DNA of 64,000 nt from Holdemania massiliensis AP2 (GTDB lineage: Bacteria > Bacillota_I > Bacilli_A > Erysipelotrichales > Erysipelotrichaceae), in contig NZ_HE998568.1 in NCBI RefSeq assembly GCF_000327285.1, forward strand, positions 514,810-578,809, read 5' to 3'. Shown piece by piece: positions 1 to 64,000 of this stretch. Position 1 is the first letter of the stretch; each line of letters begins with the position of its first letter. The position numbers were made by a program, and so were the translations under genes. A model generated the notes under the pieces. It was not told the DNA's origin and made no database searches. It was given only the letters and a program-made list of their open reading frames with translations.

Positions 1-408
1 GCCGCCGTTCATCTTGGTAATTAAGAAGAACGCCATCGCGCCGAAAATCACAAATGGGATCAAAGACATGATCGTATCCAAAAACAAATTGGATTCGTTC
101 ATATCGCTGACCTTGACATCGGCCGCTTTCAAGGCGCTCATCAGCGCGTCAACTTCGGTTTCCGAGCGCGGCACAGAAGCGGTAAAACCCACCTTCTTGC
201 CATCCTGCTCGAAAACACCTTTGATCTTAATGACATTGTCACCGACGGTTAAAGCACTTTCGGTGACTTTCTGTTCTTCCACTAATTTTTGAAACTCGTT
301 GTAGGTCAGGTTCTGTGTCGCAGTCCCGGTATTCATGTTCATTAAGCTGAACAGCGCCAGGATCACAATCAGATACGGAACAAAATTGATCCAACGATTA
401 TTACGCAT
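1..408 (-). CDS. ftsH: FtsH ATP-dependent zinc metalloprotease, N-terminal part
   Basis: This is the first 136 codons of the membrane-anchored AAA+ protease FtsH; the rest lies beyond the window's left edge. The ATG at 406-408 follows an AGGAGTG ribosome binding site. The visible part has an N-terminal membrane helix (about residues 7-22), an extracytoplasmic domain containing LTYNEFQKLV, and the start of the second membrane helix ending in ITKMNGG. This is the usual FtsH layout before the ATPase domain. It is not recorded as a long reading frame only because it is open at the edge. It follows tilS and hpt in the same direction, the order known from Bacillus. The catalytic domains cannot be checked here. 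Confidence 0.9.
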   Translation of the reverse strand, partial: MRNNRWINFVPYLIVILALFSLMNMNTGTATQNLTYNEFQKLVEEQKVTESALTVGDNVIKIKGVFEQDGKKVGFTASVPRSETEVDALMSALKAADVKVSDMNESNLFLDTIMSLIPFVIFGAMAFFLITKMNGG

Positions 409-429
409 TGTATCACTCCTTCGCTAGCG

Positions 430-969
430 TTACTTGTAGCATTCTTCTTTCAAAACTCCGACAAATGGAAAATTGCGGTACTTCTGATTGAAGTCCAGTC
501 CAAATCCGACTACGAATTCATTGGGAATTTCAAAGCCGGTATAATCTGCTTCAATATCGACAACCCGGCGGTCCGGTTTATCCAGCAGCGTGACGACACG
601 CACGGTTTTTGCGCCTTTGTTTTTCAGCATGGTCTTGACCGTTTTCAGTGTTCTGCCGGTATCCACAATATCCTCGACCAACAGAATGTCCAGGTTTTTA
701 ACCGAGCAGTCTAAGTCCTTGATAATCTTGATATCGCCAATGGATTCCGTGCCTTCATAGCTGGAAACATCCATAAAATCAAATTGAATGTCCAGATCGA
801 TATGCTTGATCAATTCTGCCAAAAAAGGAACAGATCCCTTTAACAACGCGACCAGCAGCGGGGGTTGTTCATTGTGTTTGTACTCTTCGGTAAGTTGTTG
901 TCCCAGCTCTTTGCAGCGGGCGACAATTTCGTCTTCATTGAGTAAAATTTTTTCTAAACATGGATGCAT
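430..969 (-). CDS. hpt: Hypoxanthine-guanine phosphoribosyltransferase
   Basis: Purine salvage enzyme that converts hypoxanthine or guanine plus PRPP to IMP or GMP in the cytoplasm. The PRPP-binding loop reads LLVEDIVDTGRTL, and the family's flexible-loop and C-terminal segments (SYEGTESIGDI, DYTGFEIPNEFVVGFG) are present. At 179 residues it has the usual length. An in-frame TTG lies six bases upstream, but GGAGG sits seven bases before the ATG at 967-969, so that ATG is chosen. It sits between tilS (21 bp upstream) and ftsH (21 bp downstream), the classic Bacillota order, and is probably in one operon with them. Confidence 0.95.
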   Translation of the reverse strand: MHPCLEKILLNEDEIVARCKELGQQLTEEYKHNEQPPLLVALLKGSVPFLAELIKHIDLDIQFDFMDVSSYEGTESIGDIKIIKDLDCSVKNLDILLVEDIVDTGRTLKTVKTMLKNKGAKTVRVVTLLDKPDRRVVDIEADYTGFEIPNEFVVGFGLDFNQKYRNFPFVGVLKEECYK

Positions 970-990
970 AGTCAAACCTCCAGAATATTA

Positions 991-2214
991 CTATTTTATC
1001 ACAAAACAAGTTGGATTGTTAGAGTAATGTGCGACATTACAGCCTATTTTCGGGACCAGAACAATTTCTCCGCGGCGGTTGACAACGACGGGCCAGCTGC
1101 GGCGCTGATCCGGCGGAATCTTTCGGTCAATAAACCATCGGTTTAGACGCTTTGTGCCGAAGCGCAGCTGAATTGCATCCTGCGGCTGCGGACTGCGGAT
1201 CGTGATCGGAAAGTCTTCCTCTGTCAGGGTTACAGCTTCCGTAGTTTCTCCCTGCATCGCAACCTTAAAATACGGCGTCGCGAACAATTCTATTTTATCC
1301 AGAACATAACAATAAGATACCTCTTCTGTGAAGTCAAGTGAAAAGAATCCGTAAGCAAGCTGAAATCGGCGGTCTTTACTGAAAGTCAGATTAAAATTGC
1401 CTTGTTTCTGTTTCAGCGCTTTGGTCAGTTCGATCAGGAAGGCTTCCGACGGGACGGAAGCCCCCTGTTCCTGCATCCACATACGCAGGAAGATCCGCTG
1501 CTCTGCCTCATTCAACGTCAGGAATATTTCCTGGGAAATGATCTGATTCGCAGGATTCAGCTTAGCTTTGACAGCATCCCTTCTTTTCTGACGATTTCGG
1601 TTGCGGCGCTTCAATTTTTGAACTGCTGAACGTTTCTGAGCTTCACTCAGTTCGGCCAGCTGGTGATGCCGCAGCTGATTGCGGCGGTAATCGTCACTGA
1701 GATTCGATTCATCAATGCCATAGGGGATGTGATGCCGATCACAATAATCCTGCAGCTGCCGCTTTGTTTTATTTAACAGAGGGCGAACGACCTGCACCCC
1801 CAATACCCGGCCTTCCTCGCGGATGCCCAGCACTTCGCTCTGACGGCCTGATTCCTGCTGCAAAAGAGCTGTTTCCAGAAAATCATCCAGATGATGGGCG
1901 ATCAACACTCCGGCCGCTCCTTCCGCTTTTGCCAGCTCGGCAAAGAAAGCGTACCGAACGTCCCGTGCCCAAGCCTGAAAATTTCCGCTGGCTTCCTGGA
2001 TGGGGGACCGACTGGAAAAGGGAATCGCATGAGTATGACAATAGTCTTCTACAAGCTGCTGATCCCGATCGGCCGTCGGACGATGATGATAATTCACGTG
2101 GGCGCAGACGACCGCAACTTGATGGCGCCGGCATAAATCAAGCAAAGCCATCGAATCCGGTCCGCCGGAAACGCCGATGATCCACTTTTTCTCTGCCAGT
2201 TGATCCCATCGCAT
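991..2214 (-). CDS. tilS: tRNA(Ile)-lysidine synthase
   Basis: Essential tRNA-modifying enzyme that attaches lysine to C34 of the CAU anticodon of minor tRNA-Ile. The N-terminal PP-loop ATPase motif is SGGPDSMALL near residue 15, followed by the family segment HVNYHHR. The C-terminal part (RLNRWFIDRKIP) matches the substrate-binding domain. Length is 407 residues, within the family's range. The ATG at 2212-2214 is preceded by AGGAGGCGATCGC. It heads the tilS-hpt-ftsH cluster and lies downstream of spoIIE, as in Bacillus. Confidence 0.93.
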   Translation of the reverse strand: MRWDQLAEKKWIIGVSGGPDSMALLDLCRRHQVAVVCAHVNYHHRPTADRDQQLVEDYCHTHAIPFSSRSPIQEASGNFQAWARDVRYAFFAELAKAEGAAGVLIAHHLDDFLETALLQQESGRQSEVLGIREEGRVLGVQVVRPLLNKTKRQLQDYCDRHHIPYGIDESNLSDDYRRNQLRHHQLAELSEAQKRSAVQKLKRRNRNRQKRRDAVKAKLNPANQIISQEIFLTLNEAEQRIFLRMWMQEQGASVPSEAFLIELTKALKQKQGNFNLTFSKDRRFQLAYGFFSLDFTEEVSYCYVLDKIELFATPYFKVAMQGETTEAVTLTEEDFPITIRSPQPQDAIQLRFGTKRLNRWFIDRKIPPDQRRSWPVVVNRRGEIVLVPKIGCNVAHYSNNPTCFVIK

Positions 2215-2283
2215 GCGATCGCCTCCTTTATTTCAGCTGGTTTTACTTATTGAACCACAGATCGTTTGAAATGCCAAGGGATT

Positions 2284-2312
2284 CGCTTACGACAATCCGA
2301 AAGAATTGTCAA
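2284..2312 (-). promoter_or_regulatory. Candidate sigma-A promoter for tilS-hpt-ftsH
   Basis: A perfect TTGACA -35 (2307-2312 on the plus strand) is followed after 17 bp by a weak -10 TAAGCG (2284-2289). It lies about 70 bp upstream of tilS and downstream of the spoIIE terminator, so the cluster can be transcribed on its own. The weak -10 keeps confidence low. Confidence 0.4.
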
Positions 2313-2344
2313 TTTTTGTTTTCTTTTCTTCTTGCCATAAAAAG

Positions 2345-2377
2345 GGGAAAACCCGCATCAGCGCTTGCTGACACGGG
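2345..2377 (-). terminator. Rho-independent terminator of spoIIE
   Basis: On the minus strand CCCG-TG-TCAGC pairs with GCTGA-TG-CGGG around the loop AAGC, followed by TTTTCCCCTTTTT. The stem overlaps the last codons of spoIIE, whose stop is at 2358-2360. Confidence 0.8.
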
Positions 2378-4253
2378 CTACTAAGACAGTGACATCATCG
2401 GTACAGCCAGTTTCTTCGATCGACTTCAAACCACTTTCGATCCGCTGCAGAATCTGATCAGGATCTCCGCCGCGGACCCACTGATCGAGCACCTGTTTTT
2501 CAACACCGTCGCTGCTCATCACAAAACAGTCCTGATCCTGGCATTCAATCTGAAAGCAATCCGTTTCAATTTCCTGAATAATGCCGATCGGCAGCGATTC
2601 TCCGCTGATCTCCATCACCTCTTTCTGACGGATCAGATAGGTCGGACAGGCCCCGGACTTGCTGAGAAACGCTTGATGACGGCGCTGATCATAACAAAGA
2701 AAATCGAGTGTGGCAAACAATTCCCGCTGATCAGCATGAAGCAGCGCGTTGATGCTCTGCACGGCTGCTTCTACCGGCAGCTTCGCGCTCAGCATCCGCT
2801 GCAGAACCTGCGTCACGAATTGGGAACTGCGAGCGGCCTGCGGACCGCAGCCCATACCGTCGCTGATCGTGCAGATCGTCATCTGACCGTTGCGGAATAC
2901 CGCACTGGTATCCCCGGAAACCTCCGGATCCTTCTTTAACGTAAATAATCTTGTCTTGAGTGAGGATGGCTGAGAAGTCGACAGCTCCAGCCGGCTGCCG
3001 GTATAGAAGATACGGTTGCGCTGAAACCGCGTCACCTTCAGATCGGAATCAATCACCATGTGAATGAGCGGCAGCACCACTTCTTCCAGTTCGCTGTGCG
3101 TTAACTGGGAGAAATCAATCACCACCTGCAGCGGTCCCTCCTCCCATTGCTGGACATGGACGCGCTTTACTTCAAAGTGATAGCCTTCTAATAGATTGAC
3201 GAGTTTCTCGCTCAGCGCCTCATCATCCACGACGCTTTGCTTCATCTGCAGCGCTACGGTATCCAGCGCATCAGCCATCCCTTCCAAAATCCGCGATTGG
3301 CTTGGCTGGATCGGTTCAAAATAATCGGCGATCAAATCAAAGATGTGGGAAAACTGCGATAACTGATGCAGCAGTGTCCGCTTGCGGCCTTCAATGCGCT
3401 GACCGTTCAGTGTCTGCTTTTCTTCGCTTACCCAATGCTGCGCGATCTGCAGCGCCGGGAACTGCTGCGCTGCCAGAAAGATCACAATTGCGCCGGCTAA
3501 AGCCCAGGCCGGCTGCTGCGTCCAGATCAACGGCACCATCCAGCCTAAAAACCGCATCCAGCCTAAATCCTGACGCAAAATATTCATGAGCAGCAAGGCG
3601 CTGCACCACACCGGCGTGTGTGCGCCAATGGGAAAACAGAACAACAAGCCCAGGCATAAGGCCAGATATTCCCGCACCGGCATCGTCATCGCCAGACAAG
3701 CCATCACTAAAACGGAGGCCATCCAAGCGCCCTCCAATGGGAATAACCGCATCAGAGGGTAAATCAAACTGGTTCCCAAAATTCCCAGCATCATCATGCT
3801 CAGCTTGAATTCCGTATCAATCCACATCCAGTCCGACTGGGTAAAACGGCAGATCAACACGCCGGCCCCGGCGGCCGCCAAGCCCTGCGGCAAGGCTGTA
3901 CCGATCGCCAGATTGGCCAGCAGCACATTCAGTCCGCAGATCATCGGAAACCAGGCAAATAAGTTCTGCCGCAGCAGTTGGATCAGACAGATCAGCAGCA
4001 GGAAGAAAACCAGCAGCAGTAATTGGCAGTAAAATCCGGCAAAGCCGGAGAAACTGCTGCCAGCCAGCGTGCCGATCGCCGCCGCCAGTCCCTCCCTTCG
4101 ATTTCGCTGATAGAAAAAGGCCAGTCCAGGATAAAGAAACACTGCGGATTGAAAAGAAAGCGCAGTGAAGAAAAAACTTAAAACTAAAATACCATCGCTC
4201 CAATGAATCTTCCGGAGCCATGCCGTTGACTTCTTAAGGGTCAGCTGACTCAT
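2358..4253 (-). CDS. spoIIE: Stage II sporulation protein E (membrane PP2C phosphatase)
   Basis: SpoIIE dephosphorylates SpoIIAA to release sigma-F in the forespore and binds FtsZ at the polar septum. The N-terminal 270 or so residues are a run of hydrophobic helices. A central linker follows, and the C-terminal PP2C domain shows ISDGMGCGPQAARS and MSSDGVEKQV. The product is about 631 residues, shorter than the 827-residue B. subtilis protein. An upstream in-frame start near 4373 would overlap the preceding gene, whereas the ATG at 4251-4253 follows AAGGTG with good spacing. Synteny with tilS-hpt-ftsH supports the assignment. The shortening appears to be in the N-terminal and linker regions; this is judged by eye. 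Confidence 0.9.
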   Translation of the reverse strand: MSQLTLKKSTAWLRKIHWSDGILVLSFFFTALSFQSAVFLYPGLAFFYQRNRREGLAAAIGTLAGSSFSGFAGFYCQLLLLVFFLLLICLIQLLRQNLFAWFPMICGLNVLLANLAIGTALPQGLAAAGAGVLICRFTQSDWMWIDTEFKLSMMMLGILGTSLIYPLMRLFPLEGAWMASVLVMACLAMTMPVREYLALCLGLLFCFPIGAHTPVWCSALLLMNILRQDLGWMRFLGWMVPLIWTQQPAWALAGAIVIFLAAQQFPALQIAQHWVSEEKQTLNGQRIEGRKRTLLHQLSQFSHIFDLIADYFEPIQPSQSRILEGMADALDTVALQMKQSVVDDEALSEKLVNLLEGYHFEVKRVHVQQWEEGPLQVVIDFSQLTHSELEEVVLPLIHMVIDSDLKVTRFQRNRIFYTGSRLELSTSQPSSLKTRLFTLKKDPEVSGDTSAVFRNGQMTICTISDGMGCGPQAARSSQFVTQVLQRMLSAKLPVEAAVQSINALLHADQRELFATLDFLCYDQRRHQAFLSKSGACPTYLIRQKEVMEISGESLPIGIIQEIETDCFQIECQDQDCFVMSSDGVEKQVLDQWVRGGDPDQILQRIESGLKSIEETGCTDDVTVLVARVSKR

Positions 4254-4329
4254 GTTTTTCACCTTCTTAAGGCTATTGTAAGAAAGGTCAGCTGAAAACT
4301 CTGTCGAATCTTCCAGTCGGTGTAAAATT

Positions 4330-4902
4330 CTAAAGCATAAGACATTCCTTGACACGTCTGACGATGCGGCCAAACAGTGCGCTGTTCTCTGGGATCGTCG
4401 CTTTGACGTCTATAATCCGGGCAGTATTGATGTATTTGCAGTCATTCAGAAACAGCACTGATTCTTTTTTCATGCCTTCAATCAGACCGATGCGCATTAA
4501 GTGCCGGCGGCCATTCGGGCATTCAATCGGATCATACGCCATTCTGTAGGTAACCGGATTGGACGTCATCGGAACGACGAACGCTTTGCCGTTGCAGAAT
4601 GAGAGGATAATGCCGAAGTGCTGAAATCCTGCCTCATTCAAATAGGCCTGGCCAAAGTCAATATAACAGATATCTCCGATCCTGGCCTTGACTCCCAGCT
4701 GAACGCAGCTGCGGGCATCTTTACGGCTCAGCCAATTCGCTTCGCTGACCAAATGACAATGAGCCTGCCGAACCGACAATCCGGAGAATTCTTCCTCTTT
4801 TAAGGAAAGATAGGCTCCCCATTGTTCCTTTAAAGAAGGATCCTCACTATAAATAGGCGACAAGTTTAACGCTTGGCGTTCCAACATCAGGTTGTTTTTC
4901 AT
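4330..4902 (-). CDS. MazF/PemK-like protein
   Basis: The central segment, ARIGDICYIDFGQAYL followed by GIILS and FVVPMTSNP, has the pattern of the MazF/PemK endoribonuclease barrel. An N-terminal extension of about 75 residues is rich in charged and helical sequence and unlike classic MazF toxins of about 115 residues. The ATG follows GGAAGGTGAAGAAAG. No antitoxin-like gene lies beside it. It sits upstream of spoIIE, separated by 76 bp, and could be co-transcribed with it. It may be a chromosomal regulator rather than a toxin; no catalytic activity can be claimed from sequence alone. Confidence 0.6.
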   Translation of the reverse strand: MKNNLMLERQALNLSPIYSEDPSLKEQWGAYLSLKEEEFSGLSVRQAHCHLVSEANWLSRKDARSCVQLGVKARIGDICYIDFGQAYLNEAGFQHFGIILSFCNGKAFVVPMTSNPVTYRMAYDPIECPNGRRHLMRIGLIEGMKKESVLFLNDCKYINTARIIDVKATIPENSALFGRIVRRVKECLML

Positions 4903-5043
4903 CTTTCTTCACCTTCCCGACTATAATGTTGCCCAAAATCGCGATTTGCCTTCTTTCTTCTCGTTTTCCGAGAATTATTTTTTTCTGCGCAGACTTTGAA
5001 AGCGTTCCTTCTAGAATCCTGACGGATTGAGAAAATAGCAGAA

Positions 5044-5069
5044 ACAAAAAAACCTGACGCCGCAGGTTT
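5044..5069 (-). terminator. Terminator of the MATE gene
   Basis: On the minus strand AAACCTG pairs with CAGGTTT across CGGCGT, followed by a run of T. It lies 50 bp beyond the MATE stop codon. Confidence 0.85.
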
Positions 5070-5119
5070 CCTTTGTTTATTTAAAATTCATGACATTCGT
5101 CAACAATCACGCTGCAGGC

Positions 5120-6520
5120 TCAGGCTTCGCGCTGAACCCATTGGGCTTGTGCCGCTTCTTCCGCTGTTTCCAGACGGATATCGGTCGGCGGAATATCAAA
5201 GCGCTGCTGCTTCACCGCATGATAGAAAAACAGCGACAAGGAAGCCGCGATGATCCAGCCGATCGGCCAGGACAGCCAAATCCCAGTCAGGCCTAATCCT
5301 CTGGAGAAAACCGCCGCGCAGACGACCCGAATGACCAAATCTGTCAGCGTTGCACTCATAAACAGCTTCATGCGATTGACTCCCCGCAGGATACCGTCCG
5401 CGATCAGTTTTACTGCGATGACCAGATAGAACGGAGAAACAATCCGCAGAAACAGAACGCCTGCGGATAACGCCGCCTGATTGCCGTCGGTGATAAACAA
5501 ACCGACAAACACTGGTCCAGCCAGCAGATACAGCCCGGTGAAAACGAAGGCAATCTCCACTGCCAGCTTAATCCCGGCCGACAATCCCGCTTCAATTCGA
5601 TCCGGAAGCCCGGCGCCGGCATTCTGCGCCGTATAATTAGACATTCCATTGCCGATCGCAGTCACAGAAGTAATCGTCATGTTATTCAGCTTCACCGCCG
5701 CCGAATAACCGCCGACCGCTGCCATACCGAAGCCATTGATCATGCTTTGAATCATGATGTTGCCCACAGAGATGAATCCCTGCTGCAAAATACTGGGAAT
5801 GGCAATCAAGCTTAATTCTTTCAAGCAGTCTGCGGAAAACCAAGGAGCTTTTTCACTTTCCGGCAAACTTTTCAAACGCTTTATGACAACGCCCAGTGCC
5901 AAAGCTGCCGCGATCCCCTGGCAAAGAAATGTCGCCCAGGCCACACCGGCTACGCCCATCTGAAACTGAGCCACAAACAGAATATCGACAAACACATTCG
6001 TCACCGAAGATACGGCCAGAAAATAGAAAGGTGTGCGCGAATCGCCCAATGCCGAAAAAATTCCGGTCGCAATGTTATAAACTAACAGAAACAGAAAGCC
6101 GCCTAAATAAATCAGCAAGTATTCCAAGGAATCGCCGAAGATTTCCGCCGGCGTCTGAATGAGTCTTAACAGAAAGTCAGCGCCGATCAACCCCATTCCC
6201 ATCAGCAGCAGACCGATGACGACGCTGGCAATCAGCGAAGTCGTCACCGTTGTTTTTAAACGGCTGTAATTCTTTGAGCCGAAGTGCCGGGCGACCACCA
6301 CAGAAGTTCCGATATTGCAGCCGAAGGCAAAAGCGATATAAATTAATGTTATCTCATAGGAATTGCCCACAGCCGCGAGCGCTGAGGTCCCAATCCAGCG
6401 TCCGGCAACAAAACTGTCGGCAATGTTGTAAAGCTGCTGAAACAGAATGCTGCCGAAGAGCGGAAGCGAATATTGCCACAGTACCGATGCCGGTTTTCCT
6501 ACGGTCAGATCTTTATTCAT
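5120..6520 (-). CDS. MATE family multidrug/toxin efflux transporter
   Basis: Cation-coupled multidrug exporter of the inner membrane. The 466-residue protein shows two homologous halves of six hydrophobic helices. Typical MATE segments are visible: LPLFGSILFQQLYNIADSF near the N-terminus, GCNIGTSVVVARHFG, and IPSILQQGFISVGN at the start of the second half. The start ATG at 6518-6520 follows GGGGGA; the upstream in-frame ATG would lack a ribosome binding site. It is divergent from a LysR regulator 109 bp away that probably controls it. The substrate is unknown. Confidence 0.88.
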   Translation of the reverse strand: MNKDLTVGKPASVLWQYSLPLFGSILFQQLYNIADSFVAGRWIGTSALAAVGNSYEITLIYIAFAFGCNIGTSVVVARHFGSKNYSRLKTTVTTSLIASVVIGLLLMGMGLIGADFLLRLIQTPAEIFGDSLEYLLIYLGGFLFLLVYNIATGIFSALGDSRTPFYFLAVSSVTNVFVDILFVAQFQMGVAGVAWATFLCQGIAAALALGVVIKRLKSLPESEKAPWFSADCLKELSLIAIPSILQQGFISVGNIMIQSMINGFGMAAVGGYSAAVKLNNMTITSVTAIGNGMSNYTAQNAGAGLPDRIEAGLSAGIKLAVEIAFVFTGLYLLAGPVFVGLFITDGNQAALSAGVLFLRIVSPFYLVIAVKLIADGILRGVNRMKLFMSATLTDLVIRVVCAAVFSRGLGLTGIWLSWPIGWIIAASLSLFFYHAVKQQRFDIPPTDIRLETAEEAAQAQWVQREA

Positions 6521-6597
6521 CAAAATCCCCCTTATCATGCTTTCCAAGTATAGCACCGTTCATGTATAATATGTAATAGTTAATATTGATTGAATTA

Positions 6598-6612
6598 ATA
6601 ACCTAAAGTTAT
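6598..6612. promoter_or_regulatory. LysR-type operator-like palindrome
   Basis: A perfect inverted repeat ATAAC-CTAAA-GTTAT lies in the intergenic region between the MATE gene and its divergent LysR regulator, 17 bp before the regulator's start. It fits the T-N11-A pattern typical of LysR-type regulators. Confidence 0.5.
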
Positions 6613-6629
6613 GAAAGAAGGGAAAGTTT

Positions 6630-7505
6630 ATGGAGTTAACCCAGCTTCGCTACTTTGCCGCGGTTGCTGAACTCCAGCACGTCACCCGTGCTGCTGAAAG
6701 AATGCATGTCGCTCAGCCGGCCATTACCAAATCCATTCAGCGTTTGGAAGCTGAACTCGGCGTACCGCTGATCGCTTCCCGCGGACGCAATATCATCCTG
6801 ACGGAGTATGGCTGCGCTCTGTATGGCATGCTGCAGGAACCTCTGGAGCGGCTCAACCAAATCCCGGATCAAATGCAGCAGCTCGCTCATCGCAGCGCCT
6901 GTACACTGCACATCAATGTTCTGGCAGCCTCCAATGCCGTGACGGAAGCCGTCATCGCCTATAAGCATGATCACGCTGAAATCTTATTTTCGATTATGCA
7001 AAACGAACTGGCGCAGATCTGTGATCTTTCAATCGATACGCTGACAGATCAGCAGGAACGCTCTGAACGATCCGCCAATTCCGTTTCGTTTAAAGAACGG
7101 ATCATGTTAGCTGTTCCCTCCCACTCGATTTACAGCAGTCTGAATGCGATTGATCTCAGGGAGTTAAGAGATGAAGGCTTCATCTGTCTGGCCGGCAACC
7201 GAAAATTCAGAAAGATTTGCGATCAGTTCTGTCTGGCGGCCGGGTTTCATCCCAAGATCATCTTTGAAAGCGACAGTCCGGCAACAGTGCGCAATCTGAT
7301 CGGCGCTGGCAGCGGAATCGGCTTCTGGCCTGAGCATACCTGGGGTGAATTCGGCGAAGATGTAAAGCTCATCCCGATTTCCAATCCCCAATGCAGCCGG
7401 GAACTGCGGATTTCCCTGCATCCGCAGGACAGCGCACGATTGACATTGGTCCATCCGTTTTATCATTATCTGATCCATTACTTTAAAGCCTTATTTGAAG
7501 CTTAA
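6630..7505 (+). CDS. LysR family transcriptional regulator
   Basis: The N-terminal winged helix-turn-helix is clear: MELTQLRYFAAVAELQHVT, then AAERMHVAQPAITKSIQ and LEAELGVPL. The rest, to residue 291, has the two-lobed effector-binding layout with GAGSGIGFWPEHTWG near the C-terminus. Length is standard for the family. The ATG follows GAAGGGAAAG. It is divergent from the MATE exporter and most likely regulates it and itself in response to an unknown ligand. Confidence 0.92.
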   Translation: MELTQLRYFAAVAELQHVTRAAERMHVAQPAITKSIQRLEAELGVPLIASRGRNIILTEYGCALYGMLQEPLERLNQIPDQMQQLAHRSACTLHINVLAASNAVTEAVIAYKHDHAEILFSIMQNELAQICDLSIDTLTDQQERSERSANSVSFKERIMLAVPSHSIYSSLNAIDLRELRDEGFICLAGNRKFRKICDQFCLAAGFHPKIIFESDSPATVRNLIGAGSGIGFWPEHTWGEFGEDVKLIPISNPQCSRELRISLHPQDSARLTLVHPFYHYLIHYFKALFEA

Positions 7506-7611
7506 CCATGAGAACGTCTATCTTGTCCACAGGAATTTCATCCATATAATCGTATTCAGCTCACATTGAATCAGGGATTTCACTAGATCCAACATCAAAC
7601 AAGAACCGATC

Positions 7612-7690
7612 CCATTTTCTGTCTTTGACAGGCAAAATGGGAAAAAGGACTGAAAACCGCGGAACAAAGCGCTTTTCAGTCCTTTTTAAT
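7612..7690 (+). terminator. Tandem hairpins ending the LysR gene
   Basis: Two hairpins lie in series. The first (7612-7641) pairs CCCATTTT-CTGTC with GACAG-GC-AAAATGGG. The second is a perfect 15-bp stem, 7642-7656 with 7673-7687, ending in TTTTTAAT. The second is a standard terminator and could act in both directions, since the next gene converges from the other strand. Confidence 0.85.
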
Positions 7691-7774
7691 AGATTTGATT
7701 GTCGTCATTTTCAAGTCAGTGAACAAGATCGCACAGTAATCCATGCTTGTTGGTCATTGCAAGATGATCTTCAC

Positions 7775-8968
7775 TTAATTCTGGGAGTCTTCATCCGGCT
7801 CTTCCGCATCCATGCTTTCTGTTTCTTCTATTTCAGATTCCGCTTCCGTCAGAATCTCACTGGCATCACTGGGATCTGTTTCCTCCAATAAGACTTTCTT
7901 TTTCGGATGGCCTGTCAGCCGTCGGCATAAGCCTAGCAATGGATGCCATTTCGGATTGATCATCTCCGTCGCTTCGATGAAAATCTCAGCGACAAACGTC
8001 AGAACAATTAACAGGATAAGTCCCCACTGTTCATTGAAATAACTCAGCACCGCGCAGCCGCCAAATAAAATCGTTACCAGATACAGCACCAGCACGGTAT
8101 TGCGGTGTCCCAACTTCAGTTTATACATGAGAATATGATGCAGATGGGAGCGGTCTGCCTGCATGATTCCTTTTCCGCTCAGCTTGCGCCGGATCATCGC
8201 GATCAATGTATCCGAAATTGGAACGAACAGAATAATGACCGGAAACCCTAACGTAATAAACGTGGTTGTCTTAAATCCCAGCAACGACAGGCACGCCAGC
8301 GTAAAGCCCAGAAACAGCGCCCCGCAGTCACCCTGGAAAATTGAAGCTGGATGGAAGTTGTACGGCAGAAAACCAGCGATGGAACCTGCCAGAATCAATG
8401 AAATAACCGGAATATCCCGCCGTCCCATAAAGAAGCCGATAAACCCAATCGTGCAGACCACGATAAAGCAGATGCCTGCCGACAAGCCATCAAGGCCGTC
8501 GATCAGATTGATCGCATTGGTCACGCCGACGATCCAGACAAAGGATACCAAAAAGGAAAACGGCATCATATTGATTTCAATTCCAAACGGCAAAGTAATC
8601 GAAGTTAAACCAATCCCTCCGACTAAGATTGCGATCAGCGCCCCGGCGACTTCAAACAAGAGTTTTTTTAACGGCGACAGATTAATCATATCGTCGAGCA
8701 AGCCGCCCAAAAAGACCACCGAGCCTCCGATCAGGATGCCGTTAATGGTCGAATCCGCTTTCAGGAAACAGGCCATGGAAATCATAAAGGCGACGAAAAC
8801 GGCCAAACCGCCCATCTGCACTATCTTTCCGTGATGTACCGTCCGGTTATTTTCCACCGCGTAGACCTTTAAGGCAAACCCGATGCGCTTCGCAATCGGT
8901 ACGCAGATTAAGGAAATCACAAACGGCAGTGCAAAGAACGGAAAGGCGCCTTCAATCAAATGCAGCAT
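7775..8968 (-). CDS. Undecaprenyl-phosphate sugar-1-phosphate transferase (TagO/WecA/MraY family)
   Basis: Membrane enzyme that transfers a sugar-1-phosphate from a UDP-sugar to undecaprenyl phosphate, starting wall-polymer synthesis. Family motifs are seen in order: GLLDDMINLSP, NAINLIDGLDGLSAG, GDCGALFLGF and RSHLHHIL. The HLHH motif points to the WecA/TagO branch rather than MraY. About ten hydrophobic helices precede an acidic C-terminal tail of about 40 residues. The ATG at 8966-8968 follows GGGGGT; the upstream TTG is less likely. It lies downstream of mbl in the same direction but beyond a terminator. The actual sugar is not known. Confidence 0.85.
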   Translation of the reverse strand: MLHLIEGAFPFFALPFVISLICVPIAKRIGFALKVYAVENNRTVHHGKIVQMGGLAVFVAFMISMACFLKADSTINGILIGGSVVFLGGLLDDMINLSPLKKLLFEVAGALIAILVGGIGLTSITLPFGIEINMMPFSFLVSFVWIVGVTNAINLIDGLDGLSAGICFIVVCTIGFIGFFMGRRDIPVISLILAGSIAGFLPYNFHPASIFQGDCGALFLGFTLACLSLLGFKTTTFITLGFPVIILFVPISDTLIAMIRRKLSGKGIMQADRSHLHHILMYKLKLGHRNTVLVLYLVTILFGGCAVLSYFNEQWGLILLIVLTFVAEIFIEATEMINPKWHPLLGLCRRLTGHPKKKVLLEETDPSDASEILTEAESEIEETESMDAEEPDEDSQN

Positions 8969-8996
8969 TGAAAGTACCCCCAAACTACGATAAAGA

Positions 8997-9019
8997 AATA
9001 TCGCTGACTCAGCGATATT
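8997..9019 (-). terminator. Terminator of mbl
   Basis: A nearly perfect palindrome, AATATCGCTGA with TCAGCGATATT, is followed on the minus strand by TTCTTTAT. It sits just after the mbl stop codon. Confidence 0.75.
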
Positions 9020-9027
9020 GTTGGTTA

Positions 9028-10017
9028 CTAGCGGACAAGATGCAGATTTTCCAGCATGACGCCGGTGCCTTCCGCAACACAGGACAACGCATTTTCAGCG
9101 ACATACACTGGGACGTTCAGTTCATTGATCAGCAGCTGATCAATGCCCTGCAAAAGTGCTCCGCCGCCAGTTAAAACCACACCGCGGCTGACGATATCAG
9201 CACTCAATTCAGGCGGCGTCTGTTCTAGGACTGTGCGGCATGCCCGGACAACATCCTGCAAGCTTTCCCGCATCGCCAGCTCTGTTTCTTCTGAATTTAA
9301 TGTGATCGTGTGCGGCAGACCGGTGACCAAGTCACGGCCGCTGACATCCATTGAATCGCTGCGGCTGCCTCTCCAGGCAGTGCCGATGCGCTTCTTGATT
9401 TCTTCTGCGGTACGATCACCGATCAAAAGCTTATAGCTTTCCTTAACATATTTGATCAGATCGCGGTCGAGCTTATCGCCGGCAATCTTCAAGGATGTAC
9501 TGGTGACGATTTCACCCAAGGATAAAATCGCAACGTCTGTCGTACCGCCGCCGATATCCAAAACCATCGAGCCTGTTGGCTTGGCAATATCCAAACCTGC
9601 ACCGATGGCTGCCACCTTCGGTTCTTCTTCAATGTAAACGCGTTTTGCACCGCAGCGGTAAGCGGCATCGCGAATCGCGTTCCGTTCAACCGATGTGATG
9701 TTGGATGGGCAGCAGATTAAAATCGTCGGACGGGAGAACATGCCTTTCAGCTTTAATTTGCGGATAAAATGCTCAAGCATGAGTTCCGTGACTTCAAAGT
9801 CAGCGATAACACCGTCTTTTAACGGACGGATCGCCATGACCCGTCCCGGTGTACGGCCCAGCATTTCCTTCGCATCCTGGCCGACTGCCAGACACTTCTT
9901 CGTTTCCGCATCTAATGAAACAACGGAAGGCTCGTTCAACACGATGCCCTCACCTTTAACGTAAATTAATGTATTTGCAGTACCTAAATCGATACCTACT
10001 TCTTTGGTAAACAACAT
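9028..10017 (-). CDS. mbl: MreB/Mbl family actin-like cell-shape protein
   Basis: Actin-like ATPase that forms membrane-associated filaments guiding lateral wall synthesis. The sequence is highly characteristic: EVGIDLGTANTLIYVKG, the phosphate 2 loop DIGGGTTDVAILSLGE, and GVVLTGGGALLQGID. At 329 residues it has the family length. The ATG at 10015-10017 follows GGAGG, and an upstream in-frame start adds an unconserved stretch. The position next to spoIIQ-like and DUF1146 genes near an atp operon matches mbl of B. subtilis rather than mreB of the mre-min cluster. Confidence 0.92.
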   Translation of the reverse strand: MLFTKEVGIDLGTANTLIYVKGEGIVLNEPSVVSLDAETKKCLAVGQDAKEMLGRTPGRVMAIRPLKDGVIADFEVTELMLEHFIRKLKLKGMFSRPTILICCPSNITSVERNAIRDAAYRCGAKRVYIEEEPKVAAIGAGLDIAKPTGSMVLDIGGGTTDVAILSLGEIVTSTSLKIAGDKLDRDLIKYVKESYKLLIGDRTAEEIKKRIGTAWRGSRSDSMDVSGRDLVTGLPHTITLNSEETELAMRESLQDVVRACRTVLEQTPPELSADIVSRGVVLTGGGALLQGIDQLLINELNVPVYVAENALSCVAEGTGVMLENLHLVR

Positions 10018-10122
10018 AAACCAACCTCCGCATCTCGTGTAAACACAAACATTATAACACAACTCCTCAAAATAACACCAGAATTAATGAATTTGTAACT
10101 ATTTCAGAAGCGTATCTCTCAG

Positions 10123-10144
10123 AAAAAAACAGCACCGAAGTGCT
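10123..10144 (-). terminator. Terminator of spoIIQ with UUCG tetraloop
   Basis: AGCAC-TTCG-GTGCT followed by GTTTTTTT on the minus strand. The stem starts inside the spoIIQ stop codon. Confidence 0.85.
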
Positions 10145-10781
10145 ATTTTATTTCAGCCGGTTTCATGCCGATGATCGTTGCCGGATCAATCAGCTTACCG
10201 TCCTTCTGCACCACGACATGAAGATGGATTCCCAGATCCTTGTTATAGATGTTTTCTCCGGCTAAACCGAGAACATCGTTCTGATTGACAACCTGATCTT
10301 TTTTCACCGACACCTGAGATAAACTCTGATACGTAATTTCCAGATCTTCTCCGGTTTTGACCGTCACGCTTTTTCCAAACATCGCGTCTTCCTTGACTTC
10401 GGTTACCGTACCGCCTAACATCGCAGTCGCTTCAAAGACTTTGCCGTCATAAGCATAATCCAGTCCCTGGTTCGGCCGGTACACGCCTTCAAATTCGGTG
10501 ACAGCCTGAGCGAGGACATCCTCACTTTTTGTTTTCTCAAAGAAATGCAGCACTTCCTTGGCGTTGATCGCAAACGGTGCGGCAACGGTTTCATCGGCCG
10601 GCAGCACCACCGGAATATGCAAAGAAGCAACGGCGTCCGGCTGATTAACCGGAAGGACGGGACGGTTGTTGAATAAAGTGGAATTGGCAATGAAGAAGCC
10701 GGAGATCAGAATCAGGATCATCGTCATTAAAATGACCGCGGCCGCTTTGCCCTTGGTACTTTTCTTTTCGTACATATACAT
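10143..10781 (-). CDS. spoIIQ: SpoIIQ-like M23-fold sporulation protein
   Basis: SpoIIQ is the forespore half of the SpoIIQ-SpoIIIAH channel between forespore and mother cell. The 212-residue product has a short cytoplasmic N-terminus, one membrane helix (about residues 15-35) and a C-terminal LytM/M23 domain. That domain contains GGTVTEV, GLAGENIYN and the HLHVVV strand. The first zinc-ligand position, normally HxGxD, reads YAYDG and lacks its histidine, so the domain is probably non-catalytic, as in B. subtilis SpoIIQ. The ATG at 10779-10781 follows AGAGGTG. It lies between DUF1146 and mbl. Confidence 0.82.
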   Translation of the reverse strand: MYMYEKKSTKGKAAAVILMTMILILISGFFIANSTLFNNRPVLPVNQPDAVASLHIPVVLPADETVAAPFAINAKEVLHFFEKTKSEDVLAQAVTEFEGVYRPNQGLDYAYDGKVFEATAMLGGTVTEVKEDAMFGKSVTVKTGEDLEITYQSLSQVSVKKDQVVNQNDVLGLAGENIYNKDLGIHLHVVVQKDGKLIDPATIIGMKPAEIK

Positions 10782-10823
10782 GGATTTCACCTCTAGTGGT
10801 GAGTATGTCCATGTCCTTTTTAT

Positions 10824-11024
10824 TTATACATGAATCTTGATGACGAGATTGAGTAAAAACTGCGCGGATAAAAGCGCGATGCACATCGCGACCAAAAGAT
10901 AAAGCAGCTGTGCCTGAACAACACGACCGCTGCGGATCAGTTTTTCATAATTCAGCGCCTGCATGGCATAGAGCGCCAACGCAAAACAGCCTAAGTGCAC
11001 AGCGACACGAACGATTGCCTCCAT
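10824..11024 (-). CDS. DUF1146 small membrane protein (YwzB-like)
   Basis: A 66-residue protein with two hydrophobic helices separated by YEKLIRSGRVVQAQLL, a pattern of the DUF1146/YwzB family. In Bacillota this gene usually sits just after the ATP synthase operon and before the murA-spoIID-spoIIQ region. Here it lies directly upstream of spoIIQ, which agrees. The ATG at 11022-11024 follows GGAAGATTC. Function unknown. Confidence 0.78.
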   Translation of the reverse strand: MEAIVRVAVHLGCFALALYAMQALNYEKLIRSGRVVQAQLLYLLVAMCIALLSAQFLLNLVIKIHV

Positions 11025-11229
11025 AAAGAATCTTCCTTTCTTCTTATCGGGAAAGCCGGAATTCCCTCGTTTTTCTCATGATAGCGATTCTTGACAGTTC
11101 TGTCAAATTTCTTACGGTTCCTCACTTCCTATTTTCCGCTTTCCGCGCTTCCTTTATAATGAAAACAAGTGAAAGGACAGCGTGCTGATCTCCAGCATTT
11201 CTGACCTGAATGATATGGAAGGAGAAATT

Positions 11230-11715
11230 ATGCATAAATATCGTTTATACAATGTCCTGTTTCCCCTCTGGTTTTTCCTCTTCATCCCTTCAACCGGATT
11301 TTTTATCCTAACCTTCATCGGCAACATCATCATTGATACGCTGGTCCTGTTCTTAGGCTGCAGGCTCAATCATCAGGACTTCAAATCAGCCTGGAAAAAA
11401 TGTTTCCTCTGGATCTTTGGATTTGGCTATCTCTCCGATTTTATCGGCGGTGCTCTGTTGATGTTCATTTCCTTCAGTGTCGGCAGTTCTGTTGCCTATG
11501 CGATTCAGTTTAATCCGTACGCTCATCTTCTGGGCTTTCTGATCACCGCTGCGATCACCGTGTTATCCGGCGGCTTAATCTATTTGTTCAATTTAAAAAT
11601 CAGTTTTCGCCGGCTTCCTTGGACATTGTCTGAGAAACGGAAAGCCGCGCTCTTACTGGCAATTCTGACAGCACCATATCTGTTTTTATTTCCTTCCATC
11701 ATTCTTTACCGGTAA
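11230..11715 (+). CDS. Small polytopic membrane protein of unknown function
   Basis: I do not recognise the family. The 161-residue product has four to five hydrophobic helices, broken by a basic loop (FKSAWKKC) and a basic stretch (WTLSEKRKAA) before the last helix. The ATG at 11230-11232 follows GGAG; the longer upstream reading frame has no ribosome binding site. It is the only plus-strand gene between two minus-strand blocks and has its own terminator. It looks like a monocistronic gene with no functional context. Confidence 0.7.
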   Translation: MHKYRLYNVLFPLWFFLFIPSTGFFILTFIGNIIIDTLVLFLGCRLNHQDFKSAWKKCFLWIFGFGYLSDFIGGALLMFISFSVGSSVAYAIQFNPYAHLLGFLITAAITVLSGGLIYLFNLKISFRRLPWTLSEKRKAALLLAILTAPYLFLFPSIILYR

Positions 11716-11748
11716 ATAGGGAACATCTTTATTTACTCAATGAATAAG

Positions 11749-11798
11749 GATAATCCCGGCGCATTGCTTTCTCGCAAAAGACTGTACCGGGATTTTTT
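11749..11798 (+). terminator. Bidirectional terminator
   Basis: AATCCCGG pairs with CCGGGATT around a loop of about 28 nt, followed by TTTTTT on the plus strand and by A/T-rich sequence on the other. It lies between the convergent membrane-protein and BlaR1-like genes. Confidence 0.7.
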
Positions 11799-11802
11799 AA
11801 CT

Positions 11803-13284
11803 TTATTTCACAACGTATGTTTTCAGCTCTGTGATCCTCCCTAGATCATCCCGAACCACATACACATCCACGTCCCCTTCATCATTCATAAAATAACGCC
11901 CCGCCATCGAATCTTCAAAATTCCTGACCGGTTTTCCTTCATAAGTATATCGTTGATTCTGATAGAGGATCGCATGTGCCTGATATTCCTTTTGAAGCTC
12001 CGCTTCATCCAAATTCAGATAGGCGTCAATATGGAATGCCTGCACTTCGGCATGGAACTCTTCCGCTAATGCCGCAGCAGCTTTTTGTTTCAGCGCCGCC
12101 AGTCCGCTGTCAGGATTGTCTTTCAGCACCTGAATCAGCGCCTGATCTGCCCGGCTGCGAGTTTGCGATGACAGCGAAAGATTAAGATCTCGCCTCAGCT
12201 CGGCTTCCAGGATAAACCGGGAATCGGAACTGGAACAGCTGGAGGATAATTCTGCGATAAACGGTGCCTGAGCAGCCGCAGCGGTGAACATCGAAAACAG
12301 AGCGATGAAGCCCACACAGGCAACCATCACAATTTTCCGCAATGGCTTATATGCGGCGATCTTGCGCACTCGCCGTTCCACTTCATTGCGGCTAAAAGCA
12401 CAGTAGTTCCAGGCGAATTTCAGCTGCTTCCGCGACATCTGAATCAATGCCCGGGCGTAACTCTGCCGTTGTTCCAGATTCATTTGCGTCAGCACGCTTT
12501 CATCACACGCTTCCTCTAGATCACGGCTGATCGCATTGACCATGAGCCAAACCAGCGGATTAAACCAATGGATGCTTAAGGCTGCCACAGCGGCCAGCTT
12601 CATCCAATTATCATGCCGACGGATATGCGTGCATTCATGCTGCAGGATATTCCGCAGAAGCTCACTGTCGGTAAAATCCAGCGTTGAAGGCAGGAAGATC
12701 AAAGGTCTTCGCAAACCAAAAACTAAGGGTCCCTGAATCCGATCGTTGAGATAGACTTCGGCTGTGACCTTTTGGGCGTCCAACACTGAAATGATCCGCG
12801 GATCCCCTTCGATCAAAACACTGGCATCAAACTTACGGCGTGTCTGGATAAAGTGCCAGATCAGAAATATCCCCGTTGCCAATACGCCTGTCGTATAAAT
12901 TGTTTCAATATTCCAATTCAGCTGAAAAGCAGGGGCTTGCATAGCTATCTGTTCTGAAATCTCATTGTTTACTGAGGTCTGCGTCTGCGTTCCTTTCTGA
13001 ACTGCCGGGGCTTCATCCATGACAACGATATTCGTGCTTTCCGCAATGCCAAACGTTCTGAATTCAGCCCAATTTCCCCATTTCGAGAATGACGTCAGAT
13101 TCAACGGACTGGATATTGAAAAAGGAATCAGCAGGCGAATTAAAACACAAATCCAAAGCAAAGGAAACAATCGCTGCGGCAGAAACCGCCCGAAACCTTT
13201 TTTTAACAGAATGACAATGACGATCATCCCCGCCCCCACAAGACTCATCAGAATCAATGGCATATTCATTTTTACAATCCACAT
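11803..13284 (-). CDS. BlaR1/MecR1-type M56 membrane metalloprotease
   Basis: Partner protease of a BlaI-type repressor. Hydrophobic helices fill the N-terminal third, and the M56 zinc motif HECTH appears in ILQHECTHIRRHDNW. A final membrane helix (MVACVGFIALFSMFTA) precedes an extracytoplasmic domain of about 150 residues. That domain lacks the penicillin-binding sensor domain and SxxK motif of true BlaR1/MecR1, so a beta-lactam signal cannot be assumed. At 493 residues it is shorter than BlaR1. The ATG at 13282-13284 follows GAGG and lies 10 bp after the repressor gene. The pair forms one operon. Confidence 0.85.
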   Translation of the reverse strand: MWIVKMNMPLILMSLVGAGMIVIVILLKKGFGRFLPQRLFPLLWICVLIRLLIPFSISSPLNLTSFSKWGNWAEFRTFGIAESTNIVVMDEAPAVQKGTQTQTSVNNEISEQIAMQAPAFQLNWNIETIYTTGVLATGIFLIWHFIQTRRKFDASVLIEGDPRIISVLDAQKVTAEVYLNDRIQGPLVFGLRRPLIFLPSTLDFTDSELLRNILQHECTHIRRHDNWMKLAAVAALSIHWFNPLVWLMVNAISRDLEEACDESVLTQMNLEQRQSYARALIQMSRKQLKFAWNYCAFSRNEVERRVRKIAAYKPLRKIVMVACVGFIALFSMFTAAAAQAPFIAELSSSCSSSDSRFILEAELRRDLNLSLSSQTRSRADQALIQVLKDNPDSGLAALKQKAAAALAEEFHAEVQAFHIDAYLNLDEAELQKEYQAHAILYQNQRYTYEGKPVRNFEDSMAGRYFMNDEGDVDVYVVRDDLGRITELKTYVVK

Positions 13285-13294
13285 TGTCTGTTCC

Positions 13295-13648
13295 TCATTT
13301 CATTTTCTCGATCAGTTTTAAAAGTTCATCGGCTTTTTCATCACTGAGTCCTTTGGTTTTTAAGAAGGAAGAGAAGAACAACTCATCGCTGCCGCCGAAC
13401 ATTTTGTTGATCAGCTCCTCTGTTTCCTCACGCTGAGCTTCCTCCCGCTGAATCAAGGCTTCACATTGAAAATTAGGCTCCGTCCGCAGCACGGCTCCTT
13501 TATCAACGCATTTTTTAATCACCGTATACGTGGTATTCTTATTCCAGCCGACGGTATTGCCTAATTCATCCGCAATTTCTTTCGCCGGCGTTTTCCCGCG
13601 CCGCCATAAAACATCCATGATCTTTAGTTCTGAGTCAAATAGCTTCAT
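13295..13648 (-). CDS. BlaI/MecI/CopY family repressor
   Basis: A 117-residue winged-helix repressor. It opens with LFDSELKIMDVLWRRGKTPAKEI-type sequence and has VGWNKNTTYTVIKKCVDKG as recognition helix and wing, typical of BlaI. The C-terminal part is acidic and helical for dimerisation. The ATG at 13646-13648 follows GAGGAGG. Three dyad sites in its promoter imply autorepression, relieved by the downstream membrane protease. Confidence 0.9.
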   Translation of the reverse strand: MKLFDSELKIMDVLWRRGKTPAKEIADELGNTVGWNKNTTYTVIKKCVDKGAVLRTEPNFQCEALIQREEAQREETEELINKMFGGSDELFFSSFLKTKGLSDEKADELLKLIEKMK

Positions 13649-13662
13649 CTCTGCCTCCTCAA

Positions 13663-13737
13663 GACTATTACAATAGTCTTCATGATAGTTATAGACTACT
13701 ACAATAGTTTAAAGTTGTCAAGACGATTCCGATAGTC
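13663..13737. promoter_or_regulatory. Promoter with three BlaI-type operator dyads
   Basis: Three related 16-bp dyads are spaced about 28-31 bp apart: GACTATTACAATAGTC (13663-13678, perfect arms), GACTACTACAATAGTT (13694-13709) and GACGATTCCGATAGTC (13722-13737). A TTGACA -35 (13716-13721, minus strand) and a weak -10 TAGTCT (13693-13698) with a 17-bp spacer lie among them. The middle dyad covers the -10 and spacer. Confidence 0.75.
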
Positions 13738-13831
13738 TGATTCTAAGATGAAAAAGATTTATATCTTACGCCGTTTCCAGCTGCAGAAGAACAATCATGT
13801 CCATCGCTTCTTAAGCAGTCCATTTGGAATA

Positions 13832-13866
13832 AAAAAACGACGTTTCTCATCGAATGCGCCGTTTTT
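13832..13866 (-). terminator. Terminator of the flavoprotein gene
   Basis: On the minus strand AAAACGGCG pairs with CGTCGTTTT (one G-T pair), followed by TTT ATT. It lies about 25 bp after the stop codon. Confidence 0.75.
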
Positions 13867-13889
13867 AATCGATTTCCCTGTTCTGATCG

Positions 13890-15446
13890 TCAGGCTTTTG
13901 ACCATTGAACAGCCTTGATTTCTCCCCGCTGTTCGGTTGCCGCTTTGATGCCGGCAATTTTCCCAAAAATCATGGCCTGCAGCAGCCCGTTGCCGGACAT
14001 ATATGCGGCTCCATCACCCGAAGAAAAGCCTTCTGTACAACCCCCTGCCGCATAAAGGCCCTGAATTACAGAACCATCCACGCGCAGCGCATGGGCATCC
14101 ACATCGGTAGCAATTCCGCCTTGTGTATGCCGAATTTCCCCAGTAATCTTAATCGCGTAATAAGGTCCGTCGAAATTGGCCGGCAGTTTTGTGCGGTTAT
14201 ATAGATCCTCGCCTTTTTCGATACCCGCCTGATACTGACTCACCGTCTTGTTCATTACTGCCGGATCTACGCCAATCGCCGCAGCTAAATCATCAATGGT
14301 TTCCGCTTTGAACACAATCCCTTCTTCATCCCATTTCGCGAAATTTGCGCATTTTTCTTTTTGAATATCTGTGAAGCAGAGATAACAGAGGTTGTGACTC
14401 TGCGCCAGAATATGCGGAGTTAATTCGGAATATCCGCCGTACTCGTTGCAGAAGCGGTGGCCTTGTTCGTTAATAAAGATCCCGCCGTTATTCGCTAAGC
14501 CTTGATCGCTGGTTGTATCGTTGTCCACATTGTGGAAGGCATAGCCCTGATATGCTCCCATGCAGGCCAGCTTCGCCCCCAGCTGTTCGCCCCAGAGAAT
14601 CCCTTCGCCTGTCGCTCCGCTTGCGACAATCTTAACCGCCGGCAGCGTTTCTGGGCAATACTGCGCCAGCATTTCATCGTTATTGCCAAAACCGGAAGAA
14701 GCCAGAACCACATTTTTAGCTTCGATCACAAATTCTTTTCCTGCTTTATCCTTGCCGTAACATCCCGTTACGACATCGCCTTCTAAAGTCAGACCTTCAA
14801 CTGAGAATTCCAGCAGAGTCGTAATGGCTTCCGTTGCATTGAGCGTATCGATCATCGCTTGAGTCATGCCTGCACCGTTGCCCTCAGCATTGTGCATGCG
14901 GTATTCCGACTGACCATAGTATAGAGAATCCATGATTGTCCATTTCACACCCATTTCGCGTGTCCACTCAATCATATCTTTGGCATTTTCACAAACCGTA
15001 TAAACGAGCTCTTCACGAACACTGTAATTATTAGGACGCAGAATATCACGGGCATTGGCTTCAACTGTATCGTCAGTCACACCATAGGCCAATTGTTCTT
15101 CCGTACCGGTTGCCGGAATCTTGCCGCCGGACAGAATTGTCGCGCCACCCAGCATGCCCAACTTTTCCATTAACAGGACCTGAGCGCCGTTCTGTGCTGC
15201 CGCAATCGCCGCACAGATGCCCGCGCCGCCTCCGCCGATCACCGCGACATCAGTGGTTAACTTCTCCATTTTAGAGAAATCCAGCGGACACAACCCCGTT
15301 TTGCTCGTCGCGTTGTATTTCGGTGCTGCCGGGGTATTCTCCGGCGTTTTCCCTGAGTCGTTCTGTTGGGCGCATCCGCCAAGCACACCCAAGACTGCCA
15401 ACGAGGCCGAACCTTTCAAAAAGCTTCTTCTGGAAATTTTAGTCAT
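13890..15446 (-). CDS. Secreted FAD-dependent fumarate/urocanate reductase-like flavoprotein
   Basis: The N-terminus has both a twin-arginine motif (SRRSFLKG) and a lipobox (LGGC, Cys about residue 25), so the protein is probably exported folded and lipid-anchored. An FAD-binding GGGGAGICAAIAAAQNG follows near residue 72, and LYAAGGCTEGF closes the family fold near the C-terminus. This is the flavocytochrome c/fumarate reductase flavoprotein family, which uses external organic acids as electron acceptors. The FMN-binding domain found in many relatives is absent at 518 residues. It would need an external electron donor. The substrate is unknown. The ATG follows GGAGGG. Confidence 0.82.
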   Translation of the reverse strand: MTKISRRSFLKGSASLAVLGVLGGCAQQNDSGKTPENTPAAPKYNATSKTGLCPLDFSKMEKLTTDVAVIGGGGAGICAAIAAAQNGAQVLLMEKLGMLGGATILSGGKIPATGTEEQLAYGVTDDTVEANARDILRPNNYSVREELVYTVCENAKDMIEWTREMGVKWTIMDSLYYGQSEYRMHNAEGNGAGMTQAMIDTLNATEAITTLLEFSVEGLTLEGDVVTGCYGKDKAGKEFVIEAKNVVLASSGFGNNDEMLAQYCPETLPAVKIVASGATGEGILWGEQLGAKLACMGAYQGYAFHNVDNDTTSDQGLANNGGIFINEQGHRFCNEYGGYSELTPHILAQSHNLCYLCFTDIQKEKCANFAKWDEEGIVFKAETIDDLAAAIGVDPAVMNKTVSQYQAGIEKGEDLYNRTKLPANFDGPYYAIKITGEIRHTQGGIATDVDAHALRVDGSVIQGLYAAGGCTEGFSSGDGAAYMSGNGLLQAMIFGKIAGIKAATEQRGEIKAVQWSKA

Positions 15447-15477
15447 TCATTTTCCCTCCTCTATGAATGTTAAAGTC

Positions 15478-15506
15478 AGTATAATACGAAAGAAATAGCA
15501 CGTCAA
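15478..15506 (-). promoter_or_regulatory. Sigma-A promoter of the flavoprotein gene
   Basis: TTGACG (15501-15506) and TATACT (15478-15483), read on the minus strand, are separated by exactly 17 bp and lie about 30 bp upstream of the start codon. Confidence 0.75.
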
Positions 15507-16060
15507 TATATTCACAAGAGTCCAGCAATCGTGATCTTTTCCGCGTTGATAAACAACAGATGACATTCGTGCTAACCTTACTTTATAGTCCAGGCATGGA
15601 GCATGTTGATTTTCCACATCGTCTGAATCCTGTAACAACCTTAATCAACTGTTCGTCCTTCTAAGACCAAAGCCGCTCTAAATACTCCGTTCCCGCGATC
15701 ATTTTATCGCCTTACTCCTGTTTTGATTATAGAATATTTTAAACACTCCGAGAAATTTCATTCCGATTTCAGAATCTTTTTATAAATACCAATTATTTTT
15801 TCCGATATAAATATTTACAAAACGGAATGAAACGATTATATCGGAATTCTATTAAACCCCTGTTTTTTATCTGTGCTTAATAAAATCGCGCTAATATGCA
15901 AAAGAAGTTTTAGACTTCTTCATCTAAAACTATAAAAACAAATAAACTTTTCAACTTTCAAGTTAAAAACTTTGATTATATTCAACCTTATTTTTTGCAG
16001 CTACTTAACTAACTGATCATCAAAACCAATGACTGCATCATCATTGCTTGTTCCTTAACC
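15507..16060. other. AT-rich intergenic region with interleaved inverted repeats
   Basis: I see no gene here. Two perfect inverted repeats interleave. TTTCATTCCG (15756-15765) pairs with CGGAATGAAA (15823-15832). TTCCGATATAA (15800-15810) pairs with TTATATCGGAA (15836-15846). A separate 9-bp hairpin AGTTTTAGA/TCTAAAACT lies at 15906-15931. The block may be a cluster of regulator sites based on TTCCG/CGGAA, or a pseudoknot-like leader. Confidence 0.5.
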
Positions 16061-16065
16061 ATTTT

Positions 16066-16110
16066 GAAAACAGACCGCCGGGCTGCCGCTTACAGTCCGA
16101 CGATCTGTTT
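16066..16110 (-). terminator. Terminator of the amidohydrolase gene
   Basis: On the minus strand AAACAGATCGTCGG pairs with CCGGCGGTCTGTTT (two G-T pairs), followed by TTC. Confidence 0.7.
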
Positions 16111-16125
16111 CTTTTCATTCTATAT

Positions 16126-17406
16126 TTAAATAAACGGATCGAGTGCCTGTTCCACATCCGACATTTTCTTAACCTGCGGATCCGCATAACGCTTGCCGCG
16201 GGCGACAACCATCTTAATATTCCGCAATGCTGTGAGATCGTCCAAAGGATTCTTCTCAGTGACCATGAAATCCGCGCACTTCCCGACCTCAATCGAACCG
16301 GTTTGATCGCCAATGCCGACTAATTCCGCATTCCGTTTCGTTGCGGTGTATAAGGCAAACGTATTGGATACGCCGCAGAACTTATGGAAATAATTCACTT
16401 CCCGCCACATATCGTAATGGGTGATATAGGGACAGCCCGTATCCGTACCTAAGCCAACTGGGATTCCATTCGCCAAGCACGCTTTCGCACACTCCACAAT
16501 GCCGTCAAAAACGATCTTGCCGTTATATTGCTCCATTTCAGACACATGGCTGACATGACGGTCGAATAACGCAAACGGCAGGGCCGGCGACAACGTGGCT
16601 ACCTGACACGCTTTCCGATCTTGAAACAGCTGGATGATTGCCTCGCTCGGCAATGCCCCATGTTCAATCGTATCTACCCCATTCTCCAACGCAACCTGCA
16701 CGCCCTGCGGACTTTCCACATGCGCCGCGACATGCAGACCTAACGCGTGCGCTTCCTCGCATGCCGCTTTCACAATTTCCGGCGACATTTTTAACTCTCC
16801 AGGTTCGCCTTTGACCTTCGCATCCAAGACGCCACCGGTAATCATCAATTTGATCAGATCCGGCTTGTCCTTGGCAATCTGACGGACATAAGAACGAGCT
16901 TGCTCTGGAGTTGTAGCCTCATAAGCCAGGGAACCGGCCATGTGCCCGCCAGGTACAGAAATCGCCATATTTCCCGCCAGGATCCGCGGACCGTCCATCT
17001 TTCCCGCTAAGATAGCATCTCGGATCTGCGTGTCGACGTCCTCAACGCCGCCAACCGTACGAATCGTTGTCACTCCGCTCATCAGCTGCGTCTTCGCATA
17101 ACCTTCGCACATTTTCAGCATGATCTTGCGCAGGAAATTATTGCTTGTCATCAGCTTTACTAATTTCTTCGGATCACTCTGCTTTTTCTTTGGTTTTCCA
17201 CTGGCTGGCAGATGAACATGCAGATTGATCAGCCCCGGCATGATATAATGCCCTTTCAAATCGATGATCTGCGATCCATCATAAGCCGCCTGACACGGCT
17301 CAACCGCCACGATTTTTTCCCCTTCCGTTACAATCGCCAGCCCTGTCTTAGGCTGCATGTTCTCCGATCCGTCCAACACAATTCCATTGATATAGACTGT
17401 TTTCAT
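16126..17406 (-). CDS. Amidohydrolase superfamily metal-dependent hydrolase
   Basis: Cytoplasmic hydrolase of the imidazolonepropionase/Xaa-Pro dipeptidase-like branch. The metal-binding HxH is in MPGLINLHVHLPASG near residue 64. Further ligand positions are visible in HVAAHVESPQG, DTIEHGALPS and GLGTDTGCPYITH. The N-terminal ING-VLDG and C-terminal GKCADFMV segments are the flanking beta-sandwich. Length 426 is typical. The ATG at 17404-17406 follows AGGGAAGGGTGAC. No operon partner is visible. The substrate may be a cyclic amide or dipeptide but cannot be predicted. Confidence 0.85.
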   Translation of the reverse strand: MKTVYINGIVLDGSENMQPKTGLAIVTEGEKIVAVEPCQAAYDGSQIIDLKGHYIMPGLINLHVHLPASGKPKKKQSDPKKLVKLMTSNNFLRKIMLKMCEGYAKTQLMSGVTTIRTVGGVEDVDTQIRDAILAGKMDGPRILAGNMAISVPGGHMAGSLAYEATTPEQARSYVRQIAKDKPDLIKLMITGGVLDAKVKGEPGELKMSPEIVKAACEEAHALGLHVAAHVESPQGVQVALENGVDTIEHGALPSEAIIQLFQDRKACQVATLSPALPFALFDRHVSHVSEMEQYNGKIVFDGIVECAKACLANGIPVGLGTDTGCPYITHYDMWREVNYFHKFCGVSNTFALYTATKRNAELVGIGDQTGSIEVGKCADFMVTEKNPLDDLTALRNIKMVVARGKRYADPQVKKMSDVEQALDPFI

Positions 17407-17554
17407 AAGTCACCCTTCCCTTTGTTATTATTATAAGAGTTTATTCTGCAGATTGAAACCGCTTTATACCGGAACGTATGAATTACCGTGGAGCTTATCT
17501 TGATAAAGCTTTCTCTAAGTTGACCGTTTATATTTTTTCCGGCTTCACTTTTAA

Positions 17555-17594
17555 AAGAAAAACGACGGTTTCTTTCTAAAGAAAGAAATCGTCG
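17555..17594 (-). terminator. Terminator of the atp operon
   Basis: On the minus strand CGACGATTTCTTTC pairs with GAAAGAAACCGTCG (one G-T pair) around TTTA, followed by TTTTTCTTTT. Confidence 0.9.
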
Positions 17595-17601
17595 CTTAGT
17601 T

Positions 17602-17994
17602 TTATTTTACTTCGCCTTTCACCGAAATTCGATTCATGGCCTTCTTCAGAGCAACTTCAGCACGGCGGATATCCATATTGGGATCCTCCATCCGAGCTTC
17701 AGCCCGCTGTTTGGCCTCCTCTGCCCGGCGCAGATCAATTTCCTCTTTGGACTCAATCGCATCGGTCAGGATCGTTGCCAGATCATTTTCAAAATATAAC
17801 AGACCGCCGGCGACCGCGTATTCCCTGCGGCCGTCGCTTTCTTCCGTAATCATGCGGGATATGGCCAGCGGTGTGACCAGCGGTACATGACGGGATAAGA
17901 TTCCCAGCTGACCGACAGTGCTGACCACATTCAGGATGGTGGTATCCAGTTCCTTCGCCAGTCCTTCCGGCGTCACCACGCGGCAGTGGATCAT
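17602..17994 (-). CDS. atpC: ATP synthase F1 epsilon subunit
   Basis: Part of the central stalk; couples rotation to catalysis and inhibits hydrolysis. The N-terminal beta-sandwich shows FHCRVVTPEG-like and GQLGILSRHVPLVTPL segments. The C-terminal helix-turn-helix includes DLRRAEEAKQRAEARM. Length 130 is normal. Start at 17994, three bases after the atpD stop. It is the last gene of the atp operon and is followed by a strong terminator. Confidence 0.95.
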   Translation of the reverse strand: MIHCRVVTPEGLAKELDTTILNVVSTVGQLGILSRHVPLVTPLAISRMITEESDGRREYAVAGGLLYFENDLATILTDAIESKEEIDLRRAEEAKQRAEARMEDPNMDIRRAEVALKKAMNRISVKGEVK

Positions 17995-17997
17995 ACG

Positions 17998-20258
<2,261 letters not shown>

Positions 20259-20261
20259 GCA

Positions 20262-22309
<2,048 letters not shown>

Positions 22310-22329
<20 letters not shown>

Positions 22330-22834
22330 ACGCTGTTACTTCCTTTACAAATTGATCGACAGCCTGGCGATCGCTGGCTTCGTTGCTTTTTTCTCCGATC
22401 AGCTTTTCGGCCGCGCTCATCGCCACCTCAACCATCTCTTTGTGGATTTCACTTTGCATCTGTGAACGTTCCAACTCAATCTGGCCGCGGGCCCGAACGA
22501 TCTGATCATCGGCTTCGGTTTTAGCCTTGCGGACAATTTCTTCCCGCACCGACTTGGCTTCCACCGTCGCTTTTTCAATGATCGTCTGTGACCGTGTCAC
22601 CGCTTCCTTCAGCTGTAAACGGGCATCCTCACGATCCTGCAGCGCCTGTTGGTGAGCTTGTTCGCTCGCCGTCAGTTCTTCCTGCATTTTCTCGGCACGC
22701 CGATCCAGCATGTTGGTGATGCTCTTCCACAAAAACTTTTTGATGATCAGAAACAGCACCAGCGTAGAACACAGCTGCGTCAGCATCGTGATCGGATTGG
22801 GAAGCAATTGGCCTATTACATCAATATCAATCAT
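22310..22834 (-). CDS. atpF: ATP synthase F0 b subunit
   Basis: Peripheral stalk. One N-terminal membrane helix (about residues 12-32, LTQLCSTLVLFLIIKKFLW) leads into a long charged coiled coil rich in Glu, Lys, Arg and Ala. Length 174 is typical. The ATG follows AGGAGGGAAGAT. The overlap with atpH couples their translation. Confidence 0.95.
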
Positions 22835-22874
22835 ATCTTCCCTCCTGCTCTATCCGTTTCGTATCGAGGCCCGA

Positions 22875-23117
<243 letters not shown>

Positions 23118-23126
23118 CTAAAATGG

Positions 23127-23852
23127 TTATGCTTTTTTCATTTCTTCCGGAACTTCATTGCCGATGAAGACCATCGTCAGCGTAATGAAGATCAGGGTCT
23201 GAATAAATCCGGCGAACAGATCGAAGTAGAAATGCAGCGCCGGGGTCAGAATCGGGGCGATAAAATTGACCGCCGATCCGACGGGAACGAGTAAATTAAT
23301 CAATGCAGTCGAGCACCATGACGTAAAGCTGTAGACCAAAGACATAATGATGCCTCCGCACAACACGTTGCCGAACAGTCGCAAGGACATCGACAGAATC
23401 GTCGAAAATTTGCCGAAGATATTCATCGGCAGAAAGACCGGCATCGGTTCAATAAAGGCGTGCATATACGCCTTAAAGCCGCCGGCTTTGAGCTGGGCAA
23501 TCTGAACGAGCACCCAGGTAACGATCGTCAGCATCAGCGTGACGCTGTAATTGCCTGTGGGAGAAGAGAAGCCGAACAGGCCCAGAATATTGCTTAAAAA
23601 GATGTAAATCGCAATCGTCGTGACATACGGCGACAGATTTTTAGCGATCCGGGGTCCGACATTGTCCTTGACCTGGTTATCCAGCGTTTCCACCAGCATG
23701 ATTGCCAACAGAACCACGCCGTGCGGTTTGGCCAGCGGATCGGTTTTATCAATCTTTTTAGACAAGGCGATCACGGCCAGACACAGCAGTGCCGTCACGC
23801 CCAAGATGATGAACACATCCGACTGAATCGTCAGGTGCAGCGGTTTACCCAT
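23127..23852 (-). CDS. atpB: ATP synthase F0 a subunit
   Basis: Stator subunit forming the two ion half-channels against the c ring. Five to six hydrophobic helices are visible, and the conserved-arginine helix reads LSMSLRLFGNVLCGGI. The C-terminal FAGFIQTLIFITLTMVFIG is the last family helix. Length 241. It overlaps the preceding atpI-like gene by 8 bp and precedes atpE. Confidence 0.95.
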   Translation of the reverse strand: MGKPLHLTIQSDVFIILGVTALLCLAVIALSKKIDKTDPLAKPHGVVLLAIMLVETLDNQVKDNVGPRIAKNLSPYVTTIAIYIFLSNILGLFGFSSPTGNYSVTLMLTIVTWVLVQIAQLKAGGFKAYMHAFIEPMPVFLPMNIFGKFSTILSMSLRLFGNVLCGGIIMSLVYSFTSWCSTALINLLVPVGSAVNFIAPILTPALHFYFDLFAGFIQTLIFITLTMVFIGNEVPEEMKKA

Positions 23853-24198
23853 CTTTTTCCCTCCTTTCTAATATTGAATCAAGAATCAAAACGATCTTCA
23901 TCAGAAACAGGCCGCCGGCGGCTGCGAAGATATTGAACACCTCCGGAACCAGCGCGGAAATCAACAGCGGCATCGCCATCAGAAGATAGCTGAACAGAAA
24001 ATGGCCGATCAATCCAAGTTTTCCCGATGCCTGCTGATCTAAAACCTGATCACAGAACATCGTTGTGCGCCAGTACAGCAAAACCGAAATGGCGCCGCCC
24101 AGGATGAAGCCGGACGCAATCCGCCAGTCAGTCAGGACCCCGATCAGCACGACCAGGCCCGACAGGATCAGCGTCAATGAAATTCCTTGTTTACGCAT
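23845..24198 (-). CDS. atpI: AtpI-like ATP synthase assembly protein
   Basis: A 117-residue protein with four hydrophobic helices and a basic C-terminal tail, placed directly before atpB and overlapping it. Position and topology match AtpI (subunit I/i), which helps c-ring assembly. Sequence conservation in this family is low, so the call rests mainly on context. Confidence 0.8.
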   Translation of the reverse strand: MRKQGISLTLILSGLVVLIGVLTDWRIASGFILGGAISVLLYWRTTMFCDQVLDQQASGKLGLIGHFLFSYLLMAMPLLISALVPEVFNIFAAAGGLFLMKIVLILDSILERREKDG

Positions 24199-24207
24199 AC
24201 GTTTTCC

Positions 24208-24393
24208 TTATTTCGTTTTCGTCAGCTGCCATAAGGCCGCAAACGCACACCCAGCCCCGCAGAGGATGCCGCCGATGACACCCCAGGGGCGAATCCCGCA
24301 GGTCTCATCCAGCAATAGCCCGATCAGCGTCGGCGCCAGAATGGATACGATCACGGTGAATCCCAGCGTCATCGCCTGGATCCAGCTTTTCAC
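24208..24393 (-). CDS. AtpZ-like small F0-associated membrane protein
   Basis: A 61-residue protein with two hydrophobic helices (about 10-27 and 35-55) split by the short segment DETCGIRPW. This is the AtpZ/AtpI hairpin layout often found at the head of atp operons. Its ATG overlaps the upp stop codon. AtpZ is thought to act with AtpI in assembly or Mg2+/Ca2+ transport. Confidence 0.7.
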   Translation of the reverse strand: MKSWIQAMTLGFTVIVSILAPTLIGLLLDETCGIRPWGVIGGILCGAGCAFAALWQLTKTK

Positions 24394-25013
24394 TATCGCG
24401 TGCCGAAAATGCGGTCGCCGGCATCGCCAAGTCCTGGAACGATGTAGCCTTTTTCATTCAGGTGATCATCCAGCGCCGCCAGATAGATATCGACATCCGG
24501 ATGCGCTTCTTCAACAGCTTTGACGCCTTCCGGAGCCCCGACTAGGCAAACCAGCTTGATTGTCTTCGCTCCGCGCTTTTTGATCATATCAATCGCGGCC
24601 ACCGCGGAGCCTCCGGTTGCCAGCATCGGATCCAGAACCATATTTACAGCATCCGGCATCGTATTGGGAAACTTGGCAAAATACTCATGCGGCTGAAGTG
24701 TTTCTTCATCGCGGTACAGACCAATAAATCCAACCTTGGCTGTCGGAATCAGATCAGTAATGCCGTTGACCAGTCCCAGCCCGGCGCGCAGAATGGGAAT
24801 CAGAACAATTTCCTTCGATAATTCTTCAGTCTGACATTCACAGATCGGCGTTTGAATCATAACCGGCTTGGTCGGCAGATCGCGGCAGATCTCATAGGCC
24901 ATCAACCCGGCAATTTCATCGAGGTTCTGCCGGAAGTCTTTGGTTCCGGTTTCCACCTTCCGCATCTGAGTCAGCTTGTGCGTGATCAGCGGGTGATTCA
25001 TGACTTTTAACAT
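24393..25013 (-). CDS. upp: Uracil phosphoribosyltransferase
   Basis: Pyrimidine salvage: uracil plus PRPP gives UMP. The PRPP loop is [18 protein letters not shown], and the C-terminal uracil-binding segment is [12 protein letters not shown]. Length 206 is standard. The ATG follows GGAGAGAGC. It heads the atp operon; upp next to atp genes is common in Bacillota. Confidence 0.97.
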
Positions 25014-25135
25014 AAGCTCTCTCCTTCTCTTTGCAAAGCGTTATCATTTGTTATTATACCATTGAAAAAGTGGAAAATACAAAGGATTCCGTCAGTTGTG
25101 CATCGAGTTTTCTCACGCCCTCCTTTTCGGTTGAT

Positions 25136-25164
25136 ATTATACGGAAAAATCGCCTTTGGCAACA
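25136..25164 (-). promoter_or_regulatory. Candidate promoter of upp-atp
   Basis: A perfect -10 TATAAT (25136-25141 on the plus strand) has TGTTGC (25159-25164) as -35 at 17 bp, or TTGCCA at 15 bp. It lies about 120 bp before upp. Confidence 0.55.
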
Positions 25165-25214
25165 TAGACAAACCGCAGAGATTGTCAGGAAAAAAGACAA
25201 TTACAAAGTAAATG

Positions 25215-25721
25215 TCAACCCGTCTCACGACGAATTAAATACTTTAAGGATTCAGCTTTGTGCTTAAGCGGAAGCAGAACAGACGGAGGTACAAAATAAG
25301 ATAATTCCCCATCAAATAAAGCCACTTGTTTTGCCGCTTCACTGTCAATAAACGCATATTCAGGTCTGATGGGCAGAAAGAGCGTTTCAATCTGGTCTTC
25401 CAGTACAGCATTGACGGAAGCCTGTTTCAATTCAGATTGCAGGCAGTTCCTTTCAGTTAAGGGTCTGATGATAACCGAAATGTTCATCGCTTTGACGCAG
25501 TCAACAATTAAGCCTGTACCTGACTGTATCTGCAGCGTATTGCATTGCGGGAAGTTGTCCCTAATCATCTGTATCCGCTGATCAATCGTAAACCAGTCAG
25601 ACAACGCTGAATTTTCCATGACTAAAAGCACGACTTCCTCTGCAATTTGGACAGTACGATGAATTAAATCCATATGCATCCATGTTAATGGATCGAAAGC
25701 ATCAGGGATTACGACTTTCAT
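25215..25721 (-). CDS. Diverged CoaD-like nucleotidyltransferase
   Basis: The protein aligns by eye with phosphopantetheine adenylyltransferase (CoaD) over its whole 168 residues. MKVVIPDAFDPLTWMHMDLI corresponds to the FDPxTxGH region, and His16 of the HxxH-like motif remains while the preceding Gly is Met. FTIDQRIQMIRD, SGTGLIVDCVKAM, IRPL (normally RGL) and PEYAFIDSE follow in CoaD order. Several substrate-contact positions are changed, so it may be a paralogue with a different role. It sits 11 bp after the PRD regulator in the decarboxylase cluster. The ATG at 25719-25721 follows AGGAGGATAAA. Confidence 0.65.
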   Translation of the reverse strand: MKVVIPDAFDPLTWMHMDLIHRTVQIAEEVVLLVMENSALSDWFTIDQRIQMIRDNFPQCNTLQIQSGTGLIVDCVKAMNISVIIRPLTERNCLQSELKQASVNAVLEDQIETLFLPIRPEYAFIDSEAAKQVALFDGELSYFVPPSVLLPLKHKAESLKYLIRRETG

Positions 25722-25732
25722 TTTATCCTCCT

Positions 25733-27721
25733 TCACACCAGCGAAAGGATGACAGTTTCCATTGTCTGAACAAAATTGTCATAAGTAGGTTCTTGAAGGA
25801 TCTTCACGATGGCTTCAGGATCGTTGATAAAATGTTCAAATTCCCGATTCAGCTGAAGAATGTCCCGCCTAGACTGCTGTCCAGGACTGAAAATCATCAG
25901 GATCTGCACCGATTCTCTAAACCACATCATCGGATGCTCAAAGATACTGACCGCAAAGAAACTTTTAGGCATATAAAAATCCTGAGTAATCATAAAAGCC
26001 AAGTTATTGCTTCGCTCAATTGTGCAAGCTCTTTCCCGGCGTAATAAGTCCTTGCCCAAATCCTTTTTCACGCCTAGAACCTGCTGAATTTGCGCTGCCA
26101 TAAAATGTAACGCCTGTTCAGCGTTGACAGAACTCGGATCAATGAAAAATAATTCAGGATTAAAGAAGGTCTTTAACGTAACCACTTTGAAAAACAAGTT
26201 ATGATAGTGCTGGGCAATCAGCCGGTCATTATCAAAACCCAAAGCAAAATTCGCTTCCAAAATCGGAATATTTAAATGATTAAACGCTTCTCGGGGCAGA
26301 TCGGTAATTACATAATCAAAGTCATCATCATGGATCAAATCGATCTGATATTGGGCAAAAGGAACGATCAGACGAGCAAATTGATCAAATCGTTTGAGCA
26401 CGCCTTCCGCAAGTACAGTTGCGACATCCCGGCCAATGACCGAAACAATGGCAAAACGGCAATCTTTATTGTTATCCGGTTTTATCCGACAAAGTGCTGA
26501 ATAAAAGACAAAGGCCATATAATTAATTTCATTGGGACTGATATAATTGATTTGAAGTTTTTTGCGGATTACCTCGCAGGCCATAACCGCAAATTCCGTC
26601 GATAAAGTGTACTTTTTATGTGTGATGTAGCCAGGAATATAGTCGTTGATTAAATTATGTTTAATGCGGATCAAGGCTGGAATCAAATGCATGGCCAAGC
26701 GTTCTTTCAGCAAGCGGTCACGGGAAAATTCAACGATTTGCGTTCGTTCTACCAAGGTATCCACGATTAACTGTGCCATGCGAAAGCCTTCATCAAAAAA
26801 AGATTTGACATAGACCTCATCATAAGAAAGAAAATTACGAAAACCCAGCTGAATCACAGCACAGAAGATAAAATCATTTTCACTAAAAAGAATCTTCAAA
26901 TGGGCCCCGATCACCGTTAAAATCCGTTTGGATACCAAATAAGAAAATGTACTCTGCATGGCATAGCGTTCTTCATGATCCTGAGAATAATCGACATCAT
27001 AGCCCTTTTTCTTGCGGTTGATCATCACAATTACAGCTAAAACAACCTTTTCAACCCCTTTCATCGAGATTGTGTATTTGTTGTTTTCCTTGAATATTTC
27101 CTGAATTTTCTGACGGATATAGTGATAAGAAGCAGGATCCAAATAGACCAGTTCCTTGTAGCTACTGCAGTCATATATGGTATTTCGCATCAGCTGAAAG
27201 ATTCCGTATTCATTTAGAATACAGCTGCGTTTATGCCGTTCTAAACCAGCTACGATTAAGCCGGCATTGCTTTGCCGCTGCAGTCTCAGATTATAATTAT
27301 GAAGCAGATGGCGAACCATCTTTAAATCTTCCGTTACTGTAAAACGGCTGATATAGAGTTCTTCAGCCAGATCATTAATCCGAATGACTTCATCGCTGGC
27401 AATCAGTCTCTGAATAATATAATGAATCCGCAATTCATTGCTAGAGTAAGGAATCATTGCACTGTAGGCATTGTCAAAAATCGGAATTAACTTTTCCATC
27501 TGATCATAACTCAAAGCCGGAAGACTGTATCCAATTCCCTTTTTGGACTGAACGCGGATTCCATAGCTTTCTTCTAAAATCTCCGTCATTTCCTGGATAT
27601 CCTTACGAATTGTTTTTGGACTGAAACCGGTCACCAAGCTTAATTCTTCACTGCTGACATATTGCGGATGATTGACAAGCTGTGTCAGGATTGACAGCTG
27701 CCGGTTCGAGAATGTCGCCAT
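25733..27721 (-). CDS. PRD-type (BglG/MtlR-like) transcriptional regulator without clear phospho-acceptors
   Basis: The 662-residue protein begins with a helix-turn-helix (FSNRQLSILTQLVNHP, then GFSPKTIRKDIQEM). A second HTH-like region (LAEELYISRFTVTEDL), PRD-like repeats, an EIIB-like segment (FAIVSVIGRDVATVLAEG) and a C-terminal EIIA-like domain (RRERACTIERSNNLAFMI) follow. This is the MtlR/LicR architecture. In these PTS-like domains I see neither the usual EIIB cysteine nor the EIIA histidine, so PTS phosphorylation may not apply. It lies after the decarboxylase genes and probably controls them. The ATG at 27719-27721 follows GGTGGGAAG. Confidence 0.75.
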   Translation of the reverse strand: MATFSNRQLSILTQLVNHPQYVSSEELSLVTGFSPKTIRKDIQEMTEILEESYGIRVQSKKGIGYSLPALSYDQMEKLIPIFDNAYSAMIPYSSNELRIHYIIQRLIASDEVIRINDLAEELYISRFTVTEDLKMVRHLLHNYNLRLQRQSNAGLIVAGLERHKRSCILNEYGIFQLMRNTIYDCSSYKELVYLDPASYHYIRQKIQEIFKENNKYTISMKGVEKVVLAVIVMINRKKKGYDVDYSQDHEERYAMQSTFSYLVSKRILTVIGAHLKILFSENDFIFCAVIQLGFRNFLSYDEVYVKSFFDEGFRMAQLIVDTLVERTQIVEFSRDRLLKERLAMHLIPALIRIKHNLINDYIPGYITHKKYTLSTEFAVMACEVIRKKLQINYISPNEINYMAFVFYSALCRIKPDNNKDCRFAIVSVIGRDVATVLAEGVLKRFDQFARLIVPFAQYQIDLIHDDDFDYVITDLPREAFNHLNIPILEANFALGFDNDRLIAQHYHNLFFKVVTLKTFFNPELFFIDPSSVNAEQALHFMAAQIQQVLGVKKDLGKDLLRRERACTIERSNNLAFMITQDFYMPKSFFAVSIFEHPMMWFRESVQILMIFSPGQQSRRDILQLNREFEHFINDPEAIVKILQEPTYDNFVQTMETVILSLV

Positions 27722-27801
27722 GGTTCTTCCCACCTTCCCCTAGCTTTGTTTATCAGCCTATCATAATCTAATTGTTCTTTTACACCCTTCAAGTAAAAAT
27801 G

Positions 27802-27824
27802 AGGCTGGAAAAATTTTCCAGCCT
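27802..27824 (-). terminator. Terminator of the decarboxylase operon
   Basis: AGGCTGGAAAA and TTTTCCAGCCT form a nearly loopless palindrome, followed on the minus strand by CATTTTTAC. It lies 8 bp after the beta-subunit stop, so the regulator downstream may be read only in part. Confidence 0.8.
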
Positions 27825-27831
27825 GTTGCGA

Positions 27832-28986
27832 TCAGCCGAAGAACATCAGCAGCAGTCCTGCGGCAACAGCTGAACCGATGACCCCTGCGACATTCGGTCC
27901 CATAGCATGCATCAGCAGGAAGTTGCTCGGATTGTATTTCTGGCCTTCCTTTTGAACAACACGCGCTGCCATTGGCACTGCTGAGACTCCCGCAGCTCCA
28001 ATCAGTGGATTAATCTTGCCCTTAGTCAGCTTGCACATCAGCTTACCAAATAACACACCGCCGGCTGTACCTACAGAGAAGGCAACCAAGCCTAGCACAA
28101 CGATGGAGATTGTCTGTGTGTTAAGGAAATGTAAAGCATCTGCCTTTGCCCCAACCGTCAGACCGAGAAGAATACTGACGATATACATCAATGAATTGGA
28201 GATCGCATCGGTTAAAAACGGAACGACACCAGATTCCTTGATTAAATTGCCCAGCATCAGCATACCGATCAACGCACCAGCTGATGGCAGCAGCAATACT
28301 GTAAAAATCGTGACGACAATCGGGAACAGGATTTTTTCCGTTTTGGATACCGGCCGCAGCTGTACCATTTTGATTTGCCGTTCTTCTTTGGTTGTCAGCA
28401 GCTTCATAATCGGAGGCTGAATGATCGGCACCAACGCCATATAAGAATAAGCGGCAATGGCAATGGAACCCAGCAGATGCGGCGCTAGTTTTCCTGTTAA
28501 ATACAAGGCTGTCGGGCCATCTGCACCGCCGATAATCCCGATTGAAGCCGCCTCTGGTCCGGTAAAGCCCAGAAGAATTGCACCGATAAAGGTGAAGAAA
28601 ATACCTAACTGAGCCGCTGCTCCCAACAATAAGCTTTTGGGATTAGCAATTAAAGGTCCAAAATCAGTTGACGCACCGATGCACAGAAAGATCAACGGCG
28701 GATAAATCCCCAATTCTGTTCCTGTATATAGAAGGCGCAGCAAACCGCCCTCTTCCATTAGTCCAGCTAAAGGCAGATTGACCAGCAGCATACCGAAAGC
28801 AATTGGAATCAGAAGATAGGGCTCGTAGCCTTTCCAAATTGCCAGATACAGAAAGATACAGGCAATGATGATCATGATCAGATGGCCGGGAAGCATGAGC
28901 TGGAGTCCAAAAAGTTCCAACGGCATCATTTCAAAAATCATAGAGAACCCGGTGCTTTCCCAGAAACTAGTCAGTAATTCAAGCAT
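27832..28986 (-). CDS. Na+-translocating decarboxylase beta subunit (OadB/GcdB/MmdB)
   Basis: Membrane subunit that decarboxylates carboxybiotin and pumps Na+ outwards. The 384-residue protein has about nine to eleven hydrophobic helices. The signature segment [14 protein letters not shown] near residues 150-163 carries the conserved Asp in a membrane re-entrant loop, and [12 protein letters not shown] precedes it. The ending [14 protein letters not shown] is typical. It follows the biotin carrier by 14 bp. Substrate specificity lies in the carboxyltransferase, not here. Confidence 0.93.
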
Positions 28987-29000
28987 AGGTTACCCTCCTT

Positions 29001-29366
29001 TTATTTGAGTGAGATCAAAATGTCTCCTGTAGCGGCTTTCGTCCCCTTAGCGACATGAATCTTCGCAATAACACCGTCCTGCGGTGCAACAATTTCATTT
29101 TCCATTTTCATAGCTTCTAAAATGCAGAGTACATCGCCCGCTTTGACGCTTTGCCCTTCTGTTACTTTGATCTGCAGAATGGTTCCCGGCATTGGGGCTC
29201 TGACTTCATTGCTGCCGGCTCTTACTGGAGCCGCTGGCTTTTTGACAGGCGCCGCAGCCGGAGCTGAAGCTGGAGTCGGGCGGGAGACTGCGGCAGCTGT
29301 GCTTCCAATTTCCTCAACCTCGACCTCGTAGGTCTTTCCCTCAACAGTAATATTGAATTTTTTCAT
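29001..29366 (-). CDS. Biotin carboxyl carrier subunit of the decarboxylase
   Basis: The C-terminal 75 residues form a biotinyl domain with EAMKMENEI; Lys87 is the biotin site. An Ala/Pro-rich flexible linker (about residues 28-50) connects it to a short N-terminal segment (MKKFNITVEGKTYEV) that resembles the carrier subunits of methylmalonyl-CoA and glutaconyl-CoA decarboxylases. Length 121. BirA, encoded divergently nearby, would attach biotin. The ATG follows AGGAGG. Confidence 0.93.
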   Translation of the reverse strand: MKKFNITVEGKTYEVEVEEIGSTAAAVSRPTPASAPAAAPVKKPAAPVRAGSNEVRAPMPGTILQIKVTEGQSVKAGDVLCILEAMKMENEIVAPQDGVIAKIHVAKGTKAATGDILISLK

Positions 29367-29375
29367 ACATCCTCC

Positions 29376-29723
29376 TTATTTAACCGCTCGCAGGCGGGCT
29401 GCCTGCGTCCAAGTGGATTCACTTGGTTTGGCAACGGCAATCTTTCTGATGACAAGCTTATCGGCACCCTCCATACAAGCGACGGCAGCCGTAATTACAG
29501 CCAACGGAAGCGGCGCTTCTTCAGGAGTTTCCACTTTTTCAGCAGCCGGCTTAAAATCCGGTGTTTCTTTCTTTCTGTTAATCAGTCTGGCCATCACCGT
29601 AATTAATTCACTGATCAGAAATAAGGCCAGAAAGACAAGGCAAATACTGAAAACAGTGACAATCGCAGATTGGGTCAGAGAAACTTCATTTCCATACATC
29701 ACTGGATCCTCCTTTGTGAACAA
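29376..29723 (-). CDS. OadG/MmdD-like small membrane subunit
   Basis: A 115-residue protein with one N-terminal membrane helix (about residues 18-42, VTVFSICLVFLALFLISEL) followed by a basic and then Pro/Glu-rich cytoplasmic tail. It ends in a short hydrophobic and basic segment. Layout and position match the gamma/delta subunits that hold the carboxyltransferase on the membrane pump. Sequence conservation in this family is low; context decides. Confidence 0.8.
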   Translation of the reverse strand: MFTKEDPVMYGNEVSLTQSAIVTVFSICLVFLALFLISELITVMARLINRKKETPDFKPAAEKVETPEEAPLPLAVITAAVACMEGADKLVIRKIAVAKPSESTWTQAARLRAVK

Positions 29724-30974
29724 TCAGAAAATGTTATACAATCCCAGGAAAGCGAACAGGGCACAAAGCGGAATAGCACTGAAGCCTAAGATCATTAACT
29801 GGGTAAACATTGTTTCTTTGTTGGTTTCTTCATTCGCACTGGCTAAACTCATCGCTCCCAGCGTGGATAAAGGACTCAACGTGACGCAGTGCGCTCCGAT
29901 TACAATCGCTGACAACAAGGCCGTTGCCGATAACGTTCCGCCCATTTGTTCGATAATCCCTGGAATTGTCGGAATCAGCGTTGGCATAACCACGCCGGAG
30001 GCACTGGAAACAGAAGACATCAATCCCGACATCGCAATCAAAATTGGTCCACCAGTACTGCGTGTCATCACACTGCCCAAAGCTGTTGAAAGCATATCAA
30101 TGCCGCCGGCCACTTTTACTACATTCACTAAAACCGCCATGCCACAGACCAAGAGGATCGTTGACCACGATATTCCTGCGATAGCCTTGTTCTGATCGGC
30201 AACTCCCAACAGCAGTAAAATGCCGCCGCCGCAGAAAGCCGTCAATCCCGTATCTGTTTTTAAGAACACAATACTGAGGATAACACAGGCGATTCCTATC
30301 AACGTGATAATCTGCTTTTGATCTAATTTAACCTTGTTTTCTTCCGTATCTTCTAAAGGCTGCTTCTTTAGCTTGTATCCTTTAAAGATAATGTAATACA
30401 GCACAAATTGGATGGTGCTGGTCAACATGCAATTAAGCATGACCGGCGTATAATTTGCTACGCCCACTTCCTGGCCTAAATTATAGGCGATTAAGCCGGA
30501 AGCAGTAATCGGTGCTAAGCCGCCGGCTAAGCAGCCTGTCATGACCGAACAGGCGGTTAAAATATCCGGAATTCCTGCTTTTTTGCCTGCCGGCATGGCC
30601 AGCGGCGCAATGATCGCGGTCATGACTACCGGTCCCGGTCCCAGGGCAGACAGAACAGCGCCTAAAATAAAGAATAACAACGGAATAACTTTGGTATTGC
30701 CGCGAGCCATTTTTACAATTGTCAGAGCAATCATTTCCATCGTCTTATTCACTTTGGCAATACTGAATAAGAAAGTCATTCCCATCAGTGTGAAAATTAG
30801 GGATGTTGGAAAACCAGCAATGATTTCCTTGCCTGACATCTTGACCAGAAACAATCCGGCGAAGAAGGCTACAGCTAAGGCTACCAGTCCTGTATTAATC
30901 TTGCGGAAATATCCGATCGCGATAGTCAGCACCAACAAAATGAGTGTGATAACCTCAATACTCATTAAATTCAT
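29724..30974 (-). CDS. MatC-like dicarboxylate carrier
   Basis: A 416-residue membrane protein with ten or more hydrophobic helices. The N-terminal half, with GFPTSLIFTLMGMTFLFSI and LGPGPVVMTAIIAPLAMP, resembles the MatC (malonate transporter) N-terminal family within the ion transporter superfamily. It directly overlaps the start region of the OadG-like gene (adjacent, no gap), so it is probably the uptake system for the decarboxylase substrate. A C3-C5 dicarboxylate such as malonate is the best guess; this is inference from family and context. Confidence 0.7.
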   Translation of the reverse strand: MNLMSIEVITLILLVLTIAIGYFRKINTGLVALAVAFFAGLFLVKMSGKEIIAGFPTSLIFTLMGMTFLFSIAKVNKTMEMIALTIVKMARGNTKVIPLLFFILGAVLSALGPGPVVMTAIIAPLAMPAGKKAGIPDILTACSVMTGCLAGGLAPITASGLIAYNLGQEVGVANYTPVMLNCMLTSTIQFVLYYIIFKGYKLKKQPLEDTEENKVKLDQKQIITLIGIACVILSIVFLKTDTGLTAFCGGGILLLLGVADQNKAIAGISWSTILLVCGMAVLVNVVKVAGGIDMLSTALGSVMTRSTGGPILIAMSGLMSSVSSASGVVMPTLIPTIPGIIEQMGGTLSATALLSAIVIGAHCVTLSPLSTLGAMSLASANEETNKETMFTQLMILGFSAIPLCALFAFLGLYNIF

Positions 30975-31013
30975 CTCCTTTACTTGGTTTGAAGAAAGTG
31001 GGGAAACTCCGCT

Positions 31014-32555
31014 TTACAGCGGAATATTCCCATGCTTTTTGGCAGGATATGTCGTTTTTTTAGATTGCAGGACGTCGAAAGCATTGATGATGCGGCGGCG
31101 AGTTTCCGCCGGTTCGATAACGTCATCAATATATCCTCTGGCAGCCGCCACATACGGATTGGCAACCGTATCTTCATATTCTTTAATTTTTTCCGTTCGC
31201 ATGGCTGTTGGATCTTCAGCCGCTTTAATCTCTTTGCGGAAGACGATATTGGCTGCGCCGCTAGCACCCATAACCGCAATCTGCGCACTTGGCCAAGCAT
31301 AGACAAAGTCCGCACCCATCTCTTTCGAGCACATCGCAATATAGGAACCGCCAAAAGCTTTTCTCAAAATGACAGTAACCTTAGGCACCGAGGCTTCAGA
31401 ATAGGCATACAGCATCTTTGCTCCATGACGAATAATTCCTCCATATTCCTGCTCGGATCCTGGAAGGAAGCCTGGCACATCCTGTAATGTTAGAATTGGG
31501 ACATTGAAAGCATCACACGTTCGGATAAACCGGGCTCCTTTATCGGAAGCATTGATGTCCAGCGATCCACCGTTGACTTTCGGCTGATTGGCAATAACCC
31601 CAACACTTTTCCCGTTCAAACGAATAAAGCCGGTGATGATGTTTTGAGCATACAGAGGCATAATCTCCAACAATTCGCCATGATCCGCCAACGTCGTGAT
31701 TACTTCTTTCATATCGTAAGCTTTGTTGACAGAATCCGGCAAAATTGTGTTGAGCTGCGGATCAATTCGATTCATATCTTCCGAACATGCCAACTGTGGC
31801 GCAGTTTCCATGTTGTTCTGCGGCAGATAGCTCAATAAAGAACGAATCCGTTGGAAGCATTCTTCTTCAGTTGAATCAATCGAATGTGCAACGCCGCTCA
31901 CAGAATTATGCGTATAGGCTCCGCCCAGGGTTTCCTGCGGAATGTCTTCTCCCGTTACCGTTTTAATGACTTCCGGACCGGTGATAAACATCTTGCTGAC
32001 TTGGTCTACCATCAGGATAAAATCAGTCAGCGCCGGTGAATAGACCGCCCCGCCTGCACAGGGACCCAGGATCACTGAAATCTGCGGAATCACACCGGAT
32101 CCGGCAACATTGTTATAAAAGATCTTGGCATAACCGGAAAGGGCATCCACGCCCTCCTGAACGCGGGCTCCGCCGGAATCATTGATTCCAATAATCGGCG
32201 CCCCTGTCTTCAACGCCATTTCCTGAACTTTGACAATTTTCTGGGCATGCATCTCACCCAGGGAGCCGCCCAGGACAGTAAAGTCCTGAGCGTAAATATA
32301 AACTAACCGGTGGTTGATCGTTCCGTAACCCGTGACAACACCTTCTCCAGGTACAGATGTCTTTTCCATCCCGAAATTCGTGCATCGGTGGGCAACAAAA
32401 GCATCCAACTCGACAAAACTGCCTGGATCCAGCAGCTTGACAATGCGTTCCCGAGCCGTCAGCTTACCATTGGCATGCTGCTTCGCGACCCCTTTTTCAC
32501 CGCCTCCCGCTTCAATAACAGCGCGTTTTTGCTGCATTTGTTCAATTTTATTCAT
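31014..32555 (-). CDS. Acyl-CoA carboxyltransferase alpha subunit (MmdA-like decarboxylase)
   Basis: A 513-residue carboxyltransferase with two crotonase-like halves. The N-terminal half carries [35 protein letters not shown] and [17 protein letters not shown]. The C-terminal half carries [19 protein letters not shown] and [19 protein letters not shown]. This is the methylmalonyl-CoA decarboxylase/propionyl-CoA carboxylase beta family, moving CO2 from an acyl-CoA to biotin. Substrates could be methylmalonyl-CoA or malonyl-CoA. It follows the CoA-transferase gene by 24 bp. Confidence 0.92.
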
Positions 32556-32579
32556 GCGTATTCTTCCTTTCAGAAATAC

Positions 32580-33770
32580 TCATTCCAAAATTCCGCTAGC
32601 CAGAATTGCCGCGATTTCATCTTCATTCTTTCCTAAGAATTCACGCAGCACTTCATCGGTATTTTCACCCACGGTCGGTGCCGGTGTCCGCAAGCCGCCT
32701 TGGCTGTGCGACATTTTGATCGGTGTATTTGCCATTTTAAACGGCCCTACCTTCGGATGATTGGCTTCAATAATCATGTCACGTGCCAAAATCTGTTCGT
32801 TATTAACGACTTTATCAATGGTATTGACAAAGGTTACTGGTACATTGGCTGCAACAAGCTGTTCGTACCATTCATCGGATGTCCGGCTCTTCATAATTTC
32901 ATCCATGATCGGTTTCAGTTCTGCATAATTTGCGGTTCGTAGTGGATTGGTCGCAAAGCGCGGATCCTCAAACAGTTCCATGCGTCCTGCTGTTTTTAAG
33001 AACTTTTCCCACAGGCCATTGTTGCCAACTGAAATCATCACTTTCTCTCCATTGGAACATTCAAAATCCTCAAATGGTGTTACAGATGGATGGCGATTGC
33101 CTTTAGGTTGAGGGATTTCCCCGCTGACACAATAGCGAGCTATCGCATTTTCCAATATGGCAACCTGGCAATCCAGCATGGCTACATCGACCTTTTGACC
33201 TTTGCCTGTCTTTTGTTTTTCAACAATCGCGATTAAAGCCCCAATGGCTGAAAACAAGCCTGCGGTAATATCACCGATCGACGCTCCGACTCGGGTATAT
33301 TGGCCAGGGCCCGCACCCGTAATCGACATAATCCCACCCATCGCCTGAACGATGGCATCGTAAGCCGGACGTTTTGAGTATGGACCTGTATGTCCGAAGC
33401 CGGAACAAGCTACATAAATGATCTCAGGATTGATCTTTTTCAGATCTTCATATCCCATTCCCAATTTTTCCATCGTTCCAGGTTTAAAGTTTTCAACAAC
33501 AACATCTGCTTTGGCAATCATCTCTCTTACTAAATCACAGCCCTCAGGGGTTCGTGTATTGACGGAGATACTCTTTTTGTTGCGGTTGATGCTCATATAA
33601 TAAGCACTTTCCCCATTGACATAAGGTCCGAAGGCGCGGGAATCATCCCCTGTCTTCGGTGTTTCAATCTTGATGACTTCCGCACCGAAATCCGCAAGGA
33701 TCATCGTGCAATAAGGTCCTGACAATACACGTGTCAAGTCGACGATCTTAATTCCTTCCAGTGGTAACAT
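32580..33770 (-). CDS. Class III CoA-transferase (CaiB/BaiF family)
   Basis: Moves CoA between carboxylic acids through an aspartyl-CoA thioester. LEGIKIVDLTRVLSGPYCT opens the protein, ADFGAEVIKIE and NRNKKSISVN follow, and the probable catalytic Asp167 lies in GASIGDITAG. Length is 396. The ATG at 33768-33770 follows AGGAGG; a longer reading frame starts upstream without a ribosome binding site. As first gene of the decarboxylase cluster it probably activates the imported dicarboxylate as CoA ester, using the acyl-CoA product as donor. Confidence 0.9.
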   Translation of the reverse strand: MLPLEGIKIVDLTRVLSGPYCTMILADFGAEVIKIETPKTGDDSRAFGPYVNGESAYYMSINRNKKSISVNTRTPEGCDLVREMIAKADVVVENFKPGTMEKLGMGYEDLKKINPEIIYVACSGFGHTGPYSKRPAYDAIVQAMGGIMSITGAGPGQYTRVGASIGDITAGLFSAIGALIAIVEKQKTGKGQKVDVAMLDCQVAILENAIARYCVSGEIPQPKGNRHPSVTPFEDFECSNGEKVMISVGNNGLWEKFLKTAGRMELFEDPRFATNPLRTANYAELKPIMDEIMKSRTSDEWYEQLVAANVPVTFVNTIDKVVNNEQILARDMIIEANHPKVGPFKMANTPIKMSHSQGGLRTPAPTVGENTDEVLREFLGKNEDEIAAILASGILE

Positions 33771-34128
33771 ATCAATCTTCCTCCTTGGGAAGCGGCTCAC
33801 CGCTGTCTTATCCGCGCGCTATAAGTTGATTCAGGGTGCCTCTTCCTATGGTTTCATTGTAACAATCTCCTATTTTTATCAATATAATTAAAAAAGCCTT
33901 TGTCCAAGGCCATTTGTAAACAATAAATTATTTTTTTCAGAACTTAATTCAGGCGGAAAAGATCGTTTTCTTATTGTCATGAGCCTTGAATTCCGTTGAT
34001 CAAAGGCATTCTTACCTTTTTTTTCACATATCAAATAAAAGCGCTTACATTCTGATTGTTGCAGCTTTGTTGTTTTTCTTGTTTACAATCTTTTTCCACG
34101 TTATCATGAAACCAGAAAATGAGGTGTA
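33771..34128. promoter_or_regulatory. Divergent control region between the decarboxylase and biotin genes
   Basis: 358 bp without a gene. A cre-like site TGTAAGCGCTTTTA (34036-34049, minus strand) matches the CcpA consensus at all but one position. Two copies of the quasi-palindrome TTGTAAACAA stand in opposite orientation (33914-33923 and 34079-34088). The minus-strand leader holds the hairpin GCCTT-GGACA-AAGGC followed by TTTTTT (33891-33909). A possible promoter, TTGGAC with TATTGA at 17 bp, overlaps that hairpin. Confidence 0.6.
33891..33909 (-). terminator. Leader terminator-like hairpin before the CoA-transferase gene
   Basis: Minus-strand GCCTT and AAGGC flank the loop GGACA, then TTTTTT. 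It lies 120 bp upstream of the first gene of the decarboxylase operon and could act as an attenuator if transcription starts near the cre-like site. If the promoter overlaps it, the hairpin would not be transcribed. Confidence 0.5.
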
Positions 34129-35100
34129 ATGATGACAGAACGATTAATTCGGACCTTAGAAATTCATCTTGGAAAATGGGTGTCGGGGGAAACGATGGCT
34201 AAACAATGCGGTTGTTCCCGGACTTGCATCAGCCGTCAAATTCAAAAGCTACGATTAGAAGGGTATCCAATTGAGGCCTCAACGCGCAAAGGATATCGCC
34301 TGTTACGTAATTGGGATGCTTTGAGTATTCATCATATTGAAAAGAATCTCAAAGCACAGACAATCACTCAAATTCATCTGCTAGATCAGACCGATTCAAC
34401 GAATCGGCAATGCAAAATCTTCGCAAGGCAAAAAGCCCCTGAAGGAACTTTGGTTTTAACTGAAGCACAGACTTCCGGAAGTGGACGACGAGAACGTAGT
34501 TTCTTCTCCCCTGCACACAAAGGAATCTATATGAGTTTGCTTCTGCGCCCAGCCTGTACCGTTCAAGACGCTACTCTGATTACTTCTGCGGCTGCCGTTG
34601 CTTTGTGTCACGTTCTGCGCCAGAATTATAATTTACAGCCTTCGATTAAGTGGGTGAACGATGTTTTGCTTCAAGGCAAGAAAATCGCAGGGATTTTAAC
34701 TGAAGCTGAACTCGAAATGGAAGCGAATCATGTTAGCTATGTTATCTTAGGTCTGGGATTGAACGTCCACGAAAAACAGGAAGAGTTCCCCGAAGCCTTG
34801 CAGTCCATAGCGACCTCGCTGACTGCGGTTGCGCCTTTGGCGTATGATCGTAACTTTTTAATATCTTCCTTTATCAATGAATTCTTCGATCTCTACCGCG
34901 GTTTAGGCAAACGCAGTTTCATGCCGCAGTACCGGCATTATTCCTGTTGTCTAGATCGCAAAATCCAGGTTTTCCCCTTCTATGGAACACCTTATCCCGC
35001 TTATGTTAAGGGGATAAATGATCAGGCCGAGCTGATGATTGAGAAAGAGGATGGCAGTTCCTGCCTGCTGAACAGCGGCGAGGTCAGCATCCGATGTTAA
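34129..35100 (+). CDS. birA: Bifunctional biotin-protein ligase and repressor
   Basis: Activates biotin with ATP and attaches it to carrier lysines, and represses biotin genes. An N-terminal winged HTH is present (SGETMAKQCGCSRTCISRQIQKL). The catalytic domain has TDSTNRQCK, the biotinyl-AMP loop GSGRRERSFFS, KWVNDVLLQGKKIAGILTE and the C-terminal SH3-like domain. Length 323 is typical of group II BirA. Two adjacent ATGs (34129 and 34132) follow GAGGTG; the second has better spacing. It overlaps bioY by 7 bp and is divergent from the biotin-dependent decarboxylase. Confidence 0.94.
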   Translation: MMTERLIRTLEIHLGKWVSGETMAKQCGCSRTCISRQIQKLRLEGYPIEASTRKGYRLLRNWDALSIHHIEKNLKAQTITQIHLLDQTDSTNRQCKIFARQKAPEGTLVLTEAQTSGSGRRERSFFSPAHKGIYMSLLLRPACTVQDATLITSAAAVALCHVLRQNYNLQPSIKWVNDVLLQGKKIAGILTEAELEMEANHVSYVILGLGLNVHEKQEEFPEALQSIATSLTAVAPLAYDRNFLISSFINEFFDLYRGLGKRSFMPQYRHYSCCLDRKIQVFPFYGTPYPAYVKGINDQAELMIEKEDGSSCLLNSGEVSIRC

Positions 35101-35633
35101 AAACGCAAAAGCTTGCCCGTTGCGGCTTGCTGCTTGCGTTGTTATGCCTGAGCAGTCAATTAAAGATTCCCCTTCCAGGCGTACCGATTTCCCTGCAATG
35201 GACCATGGTTGTCCTGATTGCTTTTCTGCTTTCTTGGAAAGAAGCAATGCTGACCGTCAGTCTTTATGTTGTTTTGGGTTTAATGGGTCTGCCTGTTTTT
35301 ACCGGCGGTGGTGGACTGGGTTATCTGTTAAGTCCTACATTTGGTTATTTATTAGGCTTTATTCCAGCCTCTGGTCTATGCAGTTTGCTTTATCACAGAT
35401 TGCCCCGGCATACTTTACTTAGGGATTTGTTTTGTGGACTTTGTGGTATGGTTGTGTTATACGGTCTTGCCCTTCCCTATCTCGCCTGTCTATTTTCATG
35501 GGTACTGCAAGCCCCCCGTTCTTTATCAACTTTGCTCAGTGTCTATTTTCTCACCTTTGTTCCTTCGGATTTAGCTGGCATCGCTTTAGCCTCGATCCTT
35601 GCTCACCGTTTACCAACCTCATTCTTTCAGTAA
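35094..35633 (+). CDS. bioY: Biotin ECF transporter S component
   Basis: Substrate-binding membrane subunit for biotin uptake by the ECF module. The 179-residue protein has six hydrophobic helices with the family segments SSQLKIPLPGVPISLQW, GLMGLPVFTGGGGLGYLL and PTFGYLLGFIPA. The start overlaps birA, so the two are co-expressed. No ECF ATPase or T subunit is encoded in the window; those are shared and usually elsewhere. Confidence 0.93.
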   Translation: MLKTQKLARCGLLLALLCLSSQLKIPLPGVPISLQWTMVVLIAFLLSWKEAMLTVSLYVVLGLMGLPVFTGGGGLGYLLSPTFGYLLGFIPASGLCSLLYHRLPRHTLLRDLFCGLCGMVVLYGLALPYLACLFSWVLQAPRSLSTLLSVYFLTFVPSDLAGIALASILAHRLPTSFFQ

Positions 35634-35703
35634 AAAAGCTCAGGTATTCACGATCATCAAATCGCAATACCCAAGCTCTACATTGAAGTCTTCACAACCA
35701 TGT

Positions 35704-36276
35704 TTAACGAACTTGCTTCTTCAGCAGTCCATAAGCCATTGAGGCGATCACTCCGCCCACAATCCCTTCAATCAATGCCACACCGATAAATCCAAAAACA
35801 AAGGCGGTAATTCCCATCCCTGAAGTCACTAAACCGAGTTCACTTAGTTTTGAAAAATGCACAAGATACAGAGCACTCATTACCATAACTGTATGGATTA
35901 GAGTCGCACCTATACACCACAAAATTTGAATACTTTTCTTTGGATTCCCTTTGAGCAGTGGTTTGCCTAAACCGGCAATAACCCCAAATAAAATTCGTGG
36001 AAGCACAGAAACAAGGGGATGCACAAACAATACATCCGTTACTGCCGCGGGACGTATCATCGCAATCATCATGCTGGAAATTCCAAACGTGAGTCCTGTC
36101 AAGGCTCCGCCTTTGACTCCGAATAAAAGACCCGCAATCAATACAGGAATGTGAATCAGCGTTACGGAGATAGGTCCGATTGAAATGTATCCCAGATAAG
36201 GAACCCATGCCATCACCAACACCATAGCCATGAGCAATCCTAACTGGGTCATTTCTTTTACTGTCAACGATTTCAT
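35704..36276 (-). CDS. ECF transporter S component, vitamin substrate unknown
   Basis: A 190-residue protein with six hydrophobic helices. TQLGLLMAMVLVMAWVPYLG near the N-terminus, IHIPVLIAGLLFGVKGGALTG and HPLVSVLPRILFGVIAGL are typical of the pantothenate/folate-like ECF S families. It converges with bioY but is transcribed alone. The ATG follows GAGGCG. No riboswitch was recognised upstream, so the substrate cannot be assigned. Confidence 0.82.
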   Translation of the reverse strand: MKSLTVKEMTQLGLLMAMVLVMAWVPYLGYISIGPISVTLIHIPVLIAGLLFGVKGGALTGLTFGISSMMIAMIRPAAVTDVLFVHPLVSVLPRILFGVIAGLGKPLLKGNPKKSIQILWCIGATLIHTVMVMSALYLVHFSKLSELGLVTSGMGITAFVFGFIGVALIEGIVGGVIASMAYGLLKKQVR

Positions 36277-36347
36277 TTTGTTCGCCTCACTCTGCTCTCA
36301 AATACACCAGACAAATGTATATTATCTCTGTCTTTCACTATAGCATA

Positions 36348-36436
36348 ACAAGCAGTTAAAGCCTGCTTTTTCTTTACCTTCACTTTAAGGTAAAATGAAT
36401 TCAAACATGTAAATCTGCCTTAATATAGGCAGATTT
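36348..36436. promoter_or_regulatory. Three consecutive hairpins between the ECF and pyrophosphatase genes
   Basis: Plus-strand order: AAGCAG/CTGCTT followed by TTTCTTT; TTTACCTT/AAGGTAAA (36373-36380 with 36387-36394); and AAATCTGCCT/AGGCAGATTT (36411-36420 with 36427-36436, perfect 10 bp, 6-nt loop). They could be leader structures of the pyrophosphatase gene or operator dyads. Confidence 0.5.
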
Positions 36437-36519
36437 CCTAATTCTTCAGACATTCGTCATATTCAACATCTTGTATTTCTATGGAAACTTCGCTATGATG
36501 AATTCAGTGAGGATAAGCT

Positions 36520-38133
36520 ATGGATAAACCTATTTATGTGATCGGTCATAAAAACCCGGATGCTGACTCGATCTGTTCGGCAATCGCTTACTCAGCGCTG
36601 AAAAATCAGCTGGGGATGCATACACTGCCCTGCCGGCTCAGCGCAATTAATAAGGAGACCTTATACATTCTGGAGCGTTTCCACCTGCCCGTTCCGATGC
36701 TTTTGACCAGTGCCAAATGCACCTTGGCTGAAATCGACATGGATGAAGCCATGCTTTTAAGCAAGGATACAACGATGAAAGAAGCCCTGGATGCGATTTT
36801 ATCGCGCAAGAATAAAGGCATCTTTATCGTGGATTCCAAGCATCATCTGGAAGGCATTGTCTCTGTTTCTGACTTAACAAACCTGTGGACTGCGGATGAA
36901 GAAGCACTGCAGGATTTGATGAGCCGTGTTCCTTTAGCCAACATTATCAAAACGACGAAAGCTTCGCTTTTGCATCAGGCACCATTTCATCCGAATGGCA
37001 AAGTTCATCTTATGCCTTCTTTAGGTCAGAACAGCACGATTGAAGCAGGAACGATTGTCATCGTCGGCAACAACCCTGAAGTGCAGCGCTCCGCCATTCG
37101 CCAGAAGGCTTCCTTGATTTTAATCTGCGGCGAAAACTGGGTCGATTCTATTACTTTGGAAATGGCTAGGGAAGAAGAGGTGTCGATCCTGCACACGCCG
37201 CTCAGCGCGATTACGGTGGCCCACAGTATCTTCCAAAGTCCCAGTGTCGCTGAAGTCATGACCTCCGCCGTCGTTGTTTTCCGCACTAGTGAAACGGTAG
37301 ACGGCGCCAGCCAGCGAATTGCCAAGACCCGGTTCCGCACCTATCCGGTTGTCAATGAGAAAGAAGAAGTCATCGGCGCCATCTCGCGTTATCATCTGTT
37401 TAATTACCGCAAGAAACAGCTGATTCTCGTCGATCATAACGAAAAAGAGCAGAGTATTCATGATCTGGAATTCGCGGAAATCATTGAAATCGTCGATCAT
37501 CACCGCCTCGGCGGAATTGAAACGCAAAGTCCGATCTCCTTCGTCAATCAGATCGTCGGATCTACCTGTACGATTGTCGCCGGATTGTATGAGCAGCATC
37601 AGGTCGAAATGCCGCCGGCGATCGCTGGTGTATTGTTGTCCGGTCTGCTTTCGGATACGATGAATCTGAAATCACCAACAACCACCGATGTGGATCGTGT
37701 GATGGCAGCGAAGTTATCCCAGATTTCAGGAGTTGAGGCTCAGACTTTAGCCGAGGAATTAGTGGGCACTTCAGACTCCCTGATGAACAAGTCGTTTCAG
37801 GAATTGATGTATGAAGATTTCAAAGAGTATCGTGTTCAGGACAGCAAAGTCGCAATCGGTCAGGTTGTCTGCCGCTGTGCCGCAGAATACCAGAAAGTCA
37901 AACCGGAGTTTTTAGCTTATCTGGAAGATCAGAATCTGCAGCTCCATTATGATTTACTCCTGATTCTATTTACCGATCCGAAAGGATCCGGGTCGCATTT
38001 CCTGTATACCGGAAAGAAGAGCTGGGTCGTTGAAGAAGGCTTCAAAACGGTCTTAACCGATAGTTTTGCCCCGGGCTTCATCTCGCGAAAGAAACAGGTG
38101 CTGCCTGTGGTGATTGATACGCTGAATAAATAA
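36520..38133 (+). CDS. ppaC: Family II Mn-dependent inorganic pyrophosphatase with CBS domains
   Basis: Hydrolyses pyrophosphate in the cytoplasm. The N-terminal DHH motif is IGHKNPDADSI, and the catalytic EIVDHHRLGGIE comes after an insert of about 240 residues. The insert has a CBS motif pair (KGIFIVDSKHHLEGIVSV and RTYPVVNEKEEVIGAI) around a DRTGG-like segment. This is the nucleotide-regulated type, and length 537 fits. The C-terminal DHHA2 domain ends with SRKKQVLPVV. The ATG lies after GAGGATAAGCT. Confidence 0.93.
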   Translation: MDKPIYVIGHKNPDADSICSAIAYSALKNQLGMHTLPCRLSAINKETLYILERFHLPVPMLLTSAKCTLAEIDMDEAMLLSKDTTMKEALDAILSRKNKGIFIVDSKHHLEGIVSVSDLTNLWTADEEALQDLMSRVPLANIIKTTKASLLHQAPFHPNGKVHLMPSLGQNSTIEAGTIVIVGNNPEVQRSAIRQKASLILICGENWVDSITLEMAREEEVSILHTPLSAITVAHSIFQSPSVAEVMTSAVVVFRTSETVDGASQRIAKTRFRTYPVVNEKEEVIGAISRYHLFNYRKKQLILVDHNEKEQSIHDLEFAEIIEIVDHHRLGGIETQSPISFVNQIVGSTCTIVAGLYEQHQVEMPPAIAGVLLSGLLSDTMNLKSPTTTDVDRVMAAKLSQISGVEAQTLAEELVGTSDSLMNKSFQELMYEDFKEYRVQDSKVAIGQVVCRCAAEYQKVKPEFLAYLEDQNLQLHYDLLLILFTDPKGSGSHFLYTGKKSWVVEEGFKTVLTDSFAPGFISRKKQVLPVVIDTLNK

Positions 38134-38701
38134 ACAGCTTATTGCCAAATTAATAGGATTTCTCTGAAACAGACAACCAGATTCATACGTTGGACGGTAA
38201 AAGAGAGATCTTTTTTAATAGAAACAACTTTCGGCGCTTTAAAATTGCATAGGGTTAGGTGGATCTTTAAAATTGTGTAGGGTGCCTATCAATCGTTAAT
38301 ATTATTGTTGCTTATAACTATATTAAAATATGTATTTAATTTATGTTATTCATTCATCTATACGTTTGCTCTGAAATTTTGCCCTCTGTCAGAAAAACTG
38401 GCCGAATCACAACCCTATAAGGGTCTGACGCTGCGGAAACCTAAAGGTTTATTGAGGATCTGACAGGTAACCTTGCCCTAACTAGCGCCCTTAGCGCTTT
38501 TTATTTCTTGTTTGTTTTTACTGGCTCTCCATAGCAAGGGGTTTTCCTTATCCAACAAGTGGTAGTCGCAAAATTTGCGACTACCACTGTTCATGGGACT
38601 ATATCTGGAAAAACTCAGACACATATGACTGAATATTACAATCTGGATGCTATTATTTCGGTTGGTTATCGAGTGAAATCAAATAAACTATATTTCACGT
38701 T
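38134..38701. other. Intergenic region with insertion-sequence-like repeats and a palindrome
   Basis: No gene is visible in 568 bp. A 19-bp direct repeat CTTTAAAATTGCATAGGGT recurs as CTTTAAAATTGTGTAGGGT (38237-38255 and 38265-38283, 17 of 19 identical). AGCGC/GCGCT with TTTTATTT (38483-38510) looks like a plus-strand terminator. A 31-bp palindrome follows at 38558-38588. The repeats recall the ends of an insertion sequence, but no transposase remains. Confidence 0.5.
38558..38588. repeat. 31-bp near-perfect palindrome
   Basis: AGTGGTAGTCGCAAA and its exact complement flank a single A (15-bp arms). No T run follows on either strand, so it is not a standard terminator. Confidence 0.8.
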
Positions 38702-39661
38702 CTAGATTATATCCCCAGCTTGTTTATCTGCGCACTTCTCATAAGCTGGAATTAACACTTCATTTAATCTGAACTTCAATCCTTTTATGTAAAACTCTTT
38801 TCTTAATGGACTCATTACAGATATCCCTTGATATTCTAAGGGAATCTCTTGTATATAGTTACATATTTCTTCGATTTTTTCTCTCAAATTAGGAACGACT
38901 CGCTGCAAAGCTTTTTTTAAGTCTGGTAAATCTTGATTAATTAAGTCTTCATAATGCATTAACTTTCCATTTAGTAAATACCCTGAACTAATATTCATCG
39001 TTGTACTTTGCTTTAATCGAATAGGGTCACTTAGAATTCGTTGTATTTGCTGATCTGAAAGTTTATTTGAGAATGCTGCGCCATTATCATAAATAGGAGC
39101 CAATTGAAGATTCTTCGATGCAGCGATGAGAATTCCCCAGTTTCCGCTATTCCTGTCATTATTGTTTATAAAGCCATCGATAACAACGCAATCCCAAAAG
39201 CGTTTTTTTATCTCAGGTAATTGAACTAAAACAGGATTGTAATCTAAATGAATCATCACAGCTTGTAAATTCGTCGCATGCATTCCCGAATCTGATTCCG
39301 ATATTGATCGATCTAATTGTTCTTCTAAGTCTTTATTATAGGCATTTTTTAACTCCCGATATTCTAGTAAGCGATGATTCTTATCTGTAAAATCTTTACA
39401 AGCCACAACGAGCTTAGAGTCTTTAATACCTAATAGAGTCTGATGCACATCATATCCAAGGATCTCGTAAACATGACTGCCACAATATTCCGATAAGGCC
39501 GTGGTATAGGAAGTATCAATTCTTCGCATTCCCTTAGTTGATTTCGGAAACTTCAAAAACCATGGTTCTCCTTGGTACAAAATTCCTAACTTACTTCCAG
39601 CTGCGCCACCATAAAATCGTAAAGTTGTTTCGCATGCATTGAAATCAATGATCTTTTGCAT
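38702..39661 (-). CDS. HipA/CtkA-like Ser/Thr kinase
   Basis: A 319-residue kinase of the HipA-like fold. FYGGAAGSKLGI (about 17-28) is the nucleotide loop, Lys37 in FLKFPK and Glu58 are the likely ion pair, INNNDRNSGNWGIL (166-178) holds the catalytic Asp169, and IYDNGAAF gives the metal-binding Asp192. These are the signatures of CtkA-type HipA kinases. It lacks the N-subdomain of classical HipA. It starts 15 bp after a small acidic gene, suggesting a two-gene module like toxin-antitoxin pairs. The ATG follows GGAGGTCAGG. Local sequence is AT-rich. Confidence 0.78.
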   Translation of the reverse strand: MQKIIDFNACETTLRFYGGAAGSKLGILYQGEPWFLKFPKSTKGMRRIDTSYTTALSEYCGSHVYEILGYDVHQTLLGIKDSKLVVACKDFTDKNHRLLEYRELKNAYNKDLEEQLDRSISESDSGMHATNLQAVMIHLDYNPVLVQLPEIKKRFWDCVVIDGFINNNDRNSGNWGILIAASKNLQLAPIYDNGAAFSNKLSDQQIQRILSDPIRLKQSTTMNISSGYLLNGKLMHYEDLINQDLPDLKKALQRVVPNLREKIEEICNYIQEIPLEYQGISVMSPLRKEFYIKGLKFRLNEVLIPAYEKCADKQAGDII

Positions 39662-39675
39662 CTATCCCTGACCTC

Positions 39676-39891
39676 CTAACTGTATTTTTGTATTAGCAGC
39701 TCTCTCTGCTCTGCGGTCAACACTTCTTCATAGACATAATCCTTTGTCAAATTCTCTAATAGTTCACTTCTATCAAAGTAGAAATAATCATCCTCTTCTT
39801 GATCATATTTTTCTAATTCGCTTATAATCTGTTGAATCGGATTAGGAATGGGGAAATCAATTATGATGCTATCGTCAATCCACTTAGACAT
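39676..39891 (-). CDS. Small acidic partner of the HipA-like kinase
   Basis: A 71-residue, strongly acidic protein (DQEEDDYFYFDRSELLENL) of no recognised family. It begins MSKWIDDSIIIDFPIPNP and has no obvious DNA-binding motif, so it is not a HipB-type antitoxin. A GGAGG site precedes its ATG, and it is followed after 15 bp by the kinase gene. Partner or inhibitor of the kinase is the simplest reading. Confidence 0.6.
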   Translation of the reverse strand: MSKWIDDSIIIDFPIPNPIQQIISELEKYDQEEDDYFYFDRSELLENLTKDYVYEEVLTAEQRELLIQKYS

Positions 39892-40045
39892 ACCTAATAC
39901 CTCCTTCCTCGATCTTTATTATCTATATTATACACGATGTTAAAATCATATACGATTAAATTCCTTAGTAAATTCCATGACGGATAAAAGCAAATATGAC
40001 ACTGCTCAAGTTGCTTATTATTTTCAATAGCACAAAAAATGATAT

Positions 40046-40085
40046 AAAAAAGCCGGACTTATTGGCACTTGTCAACAAATCCGGC
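40046..40085 (-). terminator. Terminator of the FMN-type flavoprotein gene
   Basis: GCCGGA and TCCGGC (40052-40057 and 40080-40085) form the stem, followed by TTTTTT on the minus strand. Confidence 0.8.
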
Positions 40086-40121
40086 AATGGTTTAAACAAC
40101 GTATTGATTTAGTCTTCCCCT

Positions 40122-42086
40122 TTATTGCAGAGCGTTTTCCACCGCCTGTTTAATCGCATTGGAAGTGATTGTGGCGTTGCTGATGGCATCCACTTTACTG
40201 GATTGAGCTTCAATGATCTTTTCTGGCATTTGCTGGATTGCCGGATCACTGATTCCTGATGACTCCTGATGCTCAACAATATTAATTTCGGTAATTTCAC
40301 CACCACTGACTGTAACGCTGACCTTTACAGCTGCATTCATACCATCGGCAGTTCCTTCATATACACCATCGGTTAAATCTTTAAAATCAACTCCAGAAAC
40401 GGCAGCTGTATCCTTTTCAAAGAGAGAAAGATCGAACATATCCGGAGCAGGCTTAACTTCGTAGCCTTCTTCCATTGGCAGATTCATGATGTTTCTTCCT
40501 GTAATTCGTCCCCACGTTACAGCACCATTCATGCCAACGCCCGGGGCAATGGTTTTTCCCCACATTTGACCCACGACTTCGCCGCCGGCATATAAACCTG
40601 GGATAACTGTTCCTTCAGCTGTCGTAACCTGGTTTTTATCGTTGACCAAAATACCACCTCGCGAAGAAAGAACAATCGGCTGAAGCTTCAGTGCATAGAA
40701 ACGATCACCTTCAATTTTATTAATCGCTTCAACACGGTTTTCATTCGGTTTCACTTCAAACTCACGTCCGAATTGATCAGGAACCCCTGCCTCTACAGCC
40801 TTGTTGTAATCTTCAACAGTTTGAACAAAGGTTTCCACTGGAATTTGAAGTTTTTCTGCCAACTCTTCCAACGTATTTGCTTCCACTAAACGAGAACGAT
40901 AAATTCCACCTTCCTTAAAGGAATCATAAGCACCACGTAACGTACCCTGGGTATCTTCCAGAATTTTATCTGTAAAAATCTCAAACATGTAGCTTTCCGG
41001 CTGAGCTTTCAGACCCGCATTGCGGACTTCATCATCCCAAGCACATTCATTGATAAAGCGTTCTCCCAGAATATTAACCAGAATACCTCCGGTATAATAA
41101 GTGCCGGTCGAACCATTGACACCTTGCGTCGTTGAACCTTCATTGACCATCCCTTTTGGATACGTTTCAATCCAGCTCATGGCTTCTTCTGTAATTCCGG
41201 CGCCGACTTCCTGCATCATTCGCAATCCATAACCATCATCGCTGGAAAGGGACGCCGAAATCAAATTATGCAGATCCGTAGAATATGCCTCAAATAATTT
41301 AGGGTTTGCTGCATAGCCGCCGGTGCTCATAATCACTCCGTAATTAGAATGAAACTGATAAGTCTTGCCATCGGTTCCGACACCTTCTGCCCCGCAAACC
41401 TGACCTTTTTCATTGGTGATCAGTTTTGTACCCGCCACTGAAGTAAATACTTGGATTTTATCTTGTTTCTCTAATTCTTTTAGCATGACTTCAATAACCG
41501 GATTGGCTAATTTTGAATCTTCCTTCGGCATCGGAACATACGTCCGGTTATATTCATACGGCATATGTCCAGGATTAACAATGACCTTATTGCCATCTTT
41601 ATCCGTCATAAATGGATAGTCCTTCACACCCATTTCATACACCCATTCCCAAGCTTCTGTTGCATTTTCTGCATAGCTTTTAACCAAGTACTCAATCGGA
41701 TGTCCGCCATTGGAGTTTCCAAATTTCAAAATTTCTTTTTCATAGCGTTCAACTGTATCCTCAGTTAAACCTTGTTCGATTTGCAGAGTGGTATTGGCCG
41801 CTGAAAACTGACCGGTTTTCATTCGCATAAAGCCGCCAAGTTCAGGAAGCTTTTCTACCAAAATGACGCTCTCCGCACCATTTTCCACGGCAGTCAATGC
41901 AGCGCTGATTCCTGTTCCGCCACCACCAACAATGACCACATCCGCTTTCTCTACAACATCAAACTGCGTCTTTGGTGAAACATCTGGTTGATCTGTTTTG
42001 GGTTGAGCTGCACAGCCGCTGATCAGCGTACTTACTAAGAAAGCACACAGCAGGGCTGCCGTCGATTTCATCCCTGTTTTTTTCAT
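40122..42086 (-). CDS. Secreted flavoprotein reductase with C-terminal FMN-binding domain
   Basis: A 654-residue lipoprotein: signal peptide with lipobox ISGC (Cys about 25). The FAD-binding domain has VVIVGGGGTGISAALTAVENG near residue 50 and GLYAGGEVVGQMWG near 520. The last 85 residues are an FMN-binding domain with DAISNATITS, where the Thr of the ApbE-flavinylation motif is kept but the usual Gly is Asn. Relatives reduce fumarate, urocanate or other enoates outside the membrane as respiratory acceptors. In many relatives the FMN domain is N-terminal; here it is C-terminal. It is divergent from an AraC regulator. Confidence 0.85.
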   Translation of the reverse strand: MKKTGMKSTAALLCAFLVSTLISGCAAQPKTDQPDVSPKTQFDVVEKADVVIVGGGGTGISAALTAVENGAESVILVEKLPELGGFMRMKTGQFSAANTTLQIEQGLTEDTVERYEKEILKFGNSNGGHPIEYLVKSYAENATEAWEWVYEMGVKDYPFMTDKDGNKVIVNPGHMPYEYNRTYVPMPKEDSKLANPVIEVMLKELEKQDKIQVFTSVAGTKLITNEKGQVCGAEGVGTDGKTYQFHSNYGVIMSTGGYAANPKLFEAYSTDLHNLISASLSSDDGYGLRMMQEVGAGITEEAMSWIETYPKGMVNEGSTTQGVNGSTGTYYTGGILVNILGERFINECAWDDEVRNAGLKAQPESYMFEIFTDKILEDTQGTLRGAYDSFKEGGIYRSRLVEANTLEELAEKLQIPVETFVQTVEDYNKAVEAGVPDQFGREFEVKPNENRVEAINKIEGDRFYALKLQPIVLSSRGGILVNDKNQVTTAEGTVIPGLYAGGEVVGQMWGKTIAPGVGMNGAVTWGRITGRNIMNLPMEEGYEVKPAPDMFDLSLFEKDTAAVSGVDFKDLTDGVYEGTADGMNAAVKVSVTVSGGEITEINIVEHQESSGISDPAIQQMPEKIIEAQSSKVDAISNATITSNAIKQAVENALQ

Positions 42087-42227
42087 CTTTCTTTCCTCCT
42101 GTTTCTACGATATACTATTTGGTAGTAAATTCACATATCATATTCATTTCTTTTTTGTGATTATCATGCTAAGGCTGTCAAGAAAACCTTCCATGTTAGA
42201 AGCACAAAAATGACAAAGGAGGAAGCG

Positions 42228-43106
42228 ATGGATACATCTAAACGGCTCAATCAGTTCCGCATTCAGAAAGATCCAATTTCTGCCTATCTTGATCAATTTC
42301 GATTGGATATTGATTATTTTACTAACTGGCCGAATCAGAGTGGAAAAACGCTTAAGAACATTATTGGAACGCATATTAAAATTATTCTTGTCGAACGGGG
42401 AAACTGCGAAATCATGATTCAAGATACAAAATATAAGCTAAGCGGAGGAGACTGCCTAATCATTCCGCCGTATACGATATATAACGCAGTAACAGGAAAC
42501 GAACCAATTAATTCTTATGAAATATTCTTTAACGTATATCCAATAACTCGAGAACAAGAATTTTTATCTAGGATGAAAATTGAAGGAACCTTGGTTTTTA
42601 CCCATTTAATTACAGGGATTGAATGGAAAAGCTTCAGCCATTGTTATGCCAGCCTGCAGTCGAAGCAAGATGGCTGTTACGCTCAATTGAAAGCAAGCTT
42701 AACAATGCTGCTGATTAAGATCCTGCGCCGGCAGCCTTTGGCTATCATGGATCCCCAAGGTCGTGTAAAAGAGCAGGCGGTTGTCGACAAGCTATTTCTT
42801 TATCTGAACGAACATCTTGATGAACCTGTTCAGGTCGGTCAACTTTGTTCTTATCTTGCTTTATCCCAGAGTCATCTTTATCGTTGCTGCCGAAACGTTA
42901 TGAATTGTTCTACAAATCAACTGATTATCCGTTATAAATTATCCCGAGCAAAGCAATTATTAAAAGATCCGGAATTGTCAATCCAGCAAATAGCAGCGAT
43001 GATTGGTTATGAGTCATTTTACTTCAGCAGTCAATTCAAAAGAAATTTTCTGCTTTCTCCTACGCAATATCGCGAAAAGCTTTGTGTTTGCCGACGCGAT
43101 CAGTGA
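42228..43106 (+). CDS. AraC family regulator with cupin sensor domain
   Basis: The N-terminal cupin-like part includes ILVERGNCEIMIQDTKYKL and GGDCLIIPPYTIYNAV. The C-terminal AraC domain carries two HTHs (VGQLCSYLALSQSHLYRCC and SIQQIAAMIGYESFYFSSQF). Length is 292. The ATG at 42228-42230 follows AAAGGAGGAAGCG and is preferred to an upstream in-frame start. It is divergent from the FMN-type flavoprotein and likely activates it in response to its substrate. Confidence 0.9.
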   Translation: MDTSKRLNQFRIQKDPISAYLDQFRLDIDYFTNWPNQSGKTLKNIIGTHIKIILVERGNCEIMIQDTKYKLSGGDCLIIPPYTIYNAVTGNEPINSYEIFFNVYPITREQEFLSRMKIEGTLVFTHLITGIEWKSFSHCYASLQSKQDGCYAQLKASLTMLLIKILRRQPLAIMDPQGRVKEQAVVDKLFLYLNEHLDEPVQVGQLCSYLALSQSHLYRCCRNVMNCSTNQLIIRYKLSRAKQLLKDPELSIQQIAAMIGYESFYFSSQFKRNFLLSPTQYREKLCVCRRDQ

Positions 43107-43285
43107 TATAAAATATTTCAGCAAGCAGCATACACAAACCAATTCAAAAGGCGAACAGAATTTTTCGTGATCTTATCTATGTCCTTTACTTAGATTCATC
43201 CATTCTTTATTTTTGCCTAATTAGCAGAAATAAGAATCTCGAAGAAATAATATATTATTAAAGAATAAATTTATATGCACTCATC

Positions 43286-43328
43286 AAAACACGGCAGCCA
43301 TTGTCATTTCAATGAACTGCCGTGTTTT
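43286..43328. terminator. Strong terminator after the AraC gene
   Basis: AAAACACGGCAG pairs perfectly with CTGCCGTGTTTT around a 19-nt loop. It can act on both strands. Confidence 0.85.
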
Positions 43329-43339
43329 AAAATTCGATT

Positions 43340-43560
43340 ATATACATTATCTCGGGGTTTAGGAATGAAACTCATTAACGTGGGGTCTAAGGCAAAGAAG
43401 AATCAAACTGAAATGAGGTTACTCTTATAGAAACAAACTCCATTGGATTAACACCTAACTGATGTGAGGGAATCCGTTTCAGTTGAGCCCCGACGCCCCA
43501 AGAATGGGGCTATGATCGGGTTGATCCTTGTTTCTGTCTTCCATATCAAACTGATTTAGG
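43340..43560. other. Structured intergenic block of unknown nature
   Basis: No gene is visible. A nested stem CCCGA-C-GCCCC-AAGAAT-GGGGC-TATGA-TCGGG occupies 43489-43520. AAACTGAAA near 43404 can pair with TTTCAGTT at 43477-43484, enclosing it. GGGGTTTAGG and GGGGTCTAAGG recur. It is richer in G and C than the genes to its right. It may be a decayed mobile-element end or a structured RNA. Confidence 0.4.
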
Positions 43561-43587
43561 GTCGTTAACCCCATCTTTAAAAGGAAA

Positions 43588-43620
43588 AGCAACAACTCAA
43601 TAACAAATTGGATTGTTGCT
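43588..43620 (-). terminator. Terminator of the type VII secretion locus
   Basis: On the minus strand AGCAACAA pairs with TTGTTGCT, followed by TTTCCTTTT. It lies about 30 bp after the PP2C stop codon. Confidence 0.75.
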
Positions 43621-43647
43621 AAGTAATTTGCGTAATAGATATTAGAA

Positions 43648-44352
43648 TCATAGTTTATTAAGTAAATTGAAAAAAACTATTGAAATATTATCATTTTCCC
43701 CACGATCATATAATGTCTGAATTGTAGATGAAATGACTGTTTCATCTTGTTTTTCCATTAATTCAGCTATCTTAATCATTTCATTTTCATCTAATTTATT
43801 ATAAAATCCATCAGACGTAATAATAACAATATCACCTTTTTGCAACTTACGCATGGTTGTATAGGCTCGTTCCGACATTCCCATTCCCAGACACTTTGTT
43901 AAAGTTGAAGTTTTATTTCCCTTTGTGTCAAAAATTGCATGATCTTCACTTAATTGTTCAACTACGCCATTTCTTATGAAAAAACAACGTGTATCGCCGA
44001 TATTCTTCATAATTAGGATAGTTTCAATAATTACTGCAACTGTTAGTGTCGTCCCCCCTTGTTTCATATTTTCTTGATTGTATAATCGGCTTAAATGATC
44101 AATAATCGAAAAACATTGATCCAAAATTTCTTGACTATTCTCTATATTCAAAATTTCCCATTGCACATGCTCTTTTAAAATCTTAATGGCTGTCTGGGAA
44201 TGAACTTCTCCACAATCATACCCGCCCATTCCATCAGCAACTGCAATAGCTGCGATTTCTTGATCTTTAAAAATCCAACGCTTTGCAAAAATGCTATCTT
44301 CGTTTACAGATTTAATCTTACCTTGAGTTGTGAATCCTGAAACCTTAATCAT
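43648..44352 (-). CDS. PP2C-type Ser/Thr protein phosphatase
   Basis: A soluble 234-residue phosphatase. GKIKSVNEDSIF, AVADGMGGYDCGE, GDTRCFFIRNG, SEDHAIFD and GDIVIITSDGFYNKL give the metal-binding aspartates of the PP2C/PrpC family. It is the last gene of the type VII locus, 8 bp after the FHA gene, and is the natural antagonist of the kinase encoded at 53932-55926. Confidence 0.93.
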   Translation of the reverse strand: MIKVSGFTTQGKIKSVNEDSIFAKRWIFKDQEIAAIAVADGMGGYDCGEVHSQTAIKILKEHVQWEILNIENSQEILDQCFSIIDHLSRLYNQENMKQGGTTLTVAVIIETILIMKNIGDTRCFFIRNGVVEQLSEDHAIFDTKGNKTSTLTKCLGMGMSERAYTTMRKLQKGDIVIITSDGFYNKLDENEMIKIAELMEKQDETVISSTIQTLYDRGENDNISIVFFNLLNKL

Positions 44353-44360
44353 AATCCATC

Positions 44361-44936
44361 TTACTCAGCAATCGTAATTAAAGCTCTTCCAATTTTCAAA
44401 ACATCATTTTTGCGAATTTTAATTTTTTTAGAACCTTCTATTTTAAGCCCATTAATATAAATTCCATTATTAGAATTCAAGTCTGTAATATAAAACTCGT
44501 TATTTACACAATCAATTACCGCATGTCTTCTTCCAACCGCTGGCTCTTCAATCAAAACATCACATTCTCCAGCTAAGCGTCCTACGAGACATGGAAACTT
44601 TTTAATTTGAATTTCGCTTATCATAGAATTAATATCTACTCTTAATTCAAGCTTTGGATTTTCTACTTCACACAGACTTTGAGTTTTAGCTTCATCCTGG
44701 GGAATGAAAAAACTAGTTCCTGTTTCTTCTATTTCAGTTTTTTTTATTTCCTCTTTTATCTCTGGTTTTACCTCTTTCAAACGATGCCCGCATCTTGGAC
44801 AAAATTCATTTATTTCTTGTAATGCAGCGCCACATTTAGGACAATAACCTTGAGGCTTTACTCTCCTTTTTTTATACTCCCTATAACAAAAAAACAAAAC
44901 GATTATCCCGAATAACGCAAAAATAATATATTCCAT
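44361..44936 (-). CDS. Membrane zinc-ribbon protein with FHA domain
   Basis: A 191-residue protein. A membrane helix at residues 3-18 is followed by basic residues, so the rest should be cytoplasmic. A zinc ribbon has CPKC and CPRC (Cys 32, 35, 46, 49). After an acidic linker containing KKTEIEETGTS comes an FHA domain: VGRLAGECDVLI, GRRHAVI and DLNSNNGIYING (about 118-163), with the phosphothreonine-binding Arg and Ser/Asn positions present. It would read phosphothreonines made by the locus kinase. Confidence 0.88.
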   Translation of the reverse strand: MEYIIFALFGIIVLFFCYREYKKRRVKPQGYCPKCGAALQEINEFCPRCGHRLKEVKPEIKEEIKKTEIEETGTSFFIPQDEAKTQSLCEVENPKLELRVDINSMISEIQIKKFPCLVGRLAGECDVLIEEPAVGRRHAVIDCVNNEFYITDLNSNNGIYINGLKIEGSKKIKIRKNDVLKIGRALITIAE

Positions 44937-44952
44937 GTCTTTAATTTCCTTT

Positions 44953-45237
44953 CTACACCTCGTTCTTTTCCCCTATAAGAGACTCCACTTTTTTTATAAA
45001 CTTCTCTCGCGTTTCATCCTCATATCCACGAAAAACAACTTCTTGAATATCGCTATGATTGAAAGTCAATCGAAATTGACTACCAATATCACCTTCTGGA
45101 TATAACACACCAAGATAATCATATCTTTGCTCCGGACGGTCTTTAATATATTGAAGAATCCCTGTTATCATTAACTTTTTCTTATACTCTTTTAATTTCA
45201 CTATACTTCCTATTGGTAAAAAATCTTTGGCTACCAT
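44953..45237 (-). CDS. DUF4176 protein
   Basis: A 94-residue soluble protein with the DUF4176 pattern: FLPIGSIVKLKEYKKKLMI, then YDYLGVLYPEGDIG. The family is often found in type VII secretion loci of Bacillota; its role is unknown. Its start overlaps the stop of the upstream substrate gene by 7 bp, so it could be a chaperone or immunity factor for that product. This is a context guess. Confidence 0.75.
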   Translation of the reverse strand: MVAKDFLPIGSIVKLKEYKKKLMITGILQYIKDRPEQRYDYLGVLYPEGDIGSQFRLTFNHSDIQEVVFRGYEDETREKFIKKVESLIGEKNEV

Positions 45238-46235
45238 GGCAAAATTCCTCCTATTGCTTTTCCGACATCATTTAGTTTATCACCAATAAAACTGCCAACA
45301 TTTTGAACAATTGAAACAGTGCCGTCAAACATCAACTCGGTAAAATCTTCCATCATGATGTTTACACCTTCAATTCCATCTTTACCAGTAAGATCTCTCA
45401 ATATTTCCGAATAATCAATTCCAAATAATGCAGCACCTTTTTCTACTATTTCCAAACCTGTTTCCATTCCAAAATCATATAAAGTTTCCACTGTCATGCC
45501 CCATGCCACATCTGTTAGATCTTTAAGAAAATTTCCTGATTGCTTACTAAAAAGCAATTCATAGTGTTCCATAAAATTATCCCCAATAGCTTTTCCGAAG
45601 TTGTAATATAACTTTCCTTCAAGCGGCCCAATAACTCCGCCTGATATAATTTCAGGAATTTTTTCTTCTGCTTCTTGAAATAGTTGATATAGTGCTCCTT
45701 CAACATCACCATGCATCAGCTTATTTGTAATTTCATATGAGTCAGCAAACAGGCTAAAATATTCCGCAGACTGACTAAAAAATTTATCTTCATCAAATAA
45801 TTCTTTTAAAATTCCTATATTCTGAAATCTTTTATTTCCTTGTTCTGCAGTAATAATTTTTAATAATGCATAGAAATCTGAAAATGATTCATATCCATCA
45901 ACAGCTGTGCTAATATTTTCTTCTATTACCTTTAGTCCTTGTTTGCTTTCGTCAGAATGATTATTAAGTATATTTCTTACAACTTGCTCATTATTGTTAT
46001 ATAAATCGCAAAATTCACGTATCCCCCCGGCCAAAGCACAAAAACGATTACTTGAGCGACCAATTTCAATACGATACACGATATCCCGTAGCGCTTTAAT
46101 AGAACGTTGAGAACTATCAAAACTTCTTGCAAAAAACGTTATTTCCCTCTGCTTATCATTCAAATAATCTGCAATCTCAAACATTTGTTCTGAACATTCC
46201 TGCATCGCTGCAATCTTGAATGCCAATTGCGCCAT
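45231..46235 (-). CDS. Putative type VII substrate with ECSEQM N-terminal module
   Basis: A 334-residue protein. The first 90 residues (MQECSEQM, SFDSSQRSIKALRDIVYRIEIGRSS, FCDLYNNNEQ) match the N-terminus of the product at 46251-47399 almost motif for motif. The remainder is helical, with a Gly-rich C-terminal end (SFIGDKLNDVGKAIGGILPW) that could be membrane-active. I recognise no toxin domain. A conserved helical head plus a variable tail is the layout of LXG-like type VII effectors. The start lies 15 bp after the preceding substrate gene. Confidence 0.65.
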   Translation of the reverse strand: MAQLAFKIAAMQECSEQMFEIADYLNDKQREITFFARSFDSSQRSIKALRDIVYRIEIGRSSNRFCALAGGIREFCDLYNNNEQVVRNILNNHSDESKQGLKVIEENISTAVDGYESFSDFYALLKIITAEQGNKRFQNIGILKELFDEDKFFSQSAEYFSLFADSYEITNKLMHGDVEGALYQLFQEAEEKIPEIISGGVIGPLEGKLYYNFGKAIGDNFMEHYELLFSKQSGNFLKDLTDVAWGMTVETLYDFGMETGLEIVEKGAALFGIDYSEILRDLTGKDGIEGVNIMMEDFTELMFDGTVSIVQNVGSFIGDKLNDVGKAIGGILPW

Positions 46236-46250
46236 ATAATAACTCCTTTG

Positions 46251-47399
46251 TTAGTTTTTTGTAAAATGGACTGCACCTATTGGAAGACCACAATGATTGC
46301 CATTTCCTTGAGCATTATAAAACTTTATAAATTCATCCATAGAATAACACAGGATTTCACTACTTTTCCAATTGTCAGTTAAATACACCTGACCATCTAC
46401 AATTGCATCAATATAAATCACATGGCCAGCACTCCCTCCACTACCAGAAAATTGAAAAGAGACTATAATATCTGTGACAGGCTCTCCTGGATGACTATTA
46501 ACAATTTGCTGAAGGCAATCACTTCCAGTGTATTTTGTTTGTGTGATTGGTACGCCTGTCTGGCTCGAATTATCAACTAAATTATTAACATAATCACAGC
46601 CATTTCCACTGTATCCATTAATAAATTTAGGGCCATCTCCAGACATATAATATTTAAACTTTGCATGGGTCAAAGCTACACATTGATTTTTTCCAAAAGT
46701 TCCTCCATTTGCCTCAATAAAACCATCATTGCGTACTTGGAGCGCATTCTTTAATTCCAATGACATATTTGCATTATTTTGAACCTTATTCCGAAGTTCT
46801 TCATCTGCCATTCCAAGTTTTCTCAGAATAGTTATATATGATTGCTTATCCGGATTTTCATTCAAATATTTATTAATTATCTTTTCCTGCTCTGACTCTA
46901 TTGGCTTTATCTGCATATCATCTGGTTCAAGTTCTTGCCTTTCAATTGGCTTTATAACTTTATCTTTACTATTCCCAATAATGATTTTATCAATAATATC
47001 GTTGATAACACCTCCGCCAATAATATTGCTGATAACGCCACCACCAACAGTCAACAATCTAATATAATCTGTTAAACAATCATTATCAGACACATTATTC
47101 GCATTCATAACAGATTTTAAATTGTTAATTTGACCGAAAATTTTATATTCTTCATTATACTCGTACAATTCACAGCATGCTTTTACAGATCCACCTAGTT
47201 GTGTAAAATGATTGCCAGAACGTCCTATTTGAATTGTATAGACATAATCCCGAATTGTTTTAATTGATCTTTGAGAGTGATCCAAAGAACGAACAAAAGT
47301 AGTCAACCGTTGTTGATTTTGATCAAGAATCTCCCCTACAGTCAAAAGCTCTTCAGCACATTCCTTCATATTATTTAGTTTAAAATTAATCTTTGTCAT
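46251..47399 (-). CDS. Putative type VII effector with CHAP-like cysteine hydrolase domain
   Basis: A 382-residue protein with three parts. Residues 1-90 share the ECAEEL/SLDHSQRSIKTIRDYVYTIQIGRSG module with the next gene. A Gly/Ile-rich stretch (113-142) may insert in membranes. The C-terminal 150 residues look like a CHAP/NlpC-P60 papain-like hydrolase: Cys240 in KNQCVALTHA, His326 in AGHVIYIDAI and TDNW (Asp342-Asn343) stand in the right order. Such domains cleave peptidoglycan peptides or amides. The start overlaps the upstream gene by 14 bp. It is probably an effector or a wall-opening enzyme for secretion. Confidence 0.7.
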   Translation of the reverse strand: MTKINFKLNNMKECAEELLTVGEILDQNQQRLTTFVRSLDHSQRSIKTIRDYVYTIQIGRSGNHFTQLGGSVKACCELYEYNEEYKIFGQINNLKSVMNANNVSDNDCLTDYIRLLTVGGGVISNIIGGGVINDIIDKIIIGNSKDKVIKPIERQELEPDDMQIKPIESEQEKIINKYLNENPDKQSYITILRKLGMADEELRNKVQNNANMSLELKNALQVRNDGFIEANGGTFGKNQCVALTHAKFKYYMSGDGPKFINGYSGNGCDYVNNLVDNSSQTGVPITQTKYTGSDCLQQIVNSHPGEPVTDIIVSFQFSGSGGSAGHVIYIDAIVDGQVYLTDNWKSSEILCYSMDEFIKFYNAQGNGNHCGLPIGAVHFTKN

Positions 47400-47793
47400 A
47401 TTTTTCCTCCAATATTTTCTTTAACCAAGGTTCAACGACAAGATTTTCAGCATTATCTCCAAAGCTTTGATCTTTCGACCAATGTAATGAACTTTGAATA
47501 TCGGTTATATTAATCGGAAGACTGTCATTATTTTTGAGTATAGTACAGTCAGCTGTATAGAATAGTTCCGCTATTTCTTCAAGCATTTTTGAAAAAATAA
47601 ATCCTTTAGCAATCGTTTCATTAAGCCTTGAATGCAAATTGAGTAATTGCCCTGTCATTGAAGACAACTGATTGTTTTGTAACTCATTCTGTATCAAGCC
47701 AATCTGCGAAGAAATCGAATCTATCTGAAGATAGATTCGATTCATTTCCTCCGAGCATTCGACAATATTTTGCCAGTTATATTTAAGATACAT
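47386..47793 (-). CDS. Short protein with the ECSEEM module
   Basis: A 135-residue helical protein whose N-terminus (NWQNIVECSEEMNRI) repeats the helix seen in the two substrates downstream, including the ECSE core. A short acidic C-terminal tail follows. It lacks an effector-like domain and could be the partner or targeting factor for the next product, whose gene it overlaps by 14 bp. It starts 5 bp after the WXG100 gene. Confidence 0.6.
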   Translation of the reverse strand: MYLKYNWQNIVECSEEMNRIYLQIDSISSQIGLIQNELQNNQLSSMTGQLLNLHSRLNETIAKGFIFSKMLEEIAELFYTADCTILKNNDSLPINITDIQSSLHWSKDQSFGDNAENLVVEPWLKKILEEKYDKD

Positions 47794-47798
47794 GGAAG

Positions 47799-48122
47799 CT
47801 ACATTTTAAATACACCGTCTGTAGGCAGTCCTTCCGCCGCAGCTGTAGCTCGCTTTTCAGCTTGTTCGTAAATATTTGCCAATTCATTTACAGTTTTAAT
47901 ATAAGAATCAATTATTGCAGCCATGTTATCAATATCATCGTAAACACCTTTGAACTTAATCTGAAATTCATCTGAAGCTTGCGATTTCCATCCTGCCTGT
48001 AAAGAATTAATTTCAGTTTTGCACTGCTCCATAATGGATATAATTGTATTTTTCTGTGTAGCCATTTCGGATGCCTTGGAAATTAATACATTAGGTTGTA
48101 CCTTTAAAATCATATCTGTCAT
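47799..48122 (-). CDS. WXG100-type protein with LPTDGVF tail
   Basis: A 107-residue two-helix protein with the turn motif AGWKSQASDEF (W-x-S variant of WXG) near residue 44 and YEQAE (YxxxE export motif) near residue 87. The C-terminus, GLPTDGVFKM, shares LPTDGVF with the product at 49113-49430. Length and layout fit EsxA-like substrates. The ATG follows GGAGGGAAAG. Confidence 0.85.
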   Translation of the reverse strand: MTDMILKVQPNVLISKASEMATQKNTIISIMEQCKTEINSLQAGWKSQASDEFQIKFKGVYDDIDNMAAIIDSYIKTVNELANIYEQAEKRATAAAEGLPTDGVFKM

Positions 48123-48134
48123 GTTCTTTCCCTC

Positions 48135-48440
48135 CTATTTACGATTACTTGCAATAATTTGGATTGCTTCTGATTCTGCTTGTGCATACGTTTGAATATC
48201 TTGAGTCAATACTTCAATATAACGATTTAGCATCGTTGTTAAAGCATTAAATCTACTTCTATCATTTCCTAAATTTGCTTTGAATTTATTGGATGCTTCA
48301 CCTTCCCACATCGTATCCATTTCTTCACCAATTTCATACAGCCTTGCCACTGCTTTATCATAGCTTTTAACCTGTTCAGAAAGATGATTAACTACCTCTT
48401 TCATTTTTGATGTCGTTAATTCCGTACCCATTCCAGCCAT
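48135..48440 (-). CDS. WXG100 protein (EsxA-like)
   Basis: A canonical WXG100 protein of 101 residues: DTMWEGEASNKFKANL gives the W-x-G turn, and TYAQAES gives the YxxxE export motif near the C-terminus. The ATG at 48438-48440 lies 8 bp after GGAGG; the longer reading frame starts at a TTG too close to that site. It is the best EsxA candidate in the locus. Confidence 0.92.
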   Translation of the reverse strand: MAGMGTELTTSKMKEVVNHLSEQVKSYDKAVARLYEIGEEMDTMWEGEASNKFKANLGNDRSRFNALTTMLNRYIEVLTQDIQTYAQAESEAIQIIASNRK

Positions 48441-48757
48441 TTTCAATTCCTCCTTTACGATTTAAGATAATTCTATTTTAACTCTCATATTCCTAATATA
48501 ACTAACTAGATTCTATGCACAAATAATTTATTTATTATTTATACATTATTTCTTTTTAAGCGTTTTATAATTACATCTTAACGTTTAAACTTTATGTGTT
48601 TTCCATTATCAATTAATTTTCTTAATCGCAATGCAAACATGTTTTCCAAGTTAAGGCTTTTATCAAAACTGCTTAACCATAACTTGATATTGGTTATCAT
48701 ACTTAAAATAATAGTTTATCATTACTGAAAAACATCTTATTCATTCAATATGAACTT
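48441..48757. other. AT-rich gap with possible internal promoter
   Basis: 317 bp with no gene. On the minus strand TTGTGC and TATATT are 16 bp apart at about 48496-48523 and could drive the WXG100 genes downstream. Otherwise it is simple AT-rich sequence. Confidence 0.35.
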
Positions 48758-49099
48758 TTAATCAAAATTTTTGCTTGTACCCTTTGCCTTTTCTGACGCT
48801 TCCTGTCTTGCCCTCCTCAACGCTTCCAAAGCTTCTTCTTCTGCTTTTTTTATTTGCGCGGCTGCACTTCTTAAATTAGAAGCTGCTCTTCTAAGTTCTG
48901 AAGCATGCTCTAAAACTTTTTCTTTTTCATTTCTGCATTTTTCCAGCATCATTCCAGAACTTTCACTTTGCCATGACATGTTGAGATTTTCAAGTACCAT
49001 TTCAATTCTATGATTAGCTAAATATTCGAGTTCACCTGCAAATTCATCTAATTTTCCCGCATCAGCCATAGCTTTTCCGTAATTAAAGTTAATTTTCAT
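48758..49099 (-). CDS. WXG100-like protein, W-x-S variant
   Basis: A 113-residue two-helix protein. NLNMSWQSESSGMMLEKC gives the W-x-S turn at about residue 43. The second helix is long and highly charged (KKAEEEALEALRRARQEASEK), and there is no YxxxE motif. It may be the partner in a heterodimer whose other member carries the export signal. It lies 13 bp after the gene at 49113-49430. Confidence 0.75.
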   Translation of the reverse strand: MKINFNYGKAMADAGKLDEFAGELEYLANHRIEMVLENLNMSWQSESSGMMLEKCRNEKEKVLEHASELRRAASNLRSAAAQIKKAEEEALEALRRARQEASEKAKGTSKNFD

Positions 49100-49112
49100 C
49101 CAATCACCTCTG

Positions 49113-49430
49113 CTACTCTAAAAAGACTCCATCTGTAGGTAAACTTTCATTTTTCTTTCTTACTTTCTCGCTAGCGGAAGTGTAAACACCTGTTATCTGC
49201 TCAAGCTTTGAAATTGATTCTTTAAAATTTTCCATCACGACTTCTTGTGTCAATTTTATTTTCTTGATCAAAGTCATGAACTCATCAAAAGAATCACCTT
49301 GCCAATAGTTACCAACAATGTTTAACTTCTGATCCAATAACATGTTTGATGAAACAATTTGCGAATAACATTGATTCATTTCTTCTGCTTGCGTTTTTAA
49401 AGTCCCCTCATTGTACTTAATATCCGACAT
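49113..49430 (-). CDS. WXG100 protein with LPTDGVF tail
   Basis: A 105-residue protein with GNYWQGDSFDEFMTL as W-x-G turn and C-terminal SLPTDGVFLE, sharing its tail with the product at 47799-48122. The ATG at 49428-49430 overlaps the TGA of the upstream gene, implying translational coupling. No separate ribosome binding site is seen. The tail replaces a clear YxxxE motif (YTSAS). Confidence 0.83.
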   Translation of the reverse strand: MSDIKYNEGTLKTQAEEMNQCYSQIVSSNMLLDQKLNIVGNYWQGDSFDEFMTLIKKIKLTQEVVMENFKESISKLEQITGVYTSASEKVRKKNESLPTDGVFLE

Positions 49431-49432
49431 GA

Positions 49433-49741
49433 TCAAATTGCTGCAACATGCTGAATAACATTACTTTCTGTCGCTTCATAATGTTTTCCACAAATGGAAA
49501 GCGCAGCAAGCAAAGTGACCAATGAGTCACTATATTTTTGAAGTGATTTAATATTTTGCCTGAGTTCTTTAATATACGCCACACCCGCCTTTCCACCCCA
49601 GGCTTGTTCGATAGCAGGAGTGATTTCTGATTCTAACTTATCGATCTGAGCTTTTATTTTTCGGTATTCTTCTGCCATTTGATCACTCAACTTTATAAGT
49701 TCCGCTCCATCTACCGTTACTTCTATCTTTTTTTTAGCCAT
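49433..49741 (-). CDS. WXG100-like protein
   Basis: A 102-residue helical hairpin with EQAWGGKAGVAYIKEL as turn (W-G-G) and HYEATES (YxxxE) near the C-terminus. The start MAKKKIEVTVDGAEL is unusually basic. GGAGG precedes the ATG at 49739-49741. It is coupled to the next WXG gene, and the two probably form a heterodimer. Confidence 0.83.
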   Translation of the reverse strand: MAKKKIEVTVDGAELIKLSDQMAEEYRKIKAQIDKLESEITPAIEQAWGGKAGVAYIKELRQNIKSLQKYSDSLVTLLAALSICGKHYEATESNVIQHVAAI

Positions 49742-49780
49742 GTTGCCTCCTTTCTAAATATATTTTATTTTTAAAATTTT

Positions 49781-49816
49781 AAAGATGCAGATTTTCCTGA
49801 CAACCTGCATCTTTTT
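49781..49816 (-). terminator. Internal terminator upstream of the WXG100 genes
   Basis: AAAGATGCAG and CTGCATCTTT (49781-49790 with 49805-49814) form a perfect 10-bp stem with T-rich flanks on both sides. It would separate the lipoprotein genes from the WXG100 genes. Confidence 0.65.
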
Positions 49817-49930
49817 GATGACAAACAGCATGCTGGGCTTCATAACTTGCTTTTTCTTGAGTCCCTCAAAATATTAGAGAAGTGTTAAAATCAATAATCA
49901 TATCTTCTTTACTTTAACTCACTTTCTTTT

Positions 49931-50881
49931 TTACTGCTGAGTTAGTGAGGTTATTTCGAAGCATTTTACCATCGAACTTCCGTCATCATTATTAATACGA
50001 ACTTCTTTTTTTAAAAGAATATTAGCTTCGTCATAATATGTATAAATTATTGAATCCTCACCTATCAATGTCACAATTTTGTAAGTTAGTTCCTTTTGAT
50101 TATTATAATGTGTTTGTATCTCAGAATTTCCATCATTGTTAAATTGAACATATCCTTTCAAATCCCCTTCTGAAGTATATTCAATCATTTTATAATTCTT
50201 TTTGTCTATTTCCTCTCGAATTAGATATGATATCATATTCCCCTCAACATAGTAGTATTCCTGTTTCGTTATAATACTTTTATCTATATTATTACGATAT
50301 AAAACTAATTTTAATACATCTCCAGTATCTTCATTAAATCCACAAGTGTAAATCTTTTCACCTTCTCTATACATAGAACATTCGCTCATTAGCCTATCCT
50401 CCACATCAAATGCTTGCACTGTTCCTTCCTGACAGTACTTCTCTCTATTCCATTGGACATTGTGTACCCGATACCACAAAACTTCATCATTTGCGTTATA
50501 AGCAGTTTCTGTTCGAATACCATTTACGTCAACAACCGTTTCTATTCTGCTATAAGTATCCTTCTTCTCTTGTCCATATACACCCAAAAGGAGTTCATTT
50601 ATATCTATAGATTTTGTGTTCTTATATCCTTTTTCCAAAATTTCTTCTGCTTTATCAAATAAATTCTGTAGTGCATAGGCATCAGATAACGCAATATAAT
50701 TCTGAGGATTCTGCGGATCAATTTCAATCGCTTCTTCAAACACAAGTATAGCTTCTTCATACTTTTTATCATTTAAATATTTAATTCCTAACTCATATTG
50801 TGAACTAGCAGCATTTTTATTTTCTGAACAAGCTGCTAGACTTAGCGATATAATAATTAGCATTGATAGTATTTTCTTCAT
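49931..50881 (-). CDS. TPR lipoprotein, paralogue B
   Basis: A 316-residue lipoprotein (lipobox SLAAC, Cys about 18). Two to three TPR units follow: YELGIKYLNDKKYEEAILVFEEAIEIDPQ, quoted in part, and LFDKAEEILEKGY. The C-terminal 200 residues form a beta-rich region with repeated YN/YD-like strands. It is clearly related to the product at 51200-52132 along its full length, a tandem duplicate. Function unknown; probably an extracytoplasmic scaffold in the type VII locus. Confidence 0.8.
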   Translation of the reverse strand: MKKILSMLIIISLSLAACSENKNAASSQYELGIKYLNDKKYEEAILVFEEAIEIDPQNPQNYIALSDAYALQNLFDKAEEILEKGYKNTKSIDINELLLGVYGQEKKDTYSRIETVVDVNGIRTETAYNANDEVLWYRVHNVQWNREKYCQEGTVQAFDVEDRLMSECSMYREGEKIYTCGFNEDTGDVLKLVLYRNNIDKSIITKQEYYYVEGNMISYLIREEIDKKNYKMIEYTSEGDLKGYVQFNNDGNSEIQTHYNNQKELTYKIVTLIGEDSIIYTYYDEANILLKKEVRINNDDGSSMVKCFEITSLTQQ

Positions 50882-50893
50882 TTCTTCATTTCT

Positions 50894-50965
50894 TCATTTC
50901 CCTTCCTTCATGTAAACTCGTTAATTTGGAAGACGACTGCTCAATTTCAGAATTCTTCAATTTAT
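50894..50965 (-). pseudogene. Remnant of the 3' end of a WG-repeat lipoprotein gene
   Basis: Minus-strand translation in one frame reads EIEQSSSKLTSLHEG, against the C-terminus of the intact gene at 52143-53492, DVEQSVSKYTIYIKE. Nucleotide similarity also continues further (about 50895-51000). It lies just upstream of paralogue B, exactly where the intact gene lies relative to paralogue A. This is the scar of a duplicated WG-gene/lipoprotein pair. Confidence 0.6.
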
Positions 50966-51027
50966 CCACGCTTTTCCTTCATGAAAATGATACGGCCTCA
51001 AATACTGGTAAAAGGTAGTTTAATCTA

Positions 51028-51152
51028 GGCTGCTGAAAAAGTATATTTATGAATTTACAATGGCATTTTATAACTTCAATACGTAATAATACGGCTAATC
51101 CATATATCAAGAAGAAATTTAGACGCAACTCAAATATCATTTTTTAGCAACC
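51028..51152. mobile_element. Candidate 125-bp MITE with TA target duplication
   Basis: Terminal inverted repeats of 21 bp match at 17 positions: GGCTGCTGAAAAAGTATATTT on the left, and on the right the complement of GGTTGCTAAAAAATGATATTT (each slightly over 20 bp). TA flanks both ends (51026-51027 and 51153-51154). This is the pattern of IS630/mariner-type non-autonomous elements. No transposase is in the window. Confidence 0.55.
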
Positions 51153-51199
51153 TATTTCAATCACATTTCTCCTCAGCTTAGCTGGCCTTTAATATTTAC

Positions 51200-52132
51200 T
51201 TAGTTATCTTTTATTGTCTGCAATAAATTTCCATCTGCGTCATAGTATTCAGTAATATCTCCGTTTTCATCAATGATTCGAATATGTTTTCCATTTAATT
51301 TCCCCTCAGAATCATAAGTAGAATATGTTATTTTATCATCTTCTGTTACTATAATAAACATACTTGTTACGTTATCTTCAGCATCATAACGTGTTTGTTT
51401 CGTTGTATTACCACTTGTTTCGAAAACTGTATAATAATGTAGCTTACCAAAAGAATATGTTTCTACTCGTCGAGTATTTGCATCTATATCAATAAAAAGA
51501 TCGTATTGTGTAACATTTCCTTGCTTATCGAGCCATTCTGTTTTTTCAATACGTTGGTTTTCTCCTATATGGTATATCATTTGGATTAATTCTCCAGTAT
51601 TATCATCATAACCACACGCATAACTTACTGAATAATTATTTTCTTTATAACCAAGTAAACATCTGCTTGTCTCTTCTCCTAAATGATTATATGAAATAAT
51701 TTCTCCGTCTTGACTTCCATGATCAAATTCCACATTATAAACTCGATACCAGATTAAATTCTGTGAAGTGTCATAAGCACTTTCCTTACGTATTTGTCCG
51801 GTATTATCTTTAATAATTCCTGATTTAAACTCATCCAATTTCTCTTTTATTTCCTTTGACTTGGTTTCTTTATATCCTCTCTCCAATATAGTTTCTGCTT
51901 CTTCAAATAAATTTTTTCTAATAAGGATATCAGCTATATTAAGATAAAGATCGGAATTCTTAGGTTCTATATTAATTGCTTCCTCAAAAGCAAGAATTGC
52001 TTCTTCATAATTTCCTTCATTTACATATTTAATTCCCAAGTTGTATTGTGAGCTAACATCACCTTTATTTTCTGCTGAACAAGCCAAAAGACTTAGTGAG
52101 ATAATAATTAATACTAATAGTATTTTTTTCAT
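51200..52132 (-). CDS. TPR lipoprotein, paralogue A
   Basis: A 310-residue lipoprotein (lipobox LLAC, Cys about 18) with TPR units (YNLGIKYVNEGNYEEAILAF, then LFEEAETILERGYKET). The C-terminal region has repeated segments of the type TYDSEGKLNGKHIRI and YYDADGNLLQ. It is the duplicate of the product at 49931-50881. It begins 10 bp before the end of the WG lipoprotein gene's spacer, so the genes are co-transcribed. Role unknown. Confidence 0.82.
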   Translation of the reverse strand: MKKILLVLIIISLSLLACSAENKGDVSSQYNLGIKYVNEGNYEEAILAFEEAINIEPKNSDLYLNIADILIRKNLFEEAETILERGYKETKSKEIKEKLDEFKSGIIKDNTGQIRKESAYDTSQNLIWYRVYNVEFDHGSQDGEIISYNHLGEETSRCLLGYKENNYSVSYACGYDDNTGELIQMIYHIGENQRIEKTEWLDKQGNVTQYDLFIDIDANTRRVETYSFGKLHYYTVFETSGNTTKQTRYDAEDNVTSMFIIVTEDDKITYSTYDSEGKLNGKHIRIIDENGDITEYYDADGNLLQTIKDN

Positions 52133-52142
52133 TTCTTCTAAT

Positions 52143-53492
52143 TCACTCCTTTATGTAAATCGTATATTTAGAAACCGACTGTTCAACATCTAAAATTCCC
52201 CATAAACCATCTCGTTTCGCCCAATCCTTTCCATCATAAACAGGTCGTGTCTCTTCAAATTCAAATGGTATCGCTATATTTCCGTTCGTATCAATATAGC
52301 CCCACATTCCATCCAATTTAACTGCCGCATAGCCTCCTGTAAAATCATAGGCGTTCTCATAGATCATCTCTGTAATCTGATTTCCATAAATATCATAGAA
52401 TCCAAATCGATAATCTTCTATTCTAGGCTCTGATTCTCTCCAATAATTAATCTCTTTATCAGAAACGCGAATAAAATTGTTGGATATTCCACCAACAGCA
52501 AAACCATTCAGATAATAAACATTGCCCGCTTGATCAACAATTGTTTGAGAATCAATAAGATAAGCTCCATTGGATAATCCTAATGTTTCAATGCCAAAAC
52601 AACCCTCATAATTGCAATATTCTATCCCATTATTTGTTTTATTCAAAAAATATCCATCTCCTGCAAATGTAGGAATACCCCGAATTCTTACATTTTGACT
52701 GAAATCATCACCATAAAATTCAACGTCCAAATATTCTATCATTCCATTCGAATCAAAAACTTCTGAAGTAATTGAATAGCCCAAATAGATCTCTCCACGT
52801 GCTGTAATTGTGTACCCATATTGAATAGTTTCATCTTTCAACTCTTTAATTTTATTTCCATGAAAGTCATAGATACTAAAGTTTCCTGCTTGAACTACTT
52901 TAACATAATCTTTGTCATAGTAACCTTGGCAGTTTCGTTCATTCATTAGTTCATAAGATAATGCATCAACATAACAACTACGATAATCCTCAGCACCATT
53001 CATAAAACTATCTGCAGTAATTCTCCCCCTGTTCCAATTCACCACATCAACATAATCAAAATCAAATTGAGGTTCAATAATCCATATGGGTGATGTTTTA
53101 GAATGAAGCATTCCTTCGTTGACCTGAATTTCAAACTCTCCAATTAATTCTGCAGATTCTGATTTTTTTAACTGCACCAATTCATCTTTAATCTGTGCAA
53201 ACAAACTCTCCTGCTTATCTGGAATATTTTGAATTGCCTCTTCAATATAATAGCCAATCAGTTCAGGATCTTTTTGTATAGCTGCGACAATAATTATACC
53301 AGTGTAACCATTTTGATCTTGTGGATCAATAGTAATCATTTCCTCAAAATACAAAATTGCTTCTTCATAATTATTTTCTCGAATTAGCTGTAACCCTTTA
53401 TTGAATTTTGAGATTTCCTTTTTAGACTGACACCCTATTATACTAATTAATAAGCATAGAATTAATCCCCATTTCTTAATCATGATATTCAT
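52143..53492 (-). CDS. TPR and WG-repeat lipoprotein
   Basis: A 449-residue lipoprotein with lipobox SIIGC (Cys about 21) and a TPR unit (FNKGLQLIRENNYEEAILYF). A long beta-rich part has WG-type repeats near the C-terminus: GGYAAVKLDGMWGYIDTNGN and WAKRDGLWGILD. WG repeats form beta-propeller-like or solenoid surfaces for binding. The first ATG (53490-53492) overlaps the preceding gene by 17 bp; a second ATG three codons later is an alternative. It probably works at the outer face with the TPR lipoproteins and the kinase's TPR domain. Confidence 0.8.
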   Translation of the reverse strand: MNIMIKKWGLILCLLISIIGCQSKKEISKFNKGLQLIRENNYEEAILYFEEMITIDPQDQNGYTGIIIVAAIQKDPELIGYYIEEAIQNIPDKQESLFAQIKDELVQLKKSESAELIGEFEIQVNEGMLHSKTSPIWIIEPQFDFDYVDVVNWNRGRITADSFMNGAEDYRSCYVDALSYELMNERNCQGYYDKDYVKVVQAGNFSIYDFHGNKIKELKDETIQYGYTITARGEIYLGYSITSEVFDSNGMIEYLDVEFYGDDFSQNVRIRGIPTFAGDGYFLNKTNNGIEYCNYEGCFGIETLGLSNGAYLIDSQTIVDQAGNVYYLNGFAVGGISNNFIRVSDKEINYWRESEPRIEDYRFGFYDIYGNQITEMIYENAYDFTGGYAAVKLDGMWGYIDTNGNIAIPFEFEETRPVYDGKDWAKRDGLWGILDVEQSVSKYTIYIKE

Positions 53493-53811
53493 CTTTTCTA
53501 ACAGAATTTAAAATTTCTGTATCCCCAAGCAATGACTCCATTGGTTTAGTTTGACTTCTAGAATCTAGCAGCTCTGTTTCTTTTTGTAACACTTCTGTAG
53601 TCATCAAATGATCATCATGATACATTTCTGTGTCCTTTTTATCTAGTATATCTTCTGTTGCATAACCTTTTTTTATAAATTCTGTCTTCCCTTTACTAGG
53701 TTGAATTTCATTATTTTTTTCATAAATCAGCGGCCTCTTTTTATAATAAAACGCTAACCCAATTGTAATCACAAATAAGATAATCCCACACAGCATTAAA
53801 ATATTTCCCAT
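53476..53811 (-). CDS. Single-pass membrane protein with six TE-x-hydrophobic motifs
   Basis: I do not recognise the family. Residues 5-23 form a membrane helix, and KKR after it puts the 85-residue tail in the cytoplasm. The tail repeats Thr-Glu with a hydrophobic or aromatic residue at +3: T43 (TEFI), T52 (TEDI), T61 (TEMY), T72 (TEVL), T79 (TELL) and T98 (TEIL). The first three are exactly nine residues apart. FHA domains read phosphothreonine with selectivity at +3, and the kinase is the upstream gene. A phospho-docking scaffold is the likely role, by inference. Confidence 0.72.
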   Translation of the reverse strand: MGNILMLCGIILFVITIGLAFYYKKRPLIYEKNNEIQPSKGKTEFIKKGYATEDILDKKDTEMYHDDHLMTTEVLQKETELLDSRSQTKPMESLLGDTEILNSVRKDEYHD

Positions 53812-53931
53812 ATTTACTCCCCCAGTGAATCTATTCTAATCCTTGTTAATTTTTGTATCTATACTGTTATTTTTTAAGCCATAAAGCATGGGCATGTTGG
53901 AATATTACTACTCACACCTAAAGTCGCCTTC

Positions 53932-55926
53932 TTAATCAAGCCAATGGCCTTTCTTTAACTGATCAATCAACCCTTGAAGTTGAACAAATTGAGAATCATT
54001 ATCCTCGTCCTTTATTTTCTTCTTCGCATTTTGATATTCTTCATAAGCTGGCCAGTAGTTTCTTTTCTCCTGAGGCTTTTCATTCTCTATTACAATGTAT
54101 AAAGTTGCCCTATAAGCGTTAGCTTCATAGGCGTCAGGATAAGCAGACTCCATTTTATCCAAAACTGTAAGCGCCTGTTCATATTCTCCGGCTTGTTGAT
54201 AAGCAATAAAAATATTAACATAGATATATTTTTTTTGAATGTTTAGATCCAATATCTGTTGAAAAGCCTTAGCAGAACTAATTAAATCATCGTAATCCTT
54301 ATCTGTTTCATAGATTGCTCGATTATAATAAGCAGCTCCTAACATTTCCCACAAAATAGAATCATTACTCCATCCATCTTTTTGTATCGACTGATTAATG
54401 AGTTCTATTTCTTTAGTTCTAGCGTTTTCAATTTCACTATTTGAAATTAAAGCAGCATCTCGATATACTGCAGCCAAGGAGATCACTGACTTTCTCTTTA
54501 AAGTTGTATTGCCAGTTTGATTTATTACATCTTTAAAACTTTGCTCTGCGTTACCATACTTCTTCAAAGAATAACTAATGCTTCCACTTATGTAAGAAAT
54601 CAGATCCTTATCCGCCCCCTCATCTTGTAGCTGGTCCAAAATCATCTCAGCGTCGTCTATATTTCCATTCATTGCCAGAGCAACAGCATAATCTCTTGAC
54701 AAATTCTCATCTGGATTTTCTGTTTCTCTCAGCAGCTTTTCATAACAAGCTACTGCTTCAGGATATTTTTCTTTTTCAAAATAAGCAGAAGCTAGAATTA
54801 ATTCCATAGTTTGATCCTGCTTTAATACATCTTGTGTTGTCTGAATTTCTGTTATATACGCAATGCATTGATCATAATCTAAAGCGTTATAATAAGCACG
54901 AGCCTTTAAAATATATGCAGATGTTTGTTTACTATCCAGCTTTTGAGCCTCTTCCAAATAGCTAAGAGCCTCCATAGGTTGCTTATCAATCAGCTGCTGA
55001 GCTGAATTGATATATTGCTGATAAATACTGGCATTTTCATTTTTTTTGACTACAAAACCAGCAAGAATCAATATAATGGACATCCCTCCCATTAACCAAA
55101 GTTTAAGTTTTCTATATCTTTTCCTTTTAATGAATTTTTGATACGTTTCCTCAAAACGATAAATATGATCTAAATCCTCAATAAGTTCTTTCGTAGAAGC
55201 ATAACGATCTTCTGGTTCCTGTTGGATACAACGATCTATAATCGTTTCAATTCCTACAGACAACTCTGGATTTAATTCTCGAATCGGAATAAAGCGATAT
55301 GGAGGCTCATACGGACTTTTTCCAGATAGAATATGATACATTGTAACACCCAATGAATAAATATCTGTCCTAGCATCTGATTGCGCTTTCCCAGCCTGTT
55401 CTGGAGCCATGTAACCTTTCGTTCCAACAAATGTTGTATCAGCAATTGCTTCTTCCTTATATTCACGCGCAATACCAAAGTCAATTAGTTTCAAATTGCC
55501 GTCAGGTTGTATCATGATATTAGAAGGCTTCATGTCACGATAAATAATTGGATTAGGCTTCTGATTATGCAAATACCCTAAGCATTCAGCAATGCGTTTA
55601 AACCAGATTAATCCGATTTTTTCATCAAACTTAATCTGACGTTTTAAAACGGTTTCTAAATTATCACCGGCAACATAATCTTCTACAACATACAAATAAT
55701 GATTATCTTCAAAAATATCAACAATTTTGGGTAACATGGGATGCTGTAATTTTTTCAATATATTCGCTTCTGCTAGAAAGTCAAACTTTGCTTTCTGATT
55801 TTTTGATACTTGTTTTACAGCCCAGATTGTCCCCAATCGGACATGTTCTGCTTTATAAACAGTAGACATGCCCCCCTTTCCGATTATTTCTAAAATGCGA
55901 TATGTATTATTAATTAGTTGTTCCAT
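53932..55926 (-). CDS. Membrane Ser/Thr kinase with extracellular TPR domain
   Basis: A 664-residue PknB-like kinase. GKGGMSTVYKAE (16-27) is the glycine loop, Lys38 is in AVKQV, Glu53 follows, YRDMKPSN (129-136) is the catalytic loop, and DFG (149-151) and APEQ (174-177) complete the active set. A membrane helix lies at 275-293. The remaining 370 residues are tandem TPR-like units outside the cell. EssB/YukC of known T7SSb has a pseudokinase, a membrane helix and an outside domain; this protein has that topology but keeps its catalytic residues. The ATG follows AGAAGGAAAA. Confidence 0.9.
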   Translation of the reverse strand: MEQLINNTYRILEIIGKGGMSTVYKAEHVRLGTIWAVKQVSKNQKAKFDFLAEANILKKLQHPMLPKIVDIFEDNHYLYVVEDYVAGDNLETVLKRQIKFDEKIGLIWFKRIAECLGYLHNQKPNPIIYRDMKPSNIMIQPDGNLKLIDFGIAREYKEEAIADTTFVGTKGYMAPEQAGKAQSDARTDIYSLGVTMYHILSGKSPYEPPYRFIPIRELNPELSVGIETIIDRCIQQEPEDRYASTKELIEDLDHIYRFEETYQKFIKRKRYRKLKLWLMGGMSIILILAGFVVKKNENASIYQQYINSAQQLIDKQPMEALSYLEEAQKLDSKQTSAYILKARAYYNALDYDQCIAYITEIQTTQDVLKQDQTMELILASAYFEKEKYPEAVACYEKLLRETENPDENLSRDYAVALAMNGNIDDAEMILDQLQDEGADKDLISYISGSISYSLKKYGNAEQSFKDVINQTGNTTLKRKSVISLAAVYRDAALISNSEIENARTKEIELINQSIQKDGWSNDSILWEMLGAAYYNRAIYETDKDYDDLISSAKAFQQILDLNIQKKYIYVNIFIAYQQAGEYEQALTVLDKMESAYPDAYEANAYRATLYIVIENEKPQEKRNYWPAYEEYQNAKKKIKDEDNDSQFVQLQGLIDQLKKGHWLD

Positions 55927-56316
55927 TTTTCCTTCTTCCTGTTAAATAAATTTAATGCTTTACGATATTCAGTATGTTCCTGGATAAAAATGATGCTTAA
56001 AACAATGCTTTAATTGCAAGTGTGATCGCAGTGAATAAATCTACTTGTAAGTTTTCTAGCCAAGAGTTAGGAAGCAAATTTTACTATTCTATTGTTCCCG
56101 TTCTAGAACATTGAAACTTCTTTGGTAGATGATAACTCCGTTATCGAGATTTACTGATTCTATATGGCTTTAAAAGCGTACACCTTTTTCCTCAACTAGA
56201 TTGAAAATAATAATACTTACTTTATATTTCTCTGATTAAAACGATAATCTACTATGAAAAAACTATGGCATATCATAAATCAACTTTTAATTTTTCCTTC
56301 TTATTTATTCGATTCA
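55927..56316. other. AT-rich gap dividing the T7SS locus in two
   Basis: 390 bp without a gene between yukD and the kinase gene. A short dyad GATAACTCCGTTATC lies at 56129-56143. No clear terminator or promoter was found, although a kinase promoter is expected here. Confidence 0.4.
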
Positions 56317-56568
56317 TCAAAGAACTAGTACAATATCTCCGCCTACAATGTTGTTTTCTTTTAAAGTCCAATGCTCATTAAGTGCAACTTGCAATTTAGG
56401 AATATATAAATTTGTTTGGTTTATTGAGAAAGATAAACCTGGATTAATATTTTCCATTTGCTTTAAAAGCTGTTCTTTAAATTTTATTCCAGAAATCAAA
56501 TCATCGGTCTCTATTTCAAACTTTTGATGCAAACTTACAAACTCTGCTTCCAAATATATTCTTGCCAT
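56317..56568 (-). CDS. YukD/EsaB ubiquitin-like protein
   Basis: An 83-residue protein with the ubiquitin-like strand order of the YukD family. It opens RIYLEAEFVSLHQKFEIETD, and its C-terminal NEHWTLKENNIVGGDIVLVL matches the family's final L-xx-x-GI-xGD-xLxL segment. EsaB/YukD is a conserved cytoplasmic T7SSb component. It is the fourth gene after essC, with a 15-bp gap. Confidence 0.82.
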   Translation of the reverse strand: MARIYLEAEFVSLHQKFEIETDDLISGIKFKEQLLKQMENINPGLSFSINQTNLYIPKLQVALNEHWTLKENNIVGGDIVLVL

Positions 56569-56583
56569 ATGCGGTTCCTCCTT

Positions 56584-56907
56584 CTATCGGTATAGTTCAA
56601 TATCAAAAACTTGTATTTTTATTTCGTGATTATTAGAACAGATTTCTAATACGATTTTTTCTCCTTGATAAATTTTTTTATTTTCATACTGATTTACTTT
56701 ATCTGCTATCGACATTTCTTTTAAAATCAAAGCGATAACAGGATCTATTTTAAGCTGTTCAAGCTCGTAATGAATAAATTTCTTTTTAATCAAACTTTGT
56801 TTACAAGATAAATGTTCGCAGAATACTTTTTCTGAAGACACTTGATCAATCAACAGACTCCACAGCGCACTCAATTCTTCCTGAGTAAATATATAGGCGA
56901 CTTTCAT
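56584..56907 (-). CDS. Hypothetical T7SS-operon protein
   Basis: A 107-residue soluble protein of no recognised family. It begins MKVAYIFTQEELSALWSLL and is mixed helix and strand, ending in IKIQVFDIELYR. Its start overlaps the LytTR gene by 4 bp and its stop lies 15 bp before yukD. A dedicated adaptor or chaperone would fit the position, without direct evidence. Confidence 0.65.
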   Translation of the reverse strand: MKVAYIFTQEELSALWSLLIDQVSSEKVFCEHLSCKQSLIKKKFIHYELEQLKIDPVIALILKEMSIADKVNQYENKKIYQGEKIVLEICSNNHEIKIQVFDIELYR

Positions 56908-57623
56908 TCGCTCTTCCTCTTTTCAAGCCACATTTTCACATTATTTTTATATCCTCTAGAATAAGGAATCTTAACATTATTCGTCAAAATCAATAAAGAG
57001 TTGTGTGAATCAACCTGTTTGATTTCTTCACAGTTAACCATGTAACCTTTATGGCAACGAAGAAAATGCTCATCCAATTTATCTGCTATTTGACCAAATG
57101 TTGAGTAAAATTCAATTTCCTGTCCAAAGGTACGAATAACCATTTTCTTGCTTCTTGCTTCGATATATAAAATCATTGCTTGAGGAATATTGTGAATTTC
57201 TCCCTCTATTTTTACACATAGGTTTTTTTGTTTTTGACATCGTTTATTCTGATCAACATGAATTTCCTCGAAAGTCTTCCGCAGCAATTCCCTGTTTAAT
57301 GGATATGTTAATATTGCGCTCGGACGAATTGATGGACGAACAAGCTCCATAAATTCGTCAGTTTGCTTTATCGAAAAGATAAAATATGTACGTTCATTGA
57401 TTCTGCGGATCATCTCAATCATTTCAAGAATAGATTGAGTGCAGTCATCAAGCAAAATAATATACACATCATGATATGGCTTAGTTCCCAACAAAACTTT
57501 GACTTGCTCCTTTTGAAAAAACTCAGTATTTTTAATAAAGCGATACTTTCTATGGATTGTTTCACGATAAATCTTGATAAACTCTCCGGGATTTTCCTGA
57601 AAATTCAGTAAGCATACATTCAT
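56904..57623 (-). CDS. LytTR regulator with degenerate receiver-like domain
   Basis: A 239-residue protein. The C-terminal 110 residues form a LytTR DNA-binding domain (ILYIEARSKKMVIRT, DEHFLRCHKGYMVNCEEI, KIPYSRGYKNNVK). The N-terminal part resembles a receiver fold but begins CLLNFQEN instead of the usual acidic pair, so classical phosphorylation is doubtful. Its ATG overlaps the essC stop (4 bp), so regulator and ATPase are translationally coupled. Confidence 0.82.
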   Translation of the reverse strand: MNVCLLNFQENPGEFIKIYRETIHRKYRFIKNTEFFQKEQVKVLLGTKPYHDVYIILLDDCTQSILEMIEMIRRINERTYFIFSIKQTDEFMELVRPSIRPSAILTYPLNRELLRKTFEEIHVDQNKRCQKQKNLCVKIEGEIHNIPQAMILYIEARSKKMVIRTFGQEIEFYSTFGQIADKLDEHFLRCHKGYMVNCEEIKQVDSHNSLLILTNNVKIPYSRGYKNNVKMWLEKRKSE

Positions 57624-60600
57624 ATTTTATTTGCTTTCGGTACAGCCAATCGGATTGTTTTCGTTTCTTCTATCATCCAGGCTACTCCCGCTTTAAGTTT
57701 CTTGCTTCTTTCACTTAAAGCAATGTCAAAATCAAAGATGCGTTGCTGATCTGCTTGCCCACCGAAATGCAAGCCTGTCTTCCAGCTCACAAATTCCTTG
57801 AACGCTGGCCTGAGCAGACAATTCTGATAATCATTTGGCGCTATTGCCGCAAAGAAGTAAATTCCATGCTTTTCTCCCTTTTCGAAGCACATTTCAAAGA
57901 ATCTTGACATATTCTTCTCTGACGAATAAATTGTATCAATGAAAAATTGCATTGAATCGATAAGAACGAAAATCGGCTTCATCATTCCCAGATATTCATC
58001 CATCTCTATATCCGGATTTCGATTATATTGTGCTTTACATGTTTTATTACGTAAGATGAATTCAGGAACTACCTTCTCATTCATAACATCAAATAGTTCT
58101 TTATCATTTGTAATTAATGACTTTACTCCAAAGCTCTCAAACTCTGATTTCATACTTGAATTTTCTGAAATTACATATACATCAGCATTTTGATCTTTCT
58201 TTAACGCTGCAATTAATTTCAGAAAATTGCTTTTACCACTTCTAGGAAGACCAGAAACACAGAAGCAAAAGAGTTTGGAAAGATCTATCTTCACAATTTC
58301 AATTTCTTCAAGATCATAACCTATTGGTAAATATCGTGGAGAATTGCGCAAACACTTAACTTCTTCAGATTCAACAAATGTTTTTATTACCATTTCAGAA
58401 GGAATCGATGGAATTGTCAACGCCTTTTTCCCTTGTGTTTTCAACTTTAAATGTTCTATAGTTTCCACAATATATGCATGTGTTTCTTCAGAATTCGTGG
58501 AATCTAAAATCAGTGCAGTCTGGAACTCCAGACATTCGTTTTTACTTTTAATCAAACCGCGCCCCGGTGTCTTGCTTTCAGGAAGCATTTCTATTTTCCC
58601 CTGTAGTACTGATTCGTACTCAAAACGATCATTCAACTGCAAACCAATTCCCGTTTGGAAATTAGTACGAATTCTTGTTTTGATTTCAGAAGAACCCAGA
58701 CAGGAAAAAATCATAAAAATACCATAGGCAGAACCTTCTCTACTCAACAGGAACAAATCATCTTCTATTTTCGGATTTTCTTCCATCATGGATGCGTAGT
58801 TATCAACCACAAATATAAATGCAGGGCAATTACTGTATTTCTTAAAATACTCTCGGAATGTTACAATACCTTTTTTAGCAAAATTCGTTTTTCTTCTGCC
58901 CAATTCAGCAATCAAAGTTTTGATCAGTTTATGTAAACGACTACTTTCATTCTCGAACAGTACAGCTCCTACCTGTGGAGCATTTTGATAGATATTCATG
59001 GTTTTACTTCCAAAATCTGCTATATAAACATGTACTGTGTTTACATCATTATTGTTAATTAATGAATATACCAATGTTTGTAGCAAAGTTGTTTTTCCAC
59101 TGCCAATGCTCCCTGAAACCATAATATGACCACTGTCAATCAGATTTAGAAGGAATGGAAACTGATGTTGACGCACAGGATCATCAACAATTCCTAAACA
59201 AACATCCAGTCGATTTTCCTGTATCGTAAGGGGAATTTCCTCCAATCCTATCCGCCGCTTCAAAGGTGGTAACCAAATTGGTTTTAATGTTTGAACTTTA
59301 TTCTCTTCAAACGTTTTTCGAATATAATATACAGCTGTATCCAACTGACTCTGTACATTCTCTTTGGTTTTCTCTTTTTTCTTTTTTCCTGGCATTTTAC
59401 GACCCAACAATTCAATCAGTCTAAGTGGGTAATTATCCATTATACCTTCCTGATCTTCCACATAAGGAGCTCCGCTCCATGCAGATTGAAATTCTTCAAA
59501 AATTTCATCATTACCCACCTGCAAATAAGCTCTTCCTACATTCGTAATATACGCTGCTTCCGTTCTCTTCAACATATCTTTAGAATCCTGTTTATCCTGC
59601 ACACGCAGACAAATTCTAAATTTAGAGTTTCCCCAAATTTCTTCGTCAACTACACCACTAGGTTTTTGTGTTGCTAATATTAAATGAATTCCTAAACTAC
59701 GCCCCACACGAGATGCGCTGACTAGATCTTTTACGAAATTAGGTTGTTCTTTCTTTAATTCTGCAAATTCATCTGCAATCATTATTAAATGTGGAATCGG
59801 CATATCTACTTTTTCATTTCTGAACATTTCGATGTATTCATCAATATGCTTAATGCGATAATCATTAAATATTTTCTGACGCCGACGAATCTCGCTATTA
59901 ATTGATGCTAGTGCTCTGGTCGTCTGATTTCCACCTAAATTCGTGATGATTCCTGATGTATGCGGTAAGCATTCAAAGCTTTGTGCCATTCCGCCACCTT
60001 TGTAATCTATTAAGATAAAGGAGACTTCATATGGATGATAATTCATTGCCAATGATAAAATATAAGTCTGCAACAATTCACTTTTTCCCGAACCGGTTGT
60101 TCCAGCAACCAAACCATGAGGACCATGAACCTTTTCATGAATGTCGAGATACAACGGTTGATTTCCTGCTTTTAAGCCAATTAACGAACGCATACTTTTG
60201 TAGGTTCGATTTTCTAGCCATTTACGATAAATATTAAACTGTGCCAAATTCCTGATGTGAAGCATCTGCATATAAGTAATCATTTCAGGAACAGCGCCAA
60301 CTGAGCCTCTTTCCTGGATGCGATAATTAGAAAGCGCTCTCAATGCTGATTGTAATGTGTTTTTGCTTATATAATCAAAAGTAAAGGAATGATTGCCTTC
60401 TTCTTTTTCATCGAGGAAAAGATAGCTGCCACCATTCTGATCTTCCAGCACCTCATTGCAGCTATTTGGCAATTTTTCAACATGGTCTGCCAAGACAATT
60501 AATGACATACCCAAATCATTATTTTCAATAACTTTAACAAGATATTCATCCTCAAAAACAATATCTTGTGCTGCAACCAAAATATAATGTGGAATTTTTG

Positions 60601-62191
60601 ATGCATTCTTGTTTTCCATCCTTGTCCTTATCTCATTATTCAATAAGTATAGTATTTCATTCCATTCCTCTTTTTGCTGAGAAACTAGCCGCATTCTACG
60701 ATTATCTGTCCATGTATGGGGAAGCCATTTCATCATTTCTATTTCTTCATTTTGTTGATTAAATAAAAATACAGTCTTTACCTCGTCATAGGAATACCTT
60801 GAAGCTAACTGCGCAATTAACACATGTAAGATATCAATCCGCTTTTCTCCAACGATTCCCAATAGTCGAGTTCTCTTCAAGTTCAATAACACAGGAGCCT
60901 GTTCAATATTTTTAAATTCCTCATAAATTTTATGTGGCTGCTCCTGTAATTTATCATCAATTAATGAAAATCGTTCTTTGGGAACAACAATTTCTACTGG
61001 ATTTTTTATGGTACCCGTTCCAATGCGAACATCCAAAAAATCTTCATGTTTTAAATTATTCTCCCAAACGCGATGATACTGCTCAGGGATCCAAGATAGC
61101 CATATTTCACTAGTTGGATACTTTTCATTATACGCATTTAAATTATATGAACCATTTTCATTTAACATTTCCTTAATCTTATCTATATATTTCCCATATC
61201 CTAAAACACGTTTATTCTCATCTTCTTTTGCTTGCTTCGAAGTGAATCGTATATTCACCAAAGCCCATCCTACGCCAATAATTGCTGAAGTAACAGAAGT
61301 AACAATACCCATATACATAAAAGCACTATTGGACATCATTCCCGATTGAGAATAGCTCCATTGAGTAAACAAAACTCCAATGGCCATCGGAATCACCATT
61401 GTTAATGAAGGACCTATTGTTAATAATAATGGCTGTCTACGATTTTGTGCTGGATTAGGAGCACCTTCTACTACAACAGACTCTGTTTCTAGCTTCCTAA
61501 CTTTTCTAGGAGAACGCTCATAGATGTCTGCATAACCCTTTCGAGTAATTTTTAATGTTTCTCCCATATCTTCTTCAAGATGAACCATAACATTGGGCAA
61601 ATAATCTCGATTTATTGCCAGAACATCTTTCAAATAAATAATTTTCAAACCTAATATATAGATTTCATCACCATAGTTTAACTCTCTGAATTGTGGATTT
61701 TTATATTCACCTACCCGACAACCATTAATATATGTTCCATTTCGACTCATGTCATACAAACCATAGATACCATTTTGAGCTCTCAATTCAGCATGATGTC
61801 CCGATACATTATTTTCAAAATCAAAGGAAATCGTGTTATCTTCCAGTCTTCCTATGGTAATCGCTGAATTGGGAATTTTATATTTAGTAAATTGAAGATA
61901 ATCGTTTGTAATCAGATGAAATGATACATTGAACTTATGCCCCAAATATTCTGCGTACAATAATTCATTATTCTGAAGAGTGCATTCACCCTCTGACTTT
62001 CCTGTGATTATCAAAGGATTTTCAATATTTAAAGACCAAATTCCATCATAAACATTCAATTTGAAATTAATATCGCGTTCCAAGCCACATAATTCTTTCT
62101 TCACGATATAATTCAGTGTTTGATTATTCACATCAGGCAAAACCCATTCTTTATAGCTCTTTTCAAAATGGAGGCGTAAAACGTAATTCAT
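57620..62191 (-). CDS. essC: EssC-type FtsK/SpoIIIE ATPase of type VII secretion
   Basis: The 1523-residue motor of the secretion system. The N-terminal 190 residues include an FHA domain (ITIGRLEDNTISF, NVSGHHAEL, DMSRNGTYING; about 111-157) with the Arg, Ser-His and Asn positions of phosphothreonine binding. Two membrane helices follow (about 255-275 and 291-313), then three FtsK-like ATPase domains with Walker A AGTTGSGKS (about 695), SGSIGSGKTT (about 1029) and SGLPRSGKSN (about 1318). Domain 1 also shows LIMIADEFAELKKEQP and ATQKPSGVV. Order and length match EssC of T7SSb. The ATG follows AAAGGGGA. Confidence 0.95.
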   Translation of the reverse strand: MNYVLRLHFEKSYKEWVLPDVNNQTLNYIVKKELCGLERDINFKLNVYDGIWSLNIENPLIITGKSEGECTLQNNELLYAEYLGHKFNVSFHLITNDYLQFTKYKIPNSAITIGRLEDNTISFDFENNVSGHHAELRAQNGIYGLYDMSRNGTYINGCRVGEYKNPQFRELNYGDEIYILGLKIIYLKDVLAINRDYLPNVMVHLEEDMGETLKITRKGYADIYERSPRKVRKLETESVVVEGAPNPAQNRRQPLLLTIGPSLTMVIPMAIGVLFTQWSYSQSGMMSNSAFMYMGIVTSVTSAIIGVGWALVNIRFTSKQAKEDENKRVLGYGKYIDKIKEMLNENGSYNLNAYNEKYPTSEIWLSWIPEQYHRVWENNLKHEDFLDVRIGTGTIKNPVEIVVPKERFSLIDDKLQEQPHKIYEEFKNIEQAPVLLNLKRTRLLGIVGEKRIDILHVLIAQLASRYSYDEVKTVFLFNQQNEEIEMMKWLPHTWTDNRRMRLVSQQKEEWNEILYLLNNEIRTRMENKNASKIPHYILVAAQDIVFEDEYLVKVIENNDLGMSLIVLADHVEKLPNSCNEVLEDQNGGSYLFLDEKEEGNHSFTFDYISKNTLQSALRALSNYRIQERGSVGAVPEMITYMQMLHIRNLAQFNIYRKWLENRTYKSMRSLIGLKAGNQPLYLDIHEKVHGPHGLVAGTTGSGKSELLQTYILSLAMNYHPYEVSFILIDYKGGGMAQSFECLPHTSGIITNLGGNQTTRALASINSEIRRRQKIFNDYRIKHIDEYIEMFRNEKVDMPIPHLIMIADEFAELKKEQPNFVKDLVSASRVGRSLGIHLILATQKPSGVVDEEIWGNSKFRICLRVQDKQDSKDMLKRTEAAYITNVGRAYLQVGNDEIFEEFQSAWSGAPYVEDQEGIMDNYPLRLIELLGRKMPGKKKKEKTKENVQSQLDTAVYYIRKTFEENKVQTLKPIWLPPLKRRIGLEEIPLTIQENRLDVCLGIVDDPVRQHQFPFLLNLIDSGHIMVSGSIGSGKTTLLQTLVYSLINNNDVNTVHVYIADFGSKTMNIYQNAPQVGAVLFENESSRLHKLIKTLIAELGRRKTNFAKKGIVTFREYFKKYSNCPAFIFVVDNYASMMEENPKIEDDLFLLSREGSAYGIFMIFSCLGSSEIKTRIRTNFQTGIGLQLNDRFEYESVLQGKIEMLPESKTPGRGLIKSKNECLEFQTALILDSTNSEETHAYIVETIEHLKLKTQGKKALTIPSIPSEMVIKTFVESEEVKCLRNSPRYLPIGYDLEEIEIVKIDLSKLFCFCVSGLPRSGKSNFLKLIAALKKDQNADVYVISENSSMKSEFESFGVKSLITNDKELFDVMNEKVVPEFILRNKTCKAQYNRNPDIEMDEYLGMMKPIFVLIDSMQFFIDTIYSSEKNMSRFFEMCFEKGEKHGIYFFAAIAPNDYQNCLLRPAFKEFVSWKTGLHFGGQADQQRIFDFDIALSERSKKLKAGVAWMIEETKTIRLAVPKANKI

Positions 62192-63051
62192 AAAAAATAT
62201 CCCCTTTACTTAAAAATTAATTTCTAATTTAATTTTAAAATGAATTAATCTAATATTTTTTACCACTTATTACACAAAATATACCTAAAAATACAATTAA
62301 GTTGAAATTAATGTGTTCTCGAGGGAAAATATATTTATTCTTAGACAAAGGCAATTGTCGAAGAGTGAAGTTTTTTAGGAGATTCCATATAATTTCACAG
62401 TTTCTACGGCAATAATATCCAAGAAACTAGGTCTAATTTTATGTCAGTTGAATGTATTCTAAAACAATCCGAAAAACAGTACATTTATTTGTCTTATTAT
62501 ATCAAATATGTATTGACTTATATGATTAGTATCCTGAACATTAAATAGGTTTTAAATTTTCCATAGCCTTTTCTAATCCGCAAATTAATTTATCTTATCC
62601 TTCTCAGGTGATGCCTAAGTAGCTGTTTGATAACAAAGCTTCTGTTTATCACACGCCTCAAGACTTTTCCCATAGTCTATATCTGTTTACCAATGATACA
62701 AACTTTTTAGAAAGCATTAATATTGCAGTATCTTAAGTCTGAATACAGTATTCTTCTTGTATAATATTGTTCGTTGAAACAATGCAATCTCTGTGCAACT
62801 TTATTCGAACAACAGACAATTTTGTATAAAAAGTTAATTTGATACTTTGACATTCTATTTTTATACCAAGTTTGTGAAAATGGTGACATGCCAACACAGA
62901 TACATTCGCTAGTACAACAAACATATAATAAGTAATGATAGAATTCTCTTATTATTGTTGTTAATTTACGTTGTACTAGTCAGAGTATTAAGAGAACAAT
63001 TCATGATTATCTCATGAATTCTAACTTTTAAGTTATATTAGGAGGAACATT
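62192..63051. promoter_or_regulatory. Divergent control region of essC and the LytTR response regulator
   Basis: 860 bp without a convincing gene, strongly AT-rich. CTAGTACAAC (62909-62918) and GTTGTACTAG (62970-62979) are perfect inverted repeats. They enclose a second pair, ATAATAAG/CTTATTAT. A further hairpin AATTCATGA-TTATC-TCATGAATT lies at 62998-63020, just before the response-regulator gene. Promoters for both genes must lie here, but none is clear. Confidence 0.5.
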
Positions 63052-63822
63052 ATGATAAAAGTAGCCATCTGCGATGACAATATTCAGAATTTAGAACTTA
63101 TCAGCAGATTCACTAGAAAAATAGCAAATAATTTAAACATGAGTTTTATCATTAATGAATATTCTGATTTGAAGAGCCTACAAAGTGATCTAATAAACAA
63201 TCCATTTGACATTTTTTTATTAGACATCTGGTTTGATACAGAAAAAACAACAAGTCTTTCCCTAGCACAAAAATTGTCTGATATAGCTCCTACCGCAAAG
63301 ATCATATTCTTAACTAATTATCCATGTTATTTCCCTGAAGTTTATATCTGCCAGCATATTTACTGCATATTAAAGGAAGACATAGATAAAAAACTTCCTA
63401 TAGCGCTAGAAAAAGCCATTTCAATTATTAATAAAGATCTTAATTATACAGATATTCCAATTACGATGAATCGAATTACAAAAATCGTTCCAACGCATGA
63501 TATTCTTTATTTAGAAAAATCGTTACGGAAAATACAGTTTGTCTGTCGAAAATCAAAAAACACACCTCTTAACTCATTCTCAGAAACAATAGAAAAAAAT
63601 CATATTGTTATAACAACCTATGGAGGTTTTGATAAATACTTTTCTATTCTTCCAGATAATTTTGTTCAAACTCATCGTTCTTATATTGTAAACATGAACT
63701 ATGTTAAAACTGTTAGCAACAACACTCTTGTTTTATTCAATGATGAAATCATCCCTATCTCTCGAAACTTTCGCAAACATGTCAGCAGAAAAATCTCCGC
63801 ACTTTATTTTGATCCTCTCTAA
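63052..63822 (+). CDS. LytTR response regulator (AgrA/ComE type)
   Basis: A 256-residue response regulator. The receiver starts IKVAICDDN with Asp8-Asp9, and Asp58 in IFLLDIWFD is the phosphorylation site. The C-terminal LytTR DNA-binding domain shows DILYLEKSLRKIQFVCR, LPDNFVQTHRSYIVNMNYVKT and IPISRNFRKHV. GGAGGAACATT precedes the ATG. No histidine kinase follows before the window ends 178 bp later. It is divergent from essC and may control it. Confidence 0.9.
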   Translation: MIKVAICDDNIQNLELISRFTRKIANNLNMSFIINEYSDLKSLQSDLINNPFDIFLLDIWFDTEKTTSLSLAQKLSDIAPTAKIIFLTNYPCYFPEVYICQHIYCILKEDIDKKLPIALEKAISIINKDLNYTDIPITMNRITKIVPTHDILYLEKSLRKIQFVCRKSKNTPLNSFSETIEKNHIVITTYGGFDKYFSILPDNFVQTHRSYIVNMNYVKTVSNNTLVLFNDEIIPISRNFRKHVSRKISALYFDPL

Positions 63823-64000
63823 TAAATTGATGTCGTTATTGCTAAAACTTTCTTCCCTAGCATTAACATCCAGACTGCTTCATTACCTTTCACAATTTAT
63901 TAATTTCATACAAAATATTCAACTGTTAAAATCTATTTGTTTCAGCTTTCATAGCATTAATTAGTAAGTTACAAAGCAATAGTTATGATATATACATTAC

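Follow-up and report, generated by a model that had tools for sequence, protein, structure and literature searches.

Thr-x-[VIL]-Leu repeats on a small membrane protein beside a Hanks-type kinase form a probable docking strip for FHA domains

The window, a 64,000-nucleotide stretch of Holdemania massiliensis AP2 DNA, carries a reverse-strand type VII secretion locus in which a small membrane protein, here termed TsxK-like, is encoded among a kinase, a phosphatase, a zinc-ribbon/FHA protein, and an EssC-like ATPase that has an FHA domain of its own. The features used below are as follows.

43648..44352, minus strand: PP2C-family phosphatase of the TsxF type, the likely eraser
44361..44936, minus strand: membrane-anchored zinc-ribbon and FHA protein, TsxJ-like without DUF6382
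53476..53811, minus strand: TsxK-like single-pass membrane protein, 111 aa, ATG start
53509..53607, minus strand: T72 (TEVL), T79 (TELL), and T98 (TEIL), the three matches to the family motif T-x-[VIL]-L
53740..53811, minus strand: N-terminal signal-anchor helix, residues ~1–24, followed by KKR on the cytoplasmic side
53932..55926, minus strand: Ser/Thr kinase (Hanks type) with a transmembrane (TM) helix and a C-terminal TPR domain, TsxD type
56317..57623, minus strand: three genes separating EssC from the kinase, for a LytTR regulator, a 107-aa protein, and a YukD-size protein of 83 aa
57620..62191, minus strand: EssC/TsxC-like ATPase with an N-terminal FHA domain at residues ~103–180

In the direction of transcription, the TsxK gene is preceded by genes for the EssC-like ATPase, the LytTR protein, the 107-aa protein, the 83-aa protein (which has both the place and the size of YukD), and the Hanks-type kinase. 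Downstream lie TPR/WG-repeat lipoproteins, several WXG100-size proteins, the zinc-ribbon/FHA protein, and the PP2C phosphatase; the TsxK gene overlaps the next gene by 17 bases. The lipoprotein genes that follow it are three in a row (49931–53492), and TPR lipoproteins of a similar kind are also encoded around the cassette in L108, L095, and L209. The YukD-size protein, the 107-aa protein, and the LytTR regulator are encoded beside EssC in the same order in four other genomes (G610, G557, G619, and G487).

The hydrophobic helix of the TsxK-like protein spans residues ~4–23 and is followed by KKR, which by the positive-inside rule predicts an N-out/C-in signal anchor. The predicted cytoplasmic tail (residues 24/26–111) would lie on the same side of the membrane as the kinase domain. 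A sequence-only reading of this DNA had pointed to six Thr-Glu sites with Ile, Tyr, or Leu at +3 in this tail, and all six are present: T43 (TEFI), T52 (TEDI), T61 (TEMY), T72 (TEVL), T79 (TELL), and T98 (TEIL). In composition-preserving shuffles of the 87-aa tail, TE-x-[ILVMFY] occurred ~0.3 times on average and four times at most, and six sites were reached in 0 of 200,000 shuffles; when TE dipeptides were kept as units, six were reached in 83 of 200,000. Chance is excluded for the six sites. The spacing of nine residues among T43, T52, and T61, also remarked on in that reading, is real in the window and is not seen in relatives; we set it aside as a chance feature.

Judged by position and architecture, the protein is the counterpart of TseK/TsjK, which the accessible text of Garrett, Higginson & Palmer 2024 (PMC11217815) describes as a core component of T7SSe and T7SSj, giving neither a motif nor a function for it. 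Like TseK/TsjK, the window protein has a single N-terminal TM helix and a short, unstructured cytoplasmic tail. Its locus resembles T7SSe and T7SSj loci in encoding a membrane kinase of the TsxD type (with a TPR C-terminus, as in TsjD), a PPM phosphatase of the TsxF type, an FHA protein, a TsxC ATPase with an FHA domain, and a YukD-like protein. In our literature search, T7SSe/T7SSj components were mentioned only in that 2024 paper, and nothing was found on this Thr motif together with FHA. No NCBIfam family and no above-cut-off Pfam family was found for the window protein; a match to Pfam falstatin (PF12628) fell below its cut-off and was discarded as low-complexity matching.

The window locus departs from T7SSe and T7SSj in two respects: It carries a LytTR gene, as T7SSi does, and no large Ig-like protein (TsjI/TsxI) is encoded beside the kinase within the locus. 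Although the kinase has the TPR C-terminus characteristic of T7SSj, we did not file the locus as T7SSj because the large Ig-like protein is missing, and with the T7SSi-like LytTR gene in addition we assigned no subtype. With its TPR kinase and its set of YukD-size, 107-aa, and LytTR genes, the locus as read from gene content does not fit any single published T7SS subtype.

A direct homologue search with the 111-aa protein returned nothing convincing, and an EssC-based scan of genome contigs yielded no relatives. Because the tail evolves too fast for such a search, we gathered counterparts by kinase neighborhood, taking the ORF directly downstream of each TsxD-type kinase in genome searches and in an alignment-based scan that covered 84,980 species genomes. 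This gave 76 candidates with an N-terminal TM helix (72 nonredundant), chosen blind to the motif; among them only L095 shows sequence similarity to the window protein, and that is weak (E 0.002). Two further boxes recur among the 72: a C-terminal H-[TS]-x-[ET] box in 33 and a juxtamembrane L-[ST]-G box right after the helix in 27, both absent from the window clade. In one genome, G619 (L211 and L212), the window kinase has 16 matches; the catalytic domains of 14 are 51–58% identical, and several of these kinase copies stand in tandem, an unusual lineage-specific expansion.

The closest counterparts, partners of kinases close to that of the window, retain Thr and a hydrophobic residue at +3 and differ in linkers, copy number, and the +1 residue. 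L108 carries TVLL, TELL twice, TQLL twice, and TALL; L209 carries TTLL and TTVM; and L111, from Desulfosporosinus, carries TESI, TDIL, TDVL, TDIL, TELI, and TEVI. The two Bacillaceae partners (L110 and L113) have five to eight sites each and L124 has three, whereas L095 has a single TTVM site (motif enrichment alone, p = 0.04). Six copies are thus not conserved and, together with the "TE" form, are lineage-specific. The L095 protein (L095:1984-3153, G557) carries its TTVM in a cytoplasmic loop, beyond which come a second TM helix and a large domain outside the cytoplasm.

Across the 72 tails, T-x-[VIL]-L was counted 265 times where shuffles gave 13.0 (sd 3.6, maximum 27), a 20-fold enrichment; for its narrower form T[TE][VIL]L the count is 117, and the shuffles gave 2.9. 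At least one copy of T-x-[VIL]-L is found in 61 tails (12.5 expected) and two or more in 52, with 0–17 copies per tail. The corresponding Ser pattern, S-x-[VIL]-L, stays at the background level (9 against 10.4), and variants with Leu at +4 or +5 (T-x-x-x-L and T-x-x-x-x-L) are depleted. Information around Thr amounts to 0.48 bits at +3 and 0.20 bits at +2; around Ser it is 0.01–0.05 bits, with ~0.02 at +3. The density of the motif is 19.2 per 1,000 aa in TsxK and 1.4 in the other ORFs of the same cassette loci, which served as background. About 11 of the 72 position-chosen tails lack it, and some of these are probably spurious ORFs.

Because +1 is free—Asp, Glu, Thr, Ser, Ala, or Val in relatives—"TE" is not the rule, and we rejected it as the motif in favor of T-x-[VIL]-L. 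In the window, only T72, T79, and T98 conform to this tight consensus; the other three of the six, T43, T52, and T61, are looser variants. The comparison with relatives that the sequence-only reading had proposed, in which the Thr and +3 residues would be kept while the linkers vary, was borne out, with the refinements that +3 is mostly Leu and that Ser does not substitute. Recognition by FHA domains is characterized by Thr rather than Ser and by selection at +3 (accessible text of PMC3146460; PMC3953482), and the tails display both properties as a family-wide sequence constraint.

The same motif recurs in two partner proteins. The FHA proteins of the relatives' cassettes are TsxJ proteins, composed of DUF6382 and an FHA domain. 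Of 87 linkers ahead of the FHA domain in these proteins, 43 contain T[TE][VIL]L, with 80 copies in total where 1.3 are expected. These copies always lie 16–51 residues before the FHA domain, and no Ser version occurs. Activation loops of the cassette kinases read D-T-x-x-[L/I/A]-G in 78 of 79 cases (Leu in 73, Ile in 4, Ala in 1), and that of the window kinase, ADTTFVGT, reads D-T-x-x-V; in PASTA kinases from related genomes the loop differs. Since the motif is common to the kinase loop, the TsxK tail, and the TsxJ linker, a single grammar runs through the putative writer, the scaffold, and the reader. The zinc-ribbon FHA protein of the window has no T-T-V-L site.

Phosphothreonine-pocket residues are largely kept in the 92 FHA domains of these loci (Ser in 83, Asn in all 92). 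In the window, the EssC FHA pocket (RSGHSNTN) keeps R, S, N, and T, and hence the full Arg/Ser/Asn set. The zinc-ribbon pocket (RGRHSNIN) has Gly in place of the phosphate-contacting Ser and Ile in place of Thr, which makes it the weaker candidate reader; its counterpart in L095 has the Ser and lacks the Arg/Lys. AlphaFold models were made for these two window proteins. The predicted EssC FHA fold (mean pLDDT 83) matches S. aureus SAV0287 (1wv3), the B. subtilis T7b core unit, and phosphothreonine-binding FHA domains, and its closest solved relative by sequence is the Rv1747 FHA domain (6cah). The FHA fold is present in the zinc-ribbon protein as well. Of the two readers put forward in the sequence-only reading, EssC thus retains an intact pocket, whereas the substitutions in the zinc-ribbon protein count against it.

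Because the motif is kept as Thr only while its surroundings change, we consider it likely that TsxK is a membrane-tethered, disordered strip of kinase sites whose phosphothreonines, each with a hydrophobic +3 residue, are read by FHA domains. The adjacent TsxD kinase would phosphorylate the Thr residues of the T-x-[VIL]-[L/I] repeats and, in many relatives, also the linker ahead of the TsxJ FHA domain. FHA domains would then recognize phosphothreonine together with Leu or Ile at +3: in the window that of EssC and perhaps that of the zinc-ribbon protein, and in most relatives that of TsxJ. The multisite tail could thereby gather its readers multivalently at the membrane beside the kinase, along with the secretion ATPase where EssC is present and with a possible effect on secretion, and the PP2C phosphatase would reset it. 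The core of the original proposal, a multisite FHA docking platform next to the kinase, is thus favored by the retention of Thr and +3 in relatives, while its six copies and its "TE" signature do not carry over, and its zinc-ribbon reader is the weaker candidate. A Thr-only motif with Leu at +3, present in up to 17 copies and common to an FHA linker and a kinase loop, offers a specific and testable role for TseK/TsjK and brings the control of these secretion systems by kinases, phosphatases, and FHA domains within reach of experiments on peptides.

Other readings explain parts of the same data. The tail might consist of kinase substrate sites only and act as a phosphate sink, a competitor, or a charge switch with no FHA reader. 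Multisite tails can buffer kinases, and the kinase's own loop follows the same D-T-x-x-L grammar, so that the motif, with its Thr preference and its +3 Leu, could stem from the kinase alone. Bacterial Hanks kinases usually accept some Ser, however, and Ser in this context stays at background; the motif also adjoins the FHA domains of TsxJ, and an FHA protein recurs in the cassette. We regard a reader-free tail as unlikely. Less probable still, with only a slim chance in our estimate, is that T-x-[VIL]-L is an unphosphorylated linear motif that docks another protein, such as the kinase domain or the ATPase, through a hydrophobic clamp. The two hydrophobic residues at +2 and +3 do dominate the motif, and acidic residues at −1 and −2 could be ordinary contacts, but Ser, nearly as good for an unphosphorylated contact, is not tolerated, and kinase, phosphatase, and FHA genes usually surround TsxK. 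The variation from 0 to 17 copies, with near-identical tandem units in the L118 and L125 tails, could suggest a functionless low-complexity repeat expanded by slippage. Neutral expansion is contradicted by the 20-fold enrichment across tails with unrelated linkers (61 of 72 tails against 12.5 expected) and by the presence of the motif in TsxJ; we give it almost no weight and rejected it.

A further variant is compatible with FHA docking on a phosphorylated tail and differs in the route by which it acts: TsxK phosphothreonines would draw the FHA protein to the kinase, there to serve as its substrate, in the manner of PknG and GarA but in trans, with regulation passing through TsxJ rather than EssC. 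PknG recruits GarA/OdhI through its FHA domain by means of an autophosphorylated N-terminal Thr (PMC8546545), the T-T-V-L sites of TsxJ itself, 16–51 aa before the FHA domain, resemble the ETTS site of OdhI/GarA, and the cassette exists without EssC. The window sits less comfortably with this route, as its EssC FHA domain is intact, whereas in its FHA protein the pocket is damaged and a T-T-V-L site is lacking. We hold the variant to be a serious possibility, at somewhat less than an even chance.

Repeated phosphosites on a disordered protein that are read by FHA domains occur in eukaryotic MDC1-type arrays, which belong to DNA-damage signaling and have no homology to TsxK. Among bacterial systems, the Agrobacterium type VI secretion system offers a parallel in which the membrane kinase PpkA phosphorylates Thr14 of TssL, Fha binds the phosphothreonine, and secretion is activated (PMC3953482). 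The likeness to the proposed TsxK system lies in a membrane protein whose cytoplasmic part bears a Thr served by a kinase and an FHA protein; TssL, however, offers one site on a core component of an unrelated secretion system, whereas TsxK is a small dedicated protein whose tail repeats the site. PknG uses a disordered multi-Thr segment to recruit its FHA substrate GarA/OdhI, whose N-terminal phosphosite near the FHA domain resembles the TsxJ linker site (PMC8546545). Its sites lie in the kinase itself and serve metabolic control, whereas those of TsxK lie on a separate membrane protein. In M. tuberculosis Rv1747, FHA domains are joined to a transport ATPase, and clustering at the membrane is controlled by kinase and phosphatase (PMC9312465). 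Rv1747 is an ABC transporter with its own phospholinker and, unlike the TsxK system, has no separate scaffold protein.

Kinase, phosphatase, FHA protein, and TsxK recur together as one cassette, whose distribution extends beyond type VII secretion. True EssC (E < 1e-170) was found in 14 of the 28 cassette-bearing genomes tested and not in the other 14, an absence that is firm for isolate genomes only—including Thomasclavelia cocleata DSM 1551, Desulfosporosinus sp. HMP52, and Clostridium lacusfryxellense—as several other genomes are draft or metagenome-assembled. In the EssC-negative genomes, the EssC profile gave FtsK-range matches only (107–135 bits, against 1125–1874 in two positives), and no WXG100 protein was found in 13 of the 14. 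EssC is not required for the motif: TsxK carries 1–8 copies in EssC-negative and 1–17 in EssC-positive genomes. Because half of the tested genomes lack EssC, the general reader must be sought elsewhere than in its FHA domain. The strongest candidate for that role is TsxJ, with EssC a putative additional reader where present, as in the window.

These distributions lead us to propose, tentatively and at not far short of even chances, that TsxD–TsxF–TsxJ–TsxK is a portable phosphothreonine cassette and not strictly a part of type VII secretion. The membrane kinase would write T-x-[VIL]-L marks both on the tethered multisite scaffold and on the FHA protein, so that FHA domains cluster multivalently and reversibly at the membrane; the cassette is linked to type VII secretion in some genomes and placed beside Tad-pilus genes in others. 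Its occurrence in genomes without EssC or WXG100 proteins calls into question its intrinsic membership of type VII secretion.

Genes for TadE-like proteins or A24 prepilin peptidases lie just upstream of the FHA gene in four EssC-negative loci (L111, L116, L118, and L124), which suggests a second role with Tad/Flp pili. In one locus with the same cassette, a protein encoded a few genes upstream of the kinase (L184:79-1524) combines a TadE-like N-terminus with a C-terminal TNT domain (PF14021).
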